Shown: in pieces, positions 1 through 64,000 of the stretch
How the letters are laid out: every line of letters starts with the position of its first letter
Position numbering within the stretch: the stretch's first letter is position 1
NCBI GenBank assembly: GCA_021208565.1
Contig: JAJOJN010000062.1
Location: 1-64,000, forward strand
DNA from: Nitrincola sp.
Lineage (GTDB): Bacteria; Pseudomonadota; Gammaproteobacteria; Pseudomonadales; Balneatricaceae
Direction: 5' to 3'
Length of the DNA stretch: 64,000 nt
Translations under genes and position numbers: made by a program
The notes under the pieces: generated by a model
The model's input: only the letters and a program-made list of their open reading frames with translations
Told to the model about the DNA's origin: nothing
Database searches by the model: none

Positions 1-322
1 TAGGTGGAAAGGTCTGCCCGATGGAGGCGATCTGGCTAACCAGTGGCAGAAACTCTTTTCCGTAGGGTCTCGTCACAAATATGGCGCTACTCACACCCAA
101 AATAATTGAGATTAACGCGGCGATACCCACTAAATACAGATGATTTAAAAGAAGTGAACTAAAACTGTCTCTCGCATAGATGACCTGGCGTTGATTCGGT
201 GAAATATGTGCAAACAACTGTTCAAGGTGTGGAAAGCTAACCGCGGCAACCAGCAAACAGGTCAACCAAAAAAATGGCACTAACCAAAACCACGCACCTC
301 GATTCATAAATACCGATGTCAT
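1..322 (-). CDS. Osmoprotectant (glycine betaine/choline) ABC transporter permease, N-terminal part, truncated by window edge
   Basis: Manual reverse-strand translation MTSVFMNRGAWFWLVPFFWLTCLLVAAVSFPHLEQLF...NHLYLVGIAALISIILGVSSAIFVTRPYGKEFLPLVSQIASIGQTFPP; adjacent to the cognate ATPase. Confidence 0.75.
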   Translation of the reverse strand, partial: MTSVFMNRGAWFWLVPFFWLTCLLVAAVSFPHLEQLFAHISPNQRQVIYARDSFSSLLLNHLYLVGIAALISIILGVSSAIFVTRPYGKEFLPLVSQIASIGQTFPP

Positions 323-323
323 A

Positions 324-1301
324 CTAGTTGAACGAAGCATGAGGTTTCGCCTGCATAATCTGTTGTAACGAGATCTGACCCACGCAGCAATCGTTTAGCA
401 TGACATCTAGCGTCTCTACTTGATGCCAGAGCATGATCGACAAGGCTAACCTAAGTGTGTCTTGAGGTTTCACGCGCGCAGAAGATTGATCTGTGCTTAT
501 TGGGGTAGGTGGAATAGGGCGCATAAAGTCGCCAACTGACATCAATCCCGCTTGTTTTAGCCCTCTATCTTCGCCGCCGAGCAGCTGGGAAACAAATTCA
601 TTTACCGGATTGAGGAGTAACTCATAAGGGGTAGCTTGTTGAATGATTTTACCCTGATCCATTACCACAATATGGTTGGCCAGTTTTAAGGCTTCATCCA
701 TATCATGAGTCACAAATACTATCGTTTTATGAATTTGCTGTTGAATTCTAAGGAGTTCATTCTGCAGAGATTCACGTGTAATGGGATCAAGTGCGCCAAA
801 AGGTTCGTCCATTAGCAGTACATCAGGGTCACCCGCCAAGGCTCTGGCGACACCGACTCTTTGTGCTTGGCCGCCGGAAAGCTCATGAGGATATTTGTGA
901 GCAAATTCGTGATAAGGCAGATTCAGTAACGCCAATAACGCTTCGATACGGGATTGTATTTTGTCTTTAGGCCAGTTCAGCAGTCTAGGCACAGTCCCTA
1001 TATTGCGAGCGACATCCCAGTGTGGAAACAACCCAGTATTTTGAATGGCATATCCAATCCGACGGCGAAGAGTTTGCTCGTTAAAGGTATTAATTTCCTG
1101 ACTTTCAATCAATATTTTGCCACCACTATGCGGAATCAAACGATTAATCATTCTGAGTGTTGTTGACTTACCACAACCGGAAGTGCCCACTAGAACACAA
1201 AATTCACCTCGATTGATCGTCAGATCAATTTTGTCGACAGCAACGGCTGAATCATAATACTTACTGACCTGTTGGAGTTGGATCATGTTGTTGGTGTTCA
1301 T
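324..1301 (-). CDS. Osmoprotectant ABC transporter ATP-binding protein (OpuCA/YehX/OsmV-like)
   Basis: Walker A GTSGCGKST, signature LSGGQAQRVGVARAL, Walker B VLLMDEPFGALDP; QAT-family ATPase next to permease and binding-protein genes. Confidence 0.9.
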   Translation of the reverse strand: MNTNNMIQLQQVSKYYDSAVAVDKIDLTINRGEFCVLVGTSGCGKSTTLRMINRLIPHSGGKILIESQEINTFNEQTLRRRIGYAIQNTGLFPHWDVARNIGTVPRLLNWPKDKIQSRIEALLALLNLPYHEFAHKYPHELSGGQAQRVGVARALAGDPDVLLMDEPFGALDPITRESLQNELLRIQQQIHKTIVFVTHDMDEALKLANHIVVMDQGKIIQQATPYELLLNPVNEFVSQLLGGEDRGLKQAGLMSVGDFMRPIPPTPISTDQSSARVKPQDTLRLALSIMLWHQVETLDVMLNDCCVGQISLQQIMQAKPHASFN

Positions 1302-1305
1302 TGCA

Positions 1306-2477
1306 TTAATGCTCAGTTATTCTGTCATTGTGATGAAAAAAAGATCTGATAATGGAAAAGAACAGGTCGGCCATCAGTGCCATCACCAGAATCGGTAATG
1401 CCCCTAGTAACACCATATCCATGGCGGCTTGGCCTAAGCCTTGAAAAATAAAGTTACCTAATCCGCCTGCGCCGATGAGTGCGGCTACCGCCGTTAAACC
1501 GATGGCTTGAATCGTGGTAATTCTCATGCCCTCTAAAATGACGGGCATGGCTAATGGAAGGCGAACTTGAAAAATACCTGAATAGGCTCCATACCCATCC
1601 CGCGTGCCGCCTCTATGACAGCAGCACTGACTTCATTAAGCGCAACGAAGCTATTTCTGACCATGGGAAGCAAACTGTAGGCGATCAAGGCAATTAAAGC
1701 AGGAGCCCAACCTATACCGCCTACATTAATGGATTGTAGCCATTCGCTCTTAGAGGAAAGGTAGCCCAAGGGTGCAATCAACAGCCCAAATAACGCTAAA
1801 CTGGGAATGGTTTGAATAAAATTGAGCAGCGGGAAAATGGCGTTCTCGGCGGCTTTATACTGGCGCATAAGAAAAACGAGAAAGATACCCAGTAGTGTAC
1901 TGCATAAGAGTGCACCCCCTACGAGATAGAAATGAGCCATGACGGCTTGGTGGAACGGCGTTGCTCGTGCGGTATATTCCCTGACCAGTGCAAGCGAGTT
2001 CAACGCACCTGCTGAATAAAGCAAGAACCAGATAATTAAAACTAAAGATATTATAAAACAATTTGGTATGGTGCTTATCTTAAGCTTTTCCTTAAGCTCT
2101 ACAAGCATTAATGCGAGTAAAAAAACCAAGCACCAAAAGGATGCGCCTAATCCGGTACGAGCTTGTGTTTGTGTTTCAGGGATATGGATTGATGCAAAGA
2201 TTGTTAATAAAAACGGCAGTAGACAAAGGATGAGCAGGGTAATACCGAGTTGCCAATAACGACGTTTTGGGCTCGAGGTAACACTGAGTAAGAGCATCCC
2301 AAGTAGAAGCCCTATCAAGATAGCGGCGTAGCTGTTTCCAACGGCATCAAAGAGGGAAAACCCAGTTCCAGGCAGTATTCGATTGGGTTGTAAGCTTACA
2401 AAATCGAAAAACAATAAACACAAAAGTGATGCTGTCGTTAATACCAGCATCACTTTGTCCACTCTAAATGTGAGCAT
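1306..2477 (-). CDS. Osmoprotectant ABC transporter permease (YehY/OpuCB-like), split by one frameshift near 1550
   Basis: ORFs 1551-2477 and 1306-1548 are contiguous parts of one permease (IQTIPSLALFGLLIAPLG...; ITTIQAIGLTAVAALIGAGGLGNFIFQGL). Confidence 0.85.
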
Positions 2478-2505
2478 AAGCTCCCTAAGGTTTCCTTTGA
2501 TTCGA

Positions 2506-3414
2506 TTACAAAGAGTCTAAGAAGCGTCGAGCCACAACTGAAGCATCTTCACCATTAACCGCAACATCTCCATTGAGTTGCTGTAAGGTTTCAAGATTTA
2601 ACGCTGCAAAAATAGGCTCTAGGATAGTTGCAATTTCAGGATTCGCTTGCAGAATGCTGTCTCGAACAACTGGAGCGGGTTGATAGACGGGTTGAACACT
2701 CAAAGTGTCTTCCAGTACGACTAAATCGAGCGCAGGTAAACCGCCATCCGTACCGTAAGTCATGGCCGCATTCACACCGCTGGTCTGTAAGGCAGCGGCT
2801 CGCATGGTGGCTGCGGTATTGCCGCCCGCTAATATCAACAACTGATCAGAGCTTAGTGTAAAACCATAAGCCTCTTGAAATGAGGGTAAGGCACTTGCTG
2901 ACTCAACGAACTCAGCACTGGCCGCAAATTTAAAATCACCGCCCTGATTCAAATAGTTGGCCAAATCTTCTAGTGTGGTTAAACCCTGCTCACGCGCTAA
3001 GTCACCGCGAACACTCATCGCCCAGGTGTTATTAGCATCGGCAGGTGTTAGCCAGACTAACTGATTCGCGTCGTAATCCAGCTGCTTAACTAGCTCATAA
3101 CTGCTTTCAGCATTTTTCCAGACGCTGTCATCGTCATGATCGAAAAAGAAGGCACCATTACCGGTATATTCTGGGTAGATATCGATCTCACCATTAATTA
3201 ATGCACTGCGAACAATACTGGTGCCTCCGAGCTGTATTCGATTATTGACCGCTAGGCCTGCATCTTTCAGTGCGAAATAAATAATGTGTCCAAGAACAGA
3301 TCCTTCAGTATCAATTTTGGACGAAACCACGATCGGTGATTGCGCAAAGGCTGCAGAGCTGAGCAGCATCGAACCTGAAATAAGTAGGGTGTTTGCCCAT
3401 TTTTTTAACGTCAT
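2506..3414 (-). CDS. Osmoprotectant ABC transporter substrate-binding protein (OsmF/OpuCC-like)
   Basis: Signal peptide then SPIVVSSKIDTEGSVLGHIIYFALKDAGLAV..., INGEIDIYPEYTGNGAFFF motif of the family. Confidence 0.88.
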   Translation of the reverse strand: MTLKKWANTLLISGSMLLSSAAFAQSPIVVSSKIDTEGSVLGHIIYFALKDAGLAVNNRIQLGGTSIVRSALINGEIDIYPEYTGNGAFFFDHDDDSVWKNAESSYELVKQLDYDANQLVWLTPADANNTWAMSVRGDLAREQGLTTLEDLANYLNQGGDFKFAASAEFVESASALPSFQEAYGFTLSSDQLLILAGGNTAATMRAAALQTSGVNAAMTYGTDGGLPALDLVVLEDTLSVQPVYQPAPVVRDSILQANPEIATILEPIFAALNLETLQQLNGDVAVNGEDASVVARRFLDSL

Positions 3415-3444
3415 AACAAAATTCTCCTAACTAGTCTGCCAGAC

Positions 3445-4650
3445 TTAAAGCAAGCCATCAGTGCGAAACATCGATTTAATTCCACGTAATGCTTGACGTA
3501 TACGGTCCTGATTCTCGATTAGAGCAAAACGAACATGATCATCGCCATAATCACCAAATCCTATACCAGGTGATACGGATACCTTGGCGTCGGCTAACAT
3601 TTTCTTGGCAAACTCTAACGAGCCTAACCCGGCATAAGCCTCTGGAATTTTTGCCCAGACATACATTGACGCTTTCGGCTTCTCAACCATCCAACCTATC
3701 TCATGCAAACCTTTAACAAGTACATCGCGGCGCTTTTGGTATTGACTGGCAATCTCGTGAACACAGCTTTGATCGCCTTCTAATGCGGCAATAGCCGCCA
3801 CCTGAAGCGGGGTAAAGGTGCCATAGTCGTGATAACTTTTAATCCGCGACAAGGCGTTTCACCAACTCAGGGTTTCCCACCATAAAGCCGATGCGCCAGC
3901 CGGCCAATGTTGTAACTTTTAGACAGGTGAAAAAACTCTACGGCCACCTCTTTAGCGCCTTCAACCTGCATAATGGATGGTGCTTTCCAGTCGTCAAAGA
4001 CGATATCGGCATAGGCTAAATCATGAACAACAAGCACACCATGCTCTTTGGCCAGCGCAATCACGCGTTCAAAAAAGTCTATTTCGACACATTGGGCGGT
4101 AGGGTTAGAAGGAAAACCCAATATCATCATTTTCGGTTTAGGTATGCTTTCTTTAATGGCGCGCTCTAACTCAGCAAAAAAAGTCGACACCTGGAATAAG
4201 GGGCACTGAGCGAACCTGAGCGCCGGCGATGACGGCACCGTATATATGAATAGGGTAGCTAGGATTAGGAACCAGAACACCATCGCCACGATCGAGTGTG
4301 GCCAACATCAAATGAGCAAGCCCTTCTTTAGAACCGATGGTGACAATCGCTTCTGTCTCTGGATCTATGTCTACAGCGTATCGATCTTGATACCAGTGAC
4401 TAATCGCGCGGCGTAATCTGGGAATACCTTTAGAGCTTGAGTAGCCGTGAGTATCAGGTCGTTGAGCCACAGTACACAGTTTTTCAACAATATGAGGTGG
4501 CGTAGCACCATCAGGGTTACCCATACTTAAATCGATAATGTCTTCACCGCGCCGACGAGCGGCCATTTTCAATTCAGCAGTGATGTTGAAGACGTAAGGA
4601 GGCAAGCGCTCAATGCGCTCAAAGCGGATAGCAGATTTGTTTGACATCAT
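3445..4650 (-). CDS. alaC: Alanine aminotransferase (class I/II PLP aminotransferase, AlaC-like), split by frameshifts
   Basis: Three consecutive ORFs give one protein: [44 protein letters not shown]...; [28 protein letters not shown]. Confidence 0.85.
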
Positions 4651-4864
4651 TAAAGTCTCACGTAAGCGCCCAGAACCGTCTGAGCGACGTTGGCTGTTGA
4701 GTACAGCCTTTTTTCAAAATAACGGTTGAGTGTAAATGGGTCAAGTAAGATCTTTGCTTTAAGATCAATCTTAATCCAAGCATTGAGCGTAATCTTGTGA
4801 TACTTCGCTATAAAAACAGTAGACTATAATCTGTTTCATTCAGTGGTTTTGTTTAAGGGAGACG

Positions 4865-5290
4865 ATGATGAGATACCTACACACCATGGTGCGTGTTAAA
4901 GACTTGCAAGCGTCAATGGCTTTCTATACGTTGCTTGGTTTGGAAGAAGTACGTCGACATGACAGTGAACAGGGCCGATTTACGCTAGTGTTTATGGCAC
5001 CGCCAGGGCAACACGAGTGTCCAGTAGAGCTGACCTATAATTGGGATGGCGATGAAGGTTTACCAGCGGATAGCCGTCATTTTGGTCATCTAGCTTATGA
5101 GGTTGATGATATTTATGATGCTTGTGATCGGTTGCAAAAAGCGGGAGTAATCATTAATCGACCACCACGCGATGGCCGTATGGCGTTTGTAAGATCGCCC
5201 GACAATATCTCCATAGAATTATTACAAAAAGGCGGCGCATTAGCCCCTAAAGAACCCTGGTTAAGTATGCCAAATACCGGGCATTGGTAA
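4865..5290 (+). CDS. gloA: Lactoylglutathione lyase (glyoxalase I)
   Basis: MRYLHTMVRVKDLQASMAFYTLLGL...PVELTYNWD...GHLAYEVDDIYDACDRL. Confidence 0.92.
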   Translation: MMRYLHTMVRVKDLQASMAFYTLLGLEEVRRHDSEQGRFTLVFMAPPGQHECPVELTYNWDGDEGLPADSRHFGHLAYEVDDIYDACDRLQKAGVIINRPPRDGRMAFVRSPDNISIELLQKGGALAPKEPWLSMPNTGHW

Positions 5291-6016
5291 TGCGGCACTA
5301 CTACCTGGGTTGGGATGTTGGCGGCTGGAATTGTGATCACAACGCTGCCAGTCGTGATGCACTCGTTTTTTTAGATCATCAGGCTCAATTTAGTGGGCAG
5401 AGCTTGGCGAGGCAATCTGCGAGAACAGATCAATCATGCGGCCTCAACAGAGCAGTTGCTGGCAAGTGTTTTTTCACTCTGCGAGATAACACTGCCGGAG
5501 AAACCGTTTCATGTGACTCTAGCCATAGACACTCCTTTAGGGTTTTCGACGGCTTTTGTTCAGTTGATCACGCGATCTCAACCGGCTGAATCGATAGGAG
5601 CATCACAGCAGAACCCCTATCTGTTCCGTCAAACCGAACATTTTCTGTTTACGAGAGGGCTGAAACCCTTGTCACCCATTAAAGATATGATTGGCAGCCA
5701 AGCCACCAAAGGCATTCATTTTTTAGCTAAATTTGCACCGCAGGTTTTAGCAGCGGGGCGCTGGACCGACGGTGAATTATTGACAGCGCTTGAAGGCTAT
5801 CCATCTGCGGCTAAGAGGTCTGAATGGATGCAGCATCGCTATTCTGGTTATCCGGATTTGAAAAATGATGATAAGAATGATGCGCTATGGTGCGCTTTAC
5901 TAGCCTTTTGTGTTGCACAACATCCTGAAAAGATTGTTTTTCCCTTTCAAGATACTCCTTCGTCTGAGGGCTGGATTTTTGTTCCTATAGACGCTTTAAA
6001 AATCAGTAACCCTTAG
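5290..6016 (+). CDS. Hypothetical protein, possible DUF429-like RNase H-fold nuclease, frameshifted
   Basis: ORFs from 5290 (MRHYYLGWDVGGWNCDHNAASRDALVFLD) and 5393 join into one protein; DxG start motif and late NDDKNDALWCALLAFC motif are compatible with an RNase H fold. ATG overlaps gloA stop. Confidence 0.55.
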
Positions 6017-6121
6017 TTTCGTGTTGTTTTTATAACAATTTTATTAATTTTTTTAGAATTGGTATGCTCTAATTGAATAGTGTTGTGCGTAACAGATCAC
6101 GACACCTACTGGAGAAACAAA

Positions 6122-6488
6122 ATGCCTTTGAGCAATGCCATTATTAAAATTACCAACCTGCGACTTCGCACCTTCATAGGTTTCAATCCTGAAGAGCGAG
6201 AAAAAAAAGCAGGATGTGATTATCAATGCAGAGATCCATTACCCGATCAATCGTGGCTGTTTATCAGATGATGTGAATGCGGCTTTGGACTACAAAGGCA
6301 TCACCAAACAAATTATCGCACATGTTGAAGATGGTCAGTTTCTTCTCTTGGAAAAGCTTGTGTCAGATGTCTTGAATATCTGTACTCAAGCCGAGGTCGT
6401 CACTCATGCTCAAGTCCGAATTGATAAGCCTCACGCATTGCGTTTTGCTGATTCGGTTTCACTTACCCTACACTATGATAAAAGCTGA
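6122..6488 (+). CDS. folX: Dihydroneopterin triphosphate 2'-epimerase, split by one extra A in an A8 run at 6201-6208
   Basis: MPLSNAIIKITNLRLRTFIGFNPEEREKK(Q)DVIINAEIHYPINRGCLSDDVNAALDYKGITKQI... Confidence 0.88.
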
Positions 6489-6508
6489 TCAAGCATAGGA
6501 GCTGATGT

Positions 6509-7145
6509 ATGATCTCCAAAGAAGCTGCACGCGTTCGTCAAGTTTTGATTGACCGGGGATTGGAAACACCGCTTACCCAACAAACCCTATCAGCTGAAGA
6601 GAAGTACCAAAAATCAAAGCATCAATGACTGAGGTGGTGCAAACGCTCGGTCTCGATCTAGCTGACGATAGTTTGGCTGAAACGCCACATCGTATTGCAA
6701 AGATGTATGTCTATGAGGTGTTTTCTGGCCTTGATTATGAAAACTTCCCGTCTATGTCATTGATTGAAAATAAGATGCAAGTGGATGAAATGGTCAAGGT
6801 TTCAGATATCGATCTGACCAGTACCTGTGAGCATCACTTTATTACGATTGATGGTTCTGCGCGTGTGGCCTATATACCCGGAAAGAAGATTATAGGTTTG
6901 TCTAAAATCAACAGGTTAGTGAGGTTTTTGCACAAAGACCTCAAGTTCAAGAGCGGTTAACTCAACAAGTATTAGTCGCCTTGCAAACCTTACTTGAGAC
7001 CGAAAATGTTGCTGTATCTATAGAGGCGACACATTACTGTGTTAAGTCTAGAGGGGTAATGGATGTGAACTCTAAAACCTCCACGACAGCGCTGGGTGGA
7101 GTTTTTAAAAGCAATATTCACACGCGAGCAGAATTTCTAAAATAG
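6509..7145 (+). CDS. folE: GTP cyclohydrolase I (FolE type), with two frameshifts near 6612 and 6927
   Basis: [54 protein letters not shown]...[13 protein letters not shown]...[11 protein letters not shown]; then [22 protein letters not shown]...[11 protein letters not shown]. Confidence 0.9.
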
Positions 7146-7152
7146 ACGTTAT

Positions 7153-7878
7153 TTGGATCTAAGGAGAAGGGTGTTGGGTGGCAATATACTGATCACTGGC
7201 GTTGGACAGCGCATAGGTTACTATTTAGCAGAGCATCTTCAGCAGCAGGGATACCAAGTTATTGGCACCTATCGAACACAGCGATCCTCTCTTGATCATC
7301 TTTTGAGTCTTGGTGTAAAACTGATTCACTGTGATTTTGATTCATCTACACAGGTAGATGAGCTGATTGAGCAGGTAAAAAGTGCACCAGAACACCTTAG
7401 GGGCATTATTCATAATGCCTCTGACTGGTTGCCCGATGCAGGTGCAGAAGAAGCGATTCCAACCCTGCAGCGTATGATGCACATTCATGTGGCCATTCCG
7501 TATCAATTAAACCTTGCACTGATGGATCGACTTTTATCATCAGATAAGGCTGACATTATTCATTTAACCGATTATGTGGCTGAAAAGGGGAGTAAAAAGC
7601 ATATTGCCTACGCCGCCAGTAAAGGGGCTCTTGAAAACATGACGCTATCCTTTGCACAACTCTTGGCACCCAAAGTCAAAGTCAACAGTATTGCTCCGGC
7701 ACTCATTTTGTTTAATGAACGGGACGACGAAGCCTATAAGATCAAAGCGCGCGCCAAATCCTTGATGAATCGAGAAGCGGGCGCAGCAGAAATGCTCAAT
7801 GCAGTGGACTACCTACTCAACAGTGATTATGTCACAGGAAGAAGTCTTGCTGTTGACGGTGGTCGACACCTCAAATAA
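7153..7878 (+). CDS. folM: Dihydromonapterin reductase, SDR family
   Basis: GNILITGVGQRIGYYLAEHLQQQGYQVIGTYR...AYAASKGALENM; position directly after folX-folE. Confidence 0.87.
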   Translation: MDLRRRVLGGNILITGVGQRIGYYLAEHLQQQGYQVIGTYRTQRSSLDHLLSLGVKLIHCDFDSSTQVDELIEQVKSAPEHLRGIIHNASDWLPDAGAEEAIPTLQRMMHIHVAIPYQLNLALMDRLLSSDKADIIHLTDYVAEKGSKKHIAYAASKGALENMTLSFAQLLAPKVKVNSIAPALILFNERDDEAYKIKARAKSLMNREAGAAEMLNAVDYLLNSDYVTGRSLAVDGGRHLK

Positions 7879-7885
7879 AAGAGCT

Positions 7886-8750
7886 TTACAAATAAGGGAT
7901 GAGTTCTGCAAGTGTCTCTTTAATTGGAGCATTGATTTGTAGTGTGGAAATGTCATCTGCTCGTGTTTTGCCCAGTGAAAGCGTGGCAAAAGGTTTTTTA
8001 AGTTCAACAGCATAGCGGCAAAACCTAAAGCCAGAATAAAACCATCAGCGACGACCCGATGACTAAGAGTCCATCCGATGCTTTGAGGGTGTCAAGGCAG
8101 TGATGTACTCTTGCTTTAGGTACATTATCACCAAAAAAGACAACGTCAGGTTTCAGGATGCCACCGCACTTGGGGCAGTCGGGTACTTCAAAGCTAGAAA
8201 AGTCCATTTCGACATTGGCATCACCATCTGGAGCGGCCTCCGCGCTCAACTCAGCAAATAAGGGGTTTAATTTCGCTGCCTGTCGGTGAAGGCTGTTGCG
8301 ATCCGTTTTGTAATCACACGTCATGCAGATGACCTGATCAGAGCGTCCGTGAAGATCAATCACATTCTGCGAGCCTGCTTTTTGATGTAAACGATCAACA
8401 TTCTGTGTTATCAATAGGTTAATGTGACCTTTTAATTCTAAATCGACTAAGGCATGGTGTGATTCATTGGGCTGGGCATCTCGAATCACCTGCCAGCCGG
8501 GTAAGCTGCGCGCCCAATAACGTTGTCTGACGGCAAGGCTCGACATGAAGGCTTGATGCTGAACAGGTTGTTTCTGTTTCCATTCACCACGAGCGTCCCG
8601 ATAATCAGGAATACCTGAGTCGGTACTCATTCCTGCCCCTGTTAAAATTAAAAGGCGTGGGTGTTTCTGGATAAATACTAATAATTGTTCAGCTGGCGCA
8701 TCAGACAAGCTTGGTGCTTCGTGTTGAGTCTTATGGGTGATGATTTGCAC
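7886..8750 (-). CDS. NAD-dependent protein deacetylase (sirtuin), C-terminus frameshifted near 8030
   Basis: LILTGAGMSTDSGIPDYRDARGEW, ITQNVDRLHQKAGSQNVIDLHGR, C..C zinc pairs; manual frame-corrected C-term SGFRFCRYAVELKKPFATLSLGKTRADDISTLQINAPIKETLAELIPYL*. Confidence 0.9.
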
Positions 8751-8824
8751 GCTAAGATAATCCTTGAAATACCTGTCGGGTTTTATTCAGCTTCTGCTCA
8801 TCTCGACTAGGATAGATTAAGTGA

Positions 8825-9451
8825 ATGATAAAGATGAATCAATTTACGTACAAACGAGTCTTAATGGTTCTGTTGCTGTCTGTGGTAGCAGGGTGTGGCG
8901 CTCGTTATCCCTTAAATATCCCCGAAGAGCAGTGGCTATTAATGACACCGCAACAACAGCTAGATGCGAGAACTCAACAAGCGGCGCTTGATCAAGCGGC
9001 TCATGAGCGACGTGCTGCTGAGGCAAGAGCAAGAGAAGCTGAAGCGCTAAAACAAGCGGCCGAATTGGAGGAACGTAGACGAAATGCGCTGTATGGTGAG
9101 CGTGTGCAATGCGTGTTAGATCCTGCAGAGGCCTACCTTCGAGGTCGTTGGGATAGAGTCAGGCCCTTAGCCATGGACTTAGTGATAGGGTTCGATGAGG
9201 ACCTTGATCTTCGTGATTTATCGGGGCGATCCGCTGGTCGATTACGAGTAGGCTTTGACGGTCAAGTGGTTAGTCTTTGTAGCGCAACCAGCTCTACTCA
9301 GTTTTCTCGCGATTGTGCGCAAATGCTCACAACAAGGCAGCAGCTACAGCGTGGTGTGTCTCAGTCTGTAGAGCAGGATAAGTTAATTCGCGGGCAGTTG
9401 TACTGTGATTTGGTGCCTGAGGCATCAGGCGGATATCGAAGAGTGCGCTAG
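8825..9451 (+). CDS. Hypothetical lipoprotein with a charged Ala/Glu/Arg-rich helix
   Basis: Lipobox LLSVVAGCGARYP; low-complexity AAHERRAAEARAREAEALKQAAELEERRR. Confidence 0.65.
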   Translation: MIKMNQFTYKRVLMVLLLSVVAGCGARYPLNIPEEQWLLMTPQQQLDARTQQAALDQAAHERRAAEARAREAEALKQAAELEERRRNALYGERVQCVLDPAEAYLRGRWDRVRPLAMDLVIGFDEDLDLRDLSGRSAGRLRVGFDGQVVSLCSATSSTQFSRDCAQMLTTRQQLQRGVSQSVEQDKLIRGQLYCDLVPEASGGYRRVR

Positions 9452-9485
9452 TTGCTCATCACAACTAGCGTCACCAAGCGAGGCA

Positions 9486-10803
9486 TTAAATGGGTTCAGC
9501 CCAAAGATCATACTCATCAGCATCAATCACTCGAGCGCGAACAATACTGCCCGGTATGAGGTGAGTGGCATTATCCAGAAACACCTGACCATCGATTTCA
9601 GGGGCGTCGGCTTTGCTTCGCCCAACTGCACCTTCTTCGACTACTTCATCAATAATAACGTCAATCTCTGTGCCAATTTTCTGTTGCAGTTTAGCTGCGC
9701 TGATACGTGCCTGAACTGCCATAAAGCGATCCCAGCGACCTTGCTTAATCTCGTCGGGAACAGGTTCGGCAATGTCGTTTGCTGTCGCGCCATCAACGGG
9801 CGAGTACTGGAAGCAGCCGACACGATCTAATTGCGCTTCTTCTAAAAATTCTAAAAGCTCTTGGAAATCCTCTTCAGTTTCTCCTGGAAAGCCCACAATA
9901 AAGGTACTGCGAATGACGAGTTCAGGACAGATGGCACGCCAAGCACGAATGCGCTCTAACGTGTTTTCGGCGTGAGCAGGGCGCTTCATCATTTTTAACA
10001 CGCGTGGGCTCGCGTGCTGGAAAGGAATATCCAAATAAGGCAGTATTTTGCCTTCGGCCATCAGTGGAATGACTTTGTCAACCGATGGGTAAGGGTAGAC
10101 ATAGTGCAGTCTGACCCAGACACCTAGGTCACCCAGTGCCTGACAAAGTTCCAGTAAGCGGGTTTTAACCGGACGGCCGTTCCAGATGCCTAAGGGGTAT
10201 TTCAAATCGACGCCATAGGCACTGGTGTCTTGTGAGACGATCAGAAGTTCTTTAACGCCTGCTTTGACCAAGCCTTCCGCTTCTTTCATCACATCCTCTG
10301 CTTTACGGGAGACTAAATCTCCACGTAACGATGGGATGATGCAGAAGGTGCAGCGATGATTACAGCCTTCACTGATTTTTACATAGGCATAATGACGTGG
10401 CGTTAATTTGATGCCTTGTGGGGGCACTAAACTGGTAAAAGGATCATGCTCTGCTTGATGTGGTGCATGTTCATGCACGGCGCTGACGACAGATTCATAA
10501 GCTTGTGGGCCAGTAACCGTTAATACCTGCGGGTGAAGGTTGCGAATCTCATCTTCATTCACCCCAAGACAACCCGTCACGATAACGCGACCATTTTCCT
10601 TAATCGCTTCACCGATGGCATCGAGTGATTCTGCTTTTGCACTATCGATAAAAGCCACAAGTGTTTACAACGACCACATCGGCATTCTCGTAAGAGGGCG
10701 AGATCTCATAACCTTCTGTACGAAGCTGGGTCAGAATGCGCTCAGAGTCAACTAGTGCTTTCGGGCATCCTAGGCTAACAAAGCCTACTTTTGGTGCGTT
10801 CAT
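9486..10803 (-). CDS. rimO: Ribosomal protein S12 methylthiotransferase, frameshifted near 10655
   Basis: [34 protein letters not shown] and [24 protein letters not shown] radical SAM CxxxCxxC motif; C-terminal TRAM-like region. Confidence 0.93.
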
Positions 10804-10888
10804 ATACGTGCAAAAACCTTCAAAAAAAATCAAAAGACAATTTTATCGAAAAGCGCGAAAAGAGGCGAGGAGAAGTGACTTGCACTTC

Positions 10889-10957
10889 ACAATATCAGTG
10901 ATATTATTCACAATGATACATATCATTGGTATGTATTGTGTATCATTTGATATTGAG
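10889..10957 (+). promoter_or_regulatory. Nested inverted repeats upstream of the KfrA-like gene, candidate autoregulatory operator
   Basis: AATATCA-g-TGATATT (10891-10905); AATGATACA (10912-10920) with TGTATCATT (10939-10947); CAATATCA (10890-10897) with TGATATTG (10948-10955). Confidence 0.6.
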
Positions 10958-10967
10958 AAGAGTGCAA

Positions 10968-11693
10968 TGGCTAGAGTGAGCAATACGCATCAGGCGGTTT
11001 TCAAGGCGGCGGATGCGCTGTTAGAGAAAGGCGTGCGTCCAACGCAGCAAAATGTGAGAGAAGTGATCGGTAGTGGCAGCATAACCACCATCAATAAAGC
11101 ATTGGGTGACTGGTGGGCTTCGCTGAGTGAGCGCCTAAACGCCGTCAAGACCACCCTGAAATTCCTGAGCCTGTACTTCGCTTAGCCAATCAACCTGGAT
11201 AGGCACTTGCCTATGCGGAAAAGCGTTTTTATGAGCAAAGTGCTGTGCTTAATCAAAAGATTCACGATCTAGAGCTAGCGCTATCAAAGGCAGAACAGGC
11301 GGGTGGCAGTCTTTAACGGAACTACAAAAAGATTATCAGGCTGTTTTACAGCGCTATACGGCTGCACTGGATGAATTACGCGATCATCGCCAGTCTATTA
11401 ATTTGCTTGAAGAAAAACTATTTAGGTGCAATGCTAATTTAGAGAAATCTGAACGAGAGCTTCAGCAAGCCTTGCTTTCCGGTGGGGTAAATACTCAACA
11501 AAGTGATGAAGTCATTGAGTATCGTGTTAAAATCCGCATTCAAGAAGAAGAAATTGAACGATTAAAGAAACAAAATGTAGACTTGCAGTCGGATAACGCA
11601 AGCCTGCGAAGAGCTTTATCTGTTGCTGAAAAAGAATCATTGGAAAGTCGCCATCAGCTAGAGCTTGCTAAAGCACGAGGCGCTATCAAATAA
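10968..11693 (+). CDS. KfrA-like DNA-binding protein with long coiled coil, frameshifted
   Basis: MARVSNTHQAVFKAADALLEKGVRPTQQNVREVIGSGSITTINKALGDWW matches the KfrA N-terminal DNA-binding domain; downstream coiled-coil segments in other frames up to 11693. Confidence 0.75.
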
Positions 11694-11734
11694 TAAACCT
11701 ATTAAAACGACATTGAGACTGGTTAACTGAAAGA

Positions 11735-12178
11735 ATGGAACAATTCATACCCGAAGGTAGTTCAGTTCAAGCTATTCGTGAGCTTATAAGGCTGGCAAGC
11801 CCTGGAGAAGTCTTCTGTTGTCGAGATCCTGAGTTATTCGAGACCACTAAAGTGGCATTGATTGCTGAGAAGGCAATCAATATAACGGTACAGCTATTAG
11901 ATGAAGGTGATTATGTCATTAGGCAGGTCTCCTCAAAACGACGCAGTGATCAACAAAAAAGTGAACACTTAAATGATCGCCAACTTGCCGTTGTCAGAGC
12001 GCTTGAAAAAGTGTTGCAACACTGTCGCAAGGAAGGCGTACAACTGATAGGATTTAGTGACGAACTGGTTGCACAGCCAGCTCACCTTGATCCGGCGGAA
12101 GGAATATCGCCTTTTGCGTTAGATCTGGATACGAGTGACGTATACAGAGGCGCAGATAGCTTGAAAAAAGGCGTTTAG
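11735..12178 (+). CDS. Hypothetical protein, no family recognised
   Basis: Intact 147-aa ORF MEQFIPEGSSVQAIRELIRLASPGEVFCCRDPELFETTKVAL..., stop overlaps start region of the following regulator. Confidence 0.55.
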   Translation: MEQFIPEGSSVQAIRELIRLASPGEVFCCRDPELFETTKVALIAEKAINITVQLLDEGDYVIRQVSSKRRSDQQKSEHLNDRQLAVVRALEKVLQHCRKEGVQLIGFSDELVAQPAHLDPAEGISPFALDLDTSDVYRGADSLKKGV

Positions 12179-12837
12179 TGATGACAATCCGTATCTTATT
12201 GGTTGATGATCATTCCATCATCCGAGCTGGTTATAGGCAAATACTACAAAAACATCGAGATATCTCTGTTATTGCAGAAGCGGAGACAGGGCAGTGCGCG
12301 ATTGATTGTTGTCGACAGCATCGTCCAGACGTTGTTGTGTTGGATTTATCGATACCTTTTAACAACTCTTCTGATGAGGTGTCATCTGCTTGCGGGCTTG
12401 AAACGATTCGTAAAATTGCGGCACTAAAGTTGCACACTAAGTTACTTGTGTTGACGGCGATGTGTAACGAACCCTTTCCGTCACAAGCGGTTACAGCGGG
12501 TGCTTCAGGTTATTTAACGAAACACTGTGCGCCAGATGAGCTGGTCACCGCTGTAAAATCAGTTGCCAAAGGCGGGACATACTTTTCCGCCGCAATTCTC
12601 AATGAGATGAATCCTAACTCGCAGGGTTCTTCACCCCTTGCCTGTCTTAGTAAGCGCGAACTTGAAATTTTCAGCATGTTATCAGAAAGCTTTCCAATCA
12701 ATCAGATAGCTGAATCTCTTTGTCTTAGCCCTAAGACAGTTCATGCCCATCGAGCCAATATCTTACGCAAGCTAAAGCTTAAAAATAATGCCGAGCTTGT
12801 TAAGCTGGCTGTGCGTTACGGTGTCGCATCAAATTAA
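12178..12837 (+). CDS. NarL/FixJ-family response regulator (LuxR-type HTH)
   Basis: Receiver ILLVDDHSIIRAGYRQIL...VVVLDLS; LSKRELEIFSMLSESFPINQIAESLCLSPKTVHAHRANILRKLKLKNNAEL. Confidence 0.88.
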   Translation: MMTIRILLVDDHSIIRAGYRQILQKHRDISVIAEAETGQCAIDCCRQHRPDVVVLDLSIPFNNSSDEVSSACGLETIRKIAALKLHTKLLVLTAMCNEPFPSQAVTAGASGYLTKHCAPDELVTAVKSVAKGGTYFSAAILNEMNPNSQGSSPLACLSKRELEIFSMLSESFPINQIAESLCLSPKTVHAHRANILRKLKLKNNAELVKLAVRYGVASN

Positions 12838-12868
12838 AAAATAGTCAATTTAATCATCAGGATAGCCG

Positions 12869-13528
12869 ATGAATTCTTACAAGCTCATTATATTCGATCT
12901 AGATGGCACTTTACTGGATACCGTTGAAGAGATCACGGCATCTATGAACGATATGTTGACTGAGTTTGATTTACCTAATGTTTCCTTGGAGCAGGCGAGA
13001 AATTGGGTCGGAAAGGGTGCTCCGCACTTTTTAGAGCAGTACCTTGAGCATCACCCGTTGCCCCTTAACAAAACTCAAGAGCAGTTGTTGGCAAGGTTTT
13101 ATTATTACTATGAAAAACGCTCGGGAACGGGAAGTGCGCTTTATCCCGGCGTTAAGGATTCGCTTGAAAAGTTATCAGTCTCTGATATCAAGCTTACAGT
13201 AGTAACCAACAAGTTTAAGCTGGGCGCAGATAAAGTATTAAGTTCACATCAACTGAGTCATTATTTCGAAGATGTTATTGGTGGTGATACGTTTGAACAT
13301 AAAAAACCTAATCCAGTAGCTGTTCATCACCTGATTCAAAAGCACTCTGTATTACCAGAGCAGGTACTATTTGTAGGTGACTCAATGACAGACGTTAGCA
13401 CAGCAAAAAATGCTGGTGTAAAAGTTTGGGCAGTGCCTTACGGTTACAATCATGGTCAGCCGATTGCGACAGCGGCACCAGATCGTGTGATGCGTGAGTT
13501 TTCTGAAGTATTAGATGTGCTTCTCTAG
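12869..13528 (+). CDS. HAD-family hydrolase, phosphoglycolate phosphatase-like
   Basis: LIIFDLDGTLLDTVEEI, GVKDSLEKLS, VTNKFKLGADKVL, VLFVGDSMTDVSTAKNAG. Confidence 0.85.
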   Translation: MNSYKLIIFDLDGTLLDTVEEITASMNDMLTEFDLPNVSLEQARNWVGKGAPHFLEQYLEHHPLPLNKTQEQLLARFYYYYEKRSGTGSALYPGVKDSLEKLSVSDIKLTVVTNKFKLGADKVLSSHQLSHYFEDVIGGDTFEHKKPNPVAVHHLIQKHSVLPEQVLFVGDSMTDVSTAKNAGVKVWAVPYGYNHGQPIATAAPDRVMREFSEVLDVLL

Positions 13529-13561
13529 TATCGGATAGAGTCAGCTGTAAAACCCTCAATG

Positions 13562-13600
13562 AAACCCTTGTAGATGAAGTGTCATCACAAGGGTTTTTTT
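13562..13600 (+). terminator. Strong intrinsic terminator after the Gph-like gene
   Basis: AAACCCTTGT...ACAAGGGTTT perfect 10-bp arms plus inner GATGA/TCATC, followed by a T run. Confidence 0.9.
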
Positions 13601-13678
13601 GACCTGTAAACATGGGTGTCTGGTTAAGTTGGTGATCGTTAGGCTGCTTCTGAAGGGCTTAATTTACGTCTATATATA

Positions 13679-13706
13679 ACTTCGTATAATGTATATTATG
13701 TTAAAT
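13679..13706 (+). other. dif: XerC/XerD recombination site dif (chromosome dimer resolution, replication terminus)
   Basis: ACTTCGTATAA TGTATA TTATGTTAAAT; 24/28 identity to E. coli dif GGTGCGCATAATGTATATTATGTTAAAT, with the 21 bases covering part of the XerC arm, centre and XerD arm identical. Confidence 0.93.
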
Positions 13707-13722
13707 TAAATAATAAATTAGA

Positions 13723-13748
13723 AAGGCGCAGGCTCTTCTCTGCGCCTT
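13723..13748 (-). terminator. Hairpin downstream of the oxidoreductase gene, probable terminator
   Basis: AAGGCGCAG/CTGCGCCTT perfect 9-bp arms; T-rich on the minus strand after the stem. Confidence 0.7.
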
Positions 13749-13766
13749 AGCATACCACCCTGCTGA

Positions 13767-14864
13767 TTATTTACTTTCTAAAAATGGATAATCGGTATAT
13801 CCCTGTTGACCTGCTGAGTAGAAATGTAGATGGATCTGGTTTAATTCAACTCTGCGTTTTTAGCAAAGCGTTCAACTAAATCCGGATTGGCAATATAGAG
13901 AACGCCATAGGCGACAGCATCAGCTTTTCCAGCGTTCGACCAGTTTCTCGGCACTTTGCTTGGTCATCGCTTCATTGGCAATAAACACACCTCCAAACTC
14001 AGACTTCAACATGGCACCAATACTGTCCTCACCTTCGGCTTCGCGTGCACAAATAAAGGCGATCTTGCGCTTACCCAACTCTCTTACAGCATGACAAAAA
14101 GTTTCGGTTAAGTTGCTATCGGACATATCATGCGCATTGGCTCTGGGTGATAGATGCACGCCGACCCGATCAGCACCCCAGATATCGATGATGGCATCGG
14201 TTACTTCTAGCAATAATCGCGCTCTGTTTTCTCGATTGCCACCGTATTGATCGTTTCGCTTATTAGTTCCGTCGAGCAGGAATTGTTCCAGTAGATATCC
14301 ATTCGCAGCGTGAATTTCAACGGCATCAAAACCCGCTGTTTTGGCGTTGATTGCGGCTTGGCGATACTCTTCGATAATAAGAGCTATTTCATGAGTTTCT
14401 AGCGCCCTGGGGGTTACGTAGTTCTTTTCAGGGCGAACAAGGCTGACATGTCCTGCCGGTGCGATGGCACTGGGTGCAACTGGCAGTTCCCCATTGAGAT
14501 AGATGGGATCAGATACGCGCCCTACGTGCCACAACTGCAGGGCAATAATACCACCTTCAGCATGTACGGCATCGGTTATCTTTTTCCATCCCGCTATCTG
14601 CTCTTTAGACCAAAATGCCCGGTGTGTTTGGATAGCCCCACTCCCATAGGAACTGATTGAAGTGGCCTCGGTAAGAATCATCCCAGCACTGGCTCTTTGG
14701 CGGTAATACTCCACTGTCATATCGCTAGGAATGCGCCCTTCATCGGCACGACAGCGTGTCAAAGGCGCCATTATGATACGGTTTTTGAGCGTCAAAGCGC
14801 CCATCTGTAGCGGTTGAAAAAGATTGCTCATGTCCGGTCGTTCCTCATTTGGAAGGCTTTGCAA
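13767..14864 (-). CDS. Old yellow enzyme family alkene/N-ethylmaleimide reductase (NemA-like), 3' end frameshifted; start may be 14831
   Basis: LFQPLQMGALTLKNRIIMAPLTRCRADEGRIP...GFDAVEIHAANGYLLEQFLLDGTNKRNDQYGG; frame-corrected C-term ...DPSTFYSAGQQGYTDYPFLESK*. Confidence 0.88.
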
Positions 14865-15005
14865 AGTCTGATCTATATGCTGCTCAGGCAGGCTCTTTTC
14901 AATAGCTGAGTTAGATCGTTTCGCGATATCAATACGCAGATATTGTTGCGCGCGATAGTCAGTTAATCATTAGATCTGTATAATCGCGGCTTTTCGTTTC
15001 GCGAA

Positions 15006-16622
15006 GTGTTTCGCCCTACTCTTAAAGGTTCTACTTTGATCGCTACCGCAAATCTCACCATGCAATTTGGTGCAGCTCCCCTGTTTGAAAATGTCTCTGT
15101 TAAATTTGGTCACGGTAATCGCTACGGCTTGATTGGTGCCAATGGTTGCGGCAAATCGACACTAATGAAAATCTTGGGTGGTGACCTTGAGCCTAGCAGT
15201 GGCCAAGTGATGTTGGATGCCCACACCCGCTTGGGTAAGTTGCGTCAGGATCAGTTTGCTTATGAAGACTGTACGGTTATTGATACAGTCATTATGGGGC
15301 ATGAGGCGCTATGGAAGGTTAAAGCGGAGCGAGATCGCATCTATGGTCTTGCCGAAATGTCTGAAGAAGACGGTATGGCGGTCGCTGAGCTGGAAGTTGA
15401 ATTTGCTGAGATGGATGGTTACACCGCAGAATCCCGCGCAGGTGAATTACTGTTAGGTTTGGATATTCCGATTGAGCAACATTTTGGTTTGATGAGCGCC
15501 CTCGCCCCAGGTTGGAAACTGCGCGTATTGCTTGCTCAGGCACTCTTCTCAGATCCTGATGTATTACTGCTAGATGAACCGACTAACCACTTGGATATTA
15601 ATACGATTCGCTGGTTAGAAAGCATTTTAGTCGCGCGTAATAGTACTATGGTGATCATCTCCCACGATCGTCACTTTTTGAATCAGGTCTGCACCCACAT
15701 GGCCGACTTAGATTATGGTGAGGTTCGTCTCTCCGGAAATTACGATCAATACATGACCGCAGCCACTCAGGCACGTGAGCGGCTTTTAACGGATAATGCC
15801 AAGAAGAAAGAAAAAATCGCTGAACTGCAAAGTTTTGTGAGTCGCTTTTCGGCGAATGCCTCTAAAGCCAAACAAGCGACATCGCGAGCGCGCCAAATCG
15901 ATAAAATTCAGCTTGAAGAAGTTAAGCCTTCCAGCCGAGTGAGTCCGTTTATACGCTTTGAGCAACAAAAGAAACTGCATCGCCAAGCGGTTACCTTGAT
16001 CGAAGCCACTAAAGGTTTTGACGATAAACCACTGTTTAATAAGCTCAGTGTTAAAATTGAAGCGGGTGAGCGAGTGGCGATCATCGGGCCCAATGGTATC
16101 GGTAAATCCACTTTACTCAACTGCATGGCGGGTAAACTCGCTTTAGATTCTGGTGAAGTGAAATGGACAGATTCTGCCGAGGTGGGCTACTTTGCTCAGG
16201 ATCATGCGGATGATTTCAGTAATCCTGCCACCTTGTTTGAGTGGATGTCGCAGTGGACGCAAGCTGGTGAACAGGCGATTCGTGGTGCTTTAGGGCGTAT
16301 GCTTTTTTCTGGTGATGATATCCATAAGTCTGTCAAAGTGATTTCAGGGGGTGAGCAAGGACGTATGCTGTTCGGTAAGCTTACGCTGATCAAGCCCAAT
16401 GTCATGTTGATGGATGAACCCACCAACCACTTAGATATGGAATCGATTGAGGCGCTCAACTTGGCGTTAGAGCACTATCCTGGCACCCAGATTTTCGTCA
16501 GTCATGACCGTGAGTTCGTCTCCTCTTTGGCGACGCGTATTCTGGAAATGACGCCCAATGGCATCGTCGATTTCAGTGGTAGTTACGATGATTACCTGCG
16601 TAGCCAAGGGATTCTCAATTAG
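15006..16622 (+). CDS. ybiT: ABC-F ATPase YbiT-like; probable TTG start at 15036
   Basis: Two ABC domains ([18 protein letters not shown]), [11 protein letters not shown] and [24 protein letters not shown] start. Confidence 0.88.
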
Positions 16623-16632
16623 GACAAGCACC

Positions 16633-17502
16633 TCAACCCGATGACCGACTCAGGATGGCATCTAACCATCGAGTCGGTAACAGGCGTTTCAAGACACCAA
16701 ACAGATAAGTCGGTGTTGTTACGTAATAACGTGCTCTCGGTCTTGAGCTCTCCAGCGCTTTTTTCAGTGCTTGATAAACGGCTTCTGGTGGCAGCGTAAA
16801 GGCACCCGATTTAGGGTCTCCATCCTCTAAGCGAGCTAAAACGCCCTCGTAGGTTGATCGATGAGCACTCTGCTCGGTATTAATATTTGCTTTGAACTTA
16901 GCGAGTGCATTTTTTCTGAAATCACTTTCAATGGGACCCGGCTCGATTAGCGAGATCTCCACCCCGCTCCCTTTAAGTTCTAATCGATAGGTGTCGGTAA
17001 TGCCTTCTAATGCAAATTTTGAAGCGTTATAGGCGCCGCGATATTTTAGTGCCACAAATCCCAGTACTGATGAATTCATGACAATACGTCCATAACCTTG
17101 CCGACGCATCACAGGGATAATTCGATTGGTGAGTTCAATGGTGCCAAACAGATTAGTCTCGAATTGATCACGCAGAGCATTTCGGGTCAGGTCCTCAACG
17201 GCACCTGGTTGGCCGTATGCGCCATTATTGAAAAGCGCGTCTACTCTCCCCTGAGTGTACTCAAGAGTCTGCTGAACCGCTGTTTGGATTGATTCCGATG
17301 AATCCAGATCCAGTTGAAAGGCAGTAAACCCCTCTGCACGGAGTTTCTCAACATCCTCTAATAGACGAGCGGTAGCAATGACATGATGACCTTCCTCTTT
17401 CAAGCGCAGCGCACAATGCTTTCCGATGCCTGTTGAACAGCCGGTCACCAGTATGTTGAGTTTCATTAATGCTCCATTTTTAAGGTAAACTTTAGCAATC
17501 AA
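16633..17502 (-). CDS. SDR family oxidoreductase
   Basis: VTGCSTGIGKHCALRL, YNASKFALEG. Confidence 0.85.
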   Translation of the reverse strand: MIAKVYLKNGALMKLNILVTGCSTGIGKHCALRLKEEGHHVIATARLLEDVEKLRAEGFTAFQLDLDSSESIQTAVQQTLEYTQGRVDALFNNGAYGQPGAVEDLTRNALRDQFETNLFGTIELTNRIIPVMRRQGYGRIVMNSSVLGFVALKYRGAYNASKFALEGITDTYRLELKGSGVEISLIEPGPIESDFRKNALAKFKANINTEQSAHRSTYEGVLARLEDGDPKSGAFTLPPEAVYQALKKALESSRPRARYYVTTPTYLFGVLKRLLPTRWLDAILSRSSG

Positions 17503-17548
17503 TATAAAACTATCCTAGATCCTTATCCTAGCTCAAGGTAATTTAATC

Positions 17549-18160
17549 ATGTCGTTGATGTTATGGCTGTCTTTATTGCTTATCTGCATCCTCGGGGCCA
17601 TGTCTCCTGGCCCTAGCTTAGCGGTTGTTTTACGTCAAACGGTTAGTAATGGGCGGGCGCATGGGATTTTGTCGGGCGTTGCACATGCCTCTGGTGTTGG
17701 GCTTTGGGCAATCGCTACAGTATGGGGTTTAGGACTGCTGGTAAGTCAGAATCCTATGGCTTATCAGTTACTCAGTTATATGGGCGCGGCATACTTGGTG
17801 TGGATGGGCTTTAATGCACTTCGTTTCGCGGCAACTCCGCATCTTCAAGCGGATGCTGGATCAAAGGAAAGTTACTGGAGCGCTCTACGTTCTGGTGCCT
17901 TAATTTCATTACTGAATCCTAAGCTAGCGGTGTTTTTTGCTGCACTTTTCTCTCAATTTGTCACGGCAGATCAATCATTACAAACGCAAATCATTATGGT
18001 GGCGACAGTAACGATCGTTGATGGACTGTGGTACGTTTTGGTGGCTCTGCTTTTTTCTCAAGCTCACCTGTTAACTTGGCTGCGTAGACATATGAAGCGA
18101 GTTGAACAGCTTACCGGTATTGTGCTGATTGGGTTGGCAATACGTGTTGTCCTTCCGTAA
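17549..18160 (+). CDS. LysE/RhtB family translocator
   Basis: GAMSPGPSLAVVLRQTVSNGRAHGILSGVAHASGVGLWA. Confidence 0.87.
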   Translation: MSLMLWLSLLLICILGAMSPGPSLAVVLRQTVSNGRAHGILSGVAHASGVGLWAIATVWGLGLLVSQNPMAYQLLSYMGAAYLVWMGFNALRFAATPHLQADAGSKESYWSALRSGALISLLNPKLAVFFAALFSQFVTADQSLQTQIIMVATVTIVDGLWYVLVALLFSQAHLLTWLRRHMKRVEQLTGIVLIGLAIRVVLP

Positions 18161-18264
18161 TCCTTCTGCTCAATGAAGAACGGTGACCTATAAGGGGTTT
18201 CTTGACGCATATTGCATTTTTTGGTCTAAGCTTCAGGGGTATTCAAAACTAAGGAAACCTCTCT

Positions 18265-19068
18265 ATGCGAATTGCATTGGCTCAAGTAACCCCTAAAGCC
18301 TTGCTCGATAAAGACTTACAAGGTCTTATTCATCTTTGTATTGCGGCAAAAGAGCAAAATGCCGACCTCTTAGTCACACCGGAAATGGCTCTAAGTGATT
18401 ATGAAATCACTAAAGAGCAACTGGCTAGACAAGCGTTGATGATCGACAATAGCGATAAAATTAATAAACTCTGTGAGTTAGCGTCACAATTTCAATTAGC
18501 ACTGGTTATCGGTTTTGCCGAAAAAGATGCAGATGGTCACTTTTATAACACTGTGATCCTATTTCTGCAGAGGGTAAGATTCTGCAGCAGTATCGTAAAA
18601 CACACCTCTTTGGCGCTTTGGACAAAGAGCGGTTTTTGCAAGGAAATCAAATCAATAAGCCGGTTAGTTACGGTGGATTAAAATTTAGGCTTGGCCATTT
18701 GTTATGACGTTGAGTTTCCGGAACTGGTTCGTTTTCATCGTCAACAAGGTTGTGATTTGCTATTGGTGCCAACCGCCAATATGCACCCCTTTCATCAAGT
18801 AGCCACGCATATGATTCCTACCCGCGCCATGGAAAATGCGATGGCAATTGCTTATGTCAACTTCACAGGCAAAGGCGATGCTTTGCATTATTGTGGCTAC
18901 TCTAGTCTTTGTGCGCCCAATGGTGAGCGGTTAGCGCAAGCAAATGCTGATGAGCAGACGCTTCTGGTTGCCGATGTCACGGCGGAGATGATTCATAACG
19001 CACGACAAGACTTGACCCATTTTGAAGATCGACGAAGCGATCTATGCTTAGGAGAAGCCCATGTCTGA
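18265..19068 (+). CDS. davA: Carbon-nitrogen hydrolase, probable 5-aminovaleramidase, frameshifted
   Basis: MRIALAQVTPKALLDKDLQ..., VTPEMALSDYEI, RKTHLFGALDKERF (after frame correction), AICYDVEFPEL nucleophile; overlaps davB-like gene. Confidence 0.78.
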
Positions 19069-20716
19069 AGCCCCTTTTTCCATGTTTGGTCCTGATTTTA
19101 CCTTTGCTTACGACACTTGGTTACAACATCCTAAAGGCTTAGGACGGATTCCTGAGACTTCACAAGGGACAAAAGTGGCCATTATTGGCGCTGGAATTGC
19201 CGGTTTGGTCTGCGGTTATGAACTGATGAAACTGGGGTTACAACCGATCTTTTATGAAGCTGGTAGGCTGGGCGGTAGGCTGCGTTCTGTTCACTTTGAT
19301 GGCAATGATCAGGTCATTGCGGAGCTTGGAGGAATGCGCTTCCCGCGCTCATCTCGCGCCTTTTATCACTATATAGACGCCATGGGTTTACAGACTCAGC
19401 CCTTCCCTAACCCGCTGACACCAGCAGCGGGATCTACGGTCATCGAACTTGAGGGAGAGCGTTTTTACGCTGAAACCTTAAAGGATTTACCGCATATATT
19501 TCAGGAGGTTGCTGAGGCTTATGACAGTGCGCTGGAGGAAGGTGCGCGTTTTAGTGATCTTCAGAACGCCATACAGCGTCGTGATGCTAAAGCCATTAAG
19601 GAAATTTGGAATCCTATTGTAAAACAATGGGATGAAAGAACATTTTATGATTTCATTAGCACTTCTTCGGCGTTCAAAAAGTTAAGCTTTCGTCATCGTG
19701 AAGTGTTTGGACAAGTTGGGTTTGGTACAGGCGGGTGGGATTCAGACTTTTCAAATACGATGCTGGAAATTTTGCGTGTAAATGTTACGGGTTGCGATAG
19801 CGATCAACATTTAGTGGTGGGTGGTGTCGAGCAACTCCCCCGTCGACTATGGCAGCATCAACCGGATAAGCTCCAATATTGGCCAAAGGGCACTTCATTG
19901 CGTTCCCTTAATCAAGGTGCACCCCGTCCTGGCGCAAAGCGGATCTATCGAAATAGAGAAACCGATCGGCTAGCGGTGACCGATACTCGAGGTTTTACCG
20001 AAGAATTTGATGCGGTGGTGTGTACCTGTCAAAGTTGGCTGTTAACAACGGCCATCGATACCGAGGAAAATTTATTCAGTCATCCGATGTGGATGGCCTT
20101 AGATCGAACCCGCTATATGCAGTCAGCAAAAACTTTTGTAATGGTAGATCGTCCATTCTGGAAAGACAAACATCCCGTTACAGGTCAAGATATTATGTCA
20201 ATGACCTTAACTGATAGGTTAACTCGGGGAACCTACCTTTTTGATCAAGGTGAGGGGCAGCCAGGCGTGATTTGTTTGAGCTATTCTTGGATGAGCGATG
20301 CCTTAAAAGTCTTACCCTTAACAGCTGAACAACGCACACAATTAGCGCTAGGCGCACTGGCTAAAATCTATCCTGACGTGGATATTGCTGCGCATATTCG
20401 CAGCAATCCTATCACCATCAGCTGGGAAGATGACCCCAATTTTCTGGGTGCTTTTAAAGGTGCCTTGCCCGGTCATTATCGATATAACCATCGAATGTAT
20501 GGGCACTTTATGCAAGATAACCTACCCCAGCATCAACGTGGGCTGTTTCTTGCTGGTGATGATATTAGTTGGACGCCTGCTTGGGCGGAAGGCGCTGTGC
20601 AAACAGCTTTAAATGCTGTCTGGGGCGTAATGCATCAGATGGGTGGATCAAGCTTCGCTGAAAACCAAGGGCCTGGTGATCGATACTCTGAATGGGGTCC
20701 TATCGATCTCGATTGA
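19061..20716 (+). CDS. davB: Lysine 2-monooxygenase-like flavin monooxygenase
   Basis: FGPDFTFAYDTWLQHPKGLGRIPE, VAIIGAGIAGLVCGYELMKLGL, AELGGMRFPRSSRAFYHYIDAMGL, LDRTRYMQSAKTFVMVDRPFWKDKHPVTG; closely resembles my recollection of Pseudomonas putida DavB. Confidence 0.85.
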   Translation: MSEAPFSMFGPDFTFAYDTWLQHPKGLGRIPETSQGTKVAIIGAGIAGLVCGYELMKLGLQPIFYEAGRLGGRLRSVHFDGNDQVIAELGGMRFPRSSRAFYHYIDAMGLQTQPFPNPLTPAAGSTVIELEGERFYAETLKDLPHIFQEVAEAYDSALEEGARFSDLQNAIQRRDAKAIKEIWNPIVKQWDERTFYDFISTSSAFKKLSFRHREVFGQVGFGTGGWDSDFSNTMLEILRVNVTGCDSDQHLVVGGVEQLPRRLWQHQPDKLQYWPKGTSLRSLNQGAPRPGAKRIYRNRETDRLAVTDTRGFTEEFDAVVCTCQSWLLTTAIDTEENLFSHPMWMALDRTRYMQSAKTFVMVDRPFWKDKHPVTGQDIMSMTLTDRLTRGTYLFDQGEGQPGVICLSYSWMSDALKVLPLTAEQRTQLALGALAKIYPDVDIAAHIRSNPITISWEDDPNFLGAFKGALPGHYRYNHRMYGHFMQDNLPQHQRGLFLAGDDISWTPAWAEGAVQTALNAVWGVMHQMGGSSFAENQGPGDRYSEWGPIDLD

Positions 20717-20726
20717 TCAAAAAATA

Positions 20727-20762
20727 CAGGATACGTATTGTGTATTAATAATACGTATCCTG
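20727..20762. terminator. Bidirectional terminator between convergent davB and gntP
   Basis: CAGGATACGTATT/AATACGTATCCTG perfect 13-bp arms; A-run before and T-rich after. Confidence 0.85.
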
Positions 20763-20768
20763 CTTGAT

Positions 20769-22229
20769 TTAGAAGGAGCCAAACAGACTGCCCAGTGTGA
20801 CCAGCAGCACGAGCGACAAAATTGGAAAGAGCACGGCGACCATGAAGATATCTTTGTAGGCTTCACGGTGTGTGAGTCCGCAAATCGCCAGCAGGGTCAC
20901 GACAGCACCATTGTGCGGTAAACTATCTAAGCCTCCCGTTGCCACTGTCGTGACACGGTGTAACAAGTCAGGCGACATGCCCAGCTGATTGGCCATGAGT
21001 AGATAATCCGCTCCTAGGGTTTGCAAAGCAATGCTCATTCCTCCAGAGGCTGACCCGGTAACACCCGCTAAGACATTAACTGACAGCGCCAAAGAGACCA
21101 ATGGATTACCTCCACCGATACTATCTACAGCCGTTCTGATCAGATCAAAGGCTGGCAATGCCGCTATTACCGCTCCAAAACCGACAAGACTTGCCGTATT
21201 AAAGATAGGCAAAACAGAGGCGTTAGCACCATCATCTAAGGTTTGACGCAAGGTCATCAAACGCTGCCAGTTGGTAGCGATCAATAGCAAAATAGCCAGG
21301 GTTAATGAGGTGATGATCGACCAGACACCGATCACCGAATCCAGTGATGTATTACCATAGAGTGCGCTAGCTAAATACTCGGTTTCAAGACGAGGAAACA
21401 GATGAGCACTCAAAACGTAATTCATCACGATGACCAATACTACGGGCGCGATGGCCAAGGCAAAGGGTGGTAATTGATCACTGGATTTCTCCGGTTCAAT
21501 CAGGGTGACATCAAACCCCTCCCCTGAACAATGCTCACGCTGCTTTTTATCAAATTGAACAGGCTGATCTTGGTGATTGCCATATCCCTCGCCCGTCGCC
21601 TTCGCTAAAGAAGCCTGACGCGTCAACCACCATTGCCCCATGGCAAACATCACCGCCGCAGTAATGATCCCCAATATAGGTGCCGCAAAGGGTGTCGTGC
21701 CAAAGTGCGGCATTGGAATCGCGTTCTGAATAGCTGGCGTTCCCGGTAAGGCAGTCATAGTGAAGGTAAAAGCACCTAACGCAATGGTTGCCGGGATCAG
21801 TCGCTTAGGAATGTCCGCCTGTCGAAATAGCGCCGCAGCGATCGGATACACCGCAAAGGCTACTACGAACAAAGAAACACCACCGTAGGTCAACACGGCA
21901 CAGGCTAAAACGACCGCTAAAATCGCGCGTTCTGAACCCAGTTTGCCGACAATGGTCTGACTGATCGATTCAGCTGCACGACTGTCATCCATCAGTTTTC
22001 CAAAGATAGCGCCCAACAAGAATAGCGGAAAAAATTGCGTAATAAAATTTCCCGCTGACCCCATAAAGACTTGGGTATAGCTGGCTAATAAGGGCGTACC
22101 CACAGCAAAAAGCGTAGCGACAAGCGCCATAATGGGACCCAGTAGTAATACGCTGACACCTCGGTAGGCAAAGAAGATCAACAAACCGAGTGCCAAACTG
22201 ACACCGATTAAGCCGATCATACTTTGCAC
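20769..22229 (-). CDS. GntP family permease (gluconate/3-hydroxybutyrate type)
   Basis: Multi-TM protein with FPLFLLGAIFGKLMDDSRAAESIS, TMTALPGTPAIQNAIPMPHFGTTPFAAP. Confidence 0.85.
   Translation of the reverse strand: MQSMIGLIGVSLALGLLIFFAYRGVSVLLLGPIMALVATLFAVGTPLLASYTQVFMGSAGNFITQFFPLFLLGAIFGKLMDDSRAAESISQTIVGKLGSERAILAVVLACAVLTYGGVSLFVVAFAVYPIAAALFRQADIPKRLIPATIALGAFTFTMTALPGTPAIQNAIPMPHFGTTPFAAPILGIITAAVMFAMGQWWLTRQASLAKATGEGYGNHQDQPVQFDKKQREHCSGEGFDVTLIEPEKSSDQLPPFALAIAPVVLVIVMNYVLSAHLFPRLETEYLASALYGNTSLDSVIGVWSIITSLTLAILLLIATNWQRLMTLRQTLDDGANASVLPIFNTASLVGFGAVIAALPAFDLIRTAVDSIGGGNPLVSLALSVNVLAGVTGSASGGMSIALQTLGADYLLMANQLGMSPDLLHRVTTVATGGLDSLPHNGAVVTLLAICGLTHREAYKDIFMVAVLFPILSLVLLVTLGSLFGSF
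21517..21524 (-). other. KOPS-type octamer GGGGAGGG (GGGNAGGG) pointing toward dif
   Basis: Plus strand CCCTCCCC; orientation expected for the right side of dif. Short motif. Confidence 0.35.
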
Positions 22230-23272
22230 TCCCTATTGACAGATTTCACAGATCCTTCCAGTAGCCAGTCTGGATTAAAGGTACTCTTCTCACCTATTGA
22301 AGCTTTGTTTTCCACAAGCCATTGGTCTGTGCGGTTACGTCCTAGATCTCGTAAATAGCATAGATACTCCCATTCTGCATTCAGTTTGCTGGAAGCTTCC
22401 AATGGCCAGAGGTCATCCTCACCATGTATGCAGTGAAGGCGCATGTCGCGGTATTGCTCATGTTCTAAACCTTCCGATTGAATGAGATCTTTTAGTAGAC
22501 CTATGCTGCGTAACTCTTTAATTAAGCTCGCATTAAAGGTGATTTCATTGAGTCGATTAATAATGTCTCTGGCACTGGTTGGCACTTCTTTGCGATAAAA
22601 GGGATTGATCTGTACCAAGATCAAATCACGCGCATCACAGTCGTCAACCAGTGGATATAGTGCTGGGTTACCGGCGTAACCGCCATCCCAATAGGCCTCT
22701 CCATCAATTTCAACTGCTTGGAACATGAACGGCAACGCAGCAGAAGCCAGCATGGCATCGGTTGATATCTCAGGTTGCGTAAAGATCTTAGGACGACCTG
22801 AACGAACGTTCGTCGCGGTAACGAAGAGCTTCATCGCTGTGCAGCGATTGACACGATCAAAGTCAACCTGCGCTTCAATTACTTCTCTCAACGGATTGAT
22901 ATTCATCGGGTTAAGCTCATATGGAGACAGAACTCGAGAGAGGTGGTCAAAGAACAGATAACTGGGGGAGTTATCTAAACTCCAGTCACCATTGATCCGT
23001 GACCAGATATCGCGCTGAAAGGGACTGGTTTTCGCGCTATCGCTGACACGCTTCCAAAAAGCCTCTAAGGCAGCCTGTGCACCTTGACGCCCTCCTGCTT
23101 CATAACCATCGGCGAGGACCACTGCATTCATGGCTCCGGCACTGGTGCCGCTAACGCCCTCTATTTTTAAGTCAGTCTCATCCAGTAAGCGATCTAACAC
23201 ACCCCAAGTCAGTGCCCCATGGGAGCCACCACCCTGAAGGGCTAATTCAATTGTTTTTTGTGTCGTTGCCAT
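22217..23272 (-). CDS. Patatin-like phospholipase
   Basis: LALQGGGSHGALTWGVLDRLL, GVSGTSAGAMNA (GxSxG), DGGYAGNPAL (DGG). Confidence 0.9.
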   Translation of the reverse strand: MATTQKTIELALQGGGSHGALTWGVLDRLLDETDLKIEGVSGTSAGAMNAVVLADGYEAGGRQGAQAALEAFWKRVSDSAKTSPFQRDIWSRINGDWSLDNSPSYLFFDHLSRVLSPYELNPMNINPLREVIEAQVDFDRVNRCTAMKLFVTATNVRSGRPKIFTQPEISTDAMLASAALPFMFQAVEIDGEAYWDGGYAGNPALYPLVDDCDARDLILVQINPFYRKEVPTSARDIINRLNEITFNASLIKELRSIGLLKDLIQSEGLEHEQYRDMRLHCIHGEDDLWPLEASSKLNAEWEYLCYLRDLGRNRTDQWLVENKASIGEKSTFNPDWLLEGSVKSVNRECKV

Positions 23273-23428
23273 GATTACCTCGATCTATCCATAAAAGTTA
23301 ACAATCTGAATTGGATGCTGCGATGCAGCATTGGTTTCATAGTAACGTGAAAAAACTCGAGACTAAAGAATTAACCGTCAAGTTACGGTATCCTTAGACC
23401 CATATTTACTGTTTCTGTCGAGTCAATT

Positions 23429-24781
23429 ATGTCCGCGTTTTCATCCCTTGGATTATGTCCAGAACTTTTGTTTACTCTTGATCAGCTTGGCTACGCTGAT
23501 GCAACACCTATTCAACAACAAGCTATTCCCATCATTCTGAAAGGGTGTGATGTGATGGCTCAGGCGCAGACGGGCACAGGCAAAACCGCCTCATTCGCCC
23601 TCCCCATGATTGAAAAGCTGAAACACCGAGAAGCTCCTGAAAGTTATCACCCTATTCGTGGACTAGTTTTAACACCCACGCGCGAACTGGCCATACAGGT
23701 GGGTGACAAGATGCTCAGTTATGGCGAACAGTTAGGTATGAGAGTCATCTCTATTTATGGTGGCGTGAGATTTGATAATCAGCTGCGAAAAATGAAACGT
23801 GGTGCAGATATTTTAGTGGCTACTCCAGGGCGTTTACTGGATATGTTGCAGCAAAAGAAAATTTCTCTAGCACAGCTGGAAATATGGGTGCTGGATGAAG
23901 CTGATCGTATGCTGGACTTAGGTTTTGCGGATGAGTTGCGACAGTTGATGGTGTTTATTCCTCAAGAGCGTCAAACCCTGCTGTTTTCAGCGACCTATGA
24001 TGATTCTATTCAAGTGCTTATCGATAAAATCCTGAAAGATCCAATCCGCATATCAACCACCCCGAATAAACCCTCTGCAGCAAGCGTGACACAGCGTGCA
24101 TTTGCGGTCGATAACGCAGATAAATCAGATATCCTCAGCTATTTGATTCGCGAATGCTCTTGGTCACAAACACTGGTGTTTACCCGAACAAAAAAACGTG
24201 CCGATATGGTTGCGGATTACTTAAACCATGAGGGCATTAGCGCATTAGCGCTTCATGGCGATAAGGTTCAACGTGAACGTAATGAGGCCCTGCTACGCTT
24301 TAGCCAGAAAGAGGTACGCGTATTAGTGGCTACTGATGTGGCGGCCAGGGGGTTGGATATTGAGAGTCTACCCCAGGTGATTAATTACGACCTGCCGAAT
24401 CAGCCCGAAGCCTATGTTCACCGAATTGGTAGAACAGGCCGTGCGGGCAAAAAAGGCTTAGCTATTTCTTTCGTATCCACCGAAGAAAAACGCTTTTTAC
24501 AGGAGATTACAGCCCTCATTCGTCAAGAAATTCCGATCGAGGCAGTTCCGATTATTGAATCGGGTAAGCTACCTGAAAATCGAAAAAAACTCAGTGCACC
24601 GCCTCGTCAACACAAAAAAACACAAGCGGCATCTAGAAAGTCGCCACATTCATCCAAAAAGATGAATCCAAAACAAGCACCTCAAAAGGTTCAGGGGCAG
24701 AAAAAACCGGCGGTTCAGACAGATAAAAGTAGTGTCAGCAGTGCAAAGGATAAAGCCGGAAGACGTTCATTGTTTGGCTGA
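23429..24781 (+). CDS. rhlE: DEAD-box RNA helicase (RhlE-like) with basic low-complexity tail
   Basis: AQTGTGKTASFALP, PTRELAIQV, VLDEADRMLDLGF, SAT, HRIGRTGRAG. Confidence 0.9.
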   Translation: MSAFSSLGLCPELLFTLDQLGYADATPIQQQAIPIILKGCDVMAQAQTGTGKTASFALPMIEKLKHREAPESYHPIRGLVLTPTRELAIQVGDKMLSYGEQLGMRVISIYGGVRFDNQLRKMKRGADILVATPGRLLDMLQQKKISLAQLEIWVLDEADRMLDLGFADELRQLMVFIPQERQTLLFSATYDDSIQVLIDKILKDPIRISTTPNKPSAASVTQRAFAVDNADKSDILSYLIRECSWSQTLVFTRTKKRADMVADYLNHEGISALALHGDKVQRERNEALLRFSQKEVRVLVATDVAARGLDIESLPQVINYDLPNQPEAYVHRIGRTGRAGKKGLAISFVSTEEKRFLQEITALIRQEIPIEAVPIIESGKLPENRKKLSAPPRQHKKTQAASRKSPHSSKKMNPKQAPQKVQGQKKPAVQTDKSSVSSAKDKAGRRSLFG

Positions 24782-24798
24782 CAATAGACTGAGTAGTG

Positions 24799-25482
24799 TT
24801 AAGATCTTGGGAGTATATAACGATTTAAGATATCGTCATGAGCTTTCCAGTTGGGCATAAACTCAGTCATCAGCCCGTGAAAACGAGCATTGTGGCTAGC
24901 TTCGTGCAAATGCACTAATTCATGTAACAAAATATAATCTAAGCAGTCTTTGGGTAGTTGAACTAATTCAGCATTAATCCAGATACGTGCGGCACGGATG
25001 CTGCAGGTTCCCCAGCGGGTTTTCATCGCTTTGATACGACACTCTTTGGCACGAACATGGCTCAGTGCTTCGAGATCAGGAAGACGCTTTTGTATCTGCT
25101 GTTGAAGCTGTTCTCTTAACCACTGGTTTAGTTGATGTTGAATGGTAGGTTTATCCGCTATATTGGACACGTAAAGGGTGACCTGCTCATTGTTTTGATC
25201 GATGACAATACGATGGCTATTACTGGATTCAAGACAAATGCGATAGGTTCTGCCCCATAAAAGCAGCTGCTCAAGCGATTGTTTAGAAACAGGCTCTAGT
25301 TGGATCTTATGCCGAAGTTGCTGGCGCTTTTTTGCGATCCAATCCTGCTTTTGCTGAAGAAACTGAGCAATCTCTGCATCTTTCATACGCTTTGGAGCGG
25401 TCACGCAGACCTGGCCATTGGTTGGATTGATACGAAGATAGAGGTGTTTGATAGATTTGCGTTCGATGCTCAAATTATCCAT
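24799..25482 (-). CDS. YgjP-like M48-type metallopeptidase domain protein
   Basis: CRIKAMKTRWGTCSIRAARIWINAELVQLPKDCLDYILLHELVHLHEASHNARFHGLM (HELVH...H). Confidence 0.87.
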   Translation of the reverse strand: MDNLSIERKSIKHLYLRINPTNGQVCVTAPKRMKDAEIAQFLQQKQDWIAKKRQQLRHKIQLEPVSKQSLEQLLLWGRTYRICLESSNSHRIVIDQNNEQVTLYVSNIADKPTIQHQLNQWLREQLQQQIQKRLPDLEALSHVRAKECRIKAMKTRWGTCSIRAARIWINAELVQLPKDCLDYILLHELVHLHEASHNARFHGLMTEFMPNWKAHDDILNRYILPRS

Positions 25483-25537
25483 GAAAAAAGCACCAGCCTG
25501 AGACGGGTGCTTTTCAGATAAAAAATCAAAAAAATGA

Positions 25538-25735
25538 TTAAACTTGAACATCAATAATTTGACCTACCGCACTAGTTGGATCAGTTTTTACTCCTGCCGG
25601 TGCATTAGGAATTAGGTTAACAATCATCTCACCTTGTGTTTCCATCTGATCGACAACCATTTTGTTCACTTTCGCGGCGTATTCCATCTGGAAATTCAGT
25701 ACGCTCATTGACGTACCAGTCGCAGCAATATTCAT
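25538..25735 (-). CDS. Small putative motility protein, YjfB family
   Basis: 65 aa, QMEYAAKVNKMVVDQMETQGEMIVNLI. Confidence 0.65.
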   Translation of the reverse strand: MNIAATGTSMSVLNFQMEYAAKVNKMVVDQMETQGEMIVNLIPNAPAGVKTDPTSAVGQIIDVQV

Positions 25736-25887
25736 TGTACCTCCTAGGGAACAGAGTTCCTTAAACTACAGGCATGTCGATTTCATAAGCCTTCGACAAT
25801 CGTATATCCATCCATATTAACAGAAAAAAAGTCTCGTCATTAAGGCTATCGGCTCATCGATTGTCAACTTAAGCTTTTTAGAGTTGG

Positions 25888-26619
25888 TCAACTACCCTGT
25901 CGTGAACCTGATGGACTAAAAGGTGCGACATACTGTGCTACACGCTGGGGTTGGCAATTCAAAAAAGCAGAACTCTCAAGCCAGTTTTGGTCGGGATAAA
26001 AGGTAAACAGGAATTGACCATCTTTGAGGTTATCAACGACCTGATCAACGACCTCTGGTCTAACCGCTGGACATCCCTGACTGCGTCCAATACGTCCATA
26101 ACGCTCGATCCATTCAGGATCTACGTAATCCGCCGCATGAATAACAATCGCTCTTTCACGCGCGTTATCATTCACTCCTGGCTCAAGACCGTCCAAGCGT
26201 AATGAGTAGCCATGCCTGCCGAAATAGCTTTCTTGAGTCCGGAATAAACCGATACTGGATTGATGACTACCGACGATGTTGGAAAAATCAGTCGCGTATT
26301 TATCACCCGTGTTGTTACCGTGAGCAACGAGCTCTTCTAGGAGTAATTCGTGATTGGCCAGGTCAAAAATCCACAAGCGTTTCTCTGTCGAAGGTAGCGA
26401 GAAATCAATTACGGCTAGGCGATCAGCACTGGGTAAGCCATTATTAGTTGCACACTGCATCGACAACAACGCTTTGTTAAGCACTTGCTTGTTGAGTTCG
26501 GGGGCTTTGATGGCTAGTTTATCGGTAAGGTAGTGCGGAAGAAATTGTGCTGAAGCGGTGCTGCTGAAAATGAGCGATGCTAGAAAAAGTCCCTTCAAAG
26601 GCGTGAATTTTAATGACAT
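25888..26619 (-). CDS. Murein L,D-transpeptidase catalytic domain family protein
   Basis: Signal peptide; IVIHAADYVDPEWIERYGRIGRSQGCPAVRPEV (catalytic His..SxGCPAV). Confidence 0.85.
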   Translation of the reverse strand: MSLKFTPLKGLFLASLIFSSTASAQFLPHYLTDKLAIKAPELNKQVLNKALLSMQCATNNGLPSADRLAVIDFSLPSTEKRLWIFDLANHELLLEELVAHGNNTGDKYATDFSNIVGSHQSSIGLFRTQESYFGRHGYSLRLDGLEPGVNDNARERAIVIHAADYVDPEWIERYGRIGRSQGCPAVRPEVVDQVVDNLKDGQFLFTFYPDQNWLESSAFLNCQPQRVAQYVAPFSPSGSRQGS

Positions 26620-26746
26620 ATAGAGGCTTCTCCACTAAAAGATTAACTCCCCTGCTGGTAAATAAAACTTTAAGCAAGGCAGGATAAGGCTATACTAGAT
26701 TAAATCAGTACTTAAAAATCAATGGCGCAAGTGTAGCAGGCTTCGT

Positions 26747-28292
26747 ATGACAGGAAAACATCTGTATAAAAAAACATCACAACTCATCCTGTTATTTTTC
26801 TGTATTACGTTTATTCTTTTCGCTAACCCTGTTTATTCATCTAATCAGATCATAGATCGTCACTCGTTGTTAGTTGAGTTTTTAAGATTGACCGATAAGC
26901 AGCCTCAGTTGGCTGCAAGTGGAAAGACTTCGTGGTCTTGAAGCTGCATTAAAGGAGCTGAAATATGATGGTCTCAATCCGAATCATTATCAGCTATCGC
27001 GCATCCAAGGACTGCTGGAAGAAGATGAGTTGGTATTATCTGAACTTTCCGCTGCCGAAGATGCCCTCATCAGTAGTGCTTATCTTGAGGCCATTGCAGA
27101 TTTAATGCTGGGTCGGACCCGACATTCAAGCGTTGAGGTTTATCTTAATTATCAAAGAGAAAGGCCTAATCACTTTAATCAGGTGGTTAATCACGCTATC
27201 CGCTACATCGATAATCCAGAGCACGCACTAGCACTCGCCAGACCTCAATTTTCAGATTACAACAACCTTCGGGTAGCCTACAAGCGACTAGCCGATAAGT
27301 CTGCTTATGCAGTTAATTTGCCCGTCATCTCGCCTGATAGGCCTTCATTAAGAGTGGGCATGACGGACGCTAGAGTTCCCCTTTTGAGACAACACCTTCA
27401 ACAGACTATTCCCACTGCTCATGCAGATCTCTATGATCAAGCATTAAGTGATTTGGTAAAAGAGTTTCAGTCACAACAGGGTTTGGAAGCAGATGGAATA
27501 GCAGGACCACAGACCATTGCTCGTTTTAACCGAACACCAGAGGATGATTTGAAGGTTGTAAAAGTGAATCTGGAGCGCTGGCGTCGACTGAATCCATCGA
27601 TCACAGAATCAAGAGTGATCGCCAATATTCCGAGCGCTACTTTGGAATATTACCAAGACAATCAATTGATCCTTAGTACCCGCACTCAAGTGGGACGTAA
27701 GGATCGCAAAACACCCTTAATGATCAGTGAAATCAGTCATTTTACATTGAACCCGACTTGGACAATCCCCCCCACCATTTACCGAAATGATAAACTGCCA
27801 GCGATACAAAACAATCCTGATTATCTGCAAAGTAATCGATTAACCGTTTTAGATACTCAGGGAAACCGTTTGGATCCTGAGTTAATTGACTGGAGTAATC
27901 CCGGTGCAATCATTCTTAGACAGTCTGCAGGACCGCATAACGCGCTAGGACAAGTGGTTATTCGCTTTCCCAACCAGCAATCCATATATTTGCATGACAC
28001 ACCTAATCAACGCTTATTTGACCGTCAGCAACGATTTTTTAGTTCTGGATGTATTAGGGTTGAAGATGCAACACAATTGGTTACTCTTCTGCTTGAATCA
28101 ACTCAAAGCGCCCAAGCGACACAGTTTGATTCGCTACTGAGCAGTGGTGTGACACGAAATGTAAATATTGCAGATCCCGTCACCATTATTTTGGGGTACT
28201 GGACGTTACGTGCTGATGAAAATGGTGACATACATATCTATACGGATATCTATGAACTGGATGCTGTCCTATTATCGGCATTGAATACTTAA
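26747..28292 (+). CDS. Murein L,D-transpeptidase, YcbB/LdtD-like, frameshifted near 26925
   Basis: Peptidoglycan-binding QSQQGLEADGIAGPQTIARFN, YkuD domain ...YLHDTPNQRLFDRQQRFFSSGCIRVEDA. Confidence 0.88.
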
Positions 28293-28379
28293 TAAACCTA
28301 TGGATTTATCGCGGATCAGATTTTCTTAGGGCATCATTTTCGGTATGATGGCGTTTATTTTCAACTTTGAGACTGACAT

Positions 28380-29002
28380 GTGAAAGATGATGTATGTACC
28401 AGCGAAAAGCGGCTGAAATTCTGGGTGTAACCCCAAGAACTATACAGTTGTGGGCTGACGCTAATATTCTAGATAGCTGGAAAACACCAGGTGGTCATCG
28501 TCGTTTCTACTTATCTGCTGTTCAAGCTTTGGCTCGTGAAATTGTTGATGGAAGATCGCCTGCTTTATCTGATACTAAATCAGAATCCAAGACAATTAAG
28601 CCGTCGTCTACTAAAACTATTATTAAGCCCGCTAAAGTACTTGTAGTGGATGATGATAAAACTCTTCTACGCCTTTACGAGTTAACGATTAACAGCTGGG
28701 GTCTACCTGTAGAGTTGGCTTTGGCAAGTGATGGTTATCAAGGACTGATTCAAGTCGGACAATATAATCCCGATTTGCTGATTCTTGATTTACAAATGCC
28801 AAACATCGATGGTTTCGCTGTGATAGAGGCGCTTAAAAAGCAAAATCTACTCAATCAGATGTCTCTGATGATTATTTCTGGCTTGGAACAAGAAGATATT
28901 GAGGAGCACAGGTCTCTTCTAGACGAATGTACCATCATTCAAAAACCTGTGCCTTTTCTTAAAATACGAGAAAAGGTTGAAAGCATCCTGCTGAGTCGTT
29001 AA
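28380..29002 (+). CDS. Regulator with N-terminal excisionase/MerR-like HTH and C-terminal receiver domain; N-terminus probably frameshifted
   Basis: AAEILGVTPRTIQLWADANILDSWKTPGGHRRFY then KVLVVDDDKTLLRLYEL...DLLILDLQMPNIDG; a GTG at 28380 fits the N-terminus if one base is removed from the A-run near 28405. Confidence 0.8.
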
Positions 29003-29028
29003 ACCAATTAAGTTTCAGTCACTACAGG

Positions 29029-29937
29029 TTAGCGTAATGCTAACCTGCTTCTTTCATACTCTATCGCCGACACAGGCAGCTCACCTGGGGCTTGGTTATT
29101 TAACCAGCGACTCACTCTACCCGCATCACCAATAGGTGTACGAAGCCCTTCTGAATCTAAAAACACCATTGTGATGGGCTTGCCGTTGATTTCAGCAATC
29201 ATCACCAAGCAGCGCCCCGCCTCTGATAAAAAGCCTGTTTTGCTTAACAGAACTCGCCAGTTCTCATTTCGTGTTAGGGGGTTAGTGTTGGTATAAGCGA
29301 GCGAGTATGCGGGCGAACGAAAATGCATATCCGCCTGACCTTGCACGGATAACTGGCGAATAATAGGGTATTGGTAAGTAGCAGATGCCAAGATAAGGAG
29401 GTCATTTGCCGTGGATACATTACCCGGCGACAATCCTGTTGGATCAGTAAAACGAGTGTTCGTCATCCCCAGTAAAGCAGCGGTTGCATTCATGGCACTC
29501 ACAAAGGCTGCCGAGCCACCTGGATAGTTTTCGGCAAGTGTGTAACTCGCGAGATTTTCAGATGACATTAACGACATGCGCATTAAATCCATTCGGCTTA
29601 TGCGTGTACCCGGTCTCAGTCGTGAAGGAGAGTTTTTACCAAAAGTATTACCTATCCGGTTTACCTGAAGACTCTCATCTAGAGGAAGGCCAGATTGAAG
29701 GACTACCAATGCAGTCATTAGCTTAGTGATGGAAGCAATAGGCACAACTTCATCTGCTCGCTTGGTAAACAGCGGCTCATGAGCACCTAAAGGAGCAATA
29801 GCGGCATAAACTGATGCTAGTGGTAGGTCGTTAGCTTTTGCGTTAAAGGGTGATAAAAATAAAGTAAAGAACAGAATAGCGATAGAACGTCGAAGAAATT
29901 TCGAACGAAAGAATAATATTTGCATTAACGCGACCAA
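29029..29937 (-). CDS. pbpG: D-alanyl-D-alanine endopeptidase (PBP7-like)
   Basis: PIASITKLMTALVVL (SxxK), SSEN (SxN), LSKTGFLSEAGRCLVM (KTG). Confidence 0.88.
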   Translation of the reverse strand: MVALMQILFFRSKFLRRSIAILFFTLFLSPFNAKANDLPLASVYAAIAPLGAHEPLFTKRADEVVPIASITKLMTALVVLQSGLPLDESLQVNRIGNTFGKNSPSRLRPGTRISRMDLMRMSLMSSENLASYTLAENYPGGSAAFVSAMNATAALLGMTNTRFTDPTGLSPGNVSTANDLLILASATYQYPIIRQLSVQGQADMHFRSPAYSLAYTNTNPLTRNENWRVLLSKTGFLSEAGRCLVMIAEINGKPITMVFLDSEGLRTPIGDAGRVSRWLNNQAPGELPVSAIEYERSRLALR

Positions 29938-30206
29938 GCCTTAGCTTCTTTTAATAAACCGCTGATATCAAGACCTAAAGATTCAGCAAGCTGTTCCGTA
30001 CTGTTATAACCCGGTGAAGAAGGTATTTTAAAAGTCGCTTTTTGAGTTGCTTGATCAGTGGTTTTAGGCTCAGAGCTAATGCGTGCTTTTGCTGCCACTT
30101 GCTCTGCCTGCTTGCGTTGTATGATGCTTTCAATCCTTTTCTCGACCTCACAAAGTTGGTCGTAGCTATACTGTCCCAGATAATCTGAAACGGGATCTGT
30201 CATCTT
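29925..30206 (-). CDS. Hypothetical protein
   Basis: MTDPVSDYLGQYSYDQLCEVEKRIESIIQRKQ...; overlaps pbpG start. Confidence 0.5.
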   Translation of the reverse strand, partial: KMTDPVSDYLGQYSYDQLCEVEKRIESIIQRKQAEQVAAKARISSEPKTTDQATQKATFKIPSSPGYNSTEQLAESLGLDISGLLKEAKAWSR

Positions 30207-30283
30207 ATTTATTATCCTCAAAGTGTATATTAAAGCAGGCTGAATAATACTTCAGCTTTACGAAGTTTTAAACCTTTTCCTGC

Positions 30284-33200
30284 TTATCGTTCACGTGTAA
30301 AAAAGAAATCTGCACCACTTCCAACACTACTACTTTGTGCTTCAACCTTCCACATAGAGCTGAGACGATATGAAAGTGTGAGCACTTCAACCGATTCCAG
30401 AAGACTGACGCCATAACGTATATATAAACGAGGGGTGAGATACTTTCCAATAAAGAAGGCAGATGATCCAGTGTCATCGGTATCAAAACCAAACTCATCT
30501 AAATTCAGTTCTTCTCTAAGTTGACCGGTGATGGTGTTGCCACCCTGCATAGACAAGGCTAAGGCCGCTTGCAACATCATTGACTGTTCAGAAGCTGAAG
30601 ACTCTCCTGGGCCTCGACCTAAAATCAGATAAGACATAATACTACTGTCTGGCATGGCAGGTGTTGAGAAAAGTGTAAACTCAGGGTTGAGAAGGGTTCC
30701 CACAATACGAGCACCCGCTTCAACGGTGTCAATGGTTCTTGAAACTCTTAAATCCAAGCCAGGATTATCAATCGGCCCACCACTAAAAACCAAGCTGCCA
30801 CGTTGAATCGTCATGCTTTGACCAAATAAACGATAGTCACCACTTTCAACTTGTATAGTGCCTGAAGCTCGGGTCGCACTGGCACCATCATCTTGAATAC
30901 GAATTCGACCCAAGAGTCGACCATTAAAGCCAAAGGCTTCCACTACCACTGAATCACCTAGAATCAACTCCAAATCAGTGAGTAGCGGAAGGTTTCTTTC
31001 AGTAAACCCGTCCTCCTCCACATCCACAAAGACAACATCTTCAGAGGCTCGTATTGCATTTTGAGCTTGCTGACGGGGCGGTGTGATATGCGCAAACGGT
31101 ACGGTAATGCTGCCTCCTACACGAATCGCTTCATCTACTATAATCGACATATCAGGCGAAATGAGCAAGTTGATTTCCGTCGCCATAGCTTCGAAATTTT
31201 CACCTTGAATGGTCAGTAATCCTTCAAATGAGGCGAGATTAAACTCACCATTTAATCGGATCTCTCCTTGACCTGAGCCGATTAACCCTTGCAGGGACAT
31301 CACTTCGCCCTCATCGCCCTCGGAGCGAATAGAAAGCTGTAAAGGCGATAAGCGAATACCCTGTGCCGGTAGATCTGCACCCGCGTTCTTTAAATCAAAA
31401 AAAACCACGTACAACGGGCTGTGTAATACTGCCTGAAATATTAAAGCGTCCTTGAAGCTGCCCTTCTATCTCTTGAACATTCGGCACAAAAACGCTAATC
31501 ATTTCTAAATCATTAATGTCTAATGCAATATCACCAGAAAGCAATTGCTGCCTAGAGAGTTGTTGAATGGCGAGATTTGCAGATAGCTGACCGTCCATTT
31601 CAGTAAAAGGTGCAGCAATCTCTGCATTCAAATTATCACCGCTCAAATTGGCGTTGATACGAACGGGGTCTAAATCAAAGTCAGGCTGATCGTCTGGCGT
31701 AATGAGTTTACCGGGTGTTGTGGTGAGCAATACTTGAGCCGAAGGGTGTTGACTGCCTTGTTGAGAAAACTGTCCAGATAGATTCAAGTTGGACTCTATT
31801 TGTACGCCATCCAATAGGGATCTAACAGACGCAGTGACAGATTAGACAAGCTGAACTCAGCCGAGGTACGATTTGAACTGTTCTTGCTGGCTGTTAGGCA
31901 GAGGGTTGCGCTGCCCTGTGATTGCAGCAAACATAGCTCATCTAGATTGAAAACGGGGCTATTGACATCTAAAAGCTGTAGAACTTTGCTGCTGCCAACG
32001 CCCGACTTCTCGTCTCTCCAGACTTAGCTCAGATAAACTGCCGTTATAGGCTTGAGTTTCTAAATTTAATCGGCCGTTAATCAAGGCTGATAACTCGATC
32101 AACTCTCCTTGTGTCACCAGTTCGAGTCGATGCTGCTCAGGACGTCCAGTTAACGTGATTGCTACCGAATCAAGTGATTCACCAGCCGCAGAAACCTCGC
32201 TCAAAGAGAGCTCAAGATTAGAGTTATTTGTGCCACTGAGATCCACTTGAATATCGCCTTCTAAGCGAGCCACTTTATTATCATCGAAGGCAAGATTTTC
32301 ACCCGACAGCGTCGCGCTAATTGCAGGAGTCATCATAGGCCCTTGTAATTGGCCTGACGCACTGAGTTGGCCTGACAACTCGGGTAACAGCAATGATAAG
32401 TTGGGAGCGTTAAGGTTGAAACGGATCGCCAATTGCTCATTCTGCATCTGTCCTTGAAGATCAACCTGTGTTTCACCTAAAGCGATGACGAGCGATTCAA
32501 TGTTAATCTCATCCGTTGAGTATTGCACACGACCTTGACCACTTAATGGCTGATCTCTCAGCTCTCCAGATAAGTTAACAATATTTAGATCCACATTAGG
32601 GCCTGAATCGCTTAATTTACCTTGAGTTACCAATTCGAGTTGAATATTACCTTCCAGCTCCGGATTAAATTGACCGGGATTCAGGTTTTCCACTAAAACT
32701 TGTGTGTTCCACGCTATTTCCGAAGCCCAGTCTAGCGAGCCACCAATGTTCACTTTCCCACCCAGTAACTCTGCGTTTAAGGTGAAATCTGTCAAGGATT
32801 CTGTACTTCCCTCACCCTTAAAGTTGAGCGCGGTTTCAGGAATATCAGCGCCTGAAATAGAAGCTGACAGCTCTGCGATATACTGATTTAATTGGCCTTT
32901 TAGAGTTAAATCTGCGCGGGGTATCGAGACGAGCTTAGGCTCGCCATCGTCAATAATGGGATAAGCAACATTATTGGCCGTTACTGAAAAATCTAGCAAG
33001 GGATCTAACCATTGAGTGAGCTTCCCGCTTAAAGAGAGCTCTGTCTCAACGTCTGTCAGTTGAATGAGTAGCTTTTCAATACGCAACTCTTCCGTATAAG
33101 GCGAAACCTCCGCCTTAATCGTACTGGAAATATTGCCGGTTAACTCAGTCGATAACTGGTTTTCGAGCGTGGCGTTAAGCTGATCTATATCACCGGATAT

Positions 33201-33892
33201 CGACAAGCCGCCCACAATACTGGAATTCACCGGTGTCTCAAGAGGCTGCCCTATAATTGCTTCGATATCGGCAAGCTCGATAAACCAGTTTAGGTTTGAT
33301 GAAAGATCATATCGATCAAAAAGGTTGAAGCTGTGCCTGCCACTCGAGCCAAGTGCTTCCCTGTTCGATTCGAAAAGACTCAATGCTGATATGTTGATCA
33401 ATACTTGCGGAAAGAAAAATTCTTTCAACACGATATACCTGTTCAGACTGGTGCACAGACACATCACTGAGTTGAAAAGAGCCTAAATGCAATGAAAAAG
33501 GTAATTTTACATCAGGCAACTCGGGCAGTTGAAAGGGTTCACTTTCTGACTCAGGCTGTGGTTCGGATTCAGGTAAATGAAGCGTTAAACCGTCAAGGTG
33601 TAAAAGATCGACACATAAACGCGATCTCAGCAAACAAGATGGTTTCCAATCGAGTAAAGCGCTTTCGAGCATTACTAGTGTATCATCTTGTTTATAAACA
33701 ATGTTGTTGACTTTAAGGCCACCAGCCAAGGCACCAGAGATCGAACCTATCTGAACCTCTTCAGGTATGAATCCTTTGCCTAGTTTTAAAGCAATGGCAG
33801 GAACGCCCGGCACAAAAAACGATCGTTAATAACAGCGCAATCAGCAGTAAAATGATTAACAGCGGATAAAATAAAAGACGTTTCAAAATCAC
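30284..33892 (-). CDS. tamB: Translocation and assembly module subunit TamB, broken into four or more ORFs by frameshifts
   Basis: Long beta-helical repeats; C-term DUF490 signature ...SYLILGRGPGESSASEQSMMLQAALALS...GKYLTPRLYIRYGVSLLESVEVLTLSYRLS; overlaps tamA stop. Confidence 0.9.
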
Positions 33893-35640
33893 AAATCAGG
33901 TCCCAACGTAAAGTGTATTCGGAAGCCACTGTCTTCAAGCGGTTTAGCTAAATCAACACGAATTGGGCCAACGGGTGATTGCCAGCGAACACCAAATCCA
34001 GCACTGGTTTTAACCGGTTCACTGAAATCATCAAAAGCATTGCCTGCATCGATAAAGCCAGCAAGTCGCCAGTTAGGTCGAAACATATAATCGGCTTCGA
34101 CACTACCCACCATCAGGTACTGCCCACCGATGACATTGCCTTTGGCGCTGACCGGCCCAAGTGTTTGGAAGTCGTAACCACGAACACTATTATCGCCACC
34201 CGCGTAAAACCTCATGCTCGCCGGAACTTGATCAAAATTATCAGTATAGGTGGCACCTAGCTCAAAACGACTCAATAAGCGCCAGTTATCCCCCATTGGA
34301 TCGACGCGTTTTCCATTAAGGGTAAGTTGTAGCAAGCTAATATCAGACAAAAGTGAATCAGAGGCGGCTGCAACCGAAAAGCCAATACTATGACCTTTGC
34401 GTGTATTGAAGAGATCATCAGCAACGGTTTTACTGAATTTTGCTCGAGGTAACAGTAACAATACGCTACGGGTATCACCATCAAAGGTAAATTGCTCCTG
34501 TTCAAGATCAAGAGTCAGCACTCTTTCCCAATCATTAATCTGTTTTTGCCAAATGCCACCCACTGAATAGGTTCTAGAGTCGATAGTATCGGAGTTTTCC
34601 TCAGTAAAACGCCCTCGAACACCAAATTGATCAAAGCGAGGATCTATTCCCGGAATCATGTAACTACCGGAAATATCATTTCGAATTTCGGACAATCTCA
34701 AATTAGCATTCAGACGATGGCCTCTCTTATTCACGAAGCGTCGGTCCATACCCAACTGAATACGAGCGCCCGTATCGGTTCCGAAACCTATACCGGCGCG
34801 ATAAAGGTTTCGAGGTCGAGGCGTCAAGCTCACCTGAACAGGTATTTCGCCATCCTCTAGTTCATTAATTAGAGGAAGCACTTCGACATCGGCAAAATAG
34901 TTACTATCGATGAGTGCTGATTGAAGATCGATCAGTTGTGTGACATCGATATAGTCCCCCTCTTGAAAGCGAGGATAACGTCTCAGTAGGTTTTCAGAAA
35001 TGGGTGATTCCGAAAAGCGAATTTCACTAATTCTAGTGCGTTGACCGGTGGCATAACTTAAATCAATTTCAGCCGTGTTCTCTTCGCGGTTAACATAGAT
35101 GCGAGAACGTTGAAATCTGGCTCGATAATAGCCTCGCTCTGCAGCAACCGATTGCAGTCTGTTCTTAAGGCGGTTATAGGCTTGATGATCCAGAGCGACA
35201 CCCTCTCTAAGCGCGCTGGATTCGATAATCTCATTCAAAACGGGATCTGTTTTCCCCTCACCTAAGAGGCGAATGTTAACTCGTGTTAACGTGACTTGTG
35301 GACCTGGATTAATTTGGTATGACGCTAACCAGTCTCCATTAGCGAGCTGCGTGAGTTCGCTGGTAATTTCCGGATTGTAAAAACCGAACGGCTCAAGGGC
35401 GAGTCGAATTTCATCCAAGGCTCTGCGATGCAAAAATCGCAGGCGGCTTTCACTGGTTATTTGCTGGCTTTCGAGTGAGGCAATGCTTAGAAAAAGCTCT
35501 AACATTACCGGCAACTTCGTCACTTACACCATCAATTCTTAGAGCAAGCTGATCCGCAGAAACAAATCCAGCACACAGCATAAGGCCAGTACCAATTGCG
35601 GCAGACTTTAGCCAATTTGAAAGTCGGTGGGCATAGATGA
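33889..35640 (-). CDS. tamA: Translocation and assembly module subunit TamA (Omp85 family), N-terminus frameshifted near 35495; start approximate
   Basis: POTRA and beta-barrel: RPRNLYRAGIGFGTDTGARIQLGMDRRFVNKRGHRLNANLRLSEIRND; FYAGGDNSVRGYDFQTLGP; GFGVRWQSPVGPIRVDLAKPL. Confidence 0.9.
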
Positions 35641-35803
35641 GGGTTTGAATAACACGATCTCCCTGCTAAAAAGCAAACTCTTTATTCTTCCGCTATAAGG
35701 ATGTCATAAAATGGGGTACTTGATCCAGCATTTGAAGGGATAATTGAACGAATAAAGGCAGCCTAAGCTGCCTTATGAGATCCAAAAACAGTGACTCTCT
35801 TGA

Positions 35804-37699
35804 TTAGGACTTAGTGACCAATCCTTGAGCGTTCATGATGTCTTCGATTTCCGAAAGTGACGCTGGGTCATCAATCGTTGACGGAATGGTATATTCCTTA
35901 CCATCAGCGATTTGACGAAGCAACTTACGGAGGATCTTTCCGGAGCGGGTCTTTGGCAAGCGCTGAACAACAATGGCACGATTAAAGCAGGCGATTGGCC
36001 CTATCTCTTTACGCACCATAGCAATCAGTTCTTTTTCCAGTACCTCTTCTTCCGTATCCACCCCATCTTTCAACAGTACAAGACCTATTGGTGCTTGTCC
36101 CTTGAGCGGATCGTTGACGCCGATCACGGCGCACTCTGCAACAGCGGGATGCGCTGCAACAATTTCTTCCATTTCACCAGTAGACAGTCTGTGACCGGCT
36201 ACGTTGATGACATCATCGGTACGTCCCATGATAAAGACGTAACCCTCTTCATCCATGTAACCACCATCACCAGTGGTGTAGTATCCAGGCGCTTCAGTTA
36301 AATAACCGGTACGGAAGCGTTCAAAATCACCCCAAACTGTTGCAAGACAGCTCGGCGGAAGCGGTAGCTTGATGGCAATAGATCCTTGTTCACCACGTGG
36401 CAATGGATTGCCTTCAGAATCAAGAATCTCAATGTTATAGCCAGGAATTGGCAAGGTCGATGAACCTGGTTTCGTCGGCTTCAACTCGATGCCGGTTAAG
36501 TTACCACAGATCGCCCAGCCTGTTTCTGTTTGCCACCAGTGATCCACAACCGGCTTACCTGTTTTTTCAACGGTCCAGTCATAAGTCGGTGGATCCAAGC
36601 GCTCACCTGCCATGAAGATGGTTTTCAGTGCTGAGGTGTCGTACTTTTTGAATTCTAGCGCTTCTGGATCTTCTTTCTTAATGGCGCGGAAAGCGGTTGG
36701 CGCCGCAAATAAGGCTTTGACTTTGTAGTCCGCACAGACACGCCAGAAAGCACCGGCATCTGGAGTACGAACAGGTTTGCCTTCATACACAACGGTGGTG
36801 CAACCAGCAAGTAATGGTGCGTAGACAATGTAAGAGTGACCCACCACCCAGCCAACATCCGATGCTGCCCAGAAAACATCTCCGGGATTCATGTCATAAA
36901 TGGCTTTCATTGAGTATTTCAGTGCAACGGCATGACCACCGTTATCACGCTGAACCCCTTTAGGTTTTCCAGTCGTACCTGAAGTGTAAAGTACGTAAAG
37001 TGGATCAGTACCTTTTACTGGAACACAAGCAGAGGGTGTGGCTTTAGCCATGGCTTGATCCCAATCAACGTCTTGACCGTCAATCAATTCAGCTTTGGCT
37101 TGTGGACGTTGCAGAATAATGCAAGCATCAGGTTTATGTGCTGAAAGAGAAATTGCTTCGTCCAGCATCGGTTTGTATTCAATAATTTTTTTGACTTCAA
37201 CACCGCAAGATGCTGAAACAAGTACTTTAGGTTCGGCATCTTCAATACGTACTGCTAACTCATGTGGCGCAAACCCGCCAAACACGACTGAGTGAATGGC
37301 ACCTAAGCGAGCAACAGCTAGCATCGCAATCAAAGCTTCAGGGATCATTGGCATATAGAGGACAACACGATCACCCTTTTCGACGCCCTGATCTTTTAGA
37401 ACGCCAGCAAACAAGGCAACCTGATCGCGCATCTCTTTGTAGGTTAGGGTGCTTCTTGTATCGGTCACGGGCGAATCGTAGATAACCGCAAGCTGATCAC
37501 CACGCCCCTGCTCTACATGGTAATCAAGCGCCATATAAGCGGTGTTCATTTCACCATCGGCAAACCAGCGATAGATACCGTTTTCATCTTTTGACAGAAT
37601 CTGTTCCGGCTTTTTGTACCAGGGCACATCGGCTGCTTTTTCTGCCCAAAAGGCTTCCGGATTTTCAACAGATTGAGTGTATTCAGCATGATAGGACAT
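35804..37699 (-). CDS. prpE: Propionyl-CoA synthetase / acyl-CoA synthetase
   Basis: YVLYTSGTTGKPKGVQRDNGGHAVALKYSM, GYYTTGDGGYMDEEGYVFIMGRTDDVINVAGHRLSTGEMEE, KTRSGKILRK. Confidence 0.88.
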   Translation of the reverse strand: MSYHAEYTQSVENPEAFWAEKAADVPWYKKPEQILSKDENGIYRWFADGEMNTAYMALDYHVEQGRGDQLAVIYDSPVTDTRSTLTYKEMRDQVALFAGVLKDQGVEKGDRVVLYMPMIPEALIAMLAVARLGAIHSVVFGGFAPHELAVRIEDAEPKVLVSASCGVEVKKIIEYKPMLDEAISLSAHKPDACIILQRPQAKAELIDGQDVDWDQAMAKATPSACVPVKGTDPLYVLYTSGTTGKPKGVQRDNGGHAVALKYSMKAIYDMNPGDVFWAASDVGWVVGHSYIVYAPLLAGCTTVVYEGKPVRTPDAGAFWRVCADYKVKALFAAPTAFRAIKKEDPEALEFKKYDTSALKTIFMAGERLDPPTYDWTVEKTGKPVVDHWWQTETGWAICGNLTGIELKPTKPGSSTLPIPGYNIEILDSEGNPLPRGEQGSIAIKLPLPPSCLATVWGDFERFRTGYLTEAPGYYTTGDGGYMDEEGYVFIMGRTDDVINVAGHRLSTGEMEEIVAAHPAVAECAVIGVNDPLKGQAPIGLVLLKDGVDTEEEVLEKELIAMVRKEIGPIACFNRAIVVQRLPKTRSGKILRKLLRQIADGKEYTIPSTIDDPASLSEIEDIMNAQGLVTKS

Positions 37700-38073
37700 A
37701 GAGCGGGCCCTTTTGATTAGTTAGTAGCACGAATTTGAGGGGCTGGTCTTATTATTGTTGACACTTGACCCTGACATAGGCGAACACTTTAACGAAACTA
37801 GACCACAATTTAACTAAGACAAAAGGATGATTTTTGACTATATGACTCTGAAAGCTACAGAATGCGGGCTTATGCAAAATTAAAATAATTTTAGCTTGCT
37901 TAACTCATGTGTCGACAATCTGAGCCAAGCTGATGTTGATATTCAAGTTTTTCTCTTTTTCGCCAATTAGAAACTTTTTCATCCCAACATGAGCAGGGTT
38001 CAGGCAAACCTGTCAGGTTTTCAGGTACAATTCACGATAATTTTGTGTCCGTCATTAACAAAGGCATTACTTC

Positions 38074-41000
38074 GTGAGTAAATCCGCAACCTTCAACTCG
38101 CTTGAAAAGACGCTGAACCAGCGCATTATGATTCTGGATGGTGGTATGGGCACCATGATCCAAAACCGTAAACTTGAAGAAGCTGACTACCGAGGTAGTC
38201 GTTTTGCTGATTGGCATGTCGATGTTAAAGGCAACAATGATTTATTAGTGCTAACGCAACCGGATCTGATTCGAGATATTCACTTGGAATATCTGCGCGC
38301 TGGTGCTGACATCATCGAAACCAACACCTTTAACGCCACGGTAATTGCCATGGCTGACTATGAGATGGAAAGTCTCAGTCGTGAAATCAACGTGGCAGCG
38401 GCACGCTTAGCAAGAGAAGCCTGTGATTTGGTGAGTGTTGAAACACCGGATCGCCCTCGTTATGTAGCGGGTGTATTAGGCCCGACCAACCGGACTGCCT
38501 CTATCTCTCCTGACGTTAATGATCCCGGTTATCGCAATGTGTCATTCGATGAGTTGGTGGAAGCCTATACCGAATCCATTGACGGATTATTAGAAGGTGG
38601 TTCGGATCTGATTTTGATCGAAACCATCTTTGATACTCTAAATGCTAAAGCAGCTATCTATGCTGTTGAGCAGTATTTTGATGATCACCAAATCCGTATT
38701 CCGGTGATGATCTCTGGCACCATTACCGATGCCTCGGGACGTACCTTATCGGGACAAACCACTGAAGCCTTCTGGAACTCCGTCAATCACGCTCGCCCTA
38801 TTAGTATCGGCTTGAACTGTGCCTTGGGTCCCAAAGAGCTGCGTCAATATGTCGAAGAGTTGTCACGTATTGCCAATACCTATGTGTCGGTTCACCCTAA
38901 CGCTGGTTTACCGAATGCCTTTGGTGAATATGATGAAACCCCTGAGCAGATGGCGGTGGAGATTCATGAATGGGCGGAATCAGGTTTTGTTAATATTGTT
39001 GGTGGCTGCTGTGGTACGACGCCAGATCATATCCGCGTGATCCGTGAAGCCATTGAAAACTGCCCTCCTCGTCAAATCCCGGATATTGCGGTTGAGTGTC
39101 GACTGGCGGGTCTCGAACCTTTGAATATTGGTGCGGATACCCTGTTTGTGAACGTGGGTGAACGGACCAACGTTACCGGTTCAGCTCGCTTTCGCCGACT
39201 CATCAAAGAAGGTGACTATGAAACCGCGCTTGATGTCGCTCGTCAGCAGGTTGAGTCGGGTGCCCAGATTATCGATATCAATATGGACGAAGGGATGCTG
39301 GATGCTGAAGCGGCGATGATACGCTTCTTGAATCTAATTGCCTCAGAACCCGATATCTCTCGAGTACCCATCATGCTCGACTCTTCCAAGTGGGAGATTC
39401 TGGAGCAAGGCTTAAAGCGTATTCAAGGTAAAGGCATAGTTAACTCCATCAGCTTGAAGGAAGGTGAAGAAAACTTCATCGAGCAAGCGCGTAAGATTCG
39501 TCGTTATGGTGCGGCTGTCGTGGTGATGGCCTTCGATGAAACCGGACAAGCCGATACCTATCAGCGCAAAATAGAGATTTGTGAGCGCTCCTACAAAGTC
39601 TTGACTGAAAAAGTCGGCTTCCCGCCCGAAGATATTATTTTTGACCCTAATATCTTTGCGATTGCCACCGGAATTGAAGAGCATGACAACTATGCTGTGG
39701 ACTTTATTCAAGCCACGCATTGGATCAAAAAGCATCTGCCCTACGCCATGGTTTCGGGGGGTGTGTCTAACGTGTCCTTCTCTTTCCGTGGTAACGATAA
39801 AGTGCGTGAAGCGATTCACTGTGTGTTCCTCTATCACGCCATTCGCAATGGCATGGACATGGGCATCGTCAACGCTGGTCAATTAGCGATCTATGACGAC
39901 CTACCGGCTGACCTGAAAGAGCATGTAGAAGATATCGTCTTGAACCGCCGCAGCGATGCCACTGAGCGTATGCTGGAACTGGCGGAAAAGTACCGTGGGG
40001 GTGCAAGCGAAACTTCGAGTACGCAAGATCTATCATGGCGCGAACAGAATGTCGAAAAACGTCTTGAGCACGCCTTAGTTAAAGGCATCACTGACTATAT
40101 CGACGAGGATGTCGAGGAGTGTCGTCAAAAGTTCGATCGTCCTATTCAAGTGATTGAAGGGCCGTTAATGGATGGCATGGGTGTCGTCGGTGATCTGTTT
40201 GGTGCCGGTAAGATGTTCTTACCACAGGTGGTGAAATCCGCTCGCGTGATGAAAAAAGCGGTGGCTTACTTAATGCCCTACATTGAGGCTGCTAAAGCCG
40301 ATAATGCCAGTAGTTCTGCTGGCAAAGTGATCATGGCCACCGTAAAGGGTGACGTGCATGACATCGGCAAGAATATCGTGGGTGTGGTACTGCAGTGTAA
40401 CAACTTTGAAGTGATCGATCTGGGTGTGATGGTGCCGAGTGAAACCATCCTGAAAACCGCCCGCGAACATAATGCCGACATCATTGGTCTATCCGGTTTG
40501 ATTACACCGTCATTGGATGAGATGGTTCACGTCGCCAAAGAGATGCAACGCCAAGGCTTCCAGATACCGCTGATGATCGGTGGTGCGACCACATCGAAAG
40601 CGCATACTGCGGTGAAGATTGAACCTCACTACAAGAACAATCAGGTGGTGCATGTCACCAATGCTTCTCGTTCAGTAGGCGTGGCTTCCTCCCTGCTATC
40701 TAAGGAAAGAAAAGATCAATTTATCAAAGAGATAAAAGAAGAATATCAAGCAGTGCGTGAGCGTCACGCCGAGCGGCAACAAGACTCTCGCCGAGTCACG
40801 TTAGAGGCCGCCAGAGCCAATCACTACCCTATTGATTGGGACGCCTATACTCCGCCACAACCTCTTAAACCCGGTATTCATGTGTTTAAGGATTATGACC
40901 TCAATCAGATTCGAGACTTTATTGATTGGACACCCTTCTTCCAATCCTGGGAGCTGGCGGGTCGTTATCCCAGAATTTTGACTGACGAAGTCGTTGGTGA

Positions 41001-41785
41001 AGAAGCAACCAAGTTGTTTGCAGATGCTCAAGCGATGCTGGATGATCTGATCAACAACAAACGGATTCAAGCCCATGCCGTGATCGGTCTCTTCCCTGCC
41101 AATCAGGTAGGACATGACGATATCGAGCTTTATACCGGCGTTGATCGTGAGCAAACCTTGATGCGTGTGCATCAGTTGCGCCAACAGGTACAAAAAAATC
41201 GAAGGTAAAGCGAACATGTGTCTGGCTGACTTTGTGGCGCCGAAAGCCAGTGGTCAGCCCGATTGGATCGGTGGCTTTGCAGTCAGTACCGGTTTTGGTG
41301 TCGATGAATTAGTGGCAGACTATGAATCGCGTCAGGATATCTACAACAGCATTATGGTGAAAGCGGTTGCTGATCGTCTTGCAGAAGCTTTTGCTGAGCA
41401 CCTGCACTCCCGTGTCAGACGTGAGTTTTGGGGTTATGCTCAGGATGAGTCTCTGGATAACGAAGCACTGATTAAAGAGCAGTATCAAGGCATTCGACCG
41501 GCACCAGGCTACCCAGCCTGCCCTGAACACACGGAGAAAGGTCTTCTGTGGCAACTGCTCAGTGTCGAAGAAAACACCGGCATTACCCTCACGGATAGCT
41601 ACGCCATGCTACCCACGGCAGCGGTCAGTGGCTGGTACTTTAGCCACCCAGAATCGCAATATTTTGGTATTGGTAAACTGAGTGAAGATCAGGTCGAAAG
41701 CTATGCGCACCGTAAAGGCTGGAGCATGGCTGAAGCGGAACGCTGGTTGTCCCCTAACTTGGGATATGAGCCTGAACAAAACTGA
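38074..41785 (+). CDS. metH: Cobalamin-dependent methionine synthase, one extra A in the run at 41192-41198
   Basis: [55 protein letters not shown] (B12 motif), activation domain continues in ORF 41165-41785. Confidence 0.96.
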
Positions 41786-41807
41786 TTGATAGAAAGAGAT
41801 CACTGAC

Positions 41808-42444
41808 GTGGAACATCAATTTTGGAAAGATCGATGGGAGCTTAATCAAATCGGCTTCCATCAAGAAGAGATCAACGAATATTTAAGCAGTCATTGGCAA
41901 GCACTGGGAATCCGTGATGGTGCTCCTGTGTTTGTTCCTTTGTGTGGTAAAAGCTTGGATATGCTGTGGCTTCGCGAACAGGGCCATGCCGTGCTGGGTA
42001 TTGAACTGAGTGAAATGGCGTTAGCGCAGTTTTTTACCGAAAACCAACTCCCCTATACCCGTGAAGAACGTGGTCACTTTATTGAGTTTACCAGCGAGCA
42101 GATACGTTTATTAGCCGGTGACTTTTTCAGTCTAACCCCTGAAGATATCGCACCGATTGAAGCGGTGTATGACAGAGCATCTTTGATTGCCTTACCACCG
42201 GAAATGCGACGTGGATTATGCCAAACATATGGCAACACTCTTACCCGCTGACGCCCATATCTTACTCATTTCACTTGAGTATGACGATGGTATGCTGAAA
42301 GGCCCACCTTTTTGTGTTCGAGAAGAGGAAGTTCAGCAACTCTTTTCACCCTGGTTTGACGTTAAGGTTCAAGGACGTTTTGACGGTGTGTGGGCAAAGA
42401 AAAAGCCTGCAACGGAAGTGGTGTATACCTTAACCAAACGCTAG
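41808..42444 (+). CDS. tpm: Thiopurine S-methyltransferase, frameshifted near 42215
   Basis: MEHQFWKDRWELNQIGFHQEEINEYLSSHW...VFVPLCGKSLDMLWLREQGHAVLGIELSE. Confidence 0.88.
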
Positions 42445-42463
42445 CGTTTGCGCGGATAAAAAA

Positions 42464-42498
42464 GGGTCCATCATTCACTTCGGTGAGATGATGGACCC
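42464..42498 (-). terminator. Intrinsic terminator of the minus-strand EF-hand gene
   Basis: GGGTCCATCAT...ATGATGGACCC hairpin followed by a T run on the minus strand. Confidence 0.8.
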
Positions 42499-42510
42499 GA
42501 TCAATAAGGT

Positions 42511-44751
42511 TTATTCTTCGTTCAGTTTCTCGACAGTCGGCTCAACTACTTCCACCTCTTCCACTTCAGTGTGACCGATCAATCCATCAAACCAGCCTAG
42601 CTGGTGTCCACCGGCCACTATAGCGGCTACTAACAGACAAATTATTAGTATTGATTTCCAGGGAGATTTTTTATCTGCATAGGGATCATAGTGGGTGCGT
42701 TTAGCGCCTTTCGGTAAAGCGGCTACACCCGTTAATGAGCCACCAAATGGAATATTGATTCTCGCTCTGGTATTGACCGCCCAACCGTTCGCATCTAGGA
42801 GCGGTCCTAGGTTACGCTGACGAAGCTTTAACGAAGCCATTAGCATTGAGGGGCCTGAAATCAGCAGCATAGCGATGATAAACACAAGCGGTATTTGCCA
42901 CAAAGGAAGTTGCACTATCGAAGAAACGATTGCCGCCAATGCCGTGCCTAAGGCACCAAACGCTAACCCTACTGCTGCAAAAATACCGGCAAATTTGGCA
43001 ATATCAAACGCTTGAGCGGTTGGTGGTTTGGCGTCAGCGACACTCGCCGCCGACCTGTCCTCAAAGGCTTTGTCTTTAGCGGCCGCAAACTTCTGGATCT
43101 GATCATTGATCATACGCGCAATGCGCTTATAGGGTGTCCAAAAGGCTTGTCTTACGCTGATAGGGTTTTCGATCACCTTAACAACGGTTGCATGCCAGTC
43201 CTTACCCTCACGATCATAGAAAATTCCATTACGCCCAACGACCATCATGTCATCAACATCGCCACCTGTCATGGCGGCAACAATGGTCATTGGATCTGAA
43301 CCCAAACGGGTACATTGGCAGTAGATTAAGTAGGCACCGCTTAAGTTAGCCTGTTGCGAGTGTTTATCTAAATCGTTTACTCGTAAACAAAGCTCGCAAC
43401 TGCGTTGATCAAGGTAAAGTGTCCCAGCTTGGAAAATAGCCTTGCGCTCTGCGCCATAAAAATCAGCTAAGTTGACATAGTTTCTGAGTAGCGTAACTAA
43501 GTCTCGATTAAAGCGAATGAGCTTTTCCAAACTCAGTATTAAATCGGCGGCGGTATCAGCATTCAAATCACGCTCAATTAAGTCGGCTAAGGCGTCATAG
43601 ACTTTTTCATCGGTTAACTCTTTGAGGTCTTGATTATCAATCGAAGCTAAAGGGTTTACGGGTTTATTCTGCATCCATTGACGATAAGCTTTAAAACGAG
43701 CAGACAGATCTGCCCAAGCTTGCTGGGATAACTCATCACCTTCGCCCAAAATAGGCAACACAACATCCTGCTTAAACTGCTGAATGAGTGCTGACCAGGC
43801 TGGATTAACGCCATGACTTAAAGGCAAGTTTTTTTCCCGCTGCGACGATGGCGATAGGTAAGGCTGCAATCCCTTCTGATCCTGAGTCTAGCGATTGTTG
43901 TGATAAAGCTAAATAAAGCTCGTCAGCAGGATTGAGTGACAGAGCCGACTTTTCATCAAATACCGCAAGCTGACAGCGGGTAAAAAAGTCATCTACTTTC
44001 GCTTGAATTTGTTCAAACAAAGCTGCCGCCGCCGCTGTATTTTCATTCAAGGGTAATATTTCTTGTGGTGACAGTTCAGCCTCTGCCAGCCAGCTTGATA
44101 AAGTCTTTGCGTCCTCGAAGAATTGATCCAGTTTCTCTTTATTGATGCCGGGTTCACCACTACGATCTTGTTCAGCGCCATAACACTCAATAATCAAATT
44201 GATCGCTTTGACGAGTGTCTCATCCCCCGTAATTTGTTGGGCGATAACGCCATCACCATTAAAATGATCTGGAGTGAAAAGCTTAGTGGTATCAGAAACC
44301 TCGTCAAGACAGATGCACTCAACATCCTGTTTGCCGAGATAATCCAGCACTTGTTTTGCAGTGCTTAATAGTTTTGCCCTTCCTCATCCATTTCGTTGAT
44401 AGCGGCTAAGGGAAGTGATGATTGACCATCAAAGAGAATACTGGGGTTTTTGAGCACCTTTAACACCCAGTTGACGGCCTGAATGATTTCAGGTGCACGA
44501 ATACGACCATCACCATCTTGATCTAAAAGTGCTAAGGTGCGAGGGTCAAATTCAAGACCTTGTGTGGGACAAGCTAAAACGGACCAGAGCTTTTGATCAA
44601 GCTGTGCTAAATGCAATAAATCTTCAGGCGTATCGATCTGAACCTGATCAAATCCACCCGAACGAAAAAATTTCCATGAGTAGGCGTTTTTTGTGATAAC
44701 CCCATCGTGCAATTCCTTTATTAACAGTAGTAATGAGCGCTGGTTTTCCAT
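42511..44751 (-). CDS. Large uncharacterised membrane protein with N-terminal EF-hand, Cys motifs and C-terminal TM helices; split by frameshifts
   Basis: Three ORFs in series form one ~740-aa protein; canonical EF-hand loop DQDGDGRIRAPE; CELC...CQC; hydrophobic segments FAGIFAAVGLAFGALGTALAAIV, IPLVFIIAMLLISGPSMLMA, SILIICLLVAAIVAGG. Confidence 0.7.
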
Positions 44752-44817
44752 TCATTTTTCGAGATAAAACGCATTCCTCAGATAATACGCTTTAATAAAA
44801 CTCGAATGAACCAGAAT

Positions 44818-45669
44818 TTATTCTGGCTTGGCCTGACCTCTCAGCATAATTAAGGCCGCAAAACATACAATCATAATGCCCAGTAAAGTGAAGATATTGA
44901 CGGTTTCGTTCCAAATCAACCACCCCATTAAGGTAGCAAAAATAACAGATGCATAGGTGAAAGGACCTAACTGCCCCGCAGGTGCCATGCCATAGGCACG
45001 GGTTAACAACAATTGCGCCATGGTTGATGTGGCAGCCAAACCAAACAACCAAATAAATTGTGTTAGTGTTGGCATGACCCAGTTCATAGAGGCAGGGATA
45101 GCCGCCAAAAGCGAGCCAAAAAAGGCAAAGTAAAACACGATTTTATTAGGCGACTCACTGCCACGCATTGAACGAATAGTTACCTTCGCTAATGCACCCA
45201 ACATTGCGCCAACCAAACCTACCAATACGGCGATATGAAGAACGCCATCGTCAGGTTGTAAGATAAACGCCACTCCCGTAAAACCAACCAGAATGGCCAC
45301 TTTTACGCGCGTTGAAATGGGTTCTTTTAACCACCAGAGTGCGATCAGAGGTAAGAAGAAAGGTGCCGTTTGTTTTAGCATGGCAGCTTGGCCTAATGGC
45401 AAATGTGCCCAAGAATAAAACAAGCAACTCATAGCGGTGACACCGATCAGCGCTCTCAAAAAATGCAAATGCACTCGTCGCGTCGGAATTTCTTTAGTGC
45501 CTTGTCTTAGAATCCAAGGCATCAGCCAAACCAAGCTTAACAGGTTTCGCATCAACACAATCACTTCAATCGGCAGATCATTACTGACCTGCCGAATAAT
45601 CATGCCGCTGCCTACCAGAAACATTTCTGATAAAACGATCAGCAGTGCACCCAGTGTAAGAGGACTCAA
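44818..45669 (-). CDS. DMT/EamA family transporter
   Basis: Ten-TM pattern with LGQAAMLKQTAPFFLPLIALWWLKE and second repeat. Confidence 0.85.
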   Translation of the reverse strand: MSPLTLGALLIVLSEMFLVGSGMIIRQVSNDLPIEVIVLMRNLLSLVWLMPWILRQGTKEIPTRRVHLHFLRALIGVTAMSCLFYSWAHLPLGQAAMLKQTAPFFLPLIALWWLKEPISTRVKVAILVGFTGVAFILQPDDGVLHIAVLVGLVGAMLGALAKVTIRSMRGSESPNKIVFYFAFFGSLLAAIPASMNWVMPTLTQFIWLFGLAATSTMAQLLLTRAYGMAPAGQLGPFTYASVIFATLMGWLIWNETVNIFTLLGIMIVCFAALIMLRGQAKPE

Positions 45670-48598
45670 ATTTCTATCCGCTGATAACTCTCGGGTAAAC
45701 TGGCTGAAAGCTTAGCGTTTGACACGATAGCTACACTCTGGCGCTCTGGATTAAGCCAAGTATTCGCAACACGCTGCAGGTCTTCACCGGTGACCTGAAG
45801 AATACGTGCTCGGAAATCACGTCGCATCTCCTGTGTGCGTCCAAAGAGTTCAGCGTGAAAATCTTTCTTCGCCTCTCCTGCCGGTGAAGCAGGTTTGTCG
45901 ATCGAACTGACTACCCCTAAAATCGCTTCCTCTACTTTTTTGGGATCAGGAGTCGAATTAACCAACCACTCTTTTGCAGCCAGAAAATCCGCTAAGGTTC
46001 CTTCAATACGCGGATCGCGATAGGAATAAAAACGGAACACGGCATCACCATTATCCTGTGCAGCACCGCCACCATAGGCACCGCCTTGTTCACGAATAGA
46101 GCGATGCAGATAACCATTGCGTAGATAGTCGCCTAACACAGTTAAAGCAGCCGCATCGGGATGCTGACTGGTGACCGTTGGAAATGCCATGGCACAGAAG
46201 TTAACTTGCGTATCTGTCAGCCAAATCTGCTTAACTGCACTGTGTGTATGGGGTAACGCAAATGAATTGAATGCTTGATCAACGCTAGCCAAGGTTAAAA
46301 GCTGTTGCTGATAGCTTTGCTCCAAAACCGCCTGATGCTCCGCTTCACCGACAAGCAATAAACGACGAGGAGATGTTTGAATGCGTTTATGCAAAGCGGC
46401 CATGGCGTCTGCTAGATTTTGTATAGCCGAGGGTTCATCTAACGTTTTATCCAGAGCTTTCAGGCGTCGAATGCCTTCAAGGCCGGTGGTAAGGTGAGCT
46501 AGTTTTGCGGCAGGGCTATAATCTGCGGATGCAGCCTGCATCGCCAGTGCATGTCCTCTCCCTGTAATGCTGTTAACGCGACGAGATCGCATTTGTGCAA
46601 CAATTTCCCGAATACGCTTTAGTTCATCGAAGCGAGCGTCCTTTAGTGTTTCAGCCATTAAACTCGCTAAGCGCTCTTGATTGACGGCTAGCGCCTTGCC
46701 TGACAGCACCAAGAAACCTGATACCTGCTGTGCATCATCTGGAGCGCCTCTTACCGAAGCACTTGCCGTAAAGCTACCTGTGATTTCACTTTGATAAGCT
46801 TGATTCTGTCGATAATCTCTTTCGCCACAGCCCAACTCAGTTAAGCAATGGCTATACAGCGGTAAAAGCTGTTGTTCAGCATCCGACAGCAGCGGTAAAT
46901 CAATAATCATTTGTTGATAAGACAAACCATTGGTTCCAGCAGCGTACCATCGAGACCCATGACCCAATCCTGCGAGGTTAATCGGAGTTGGGAATTTAAT
47001 TGATGTGGGTACATCCTGTAAGGTGACACAGGTAAAACACTGTCATCATCCACTTGGGTTTGACGCATCTCTAGTGCTTTAGTGCGTTCGATGATCTGCT
47101 TGGCTTCTGCTTCAGATAAACGCGATTTAATCGCAGCTAAGCGCTGTTTTTCTGCAGCTTCACGTCGGGCGCTCAGATCAGCATCCGGTCTAAGCGTTAC
47201 TCGAACACGGTGAGGATTGTCTAAAAGCCAGCGTTGAACTAACGATGGAATAAATTGTGGTGATTTGATTTTTTCACGTAAGGACTCAAGTGCAGGATCA
47301 ATATTCAGAGCACTCAAAGGATCACCCCGATGAATACCCGCGGAAAGTCCTGCTAACATGAGTTGCAGACCAAAGGGCATACCATCACCCGTAATTTCAC
47401 GCTGAGACAATTCGAGTTGATGCAACTGCGCTTCAACCATGGATTGATCGACACCTTTTTCAACGATCTCTGTTAAGGTATCGAGAACCAGTTTCTCGAA
47501 GGCCTGCGCATGCTCTGGCTCGCTTCCTTCGATACCACATACAAAACTCATTTCTCGGTTAGAGTCCTCTAAACCACACATGGGAGATGGCGAGGAACCG
47601 AGTTCAGAGGATTCAAGAGCGGCACGAAGGGGCGAGCTAGAGTTATCCAGTAGCACTTGAGATAACAGATGCGCTTCCATTAAGGCTTCAGTATCAATTG
47701 ATCGAGGTAACAACCAGCCCATCACATGATGTGTCTGCTTTTCGGTAGAGGGTTGATCACAGGCATAACCCTCCTCTACTCGAAGCGGTGAAAAGTAACG
47801 TTTTTCATCTTCGACTTGCAGTGTTAACTCGCTACGCTCAAAGCGAGACAAGGCTTGTTGATCAACTCGTGCTTGAATATCAGCAACGGGCAAATTACCA
47901 AAGGTCATTATCACGGCATTACTCGGGTGATAATGGCTGCGATAAAAGTTCAGCAAAGCATCGTAGGTTAAATCTGGAATACAGGAAGGCTCTCCACCCG
48001 AATTATGATGATAGGTGGTTTGCGGGAACAGGTAACGCGTTAGGGTTTGCCAGAGTGTCGATGTTGGAGAGCTCATGGCGCCCTTCATCTCGTTATATAC
48101 GACACCTTTATAAACCAAATCGGACTCGGAGTTTTCGGGATCTTCAAACTCAACACGATGCCCTTCCTGAGCAAAGTCTAAAGGATCTAAACGCGAGAAA
48201 AACACTGCATCTAGGTAAACATCCAATAAATTGTAAAAGTCTTTAGTGTTTTGACTGGCAAAGGGATAAGCCGTCCAATCACTACTGGTAAAAGCATTCA
48301 TAAAGGTATTGAGTGAACGTCGCGTCATCATGAAAAAAGGATCACGCACGGGAAAACGCTCACTGCCGCATAACACCGTATGCTCAAGAATATGTGCTAC
48401 ACCGGTAGAGTCCTCTGGCATGGTTCGCACAGCAACAAGAAAAACATTTTCATCGTTATCCGCTTGGATATGGTAATGCTTTGCACCTGTTTGACGATGC
48501 TCGAACTCCAACACATCAATAGCAAGTGACTCAATCCATTGTTTGCGCAGAAATATAAAACTGGAATGAGGGTCAGAGTAATAATTCGCTTCGGTCAT
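45666..48598 (-). CDS. M16 insulinase/PreP-like peptidase, frameshifted near 46930
   Basis: TGVAHILEHTVLCGSERFPVRDPFFMMTRRSLNTFMNAFTSSDWTAYPFASQ (HxxEH); C-term domain in ORF 45666-46967. Confidence 0.9.
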
Positions 48599-48784
48599 AA
48601 AAAATAAGTCCTGCTCTTGAAACATGACGCTGATCAATTTTTGAACAGCCAGCTTGTGCTATAATGATGTGTTGATTGTACCTGTTCATCAGGTGAATTG
48701 CTCTGATCTAGGAGACAATCAATACTGACAGTTTGATACTTAATTCTGGTGTCGAGATTGAGGTATCAAGATGCTTTTCAGCCA

Positions 48785-48836
48785 TTGACACAGAACAGAG
48801 TCCTGACTACATTAGGCACTTTGTTGCAACGCACAA
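48785..48836 (+). promoter_or_regulatory. Sigma70-type promoter and candidate operator of phasin gene 1
   Basis: TTGACA (48785-48790), 17 bp, TACATT (48808-48813); motif TTGTTGCAACGCACAA at 48821-48836 near predicted +1. Confidence 0.6.
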
Positions 48837-48870
48837 TAATACAGTTATTTTAAACTTCGAGGTGTTCCCA

Positions 48871-49233
48871 ATGTACGATCAGATCAAAAATACTATGAAG
48901 CCTGTTATGGATATGGCTGAAATCAACAAGAAAACTGCTGAAAAACTGATTAGCCTTCAGTCGCAATATGTCAGTGACTTTGTGAACTCAAGTTTAGCTC
49001 AAATGAAAGCCTTAACTGAAGTTAAAGATCCTAAAACTGCTATTGAAGCACAAATTCGTTACATGAAAGAGATCGAAGCGAAAGCCACCGATATCGCACA
49101 ACAAGAGATCTCTGCACTCAGCGAAGCTAAAGCACAACTCACCCTACTGATGGAAAAAACACTTGAAGAGATGGGTGACAGTGACTACTTGGCTGAAGTA
49201 CAAAAAATGATGAAAAACTTCACTAAGAAGTGA
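48871..49233 (+). CDS. Phasin family protein 1
   Basis: MYDQIKNTMKPVMDMAEINKKTAEKLISLQSQYVSDFVNSSLAQMKALTEVKDPKTAIEAQIRYMKEIEAKATDIAQQE. Confidence 0.88.
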   Translation: MYDQIKNTMKPVMDMAEINKKTAEKLISLQSQYVSDFVNSSLAQMKALTEVKDPKTAIEAQIRYMKEIEAKATDIAQQEISALSEAKAQLTLLMEKTLEEMGDSDYLAEVQKMMKNFTKK

Positions 49234-49241
49234 TGATCTCA

Positions 49242-49313
49242 TTGTGCAGTGCAAAAATAATTTGACACATCCTTCCTATTTCTGTAGAAAGGTCTTTATG
49301 CTGCACTGCACAA
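49242..49313 (+). promoter_or_regulatory. Promoter of phasin gene 2 flanked by a perfect 12-bp inverted repeat
   Basis: TTGTGCAGTGCA (49242-49253) and TGCACTGCACAA (49302-49313); TTGACA (49262-49267), 17 bp, TAGAAA (49285-49290) between them. Confidence 0.65.
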
Positions 49314-49339
49314 ATAATGGATAGTTTGAGGATCACACC

Positions 49340-50015
49340 ATGACAGACCCGATGAAAGACCTGAAAAAAACGTTTGAAGACGCGATGAAGCCAGTCACAG
49401 ATAGCTTTAATGAAGCGATGAAGCCAATGAAAGAGCTTTCTGACAGTTTCATGAAGCAAGCTGAAGAGCAATTTGAGCCAGTAAAAGAGAAATTTACTCC
49501 GGCTATCGAAATGGCAGAAATCAACCGTAAAACCGCTGAAAAGCTTATGGCTATTCAAGCTGACTACGTATCAGATTTTGTCAATGCTAGTTTGGCTCAA
49601 TTCAAGTCTCTTGTAGATGCTAAAGATCCTAAAGAAGCGATCAAACTCCAGATCGAATTCTTAAAGACGTTGGATGCTAAATTCACAGATGTTGCTGAAA
49701 AAGAATTGGCAACGATGTCTGAAGCGAAAGATCAACTCACTGAAATCGTCGAAAAAAAGCATTGCAGACCTAAGCGATGCACCTTTTATGAACGAGTTCA
49801 AACAGTTTGATCTGAGCAAGTTTGATCTGTCTAAGTTGATGCCAACAACGGCTCCAGCTAAAGCAAAAGCACCGGCTAAAGCGGCAGCACCTGCTGCACC
49901 TAAAGCAGAAGTTGCTGAAAAGCCTGTGGCAGCTGCAGCGAAGCCAGCGGCTAAACCCGCTACCGCACGTAAAGCAGCAGCTCCAGCGGCTAAACCAGCT
50001 TCAGACAACAGTTAA
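49340..50015 (+). CDS. Phasin family protein 2 with Ala/Lys/Pro-rich tail; one extra A in the run at 49752-49758
   Basis: FTPAIEMAEINRKTAEKLMAIQADYVSDFVNASLAQFKSLVDAKDPKEAIKLQIEFLKTLDAKFTDVAEKE; tail PAKAKAPAKAAAPAAPKAEVAEKPVAAAAKPAAKPATARKAAAPAAKP. Confidence 0.87.
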
Positions 50016-50043
50016 TCATAACGATTACAGCTGAATAATTGAT

Positions 50044-50069
50044 AAAGGGCCTTAATTTAGGCCCTTTTT
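50044..50069 (+). terminator. Intrinsic terminator after phasin 2
   Basis: AAAGGGCCTtaatttAGGCCCTTTTT. Confidence 0.88.
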
Positions 50070-50153
50070 AATTTGTTTTAAGTAAAAGGTCGTTAAAGCT
50101 TTATATCTTGGTTATAGTGCTTCACAACTGATTGAAGCCTGTGATGTTCACTG

Positions 50154-51470
50154 ATGAACCTAAATACCGCCCCACTTCACAAAGCCTTTTGGCATTACAC
50201 TCTCCCCTCTTTAGCCGCCTTACTGGTCAGTGGTACCTATCAAATCATTGATGGTATTTTTGTCGGTCATTATGTTGGTGCCAATGGACTAGCAGGCATT
50301 AACTTTGCTTGGCCCTTTATTGGCGTTCTGCTCGCCGTGGGAATGATGCTGGGAATCGGAAGTGGTGCACAGGCTTCGCTTTCAATGGGAGCTAAAGAGG
50401 TTTTGCTTGCTAGAAGATATATCAGTGCAGGCCTGTTTTTACCTATTATACTGGGCCTTCCGTTGGCCATTATCCTTGTAACCAATATCGACCTGTTTCT
50501 CAGTATTCAAGGGGCTACTGATGATGCCGCCAAGTTTGGCAGGGATTACCTTCTTGTCATGACATTGGGTTCTCCCATTGTTATGGCCAGTATTGTTTTC
50601 CCTTTCCTAGTTAGAAATCTAGGAGCGCCAAGAATGGCAACCCTAGCGATTTTAGTAGGTGCCGTTTTCAATATTATCTTTGATGCCATTTTTATTGCCT
50701 GGCTTGGCTGGGGGCTAAGAGGCGCGGCATTCGCCACTTTGTTAGCAGAATCACTTTCCATTCTCCTGTGTCTTTATACCCTTTTGTATAAGCAGCAACA
50801 GGTCAGATTAATCCTTAAGGACCTCCTACCTCAGTTAGTGATTGTAAAACGAATCCTGACCACCGGCTTTTCAAGCATGATTATGTATCTCTACATCAGT
50901 TTTTCAGTAGTGTTACACAATCTGTTACTGATGAAGTACGGTTCCAGCCTCGAAGTAGCTGCCTACAGTATCACTGGATATTTGATGGCATTCTATTATC
51001 TCGCCGCAGAAGGTGTTGCGGGGGGTATGCAGCCTTTGGTGAGTTATTACTATGGTTCGAAACAGATAGAGCGTGTAAAGCAAACTTTCATTCTAGCCCT
51101 CAAAGTGGGTGTGGGTAGTGGAATTCTCTTTACACTAATGATGTTAATCGCACCAGCTTACTTCGCCGCTGTGTTTAATCGACATGACGAGCAACTCCTT
51201 GATATTACAGTTTTAGCGATTCGACTACAGCTATTCGCGCTTTTTTTTAGACGGTTTTCTTGTGATTGCCGCTTGTTGGTTTCAAGCCTTGGGCAAAGGC
51301 AGACCTGCTACTTTTGTCAGCATGGGAAATATTGTTATTCAACTGCCTTTTTTAGCTATACTGCGACTTTAATTGGGCAATCAGGTGTTTGGATAGCGAT
51401 GCCAGTATCTAACATCTGTTTATCTCTAGTGGTTATCTATTTGCTTTGGCAACAATTGAAAAAATTATAA
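50154..51470 (+). CDS. MATE family efflux transporter, frameshifted near 51250
   Basis: LPSLAALLVSGTYQIIDGIFVGHYVGANGLAGINFAWPF...; C-terminal part shows frame errors after a T8-9 run. Confidence 0.87.
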   Translation: MNLNTAPLHKAFWHYTLPSLAALLVSGTYQIIDGIFVGHYVGANGLAGINFAWPFIGVLLAVGMMLGIGSGAQASLSMGAKEVLLARRYISAGLFLPIILGLPLAIILVTNIDLFLSIQGATDDAAKFGRDYLLVMTLGSPIVMASIVFPFLVRNLGAPRMATLAILVGAVFNIIFDAIFIAWLGWGLRGAAFATLLAESLSILLCLYTLLYKQQQVRLILKDLLPQLVIVKRILTTGFSSMIMYLYISFSVVLHNLLLMKYGSSLEVAAYSITGYLMAFYYLAAEGVAGGMQPLVSYYYGSKQIERVKQTFILALKVGVGSGILFTLMMLIAPAYFAAVFNRHDEQLLDITVLAIRLQLFALFFRRFSCDCRLLVSSLGQRQTCYFCQHGKYCYSTAFFSYTATLIGQSGVWIAMPVSNICLSLVVIYLLWQQLKKL

Positions 51471-51491
51471 CGCTGTTCTCTAGAGGAAATT

Positions 51492-52215
51492 TTGATGATT
51501 GCAAGTCGAATCATAGCGCATCGAGGATGTGCTGCCTTAGCGCCGGAAAACACCCTTGCCGCTATGAAAGTCACCCAATCACTGGGTATTGACTGGGTTG
51601 AAATAGATGCCAATTTATTGGCTGATGGGCGAGTTGTTATTTTTCATGACGATACGCTCGATCGATTAACGACTTCTCAGGGCGAACTTTCGACACTTAG
51701 TTTTCAATCCTTAGAACACTTGGATATAGGTAGTCATTTTTTCAACTGAGTTTCATGAGGAGCGTATTCCCTCGCTTGAAGAGATGCTCATTCACTTATC
51801 AGCCCAAAAAATAGGTCTCAATTTAGAGATTAAACGATACGACTACTTTACACCCGAGCAGATAGTAGATCCGACCATTACGGCTCTAGAAAATCACTGG
51901 CAGGATTTTGATCGGTTAATTATTTCCAGTTTTGATCATGAGATTCTAAAATTAATACACCAACGAAAACCCGATTGGAAACTCGGACAGTTATGGGAAG
52001 GTTTGCCTGAGAATTGGCAGGATTGGGTTGTTGCGATTAATGCTGTGAGTGTACACCTCTATCATGCGCTGTTAACAAAGGATCAAGCACACGCTATTAA
52101 AGAGGCTGGATTAGAGTTGTACGTTTATACGGTCAACAGTCCAGATGCTGCTGAGAAAATGTTTGCCATGGGCGTCGATGGTATTTTTACGGATGACCCG
52201 ACAGTGTTTAGTTGA
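51492..52215 (+). CDS. ugpQ: Glycerophosphodiester phosphodiesterase, frameshifted near 51742
   Basis: IIAHRGCAALAPENTLAAM, EIDANLLADGRVVIFHDDTLDRLT, GVDGIFTDDP. Confidence 0.88.
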
Positions 52216-52254
52216 GTAGCATCGACACCACATATAAAAACGTTTAGCTAAACC

Positions 52255-53466
52255 TTAAGTCCTTTTTGCTAAATTTGGAACGGGCCCTTCAATTCCCATT
52301 GCAAATCGAGTGACATGTGGCTTCGCAAAAGGCAGTTTGTCAGCGACGCCCAATCCAATATTACGTAACAGTTTTAAAGGTAAGTTATTGTTACTGAATA
52401 CATGGTAAAAGGCATCCATGGTTTGCATCATCAGTAAGTTCTGCTTGCGTCTGGCTTGCTCATATTTTTTCAGGGTATCTAGGCTATAGAACGCCTCACC
52501 TTGCGCCTCAGCCTCAAGCAACACCTCAGCCAACATGGCCACATCCATAAAACCGATATTGACGCCCTGCCCCGCAAGCGGATGGATCATGTGAGCTGCA
52601 TCTCCCGCCAATGCGACTCCTTCGGCAACGTAGGCTTGTGCATGTTGACGCCTGAGGGGAAAGAAACCTCGTTCCAAAAGTTGATCAATTTGACCAATCG
52701 ACTTAGGAAAGGTTTGATGGACGGCATCAAGAAATGCCTTATCAGATAATGCCATTAAGCGTTTGACTTGGTCGGGTGTGTTATACCATACCAGCGAGGC
52801 GTGATAGCCTGAAAGTGGCAAAAAAGCTAACGGACCTGTCGGTGTAAATTGCTGCCAAGTGATATCCTGTTGTGGATAGCTTGTCACTACGGAAGCAACC
52901 AACGCTTGTTGGTTGTAATCCCACTTGGTAATTCCGATTCCCGCTGCTTGTCGCACTCGCGACTCACCACCGTCAGCCCCGATCAATAAACGCCCAATAA
53001 TTTCTCGTCCATCCTCCAATTCAACAATACTTGAACCGGCCGAATAATCGACTCGACGCGTTTTGGCTGGACAAATTAAATCAACATTCGAGTGCTGCTT
53101 CAGTGTTTCCAGTAGTGCCAACTGGGTGATTCTGTTTTCGACAATATGCCCTAAATGGTTTTCACCGATTTGGTCTGAATCAAATAAGGTGGCGGTAGCT
53201 TCGCTGGCCTCCCATACTTTCATTCGACGATAAGGACAGCTACGACGAGAAATAATCCCATCCCAAGCACCAATGTTTTTGAGCAGCGTTTCAGAAGCGA
53301 CGCTAAGTGCTGAAACACGTAAATCATGAGGTTGCCCCGTTTCAAAAGCATCGGGATAAAGCCCTTCGATGACTGCCACTTGGTAGCGACTTCCACCTAA
53401 TGCACAGGCGATAGCAGCACCCACCATGCCGCCACCCACAATAACGATGTCATATTCAGTCTTCAT
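52255..53466 (-). CDS. UbiH/UbiF/VisC-family FAD-dependent ubiquinone biosynthesis hydroxylase
   Basis: DIVIVGGGMVGAAIACAL, LIGADGGESRVRQAAGI, GVALAGDAAHMIHPLAGQGVNIGFMDVAML. Confidence 0.88.
   Translation of the reverse strand: MKTEYDIVIVGGGMVGAAIACALGGSRYQVAVIEGLYPDAFETGQPHDLRVSALSVASETLLKNIGAWDGIISRRSCPYRRMKVWEASEATATLFDSDQIGENHLGHIVENRITQLALLETLKQHSNVDLICPAKTRRVDYSAGSSIVELEDGREIIGRLLIGADGGESRVRQAAGIGITKWDYNQQALVASVVTSYPQQDITWQQFTPTGPLAFLPLSGYHASLVWYNTPDQVKRLMALSDKAFLDAVHQTFPKSIGQIDQLLERGFFPLRRQHAQAYVAEGVALAGDAAHMIHPLAGQGVNIGFMDVAMLAEVLLEAEAQGEAFYSLDTLKKYEQARRKQNLLMMQTMDAFYHVFSNNNLPLKLLRNIGLGVADKLPFAKPHVTRFAMGIEGPVPNLAKRT
52565..52572 (-). other. KOPS-type octamer GGGCAGGG pointing toward dif
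   Basis: Plus strand CCCTGCCC; short motif. Confidence 0.35.
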
Positions 53467-53478
53467 AGCGTCTTTCCC

Positions 53479-54753
<1,275 letters not shown>

Positions 54754-54789
54754 GTAAAACTCTTCCTGTGACAGTATGAATCAGACCGA

Positions 54790-55164
54790 TTAAAAGAATA
54801 AACGTGTAAACCACAGACCGACATAAAGCGCTGTGATACATAGAATTACGCTTAATAATACATAAATTAAGGCCGCTCCGGTATGCCCTTCATTGAGCAA
54901 GGTCACGGCTTCGAGCGAAAAAGTAGAAAAAGTAGTGAATCCACCTAAAAGACCCGTCATTAATAAAGGTCTTAACTCAGGTGAGAGACGAGCTTTTTCC
55001 ATGATAAGAACAAATGCTATCCCCATTAAAAAAGAGCCAACAACATTAATGCTCAAGGTGCCTATCGGGAGTTTCGTGTCCGATGAATTCAGCAATCCGC
55101 TAATCCAAAATCGGAGCATGGAGCCCAGCGCGCCGCCTAAAGCCACTGCCAAAAGATGCATCAT
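54790..55164 (-). CDS. crcB: Fluoride efflux channel
   Basis: MMHLLAVALGGALGSMLRFWISG...GTLSINVVGSFLMG...LLTGLLGGFTTFSTFSLE. Confidence 0.92.
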   Translation of the reverse strand: MMHLLAVALGGALGSMLRFWISGLLNSSDTKLPIGTLSINVVGSFLMGIAFVLIMEKARLSPELRPLLMTGLLGGFTTFSTFSLEAVTLLNEGHTGAALIYVLLSVILCITALYVGLWFTRLFF

Positions 55165-55168
55165 CACT

Positions 55169-56520
55169 TTATGTCTCGTCTTTATAACGTTGTTGAGAGC
55201 TAGACCTATCGCGTTCTTGTAAAACACGCAGTTTCTCAGCAATCTTTATCTCAAGACCACGAGGAACGGGTTGGTAGTATTGTCTATCCGCTATCGTTTC
55301 AGGCAGATAGACCTCACCGGCAGCATAGGCATCGGGTTCGTTATGTGCATATCGATAGCTGTCACCATATCCTTGCGCTTTCATCAAGGCTGTCGGTGCA
55401 TTACGAAGATGAGTGGGGACTTCATAGGCGGGATCTTGCCGAACATCGGCGCGACATTGGTTAAACGCTTGGTAAAGCGCGTTACTCTTGGGCGCACAAG
55501 CACAATAGACAGCCGCTTGCGCGATAGCTCTTTCCCCCTCGGCTGGCCCCACTCTCTCAAACGCATCCCAAGCGCAAGGGCGACTTGCATTGCTCTAGGG
55601 TCAGCATTGCCGATATCTTCTGAGGCGATCGCAACAAGCCTTCTGGCAACATATAAAGGGTCACAGCCGCCTTCCAACATGCGACAATACCAGTACAAAG
55701 CGCCATCGGGTGATGAACCACGAACGGATTTATGAAAAGCGGAAATCATGTCGTAGAAAAGATCACCGCCTTTATCGAAACGCCGACCACTGGATTGCAT
55801 CACCTCATCCAGCACACTCGCACTCACGTAATCCAACTCTGCTTGAGGCTCAGCAAGATCTGTTGCCAACTCAAGTAGATTTAGTGCACGGCGAGCATCT
55901 CCATCAGCAGCCATAACGAGCTGATCAAGAACACTCTCTTCAAATTTAAACTGACGCTGACCTAACCCTTTTTCTTGATCCGTCAGCGCACGGTCAATTA
56001 ACTCACGAATATCGTCTGCTTCAAGGGGGCGAAGAAGATAGACCCTAGCACGTGATAACAAAGCGTTATTCAATTCAAATGAAGGGTTTTCCGTGGTCGC
56101 ACCAATAAACACCACTGTGCCATCTTCAACGTAGGGCAAAAAAGCATCTTGCTGTGATTTGTTAAATCGATGAACCTCATCAACAAACAGCAGTGTTTTT
56201 CTTCCCCGTTGAGATCTTATCACCTTAGCTTCGTCTATGGCTTGGCGTATCTCTTTAACGCCTGATAGCACGGCGGACAGGGTGATAAAATGCGCATCAC
56301 TGTGATGGGCAATCAATCGAGCCAGGGTGGTTTTTCCAACACCAGGTGGCCCCCAAAGAATCATCGAGTGAATGTGCCCCTGCTCTATCGATTTTCTAAG
56401 GGGCTTATCCTTGGCTAAAAGATGCTTTTGACCCGAATATTCGTCTAGACGACGAGGACGCATCCTCGCCGCTAGAGGTTGGTAGGAATTTGAATGGGCA
56501 CTAGAAAATAGATCGGTCAT
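55169..56520 (-). CDS. rarA: Replication-associated recombination protein A (MgsA/RarA), frameshifted near 55550
   Basis: [59 protein letters not shown]-term [13 protein letters not shown]. Confidence 0.93.
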
Positions 56521-57143
56521 TAGAGTCCTGAATCAAGAATGACATCAATATCATCAGGCGGATCAAAGGTGAAAATAGACTCATCAAGCTCTGGATTAAG
56601 CTGCTGGTTGCTGAGTTGAATCATGGAGCGCTGACCCAAGGTGTCATCCAGCAAAAGCTCAGATAAAACTGAATCTTTGAACAACAATCTCACTCGAGAG
56701 AACATCACTTCTTGTGCTTACTTGGGGAGCAACTCAAACACAATCATATCGTCCTGTTGTTGAACCAACTCCACTTCATAGCGACGATCCAGTTCATGTA
56801 TACGTCCATTTAGGATTAGCGCCGGCGCACTTTCGGTGTTTTCGTCAGCCGGTTTACGTGTTGCCTGCTCTAAGTCAGGATCATAGATCCAGATAAATTC
56901 TCCATCAGATATAATTTCCTGTGGAAATGGAGAAACCGTAATCCAAGCAAATCTATCCGGGCGCTCAATGGCAAAATGGCCAGTTGAACTTTCACCACGA
57001 ACACCCTGTTCGTTAGTGATGAATTGATCAAAATCAGCGGTGAAACGATCATAACCCGATAGCAGTGACGCTAACTGGTCGATGGGTTGCGCCTGTAGGG
57101 TCATCGAAGCGCTTAACAGCAGTGTTGCAAAGAGTTTACGCAT
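56520..57143 (-). CDS. lolA: Outer-membrane lipoprotein carrier protein, frameshifted near 56710
   Basis: LASLLSGYDRFTADFDQFITNEQGVRGESSTGHFAIERPDRFAWITVSPFPQEIISDGEFIWIYDPDLEQ. Confidence 0.9.
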
Positions 57144-57154
57144 GGCGTTTCCTT

Positions 57155-59728
57155 CTAATCTCTCGGGGGTGGTGGCGCTAAAACTTCACGTTGTCCATTA
57201 CTGCCAGCGGATGAAACGACACCTGCGGCTTCCATTGTTTCTATCATACGAGCGGCGCGGTTATAACCTATTTTCAGCTTACGCTGCACCGCTGATATGG
57301 AGGCTTTACGACTTTCGGTCACAAAAGCGACGGCTTCGTCATACAGCTCATCCTGCTCATCATCGAACATTCCACCTGAACCTCCGCCGAATGAACCTGC
57401 CTCTTCAACTCCACCAGACATAATTTCGTCTAGATAGTTCGGTGGTCCCATCTGTTTCCAAGCCTCAACGGTTCGATGAACTTCATCATCACTGACAAAG
57501 GCACCGTGAACACGGTTGGGTATACTCGTACCGGCGGGTAAATAAAGCATATCACCATAACCCAATAGGTTTTCAGCACCTGATTGATCGAGAATGGTTC
57601 TAGAATCTATTTTTGAAGAAACTTGGAAAGCGATTCGGGTCGGCACGTTGGCTTTAATAAGGCCAGTGATAACATCCACGGATGGACGTTGTGTCGCTAA
57701 GATTAAGTGAATACCGGCCGCTCGAGCTTTTTGTGCTATTCGAGCAATCAGTTCTTCGACTTTTTTTGCCAACCATCATCATCATGTCAGCAAATTCGTC
57801 AATCACAACCACAATATAGGGTAAGGTTGTTAAATTAGGTTTTGGCTCATCGGCAGGCAAACCGTAATCCTGAGGGTTCCAGAGAGGGTCCTTAAGGGGC
57901 TGCCCTTCTGCTTCAGCTTGTAACACCTTATCGTTATAGCCAGCAATGTTCCGGACACCCATTTTGGCCATCAAGCGGTAGCGTCTTTCCATCTCACCGA
58001 CACACCAGCGCAAACCACCAGCAGCCTCTTTCATATCCGTAATAACCGGAGTTAAGAGATGCGGAATACCCTCATAGATAGAGAGTTCAAGCATTTTGGG
58101 ATCAACTAGGATAAGACGAACTTCCTCTGGTGTCGCTTTGAAAAGTAAGCTCAGTAGCATAGCATTAACCCCGACTGACTTACCTGAACCGGTTGTTCCG
58201 GCCACTAGCAAGTGGGGCATTTTGGCTAAATTGGTGACCACTGGATTACCCGCAATATCATTACCTAGGGCCAGAGTTAGCTTAGATCGAGCCTCCAAAA
58301 AAGACTTGGAAGTCAGTACTTCACTGAGGTGAACTATTTGACGAGTTTCATTGGGTATTTCAACCCCTACATAAGATTTCCCCGGAATGACCTCAACAAC
58401 ACGGACGCTCGATACGGTCATGGAGCGCGCTAAGTCTTTTGACAGATTACTGATTTTGCTCGCTTTAACGCCGGGCGCGGGCTGAATCTCAAATCGAGTA
58501 ATGACAGGACCAGGATTGACTTCAACAACCTCCGCTATCACACCGAAATCTTTAAGCTTTTCTTCCAGAAGTCGAGACATCTGCTCGAGTTGTTCTTCAG
58601 AATATCCTTGAGTCTCCTTGACCTCAGCCTTATCCAAAAGATCCATAGAAGGTAATTCCATAGGCTTCTTTATTGAAAGTGTCGATTCGCTTAATTCATC
58701 CAAATTATCGACATCTTCTATGGGCTGATGCGTCTCAGATAAGGGAACGATTTTCAGTTGGCGACGCTGTTCTTGCTGATGTAGCGATAAATTAGAATCA
58801 ACCGAACGGCCGTTACTAAGGCTGTTGCTCACGATAGGGATTTCTAAATCGTTAACGCTGAACAAGTCATCGTCGGACTGGCTAGTATTACCAGCGCCAA
58901 AACCCGCCAACCCTTCATTTAGCTTAGGCTCTGAAAGCTGAGGCTCTTGTCGAACTCTAGCTACCATCGAGTCCAGTCTTGGCTCACGACGCATTCTATC
59001 CTCGGCAGATGAGGAGGTTACCGAAGGCTCAGGCTTAGGGCTTTTCTTGGGCAAACTCACTGATGGCATTGACACCTTAGGCATAGAAACTTTTGGCATA
59101 GACACAGCAGGAAGCTTTACTTTCTTGACAGAGCCCAGCTTACTGGGAAAACGACCAATGCTATCAATCACGCCAGCCATGAGATCTCCATAAATAGTGT
59201 AAGACCGAATAAGCATAAAACCCAAGCCAGCAATGTACTGCCATAAACACTCAAAACAGCAACAGAGATATCAGACAAGGCATGGCCGATAAGCCCTCCT
59301 GCGGTAAACGGGAAGCGCAAAGTTTCATTAGAAATATGAATAGACATGAGCATCGTCAAGCCGATCAACATGATCAGCGCACCGGAAAATCTCAGCATAA
59401 AGAAGGGAATGCCATCCAATATGCCAACTCTTCTCCTCAGTAAGAATCTGATGGCCGGCCAGATGATCAGTACGGGAATTAACCATGCCGCCAAGCCTGT
59501 AAACGATACCAACAGATCGGCTAACCAAGCACCTGCAGCGCCCGCAAGGTTGCTAATATTCGGCTGGTAGCCGGCATGCGACCAACCTGGATCTGAAGCG
59601 TCATAACTCCAAATAGCCAAAAACAAAAATAGCGCCACACCGATGACGACGATTAATCCTGCTTCTTTAAACACACGTGCCAAATGTTGACCTAGAGGTA
59701 ACGGTCGTGACATGCCCTGCTCACTCAC
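57155..59728 (-). CDS. ftsK: DNA translocase FtsK, split by frameshifts (T7 run at 57761-57767; second near 59190)
   Basis: N-terminal 4-TM region, [64 protein letters not shown], gamma domain [31 protein letters not shown]. Confidence 0.95.
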
Positions 59729-59854
59729 TATACAAAATCCTTAACATTAACAAGGTTCGGAACCTTTATCGGTTTTTCACGTCCTATTGTGCCACAAACC
59801 ACACTCAATACAGGAGTGTTGATAGGTTACTATTATCTTTCTATTTGTTTATGA

Positions 59855-60860
<1,006 letters not shown>

Positions 60861-60868
60861 CTGTCTCG

Positions 60869-61600
60869 ATGATTCCATGGCTAGAGGGTGATAACTGCCC
60901 TTTTCCTCCTGTCAGCCAAGCGCTAGAACATCCTAATGGTCTTCTGGCTGCAGGAGGTGAGCTTTCACCTCGCCGCTTGTTGTCAGCCTATCGGCAAGGC
61001 ATCTTTCCTTGGTTTAACCCTGGTGAACCCATTCTCTGGTGGAGCCCAAACCCTAGGTGCGTGATAAAACCCAACCAATTACGCATTTCGCGCAGCCTTA
61101 GAAAAACGATTAAGCACCACCCTTACCGTATTACATTTGATCAAGCCTTCACTGAGGTAATGAAAGCCTGCGCTGAGCCCCGAGCCTATCAACAGGGAAC
61201 CTGGATAAGTCCGCGCATGATTCAGGCCTACACTCATTTACACCATCAAGGCGTTGCACATTCTGTTGAGGTTTGGGATGGCGAACTTTTAGTAGGTGGT
61301 CTATATGGTTTAGCCATAGGCTCACTCTTTTTTGGTGAGTCTATGTTTAGTCGTCGCACGAATACATCCAAAATCGCTTTTAGCTATTTATGCGTACAAC
61401 TTGATACTTGGGGATTTAACTTAATCGATTGCCAAGTTCATAACGAACACTTGGAAAGTTTAGGAGCCACATTGATTTCACGAGATACTTTTTGTTCAAT
61501 GTTAAAAAAGCATCTTGATGATTCTGTCACGCCAGATTGGATTTTTTCGATCGATTCTGATCTAGTGGCTGCGAAACGTGAATCAGGAGTAACTCTATGA
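60869..61600 (+). CDS. aat: Leucyl/phenylalanyl-tRNA--protein transferase
   Basis: LLAAGGELSPRRLLSAYRQGIFPWFNPGEPILWWSPNPRCV. Confidence 0.95.
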   Translation: MIPWLEGDNCPFPPVSQALEHPNGLLAAGGELSPRRLLSAYRQGIFPWFNPGEPILWWSPNPRCVIKPNQLRISRSLRKTIKHHPYRITFDQAFTEVMKACAEPRAYQQGTWISPRMIQAYTHLHHQGVAHSVEVWDGELLVGGLYGLAIGSLFFGESMFSRRTNTSKIAFSYLCVQLDTWGFNLIDCQVHNEHLESLGATLISRDTFCSMLKKHLDDSVTPDWIFSIDSDLVAAKRESGVTL

Positions 61601-62315
61601 GCAACATGCAGACTTTACGGTTCTATGTGACTCCTTCACATAATTGCAGCTATCTACCTGACCAAAAAGCCAAAACACTTTTTGTAGATCCACAAACACG
61701 TATCAGTGTGGATGGTTATAGCCAATTATCTGAACTTGGTTTTCGTCGCAGTGGCAATCACATTTATCGCCCACACTGTGAAGGCTGCAACGCCTGCCAA
61801 TCCATTAGAATACCTGTCAATCTATTCAAACCGAGCAAATCTCAAAAAAGAATCATTAATAAAAACAAAAGATCTTACTGTGATTCGCAAAGCGCCCGTT
61901 ATGGATCATGAATACTTCGATCTTTATCAGCGTTACATAGAAAAGCGTCATGCGGATGGTGATATGTATCCACCTTCACCAGAACAGTTTCATCAATTTC
62001 TGGTGGAAGGGGCTCTGAATAGTTGGTTTTACGAATTTCGTGATACCGATCAACGCCTAGTTGCTATTGCAGTAACCGATCATCTGCAACGCGATATGTC
62101 AGCGCTTTTATACTTTTTACGACCCTGATGAAGAAGACAGAAGCCTAGGTACTTTTGCTATATTGACGCAAATCGCTGAAGCACGTAATCGAAACATGAA
62201 TTATCTTTATCTGGGTTACTGGGTCAAAGAGTGTCGAAAAATGCGCTACAAAACGGCATTTAAACCACTCGAAATGCTGATTGATGGACATTGGACCCAC
62301 TATCGTCAAGAATGA
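61597..62315 (+). CDS. bpt: Aspartate/glutamate leucyltransferase, two frameshifts
   Basis: [18 protein letters not shown]...[42 protein letters not shown]-term [32 protein letters not shown]. Confidence 0.93.
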
Positions 62316-62402
62316 TTTTGATTTGTCACTGTTTTCAGGTAGAATCTGCGCCTTTAAAACCGGACAGGGTTTTAGCTAACCAGTCTCAGAGGTAATCACT
62401 GA

Positions 62403-62621
62403 ATGGCGAAAGAAGATTCATTTGAAATGGAAGGTACTGTGGTAGACACACTTCCAAACACGATGTTCCGCGTAGAACTTGAAAATGGTCATGTTGTAAC
62501 GGCACATATCTCCGGAAAAATGCGCAAGCACTATATCCGTATCCTTACTGGCGACAAAGTTAAAGTTGAGTTAACACCTTACGATTTAAGCAAAGGTCGT
62601 ATCACTTATCGCGCACGTTGA
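62403..62621 (+). CDS. infA: Translation initiation factor IF-1
   Basis: [72 protein letters not shown]. Confidence 0.98.
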
Positions 62622-62624
62622 GAG

Positions 62625-62655
62625 ACGGCGGACATCTATAGAGCCGCCGTTATTT
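62625..62655 (+). terminator. Probable infA terminator
   Basis: ACGGCGG...CCGCCGT 7-bp arms followed by a short T-rich stretch. Confidence 0.5.
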
Positions 62656-62681
62656 CATCATATGCAGACGATAAGCAGCCG

Positions 62682-64000
62682 TTAGGCTGCTACCGTCTCG
62701 CAGGATAAACGTATCTCGCCCTCTTCCGCGGTGATCTTAACCTCTCCACCACCCTCAGAGAGCTCGCCAAAGAGTATCATTTCAGCTAGCGGCTTCTTGA
62801 TCTTCTCTTGGATTAATCGACGTCATGGGTCTGGCGCCCATTTTTTCATCATACCCATGCTCAGCCAACCAATCACGAGCAGATTCACTGACATGCAAGA
62901 CTACTTGTTTTTCATCTAACTGAGCTTGAAGCTCTGTTAAGAATTTATCCACTACGCCTTTAATGATTTCTGGGTTCAGTGGCTTAAATTGAATCACAGC
63001 GTCCAAGCGGTTTCTGAACTCTGGAGTAAACAAGCGCTTCAGTGCTTCCATGCCATCAGTACTGTGATCTTGATGAGTAAAGCCAATCGATGGGCGGCTC
63101 ATAGCCTCAGCTCCCGCATTAGTGGTCATCACTAGCACCACATTACGGAAATCCGCTTTTCGACCGTTGTTATCGGTCAGCGTACCGTTATCCATCACCT
63201 GTAACAGAATATTAAAGACTTCAGGATGCGCTTTTTCGATCTCATCCAAAAGCAAAACACAATGAGGTGATTTAGTAATTGCCTCTGTGAGTAAGCCACC
63301 CTGATCAAAACCTACGTAACCCGGAGGCGCACCTATTAATCTGGAAACCGTATGCCTTTCCATATACTCAGACATATCGAAGCGAACCAACTCAATCCCC
63401 ATGATTCTCGCTAATTGAGTGGTGACTTCGGTTTTACCTACACCTGTAGGACCTGCAAACAAGAAAGAGCCTACGGGCTTATTAGGCTCTTTAAGACCAG
63501 CACGCGATAACTTGATGGCTGCCGCCAAGGTATCAATTGCCTCATCTTGGCCCAGCACCACCATTTTAAGGTTGCTATCCAGCTTCTTAAGCAGATCTTT
63601 ATCAGAAGCAGAGACGCTCTTCGGTGGGATGCGGGCAATCTTGGCCACAACGGCTTCAACCTCAGGTACGTCAACGACTTTTTTACGGTTTTCAGGCTTT
63701 TGCAGGCGCTGATAGGCGCCGCTTTCGTCGATCACATCGATCGCTTTGTCAGGCATATGCTTGTCGTTTATGTAACGATCCGCTAGCTCTGCCGCTGCTT
63801 TCAATGCAGCATCGGTATATTCAAGCTCATGATGCTCTTCAAATCGCGACTTTAAGCCTTTTAGGATTTGATAAGTATCTGCAACACTCGGCTCAAGCAC
63901 ATCAACCTTTTGAAAGCGTCTGGCTAGCGCACGATCTTTCTCAAAAATGCCTCTAAACTCTTGGAAAGTTGTTGAGCCAATACAGCGAATCTCGCCAGAG
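62682..64000 (-). CDS. clpA: ATP-dependent Clp protease ATP-binding subunit ClpA (truncated by window edge, frameshifted near 62815)
   Basis: KPVGSFLFAGPTGVGKTEVTTQLARIMGIELVRFDMSEYMERHTVSRLIGAPPGYVGFDQGGLLTEAI; YINDKHMPDKAIDVIDESGA. Confidence 0.95.

Follow-up and report, generated by a model that had tools for sequence, protein, structure and literature searches.

Probable PhaR operators at two tandem phasin promoters of Nitrincola, and an apparently undescribed small RNA gene with the same type of site

Described PhaR systems and the tandem phasin locus

The closest described systems are found in Ralstonia eutropha, Herbaspirillum and Sinorhizobium meliloti. In R. eutropha, the published binding sites of PhaR give the consensus YTKNTGCRNYGCANMAR, and the phaP1 promoter carries two footprinted regions, one directly upstream of the -35 box and the other around the start site (PMC12849132). 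The PhbF protein of Herbaspirillum recognises the motif TGNTGCN3GCAA and, in H. seropedicae, was footprinted at the promoter of its own gene, phbF (PMC3206438). In S. meliloti, the PhaR sites include ATATTGTGCAGTGCAGCAACA, and PhaR represses the small RNA MmgR (PMC12542648). The locus described here resembles all three. The sites tested by EMSA in S. meliloti resemble the motif of our locus (PMC12542648), and each phasin promoter of that species (phaP1/phaP2) has two palindromes near the -35 box, as is the case here, though the PhaR of S. meliloti (AniA) also targets phaZ and other genes. The likeness to H. seropedicae lies in a motif at PHB-related promoters, with phaP1 repressed in a reporter assay.

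In this study, the window, that is, the whole stretch of 64 kb that was analysed, belongs to a Nitrincola genome of 2.71 Mb in 135 contigs that is 87% complete. The initial annotation had proposed that TTGTTGCAACGCACAA at 48821-48836 and TGCTGCACTGCACAA at 49299-49313 share the pattern TGYTGCAMYGCACAA at two tandem phasin promoters. Both sites were found at these positions, and no other exact match to the pattern exists in the 64 kb. A further copy, on the minus strand and with a single mismatch, was not listed in that annotation; it occupies 49242-49256, between the end of the phasin 1 gene and the TTGACA of the second promoter. This copy adjoins the 5' side of the phasin 2 -35 box, so that the phasin 2 promoter lies between two operators. 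When the R. eutropha consensus YTKNTGCRNYGCANMAR was searched with at most one mismatch, exactly three matches were obtained in the 64 kb window, each with one mismatch and all clustered in 494 bp around the two phasin promoters. All three are palindromes with a TGC-N3-GCA core fitting that consensus, and they are given here without strand as the putative operators O1 (TTGTTGCAACGCACAAT, 48821-48837), O2a (ATTGTGCAGTGCAAAAA, 49241-49257) and O2b (ATGCTGCACTGCACAAA, 49298-49314). O1 and O2b are conserved, and an upstream site such as O2a is found in many relatives.

The predicted promoter of phasin 1 (48785-48813, plus strand) consists of TTGACA at 48785-48790, a spacer of 17 bp and TACATT at 48808-48813; it was confirmed by the promoter scan and is kept in the nearest relatives. 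The predicted promoter of phasin 2 (49262-49290, plus strand), also kept in the nearest relatives, was read from the sequence as TTGACA at 49262-49267, 17 bp and a weak TAGAAA at 49285-49290. The description of both as TTGACA-17-TANANT-like promoters therefore suits the first and only half of the second, which has a good -35 box, a -10 box that is not TANANT, and no entry in the list from the promoter scan. The TTGACA of this second promoter and the stretch TGTAGAAAG are nevertheless kept in the nearest relatives. The placement of the two downstream sites at about the start of transcription was borne out, as O1 and O2b each cover approximately +1 to +17 of the predicted transcripts of phasin 1 and phasin 2, respectively. 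With O2a directly 5' of the -35 box, phasin 2 has the arrangement of phaP1 in R. eutropha H16, where the same palindromic motif occurs upstream of the -35 box and at the start of a sigma-70 promoter; the further predicted site within the phaP1 gene of that strain is not evident here.

Both genes, on the plus strand, encode phasins of PF09361. The phasin 1 gene (48871-49233, 120 codons) scored 46.7 bits and the phasin 2 gene (49340-50015) 54.6 bits, against a cut-off of 24.9, and a terminator-like hairpin found by scan follows phasin 2 at 50044-50067 on the plus strand. In this assembly, the phasin 2 gene is interrupted at about 49755-49765 and read in two frames, whereas its counterparts in relatives of the genus are uninterrupted, at 210-255 aa, so the break may be an assembly error. 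It falls in or near a run of seven A. Several of the neighbouring genes, at 45666-48637 and 51492-52215, also look split.

The number of matches in the window does not exceed chance, since shuffled windows gave a mean of 1.16 consensus matches and three were reached in 14 of 100 shuffles; the count alone is thus weak evidence, and the argument rests on position and conservation. Conservation, which is the decisive part, was examined in 30 loci from this genome and its relatives, holding 46 phasin genes, with a site accepted at no more than one mismatch and within 200 bp upstream. Such a site precedes 41 of the 46 phasin genes and is lacking from the other five; in 20 it is paired, the two sites lying 57-66 bp apart from start to start, most often 61. 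Altogether, 61 sites fall in the 9,246 bp upstream of phasins and 3 in the remaining 88,449 bp of these loci, an enrichment whose formal P value overstates independence because the loci are related. The order of operator, TTGACA, about 17 bp, TATATT-like box and operator recurs across genera in the locus listing. A third PF09361 phasin of the genome (L049 1477-1803, contig C89) adjoins a flavodoxin-like gene and has no PhaR-type site upstream at up to two mismatches.

PhaR and its probable control of the phasin genes

No phaR gene lies in the window, as the initial annotation had noted, and the only match of the genome is on contig C51. This single PhaR gene scores above the cut-off for both PF07879 and TIGR01848, and it adjoins a class III phaC, also above its cut-off, and a phaE match that falls below its own. 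A small gene of 94 codons directly upstream of phaR (L014 11599-11883) possibly shares its transcript. In the comparison of family genomes, phaR is missing from five (G011, G019, G020, G026 and G033), and it is exactly these five that lack a phasin hit.

Searching the motif at the PHA genes, as had been suggested, gave a mixed outcome that still favours PhaR: the motif stands at the phasins and possibly at one class I phaC, but it is absent at phaR and not reliably present at phaEC. No conserved site was detected near phaR in the 30 loci, and autoregulation of phaR was rejected on this ground; here the Nitrincolaceae differ from H. seropedicae, where PhbF binds its own promoter, and the phaR of this genome likewise has no site of its own to set beside the R. 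eutropha system. A site at phaR is not among the features that define the operators of the phasins. At phaEC, no conserved site was present in 15 relatives, and the site overlapping the phaE start on C51, which these relatives have not kept, was taken as chance.

The PhaR-type control proposed for the two phasins is strongly supported by the fit to the consensus, the encoded PhaR, the family-wide presence of the site at phasin promoters and the co-occurrence of phaR and phasins. From these we infer PhaR binding, and the palindromes in the window very probably serve as operators for PhaR, the PHA-sensing repressor whose gene lies on another contig of this genome. In the absence of PHA granules, PhaR would sit on the palindromes and keep RNA polymerase off both phasin promoters, O1 and O2b by covering the start region and O2a by covering the DNA beside the -35 box. 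As polymer forms, PhaR would be drawn onto the granule, the operators would become empty, and the phasins would be made and coat the granule. Site positions, their conservation, the promoter geometry, the phaR gene of the genome and the conserved RNA fold described below are the observations beneath this scheme, while its steps of occlusion, repression and PhaR sequestration by nascent granules follow what the literature on PhaR suggests (PMC12849132, PMC12542648).

Other explanations were considered. Some other transcription factor that recognises a similar TGC-N3-GCA motif might control the phasins in place of PhaR, whose binding we infer and whose own promoter carries no site here; nonetheless, the sequence agrees with published PhaR sites of three genera, the genome has a phaR gene, and phaR and phasins co-occur, which makes such a factor very improbable. 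That the shared motif is a chance likeness, or a leftover from the duplication of tandem phasin genes with no regulatory function, would agree with the window counts, which are not above the shuffled expectation, and with the two genes being paralogs. This explanation is contradicted by the retention of the sites, their pairing and the promoter geometry over many genera, and by the occurrence of the site at an unrelated small RNA promoter, and we give it next to no probability.

The direction of control is a separate matter. PhaR has been reported to activate phaP3 in R. eutropha (PMC12849132), so that repression cannot be taken for granted at each promoter, and PhaR might bind here and mainly activate one or more of these promoters. 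Against this, the sites cover the start region and flank the -35 box of sigma-70-like promoters, which is the layout of the repressed phaP1, whereas phaP3 has a sigma-N-like promoter with sites far upstream and within the gene; activation is accordingly very unlikely. Read as PhaR repressor sites, the phasin operators are in themselves unremarkable and add one more case to a system already described. Their value is that they establish the likely control logic in a PHA-accumulating lineage that has received little study, and that they show the phaP1 arrangement of R. eutropha, with its two operators, to recur in this family of Gammaproteobacteria.

A predicted, conserved small RNA gene and its PhaR-type operator

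Elsewhere in the genome, perfect or near-perfect palindromes were found on contigs C11 and C31. The C31 site belongs to an unannotated small RNA gene (L041 4691-4848), with the operator at 4691-4707 and the RNA at about 4727-4848. Judging from the translations, the flanking genes are that for prephenate dehydratase (pheA) upstream and an mgtE-type transporter on the other side. No sizeable protein gene follows the operator on C31, and a strong terminator-like hairpin is present there. The predicted RNA measures about 120-130 nt and has four stems.

The element, from operator to terminator, was recovered by DNA search in every one of the 10 other genomes of the genus, and three genomes of other genera also have it. 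When named genomes were scanned for the pattern, it was located in Nitrincola and Marinobacterium, MAGs included, and the locus of the relative G001 is identical to that of Nitrincola lacisaponensis in the stretch compared; a pattern match in an anammox MAG lacked the element. In an alignment of 29 sequences, 97.6% of the cells were paired, against 38-46% with the partner slid, and double-sided changes numbered 26 cells, compared with 5.3 in shuffles; the sequences were aligned to fit the structure, a procedure that favours the pairing score, but helix 1 can be checked by eye. Five of its six pairs show compensatory changes, and its variants are GTCCTG/CAGGAC, GTTCTG/CAGAAC, GCTCCA/TGGAGC and TGTCTA/TAGACA. 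The inner second stem was not recovered when RNAalifold was run on the Nitrincola subset alone, and the homologs share no reading frame that reaches 12 codons. A predicted promoter of its own, a conserved fold with compensatory change, a terminator and the lack of a conserved reading frame point to an independent small RNA gene.

A covariance model built from the RNA alone, with the operator left out, detected the RNA in 49 of 117 family genomes and 8 of 16 genera; across 369 genomes of the class, its matches were this genome and two weak hits judged to be chance. A PhaR-type operator accompanies nearly all of the homologs and every strong one, and since the operator was absent from the search model, its presence before them constitutes independent support. 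In the weaker hits from other genera, whose 5' ends are uncertain, sites with up to two mismatches precede the RNA near the predicted -35 box. One hit, L210, appears to be a homolog whose only site is more degenerate, and four further hits without a matching site (L209, L219, L171 and L172) were judged to be chance.

In 24 sequences, the operator lies at about -36 to -20 and a conserved TATNTT at -12 to -7. The operator thus supplies the -35 region of the promoter, and PhaR, if bound, should exclude the polymerase. In many homologs, a second site lies 54-55 or 64-66 bp farther upstream. The interval between the two sites holds a further conserved dyad, TTANA-N9-TNTAA, which stands at -72 or -62 relative to the RNA start (e.g., L105, L112, L111 and L128) and moves by about 10 bp, one helical turn, together with the upstream PhaR site. 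A joint shift of this kind would be expected if an activator bound to one helical face, and the dyad is a candidate activator site.

The RNA was compared with known families. With members from several genera, no Rfam family reached its gathering score; the 3' part has a weak sub-threshold likeness of 20-32 bits to anti-hemB (RF02837) and Hrs13 (RF02631), whose gathering scores of 49.5 and 52 are far above this, and homology is not claimed. The nearest functional parallel is MmgR (alpha-r8) of rhizobia, where a PhaR operator likewise sits on the promoter of a trans-type small RNA. MmgR of S. meliloti, at 77 nt, differs from the RNA here in length and host class, and the C31 RNA passes the threshold of no Rfam family. 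The two single-stranded stretches of the RNA did not pair above background with the starts of the phasins, phaR, phaE or phaC (background of 258 translation starts, stretches of the own genome; the best, class I phaC, at the 6th percentile).

Taken as a whole, it is likely that the Nitrincolaceae hold an undescribed family of small RNAs of about 120 nt and four stems, with a PhaR operator over the -35 region and often a second one 54-66 bp upstream, whose release on titration of PhaR by granules would form a PHA-sensing riboregulatory arm, analogous to MmgR but apparently unrelated to it in sequence. Release of the RNA would coincide with that of the phasins, and its targets would be mRNAs. 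It is without a match to a known family, apparently undescribed, and extends the idea of PhaR-controlled small RNAs to the Gammaproteobacteria. We regard this as the larger gain of the analysis: through a repressor that senses granules and also releases a conserved RNA, carbon storage would extend its influence to other mRNAs. In the literature consulted, MmgR is the only small RNA repressed by PhaR, and a second, apparently unrelated one would suggest that the pairing of PHA sensor and small RNA arose more than once. The result provides a defined RNA, a promoter and a strain set for testing the role of such RNAs.

Further sites in the genome

Several other matches occur in the genome. A site with one mismatch upstream of hfq (contig C89, L222 1219-1235) was rejected as a member of the regulon; it stands in the same place, with one or two mismatches, only in some close Nitrincola and is absent from other Nitrincola and most other genera. 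Sites with one mismatch on C27, C94, C106, C114, C128 and others fall within open reading frames and were attributed to chance. On C11 (L016 17932-18370), a short broken gene with no Pfam match is preceded by TTGACT/TATACT with a PhaR-type site on either side; the gene was not accepted as that of a phasin and is left as one for a putative small granule protein. The possible class I site mentioned above is on C116 (L225 1242-1258), where one mismatch separates it from the consensus and a second phaC, of class I type (PF07167), begins about 130 bp downstream. Further sites were observed upstream of a UPF0093 gene on C49 and between etf-like genes on C21.
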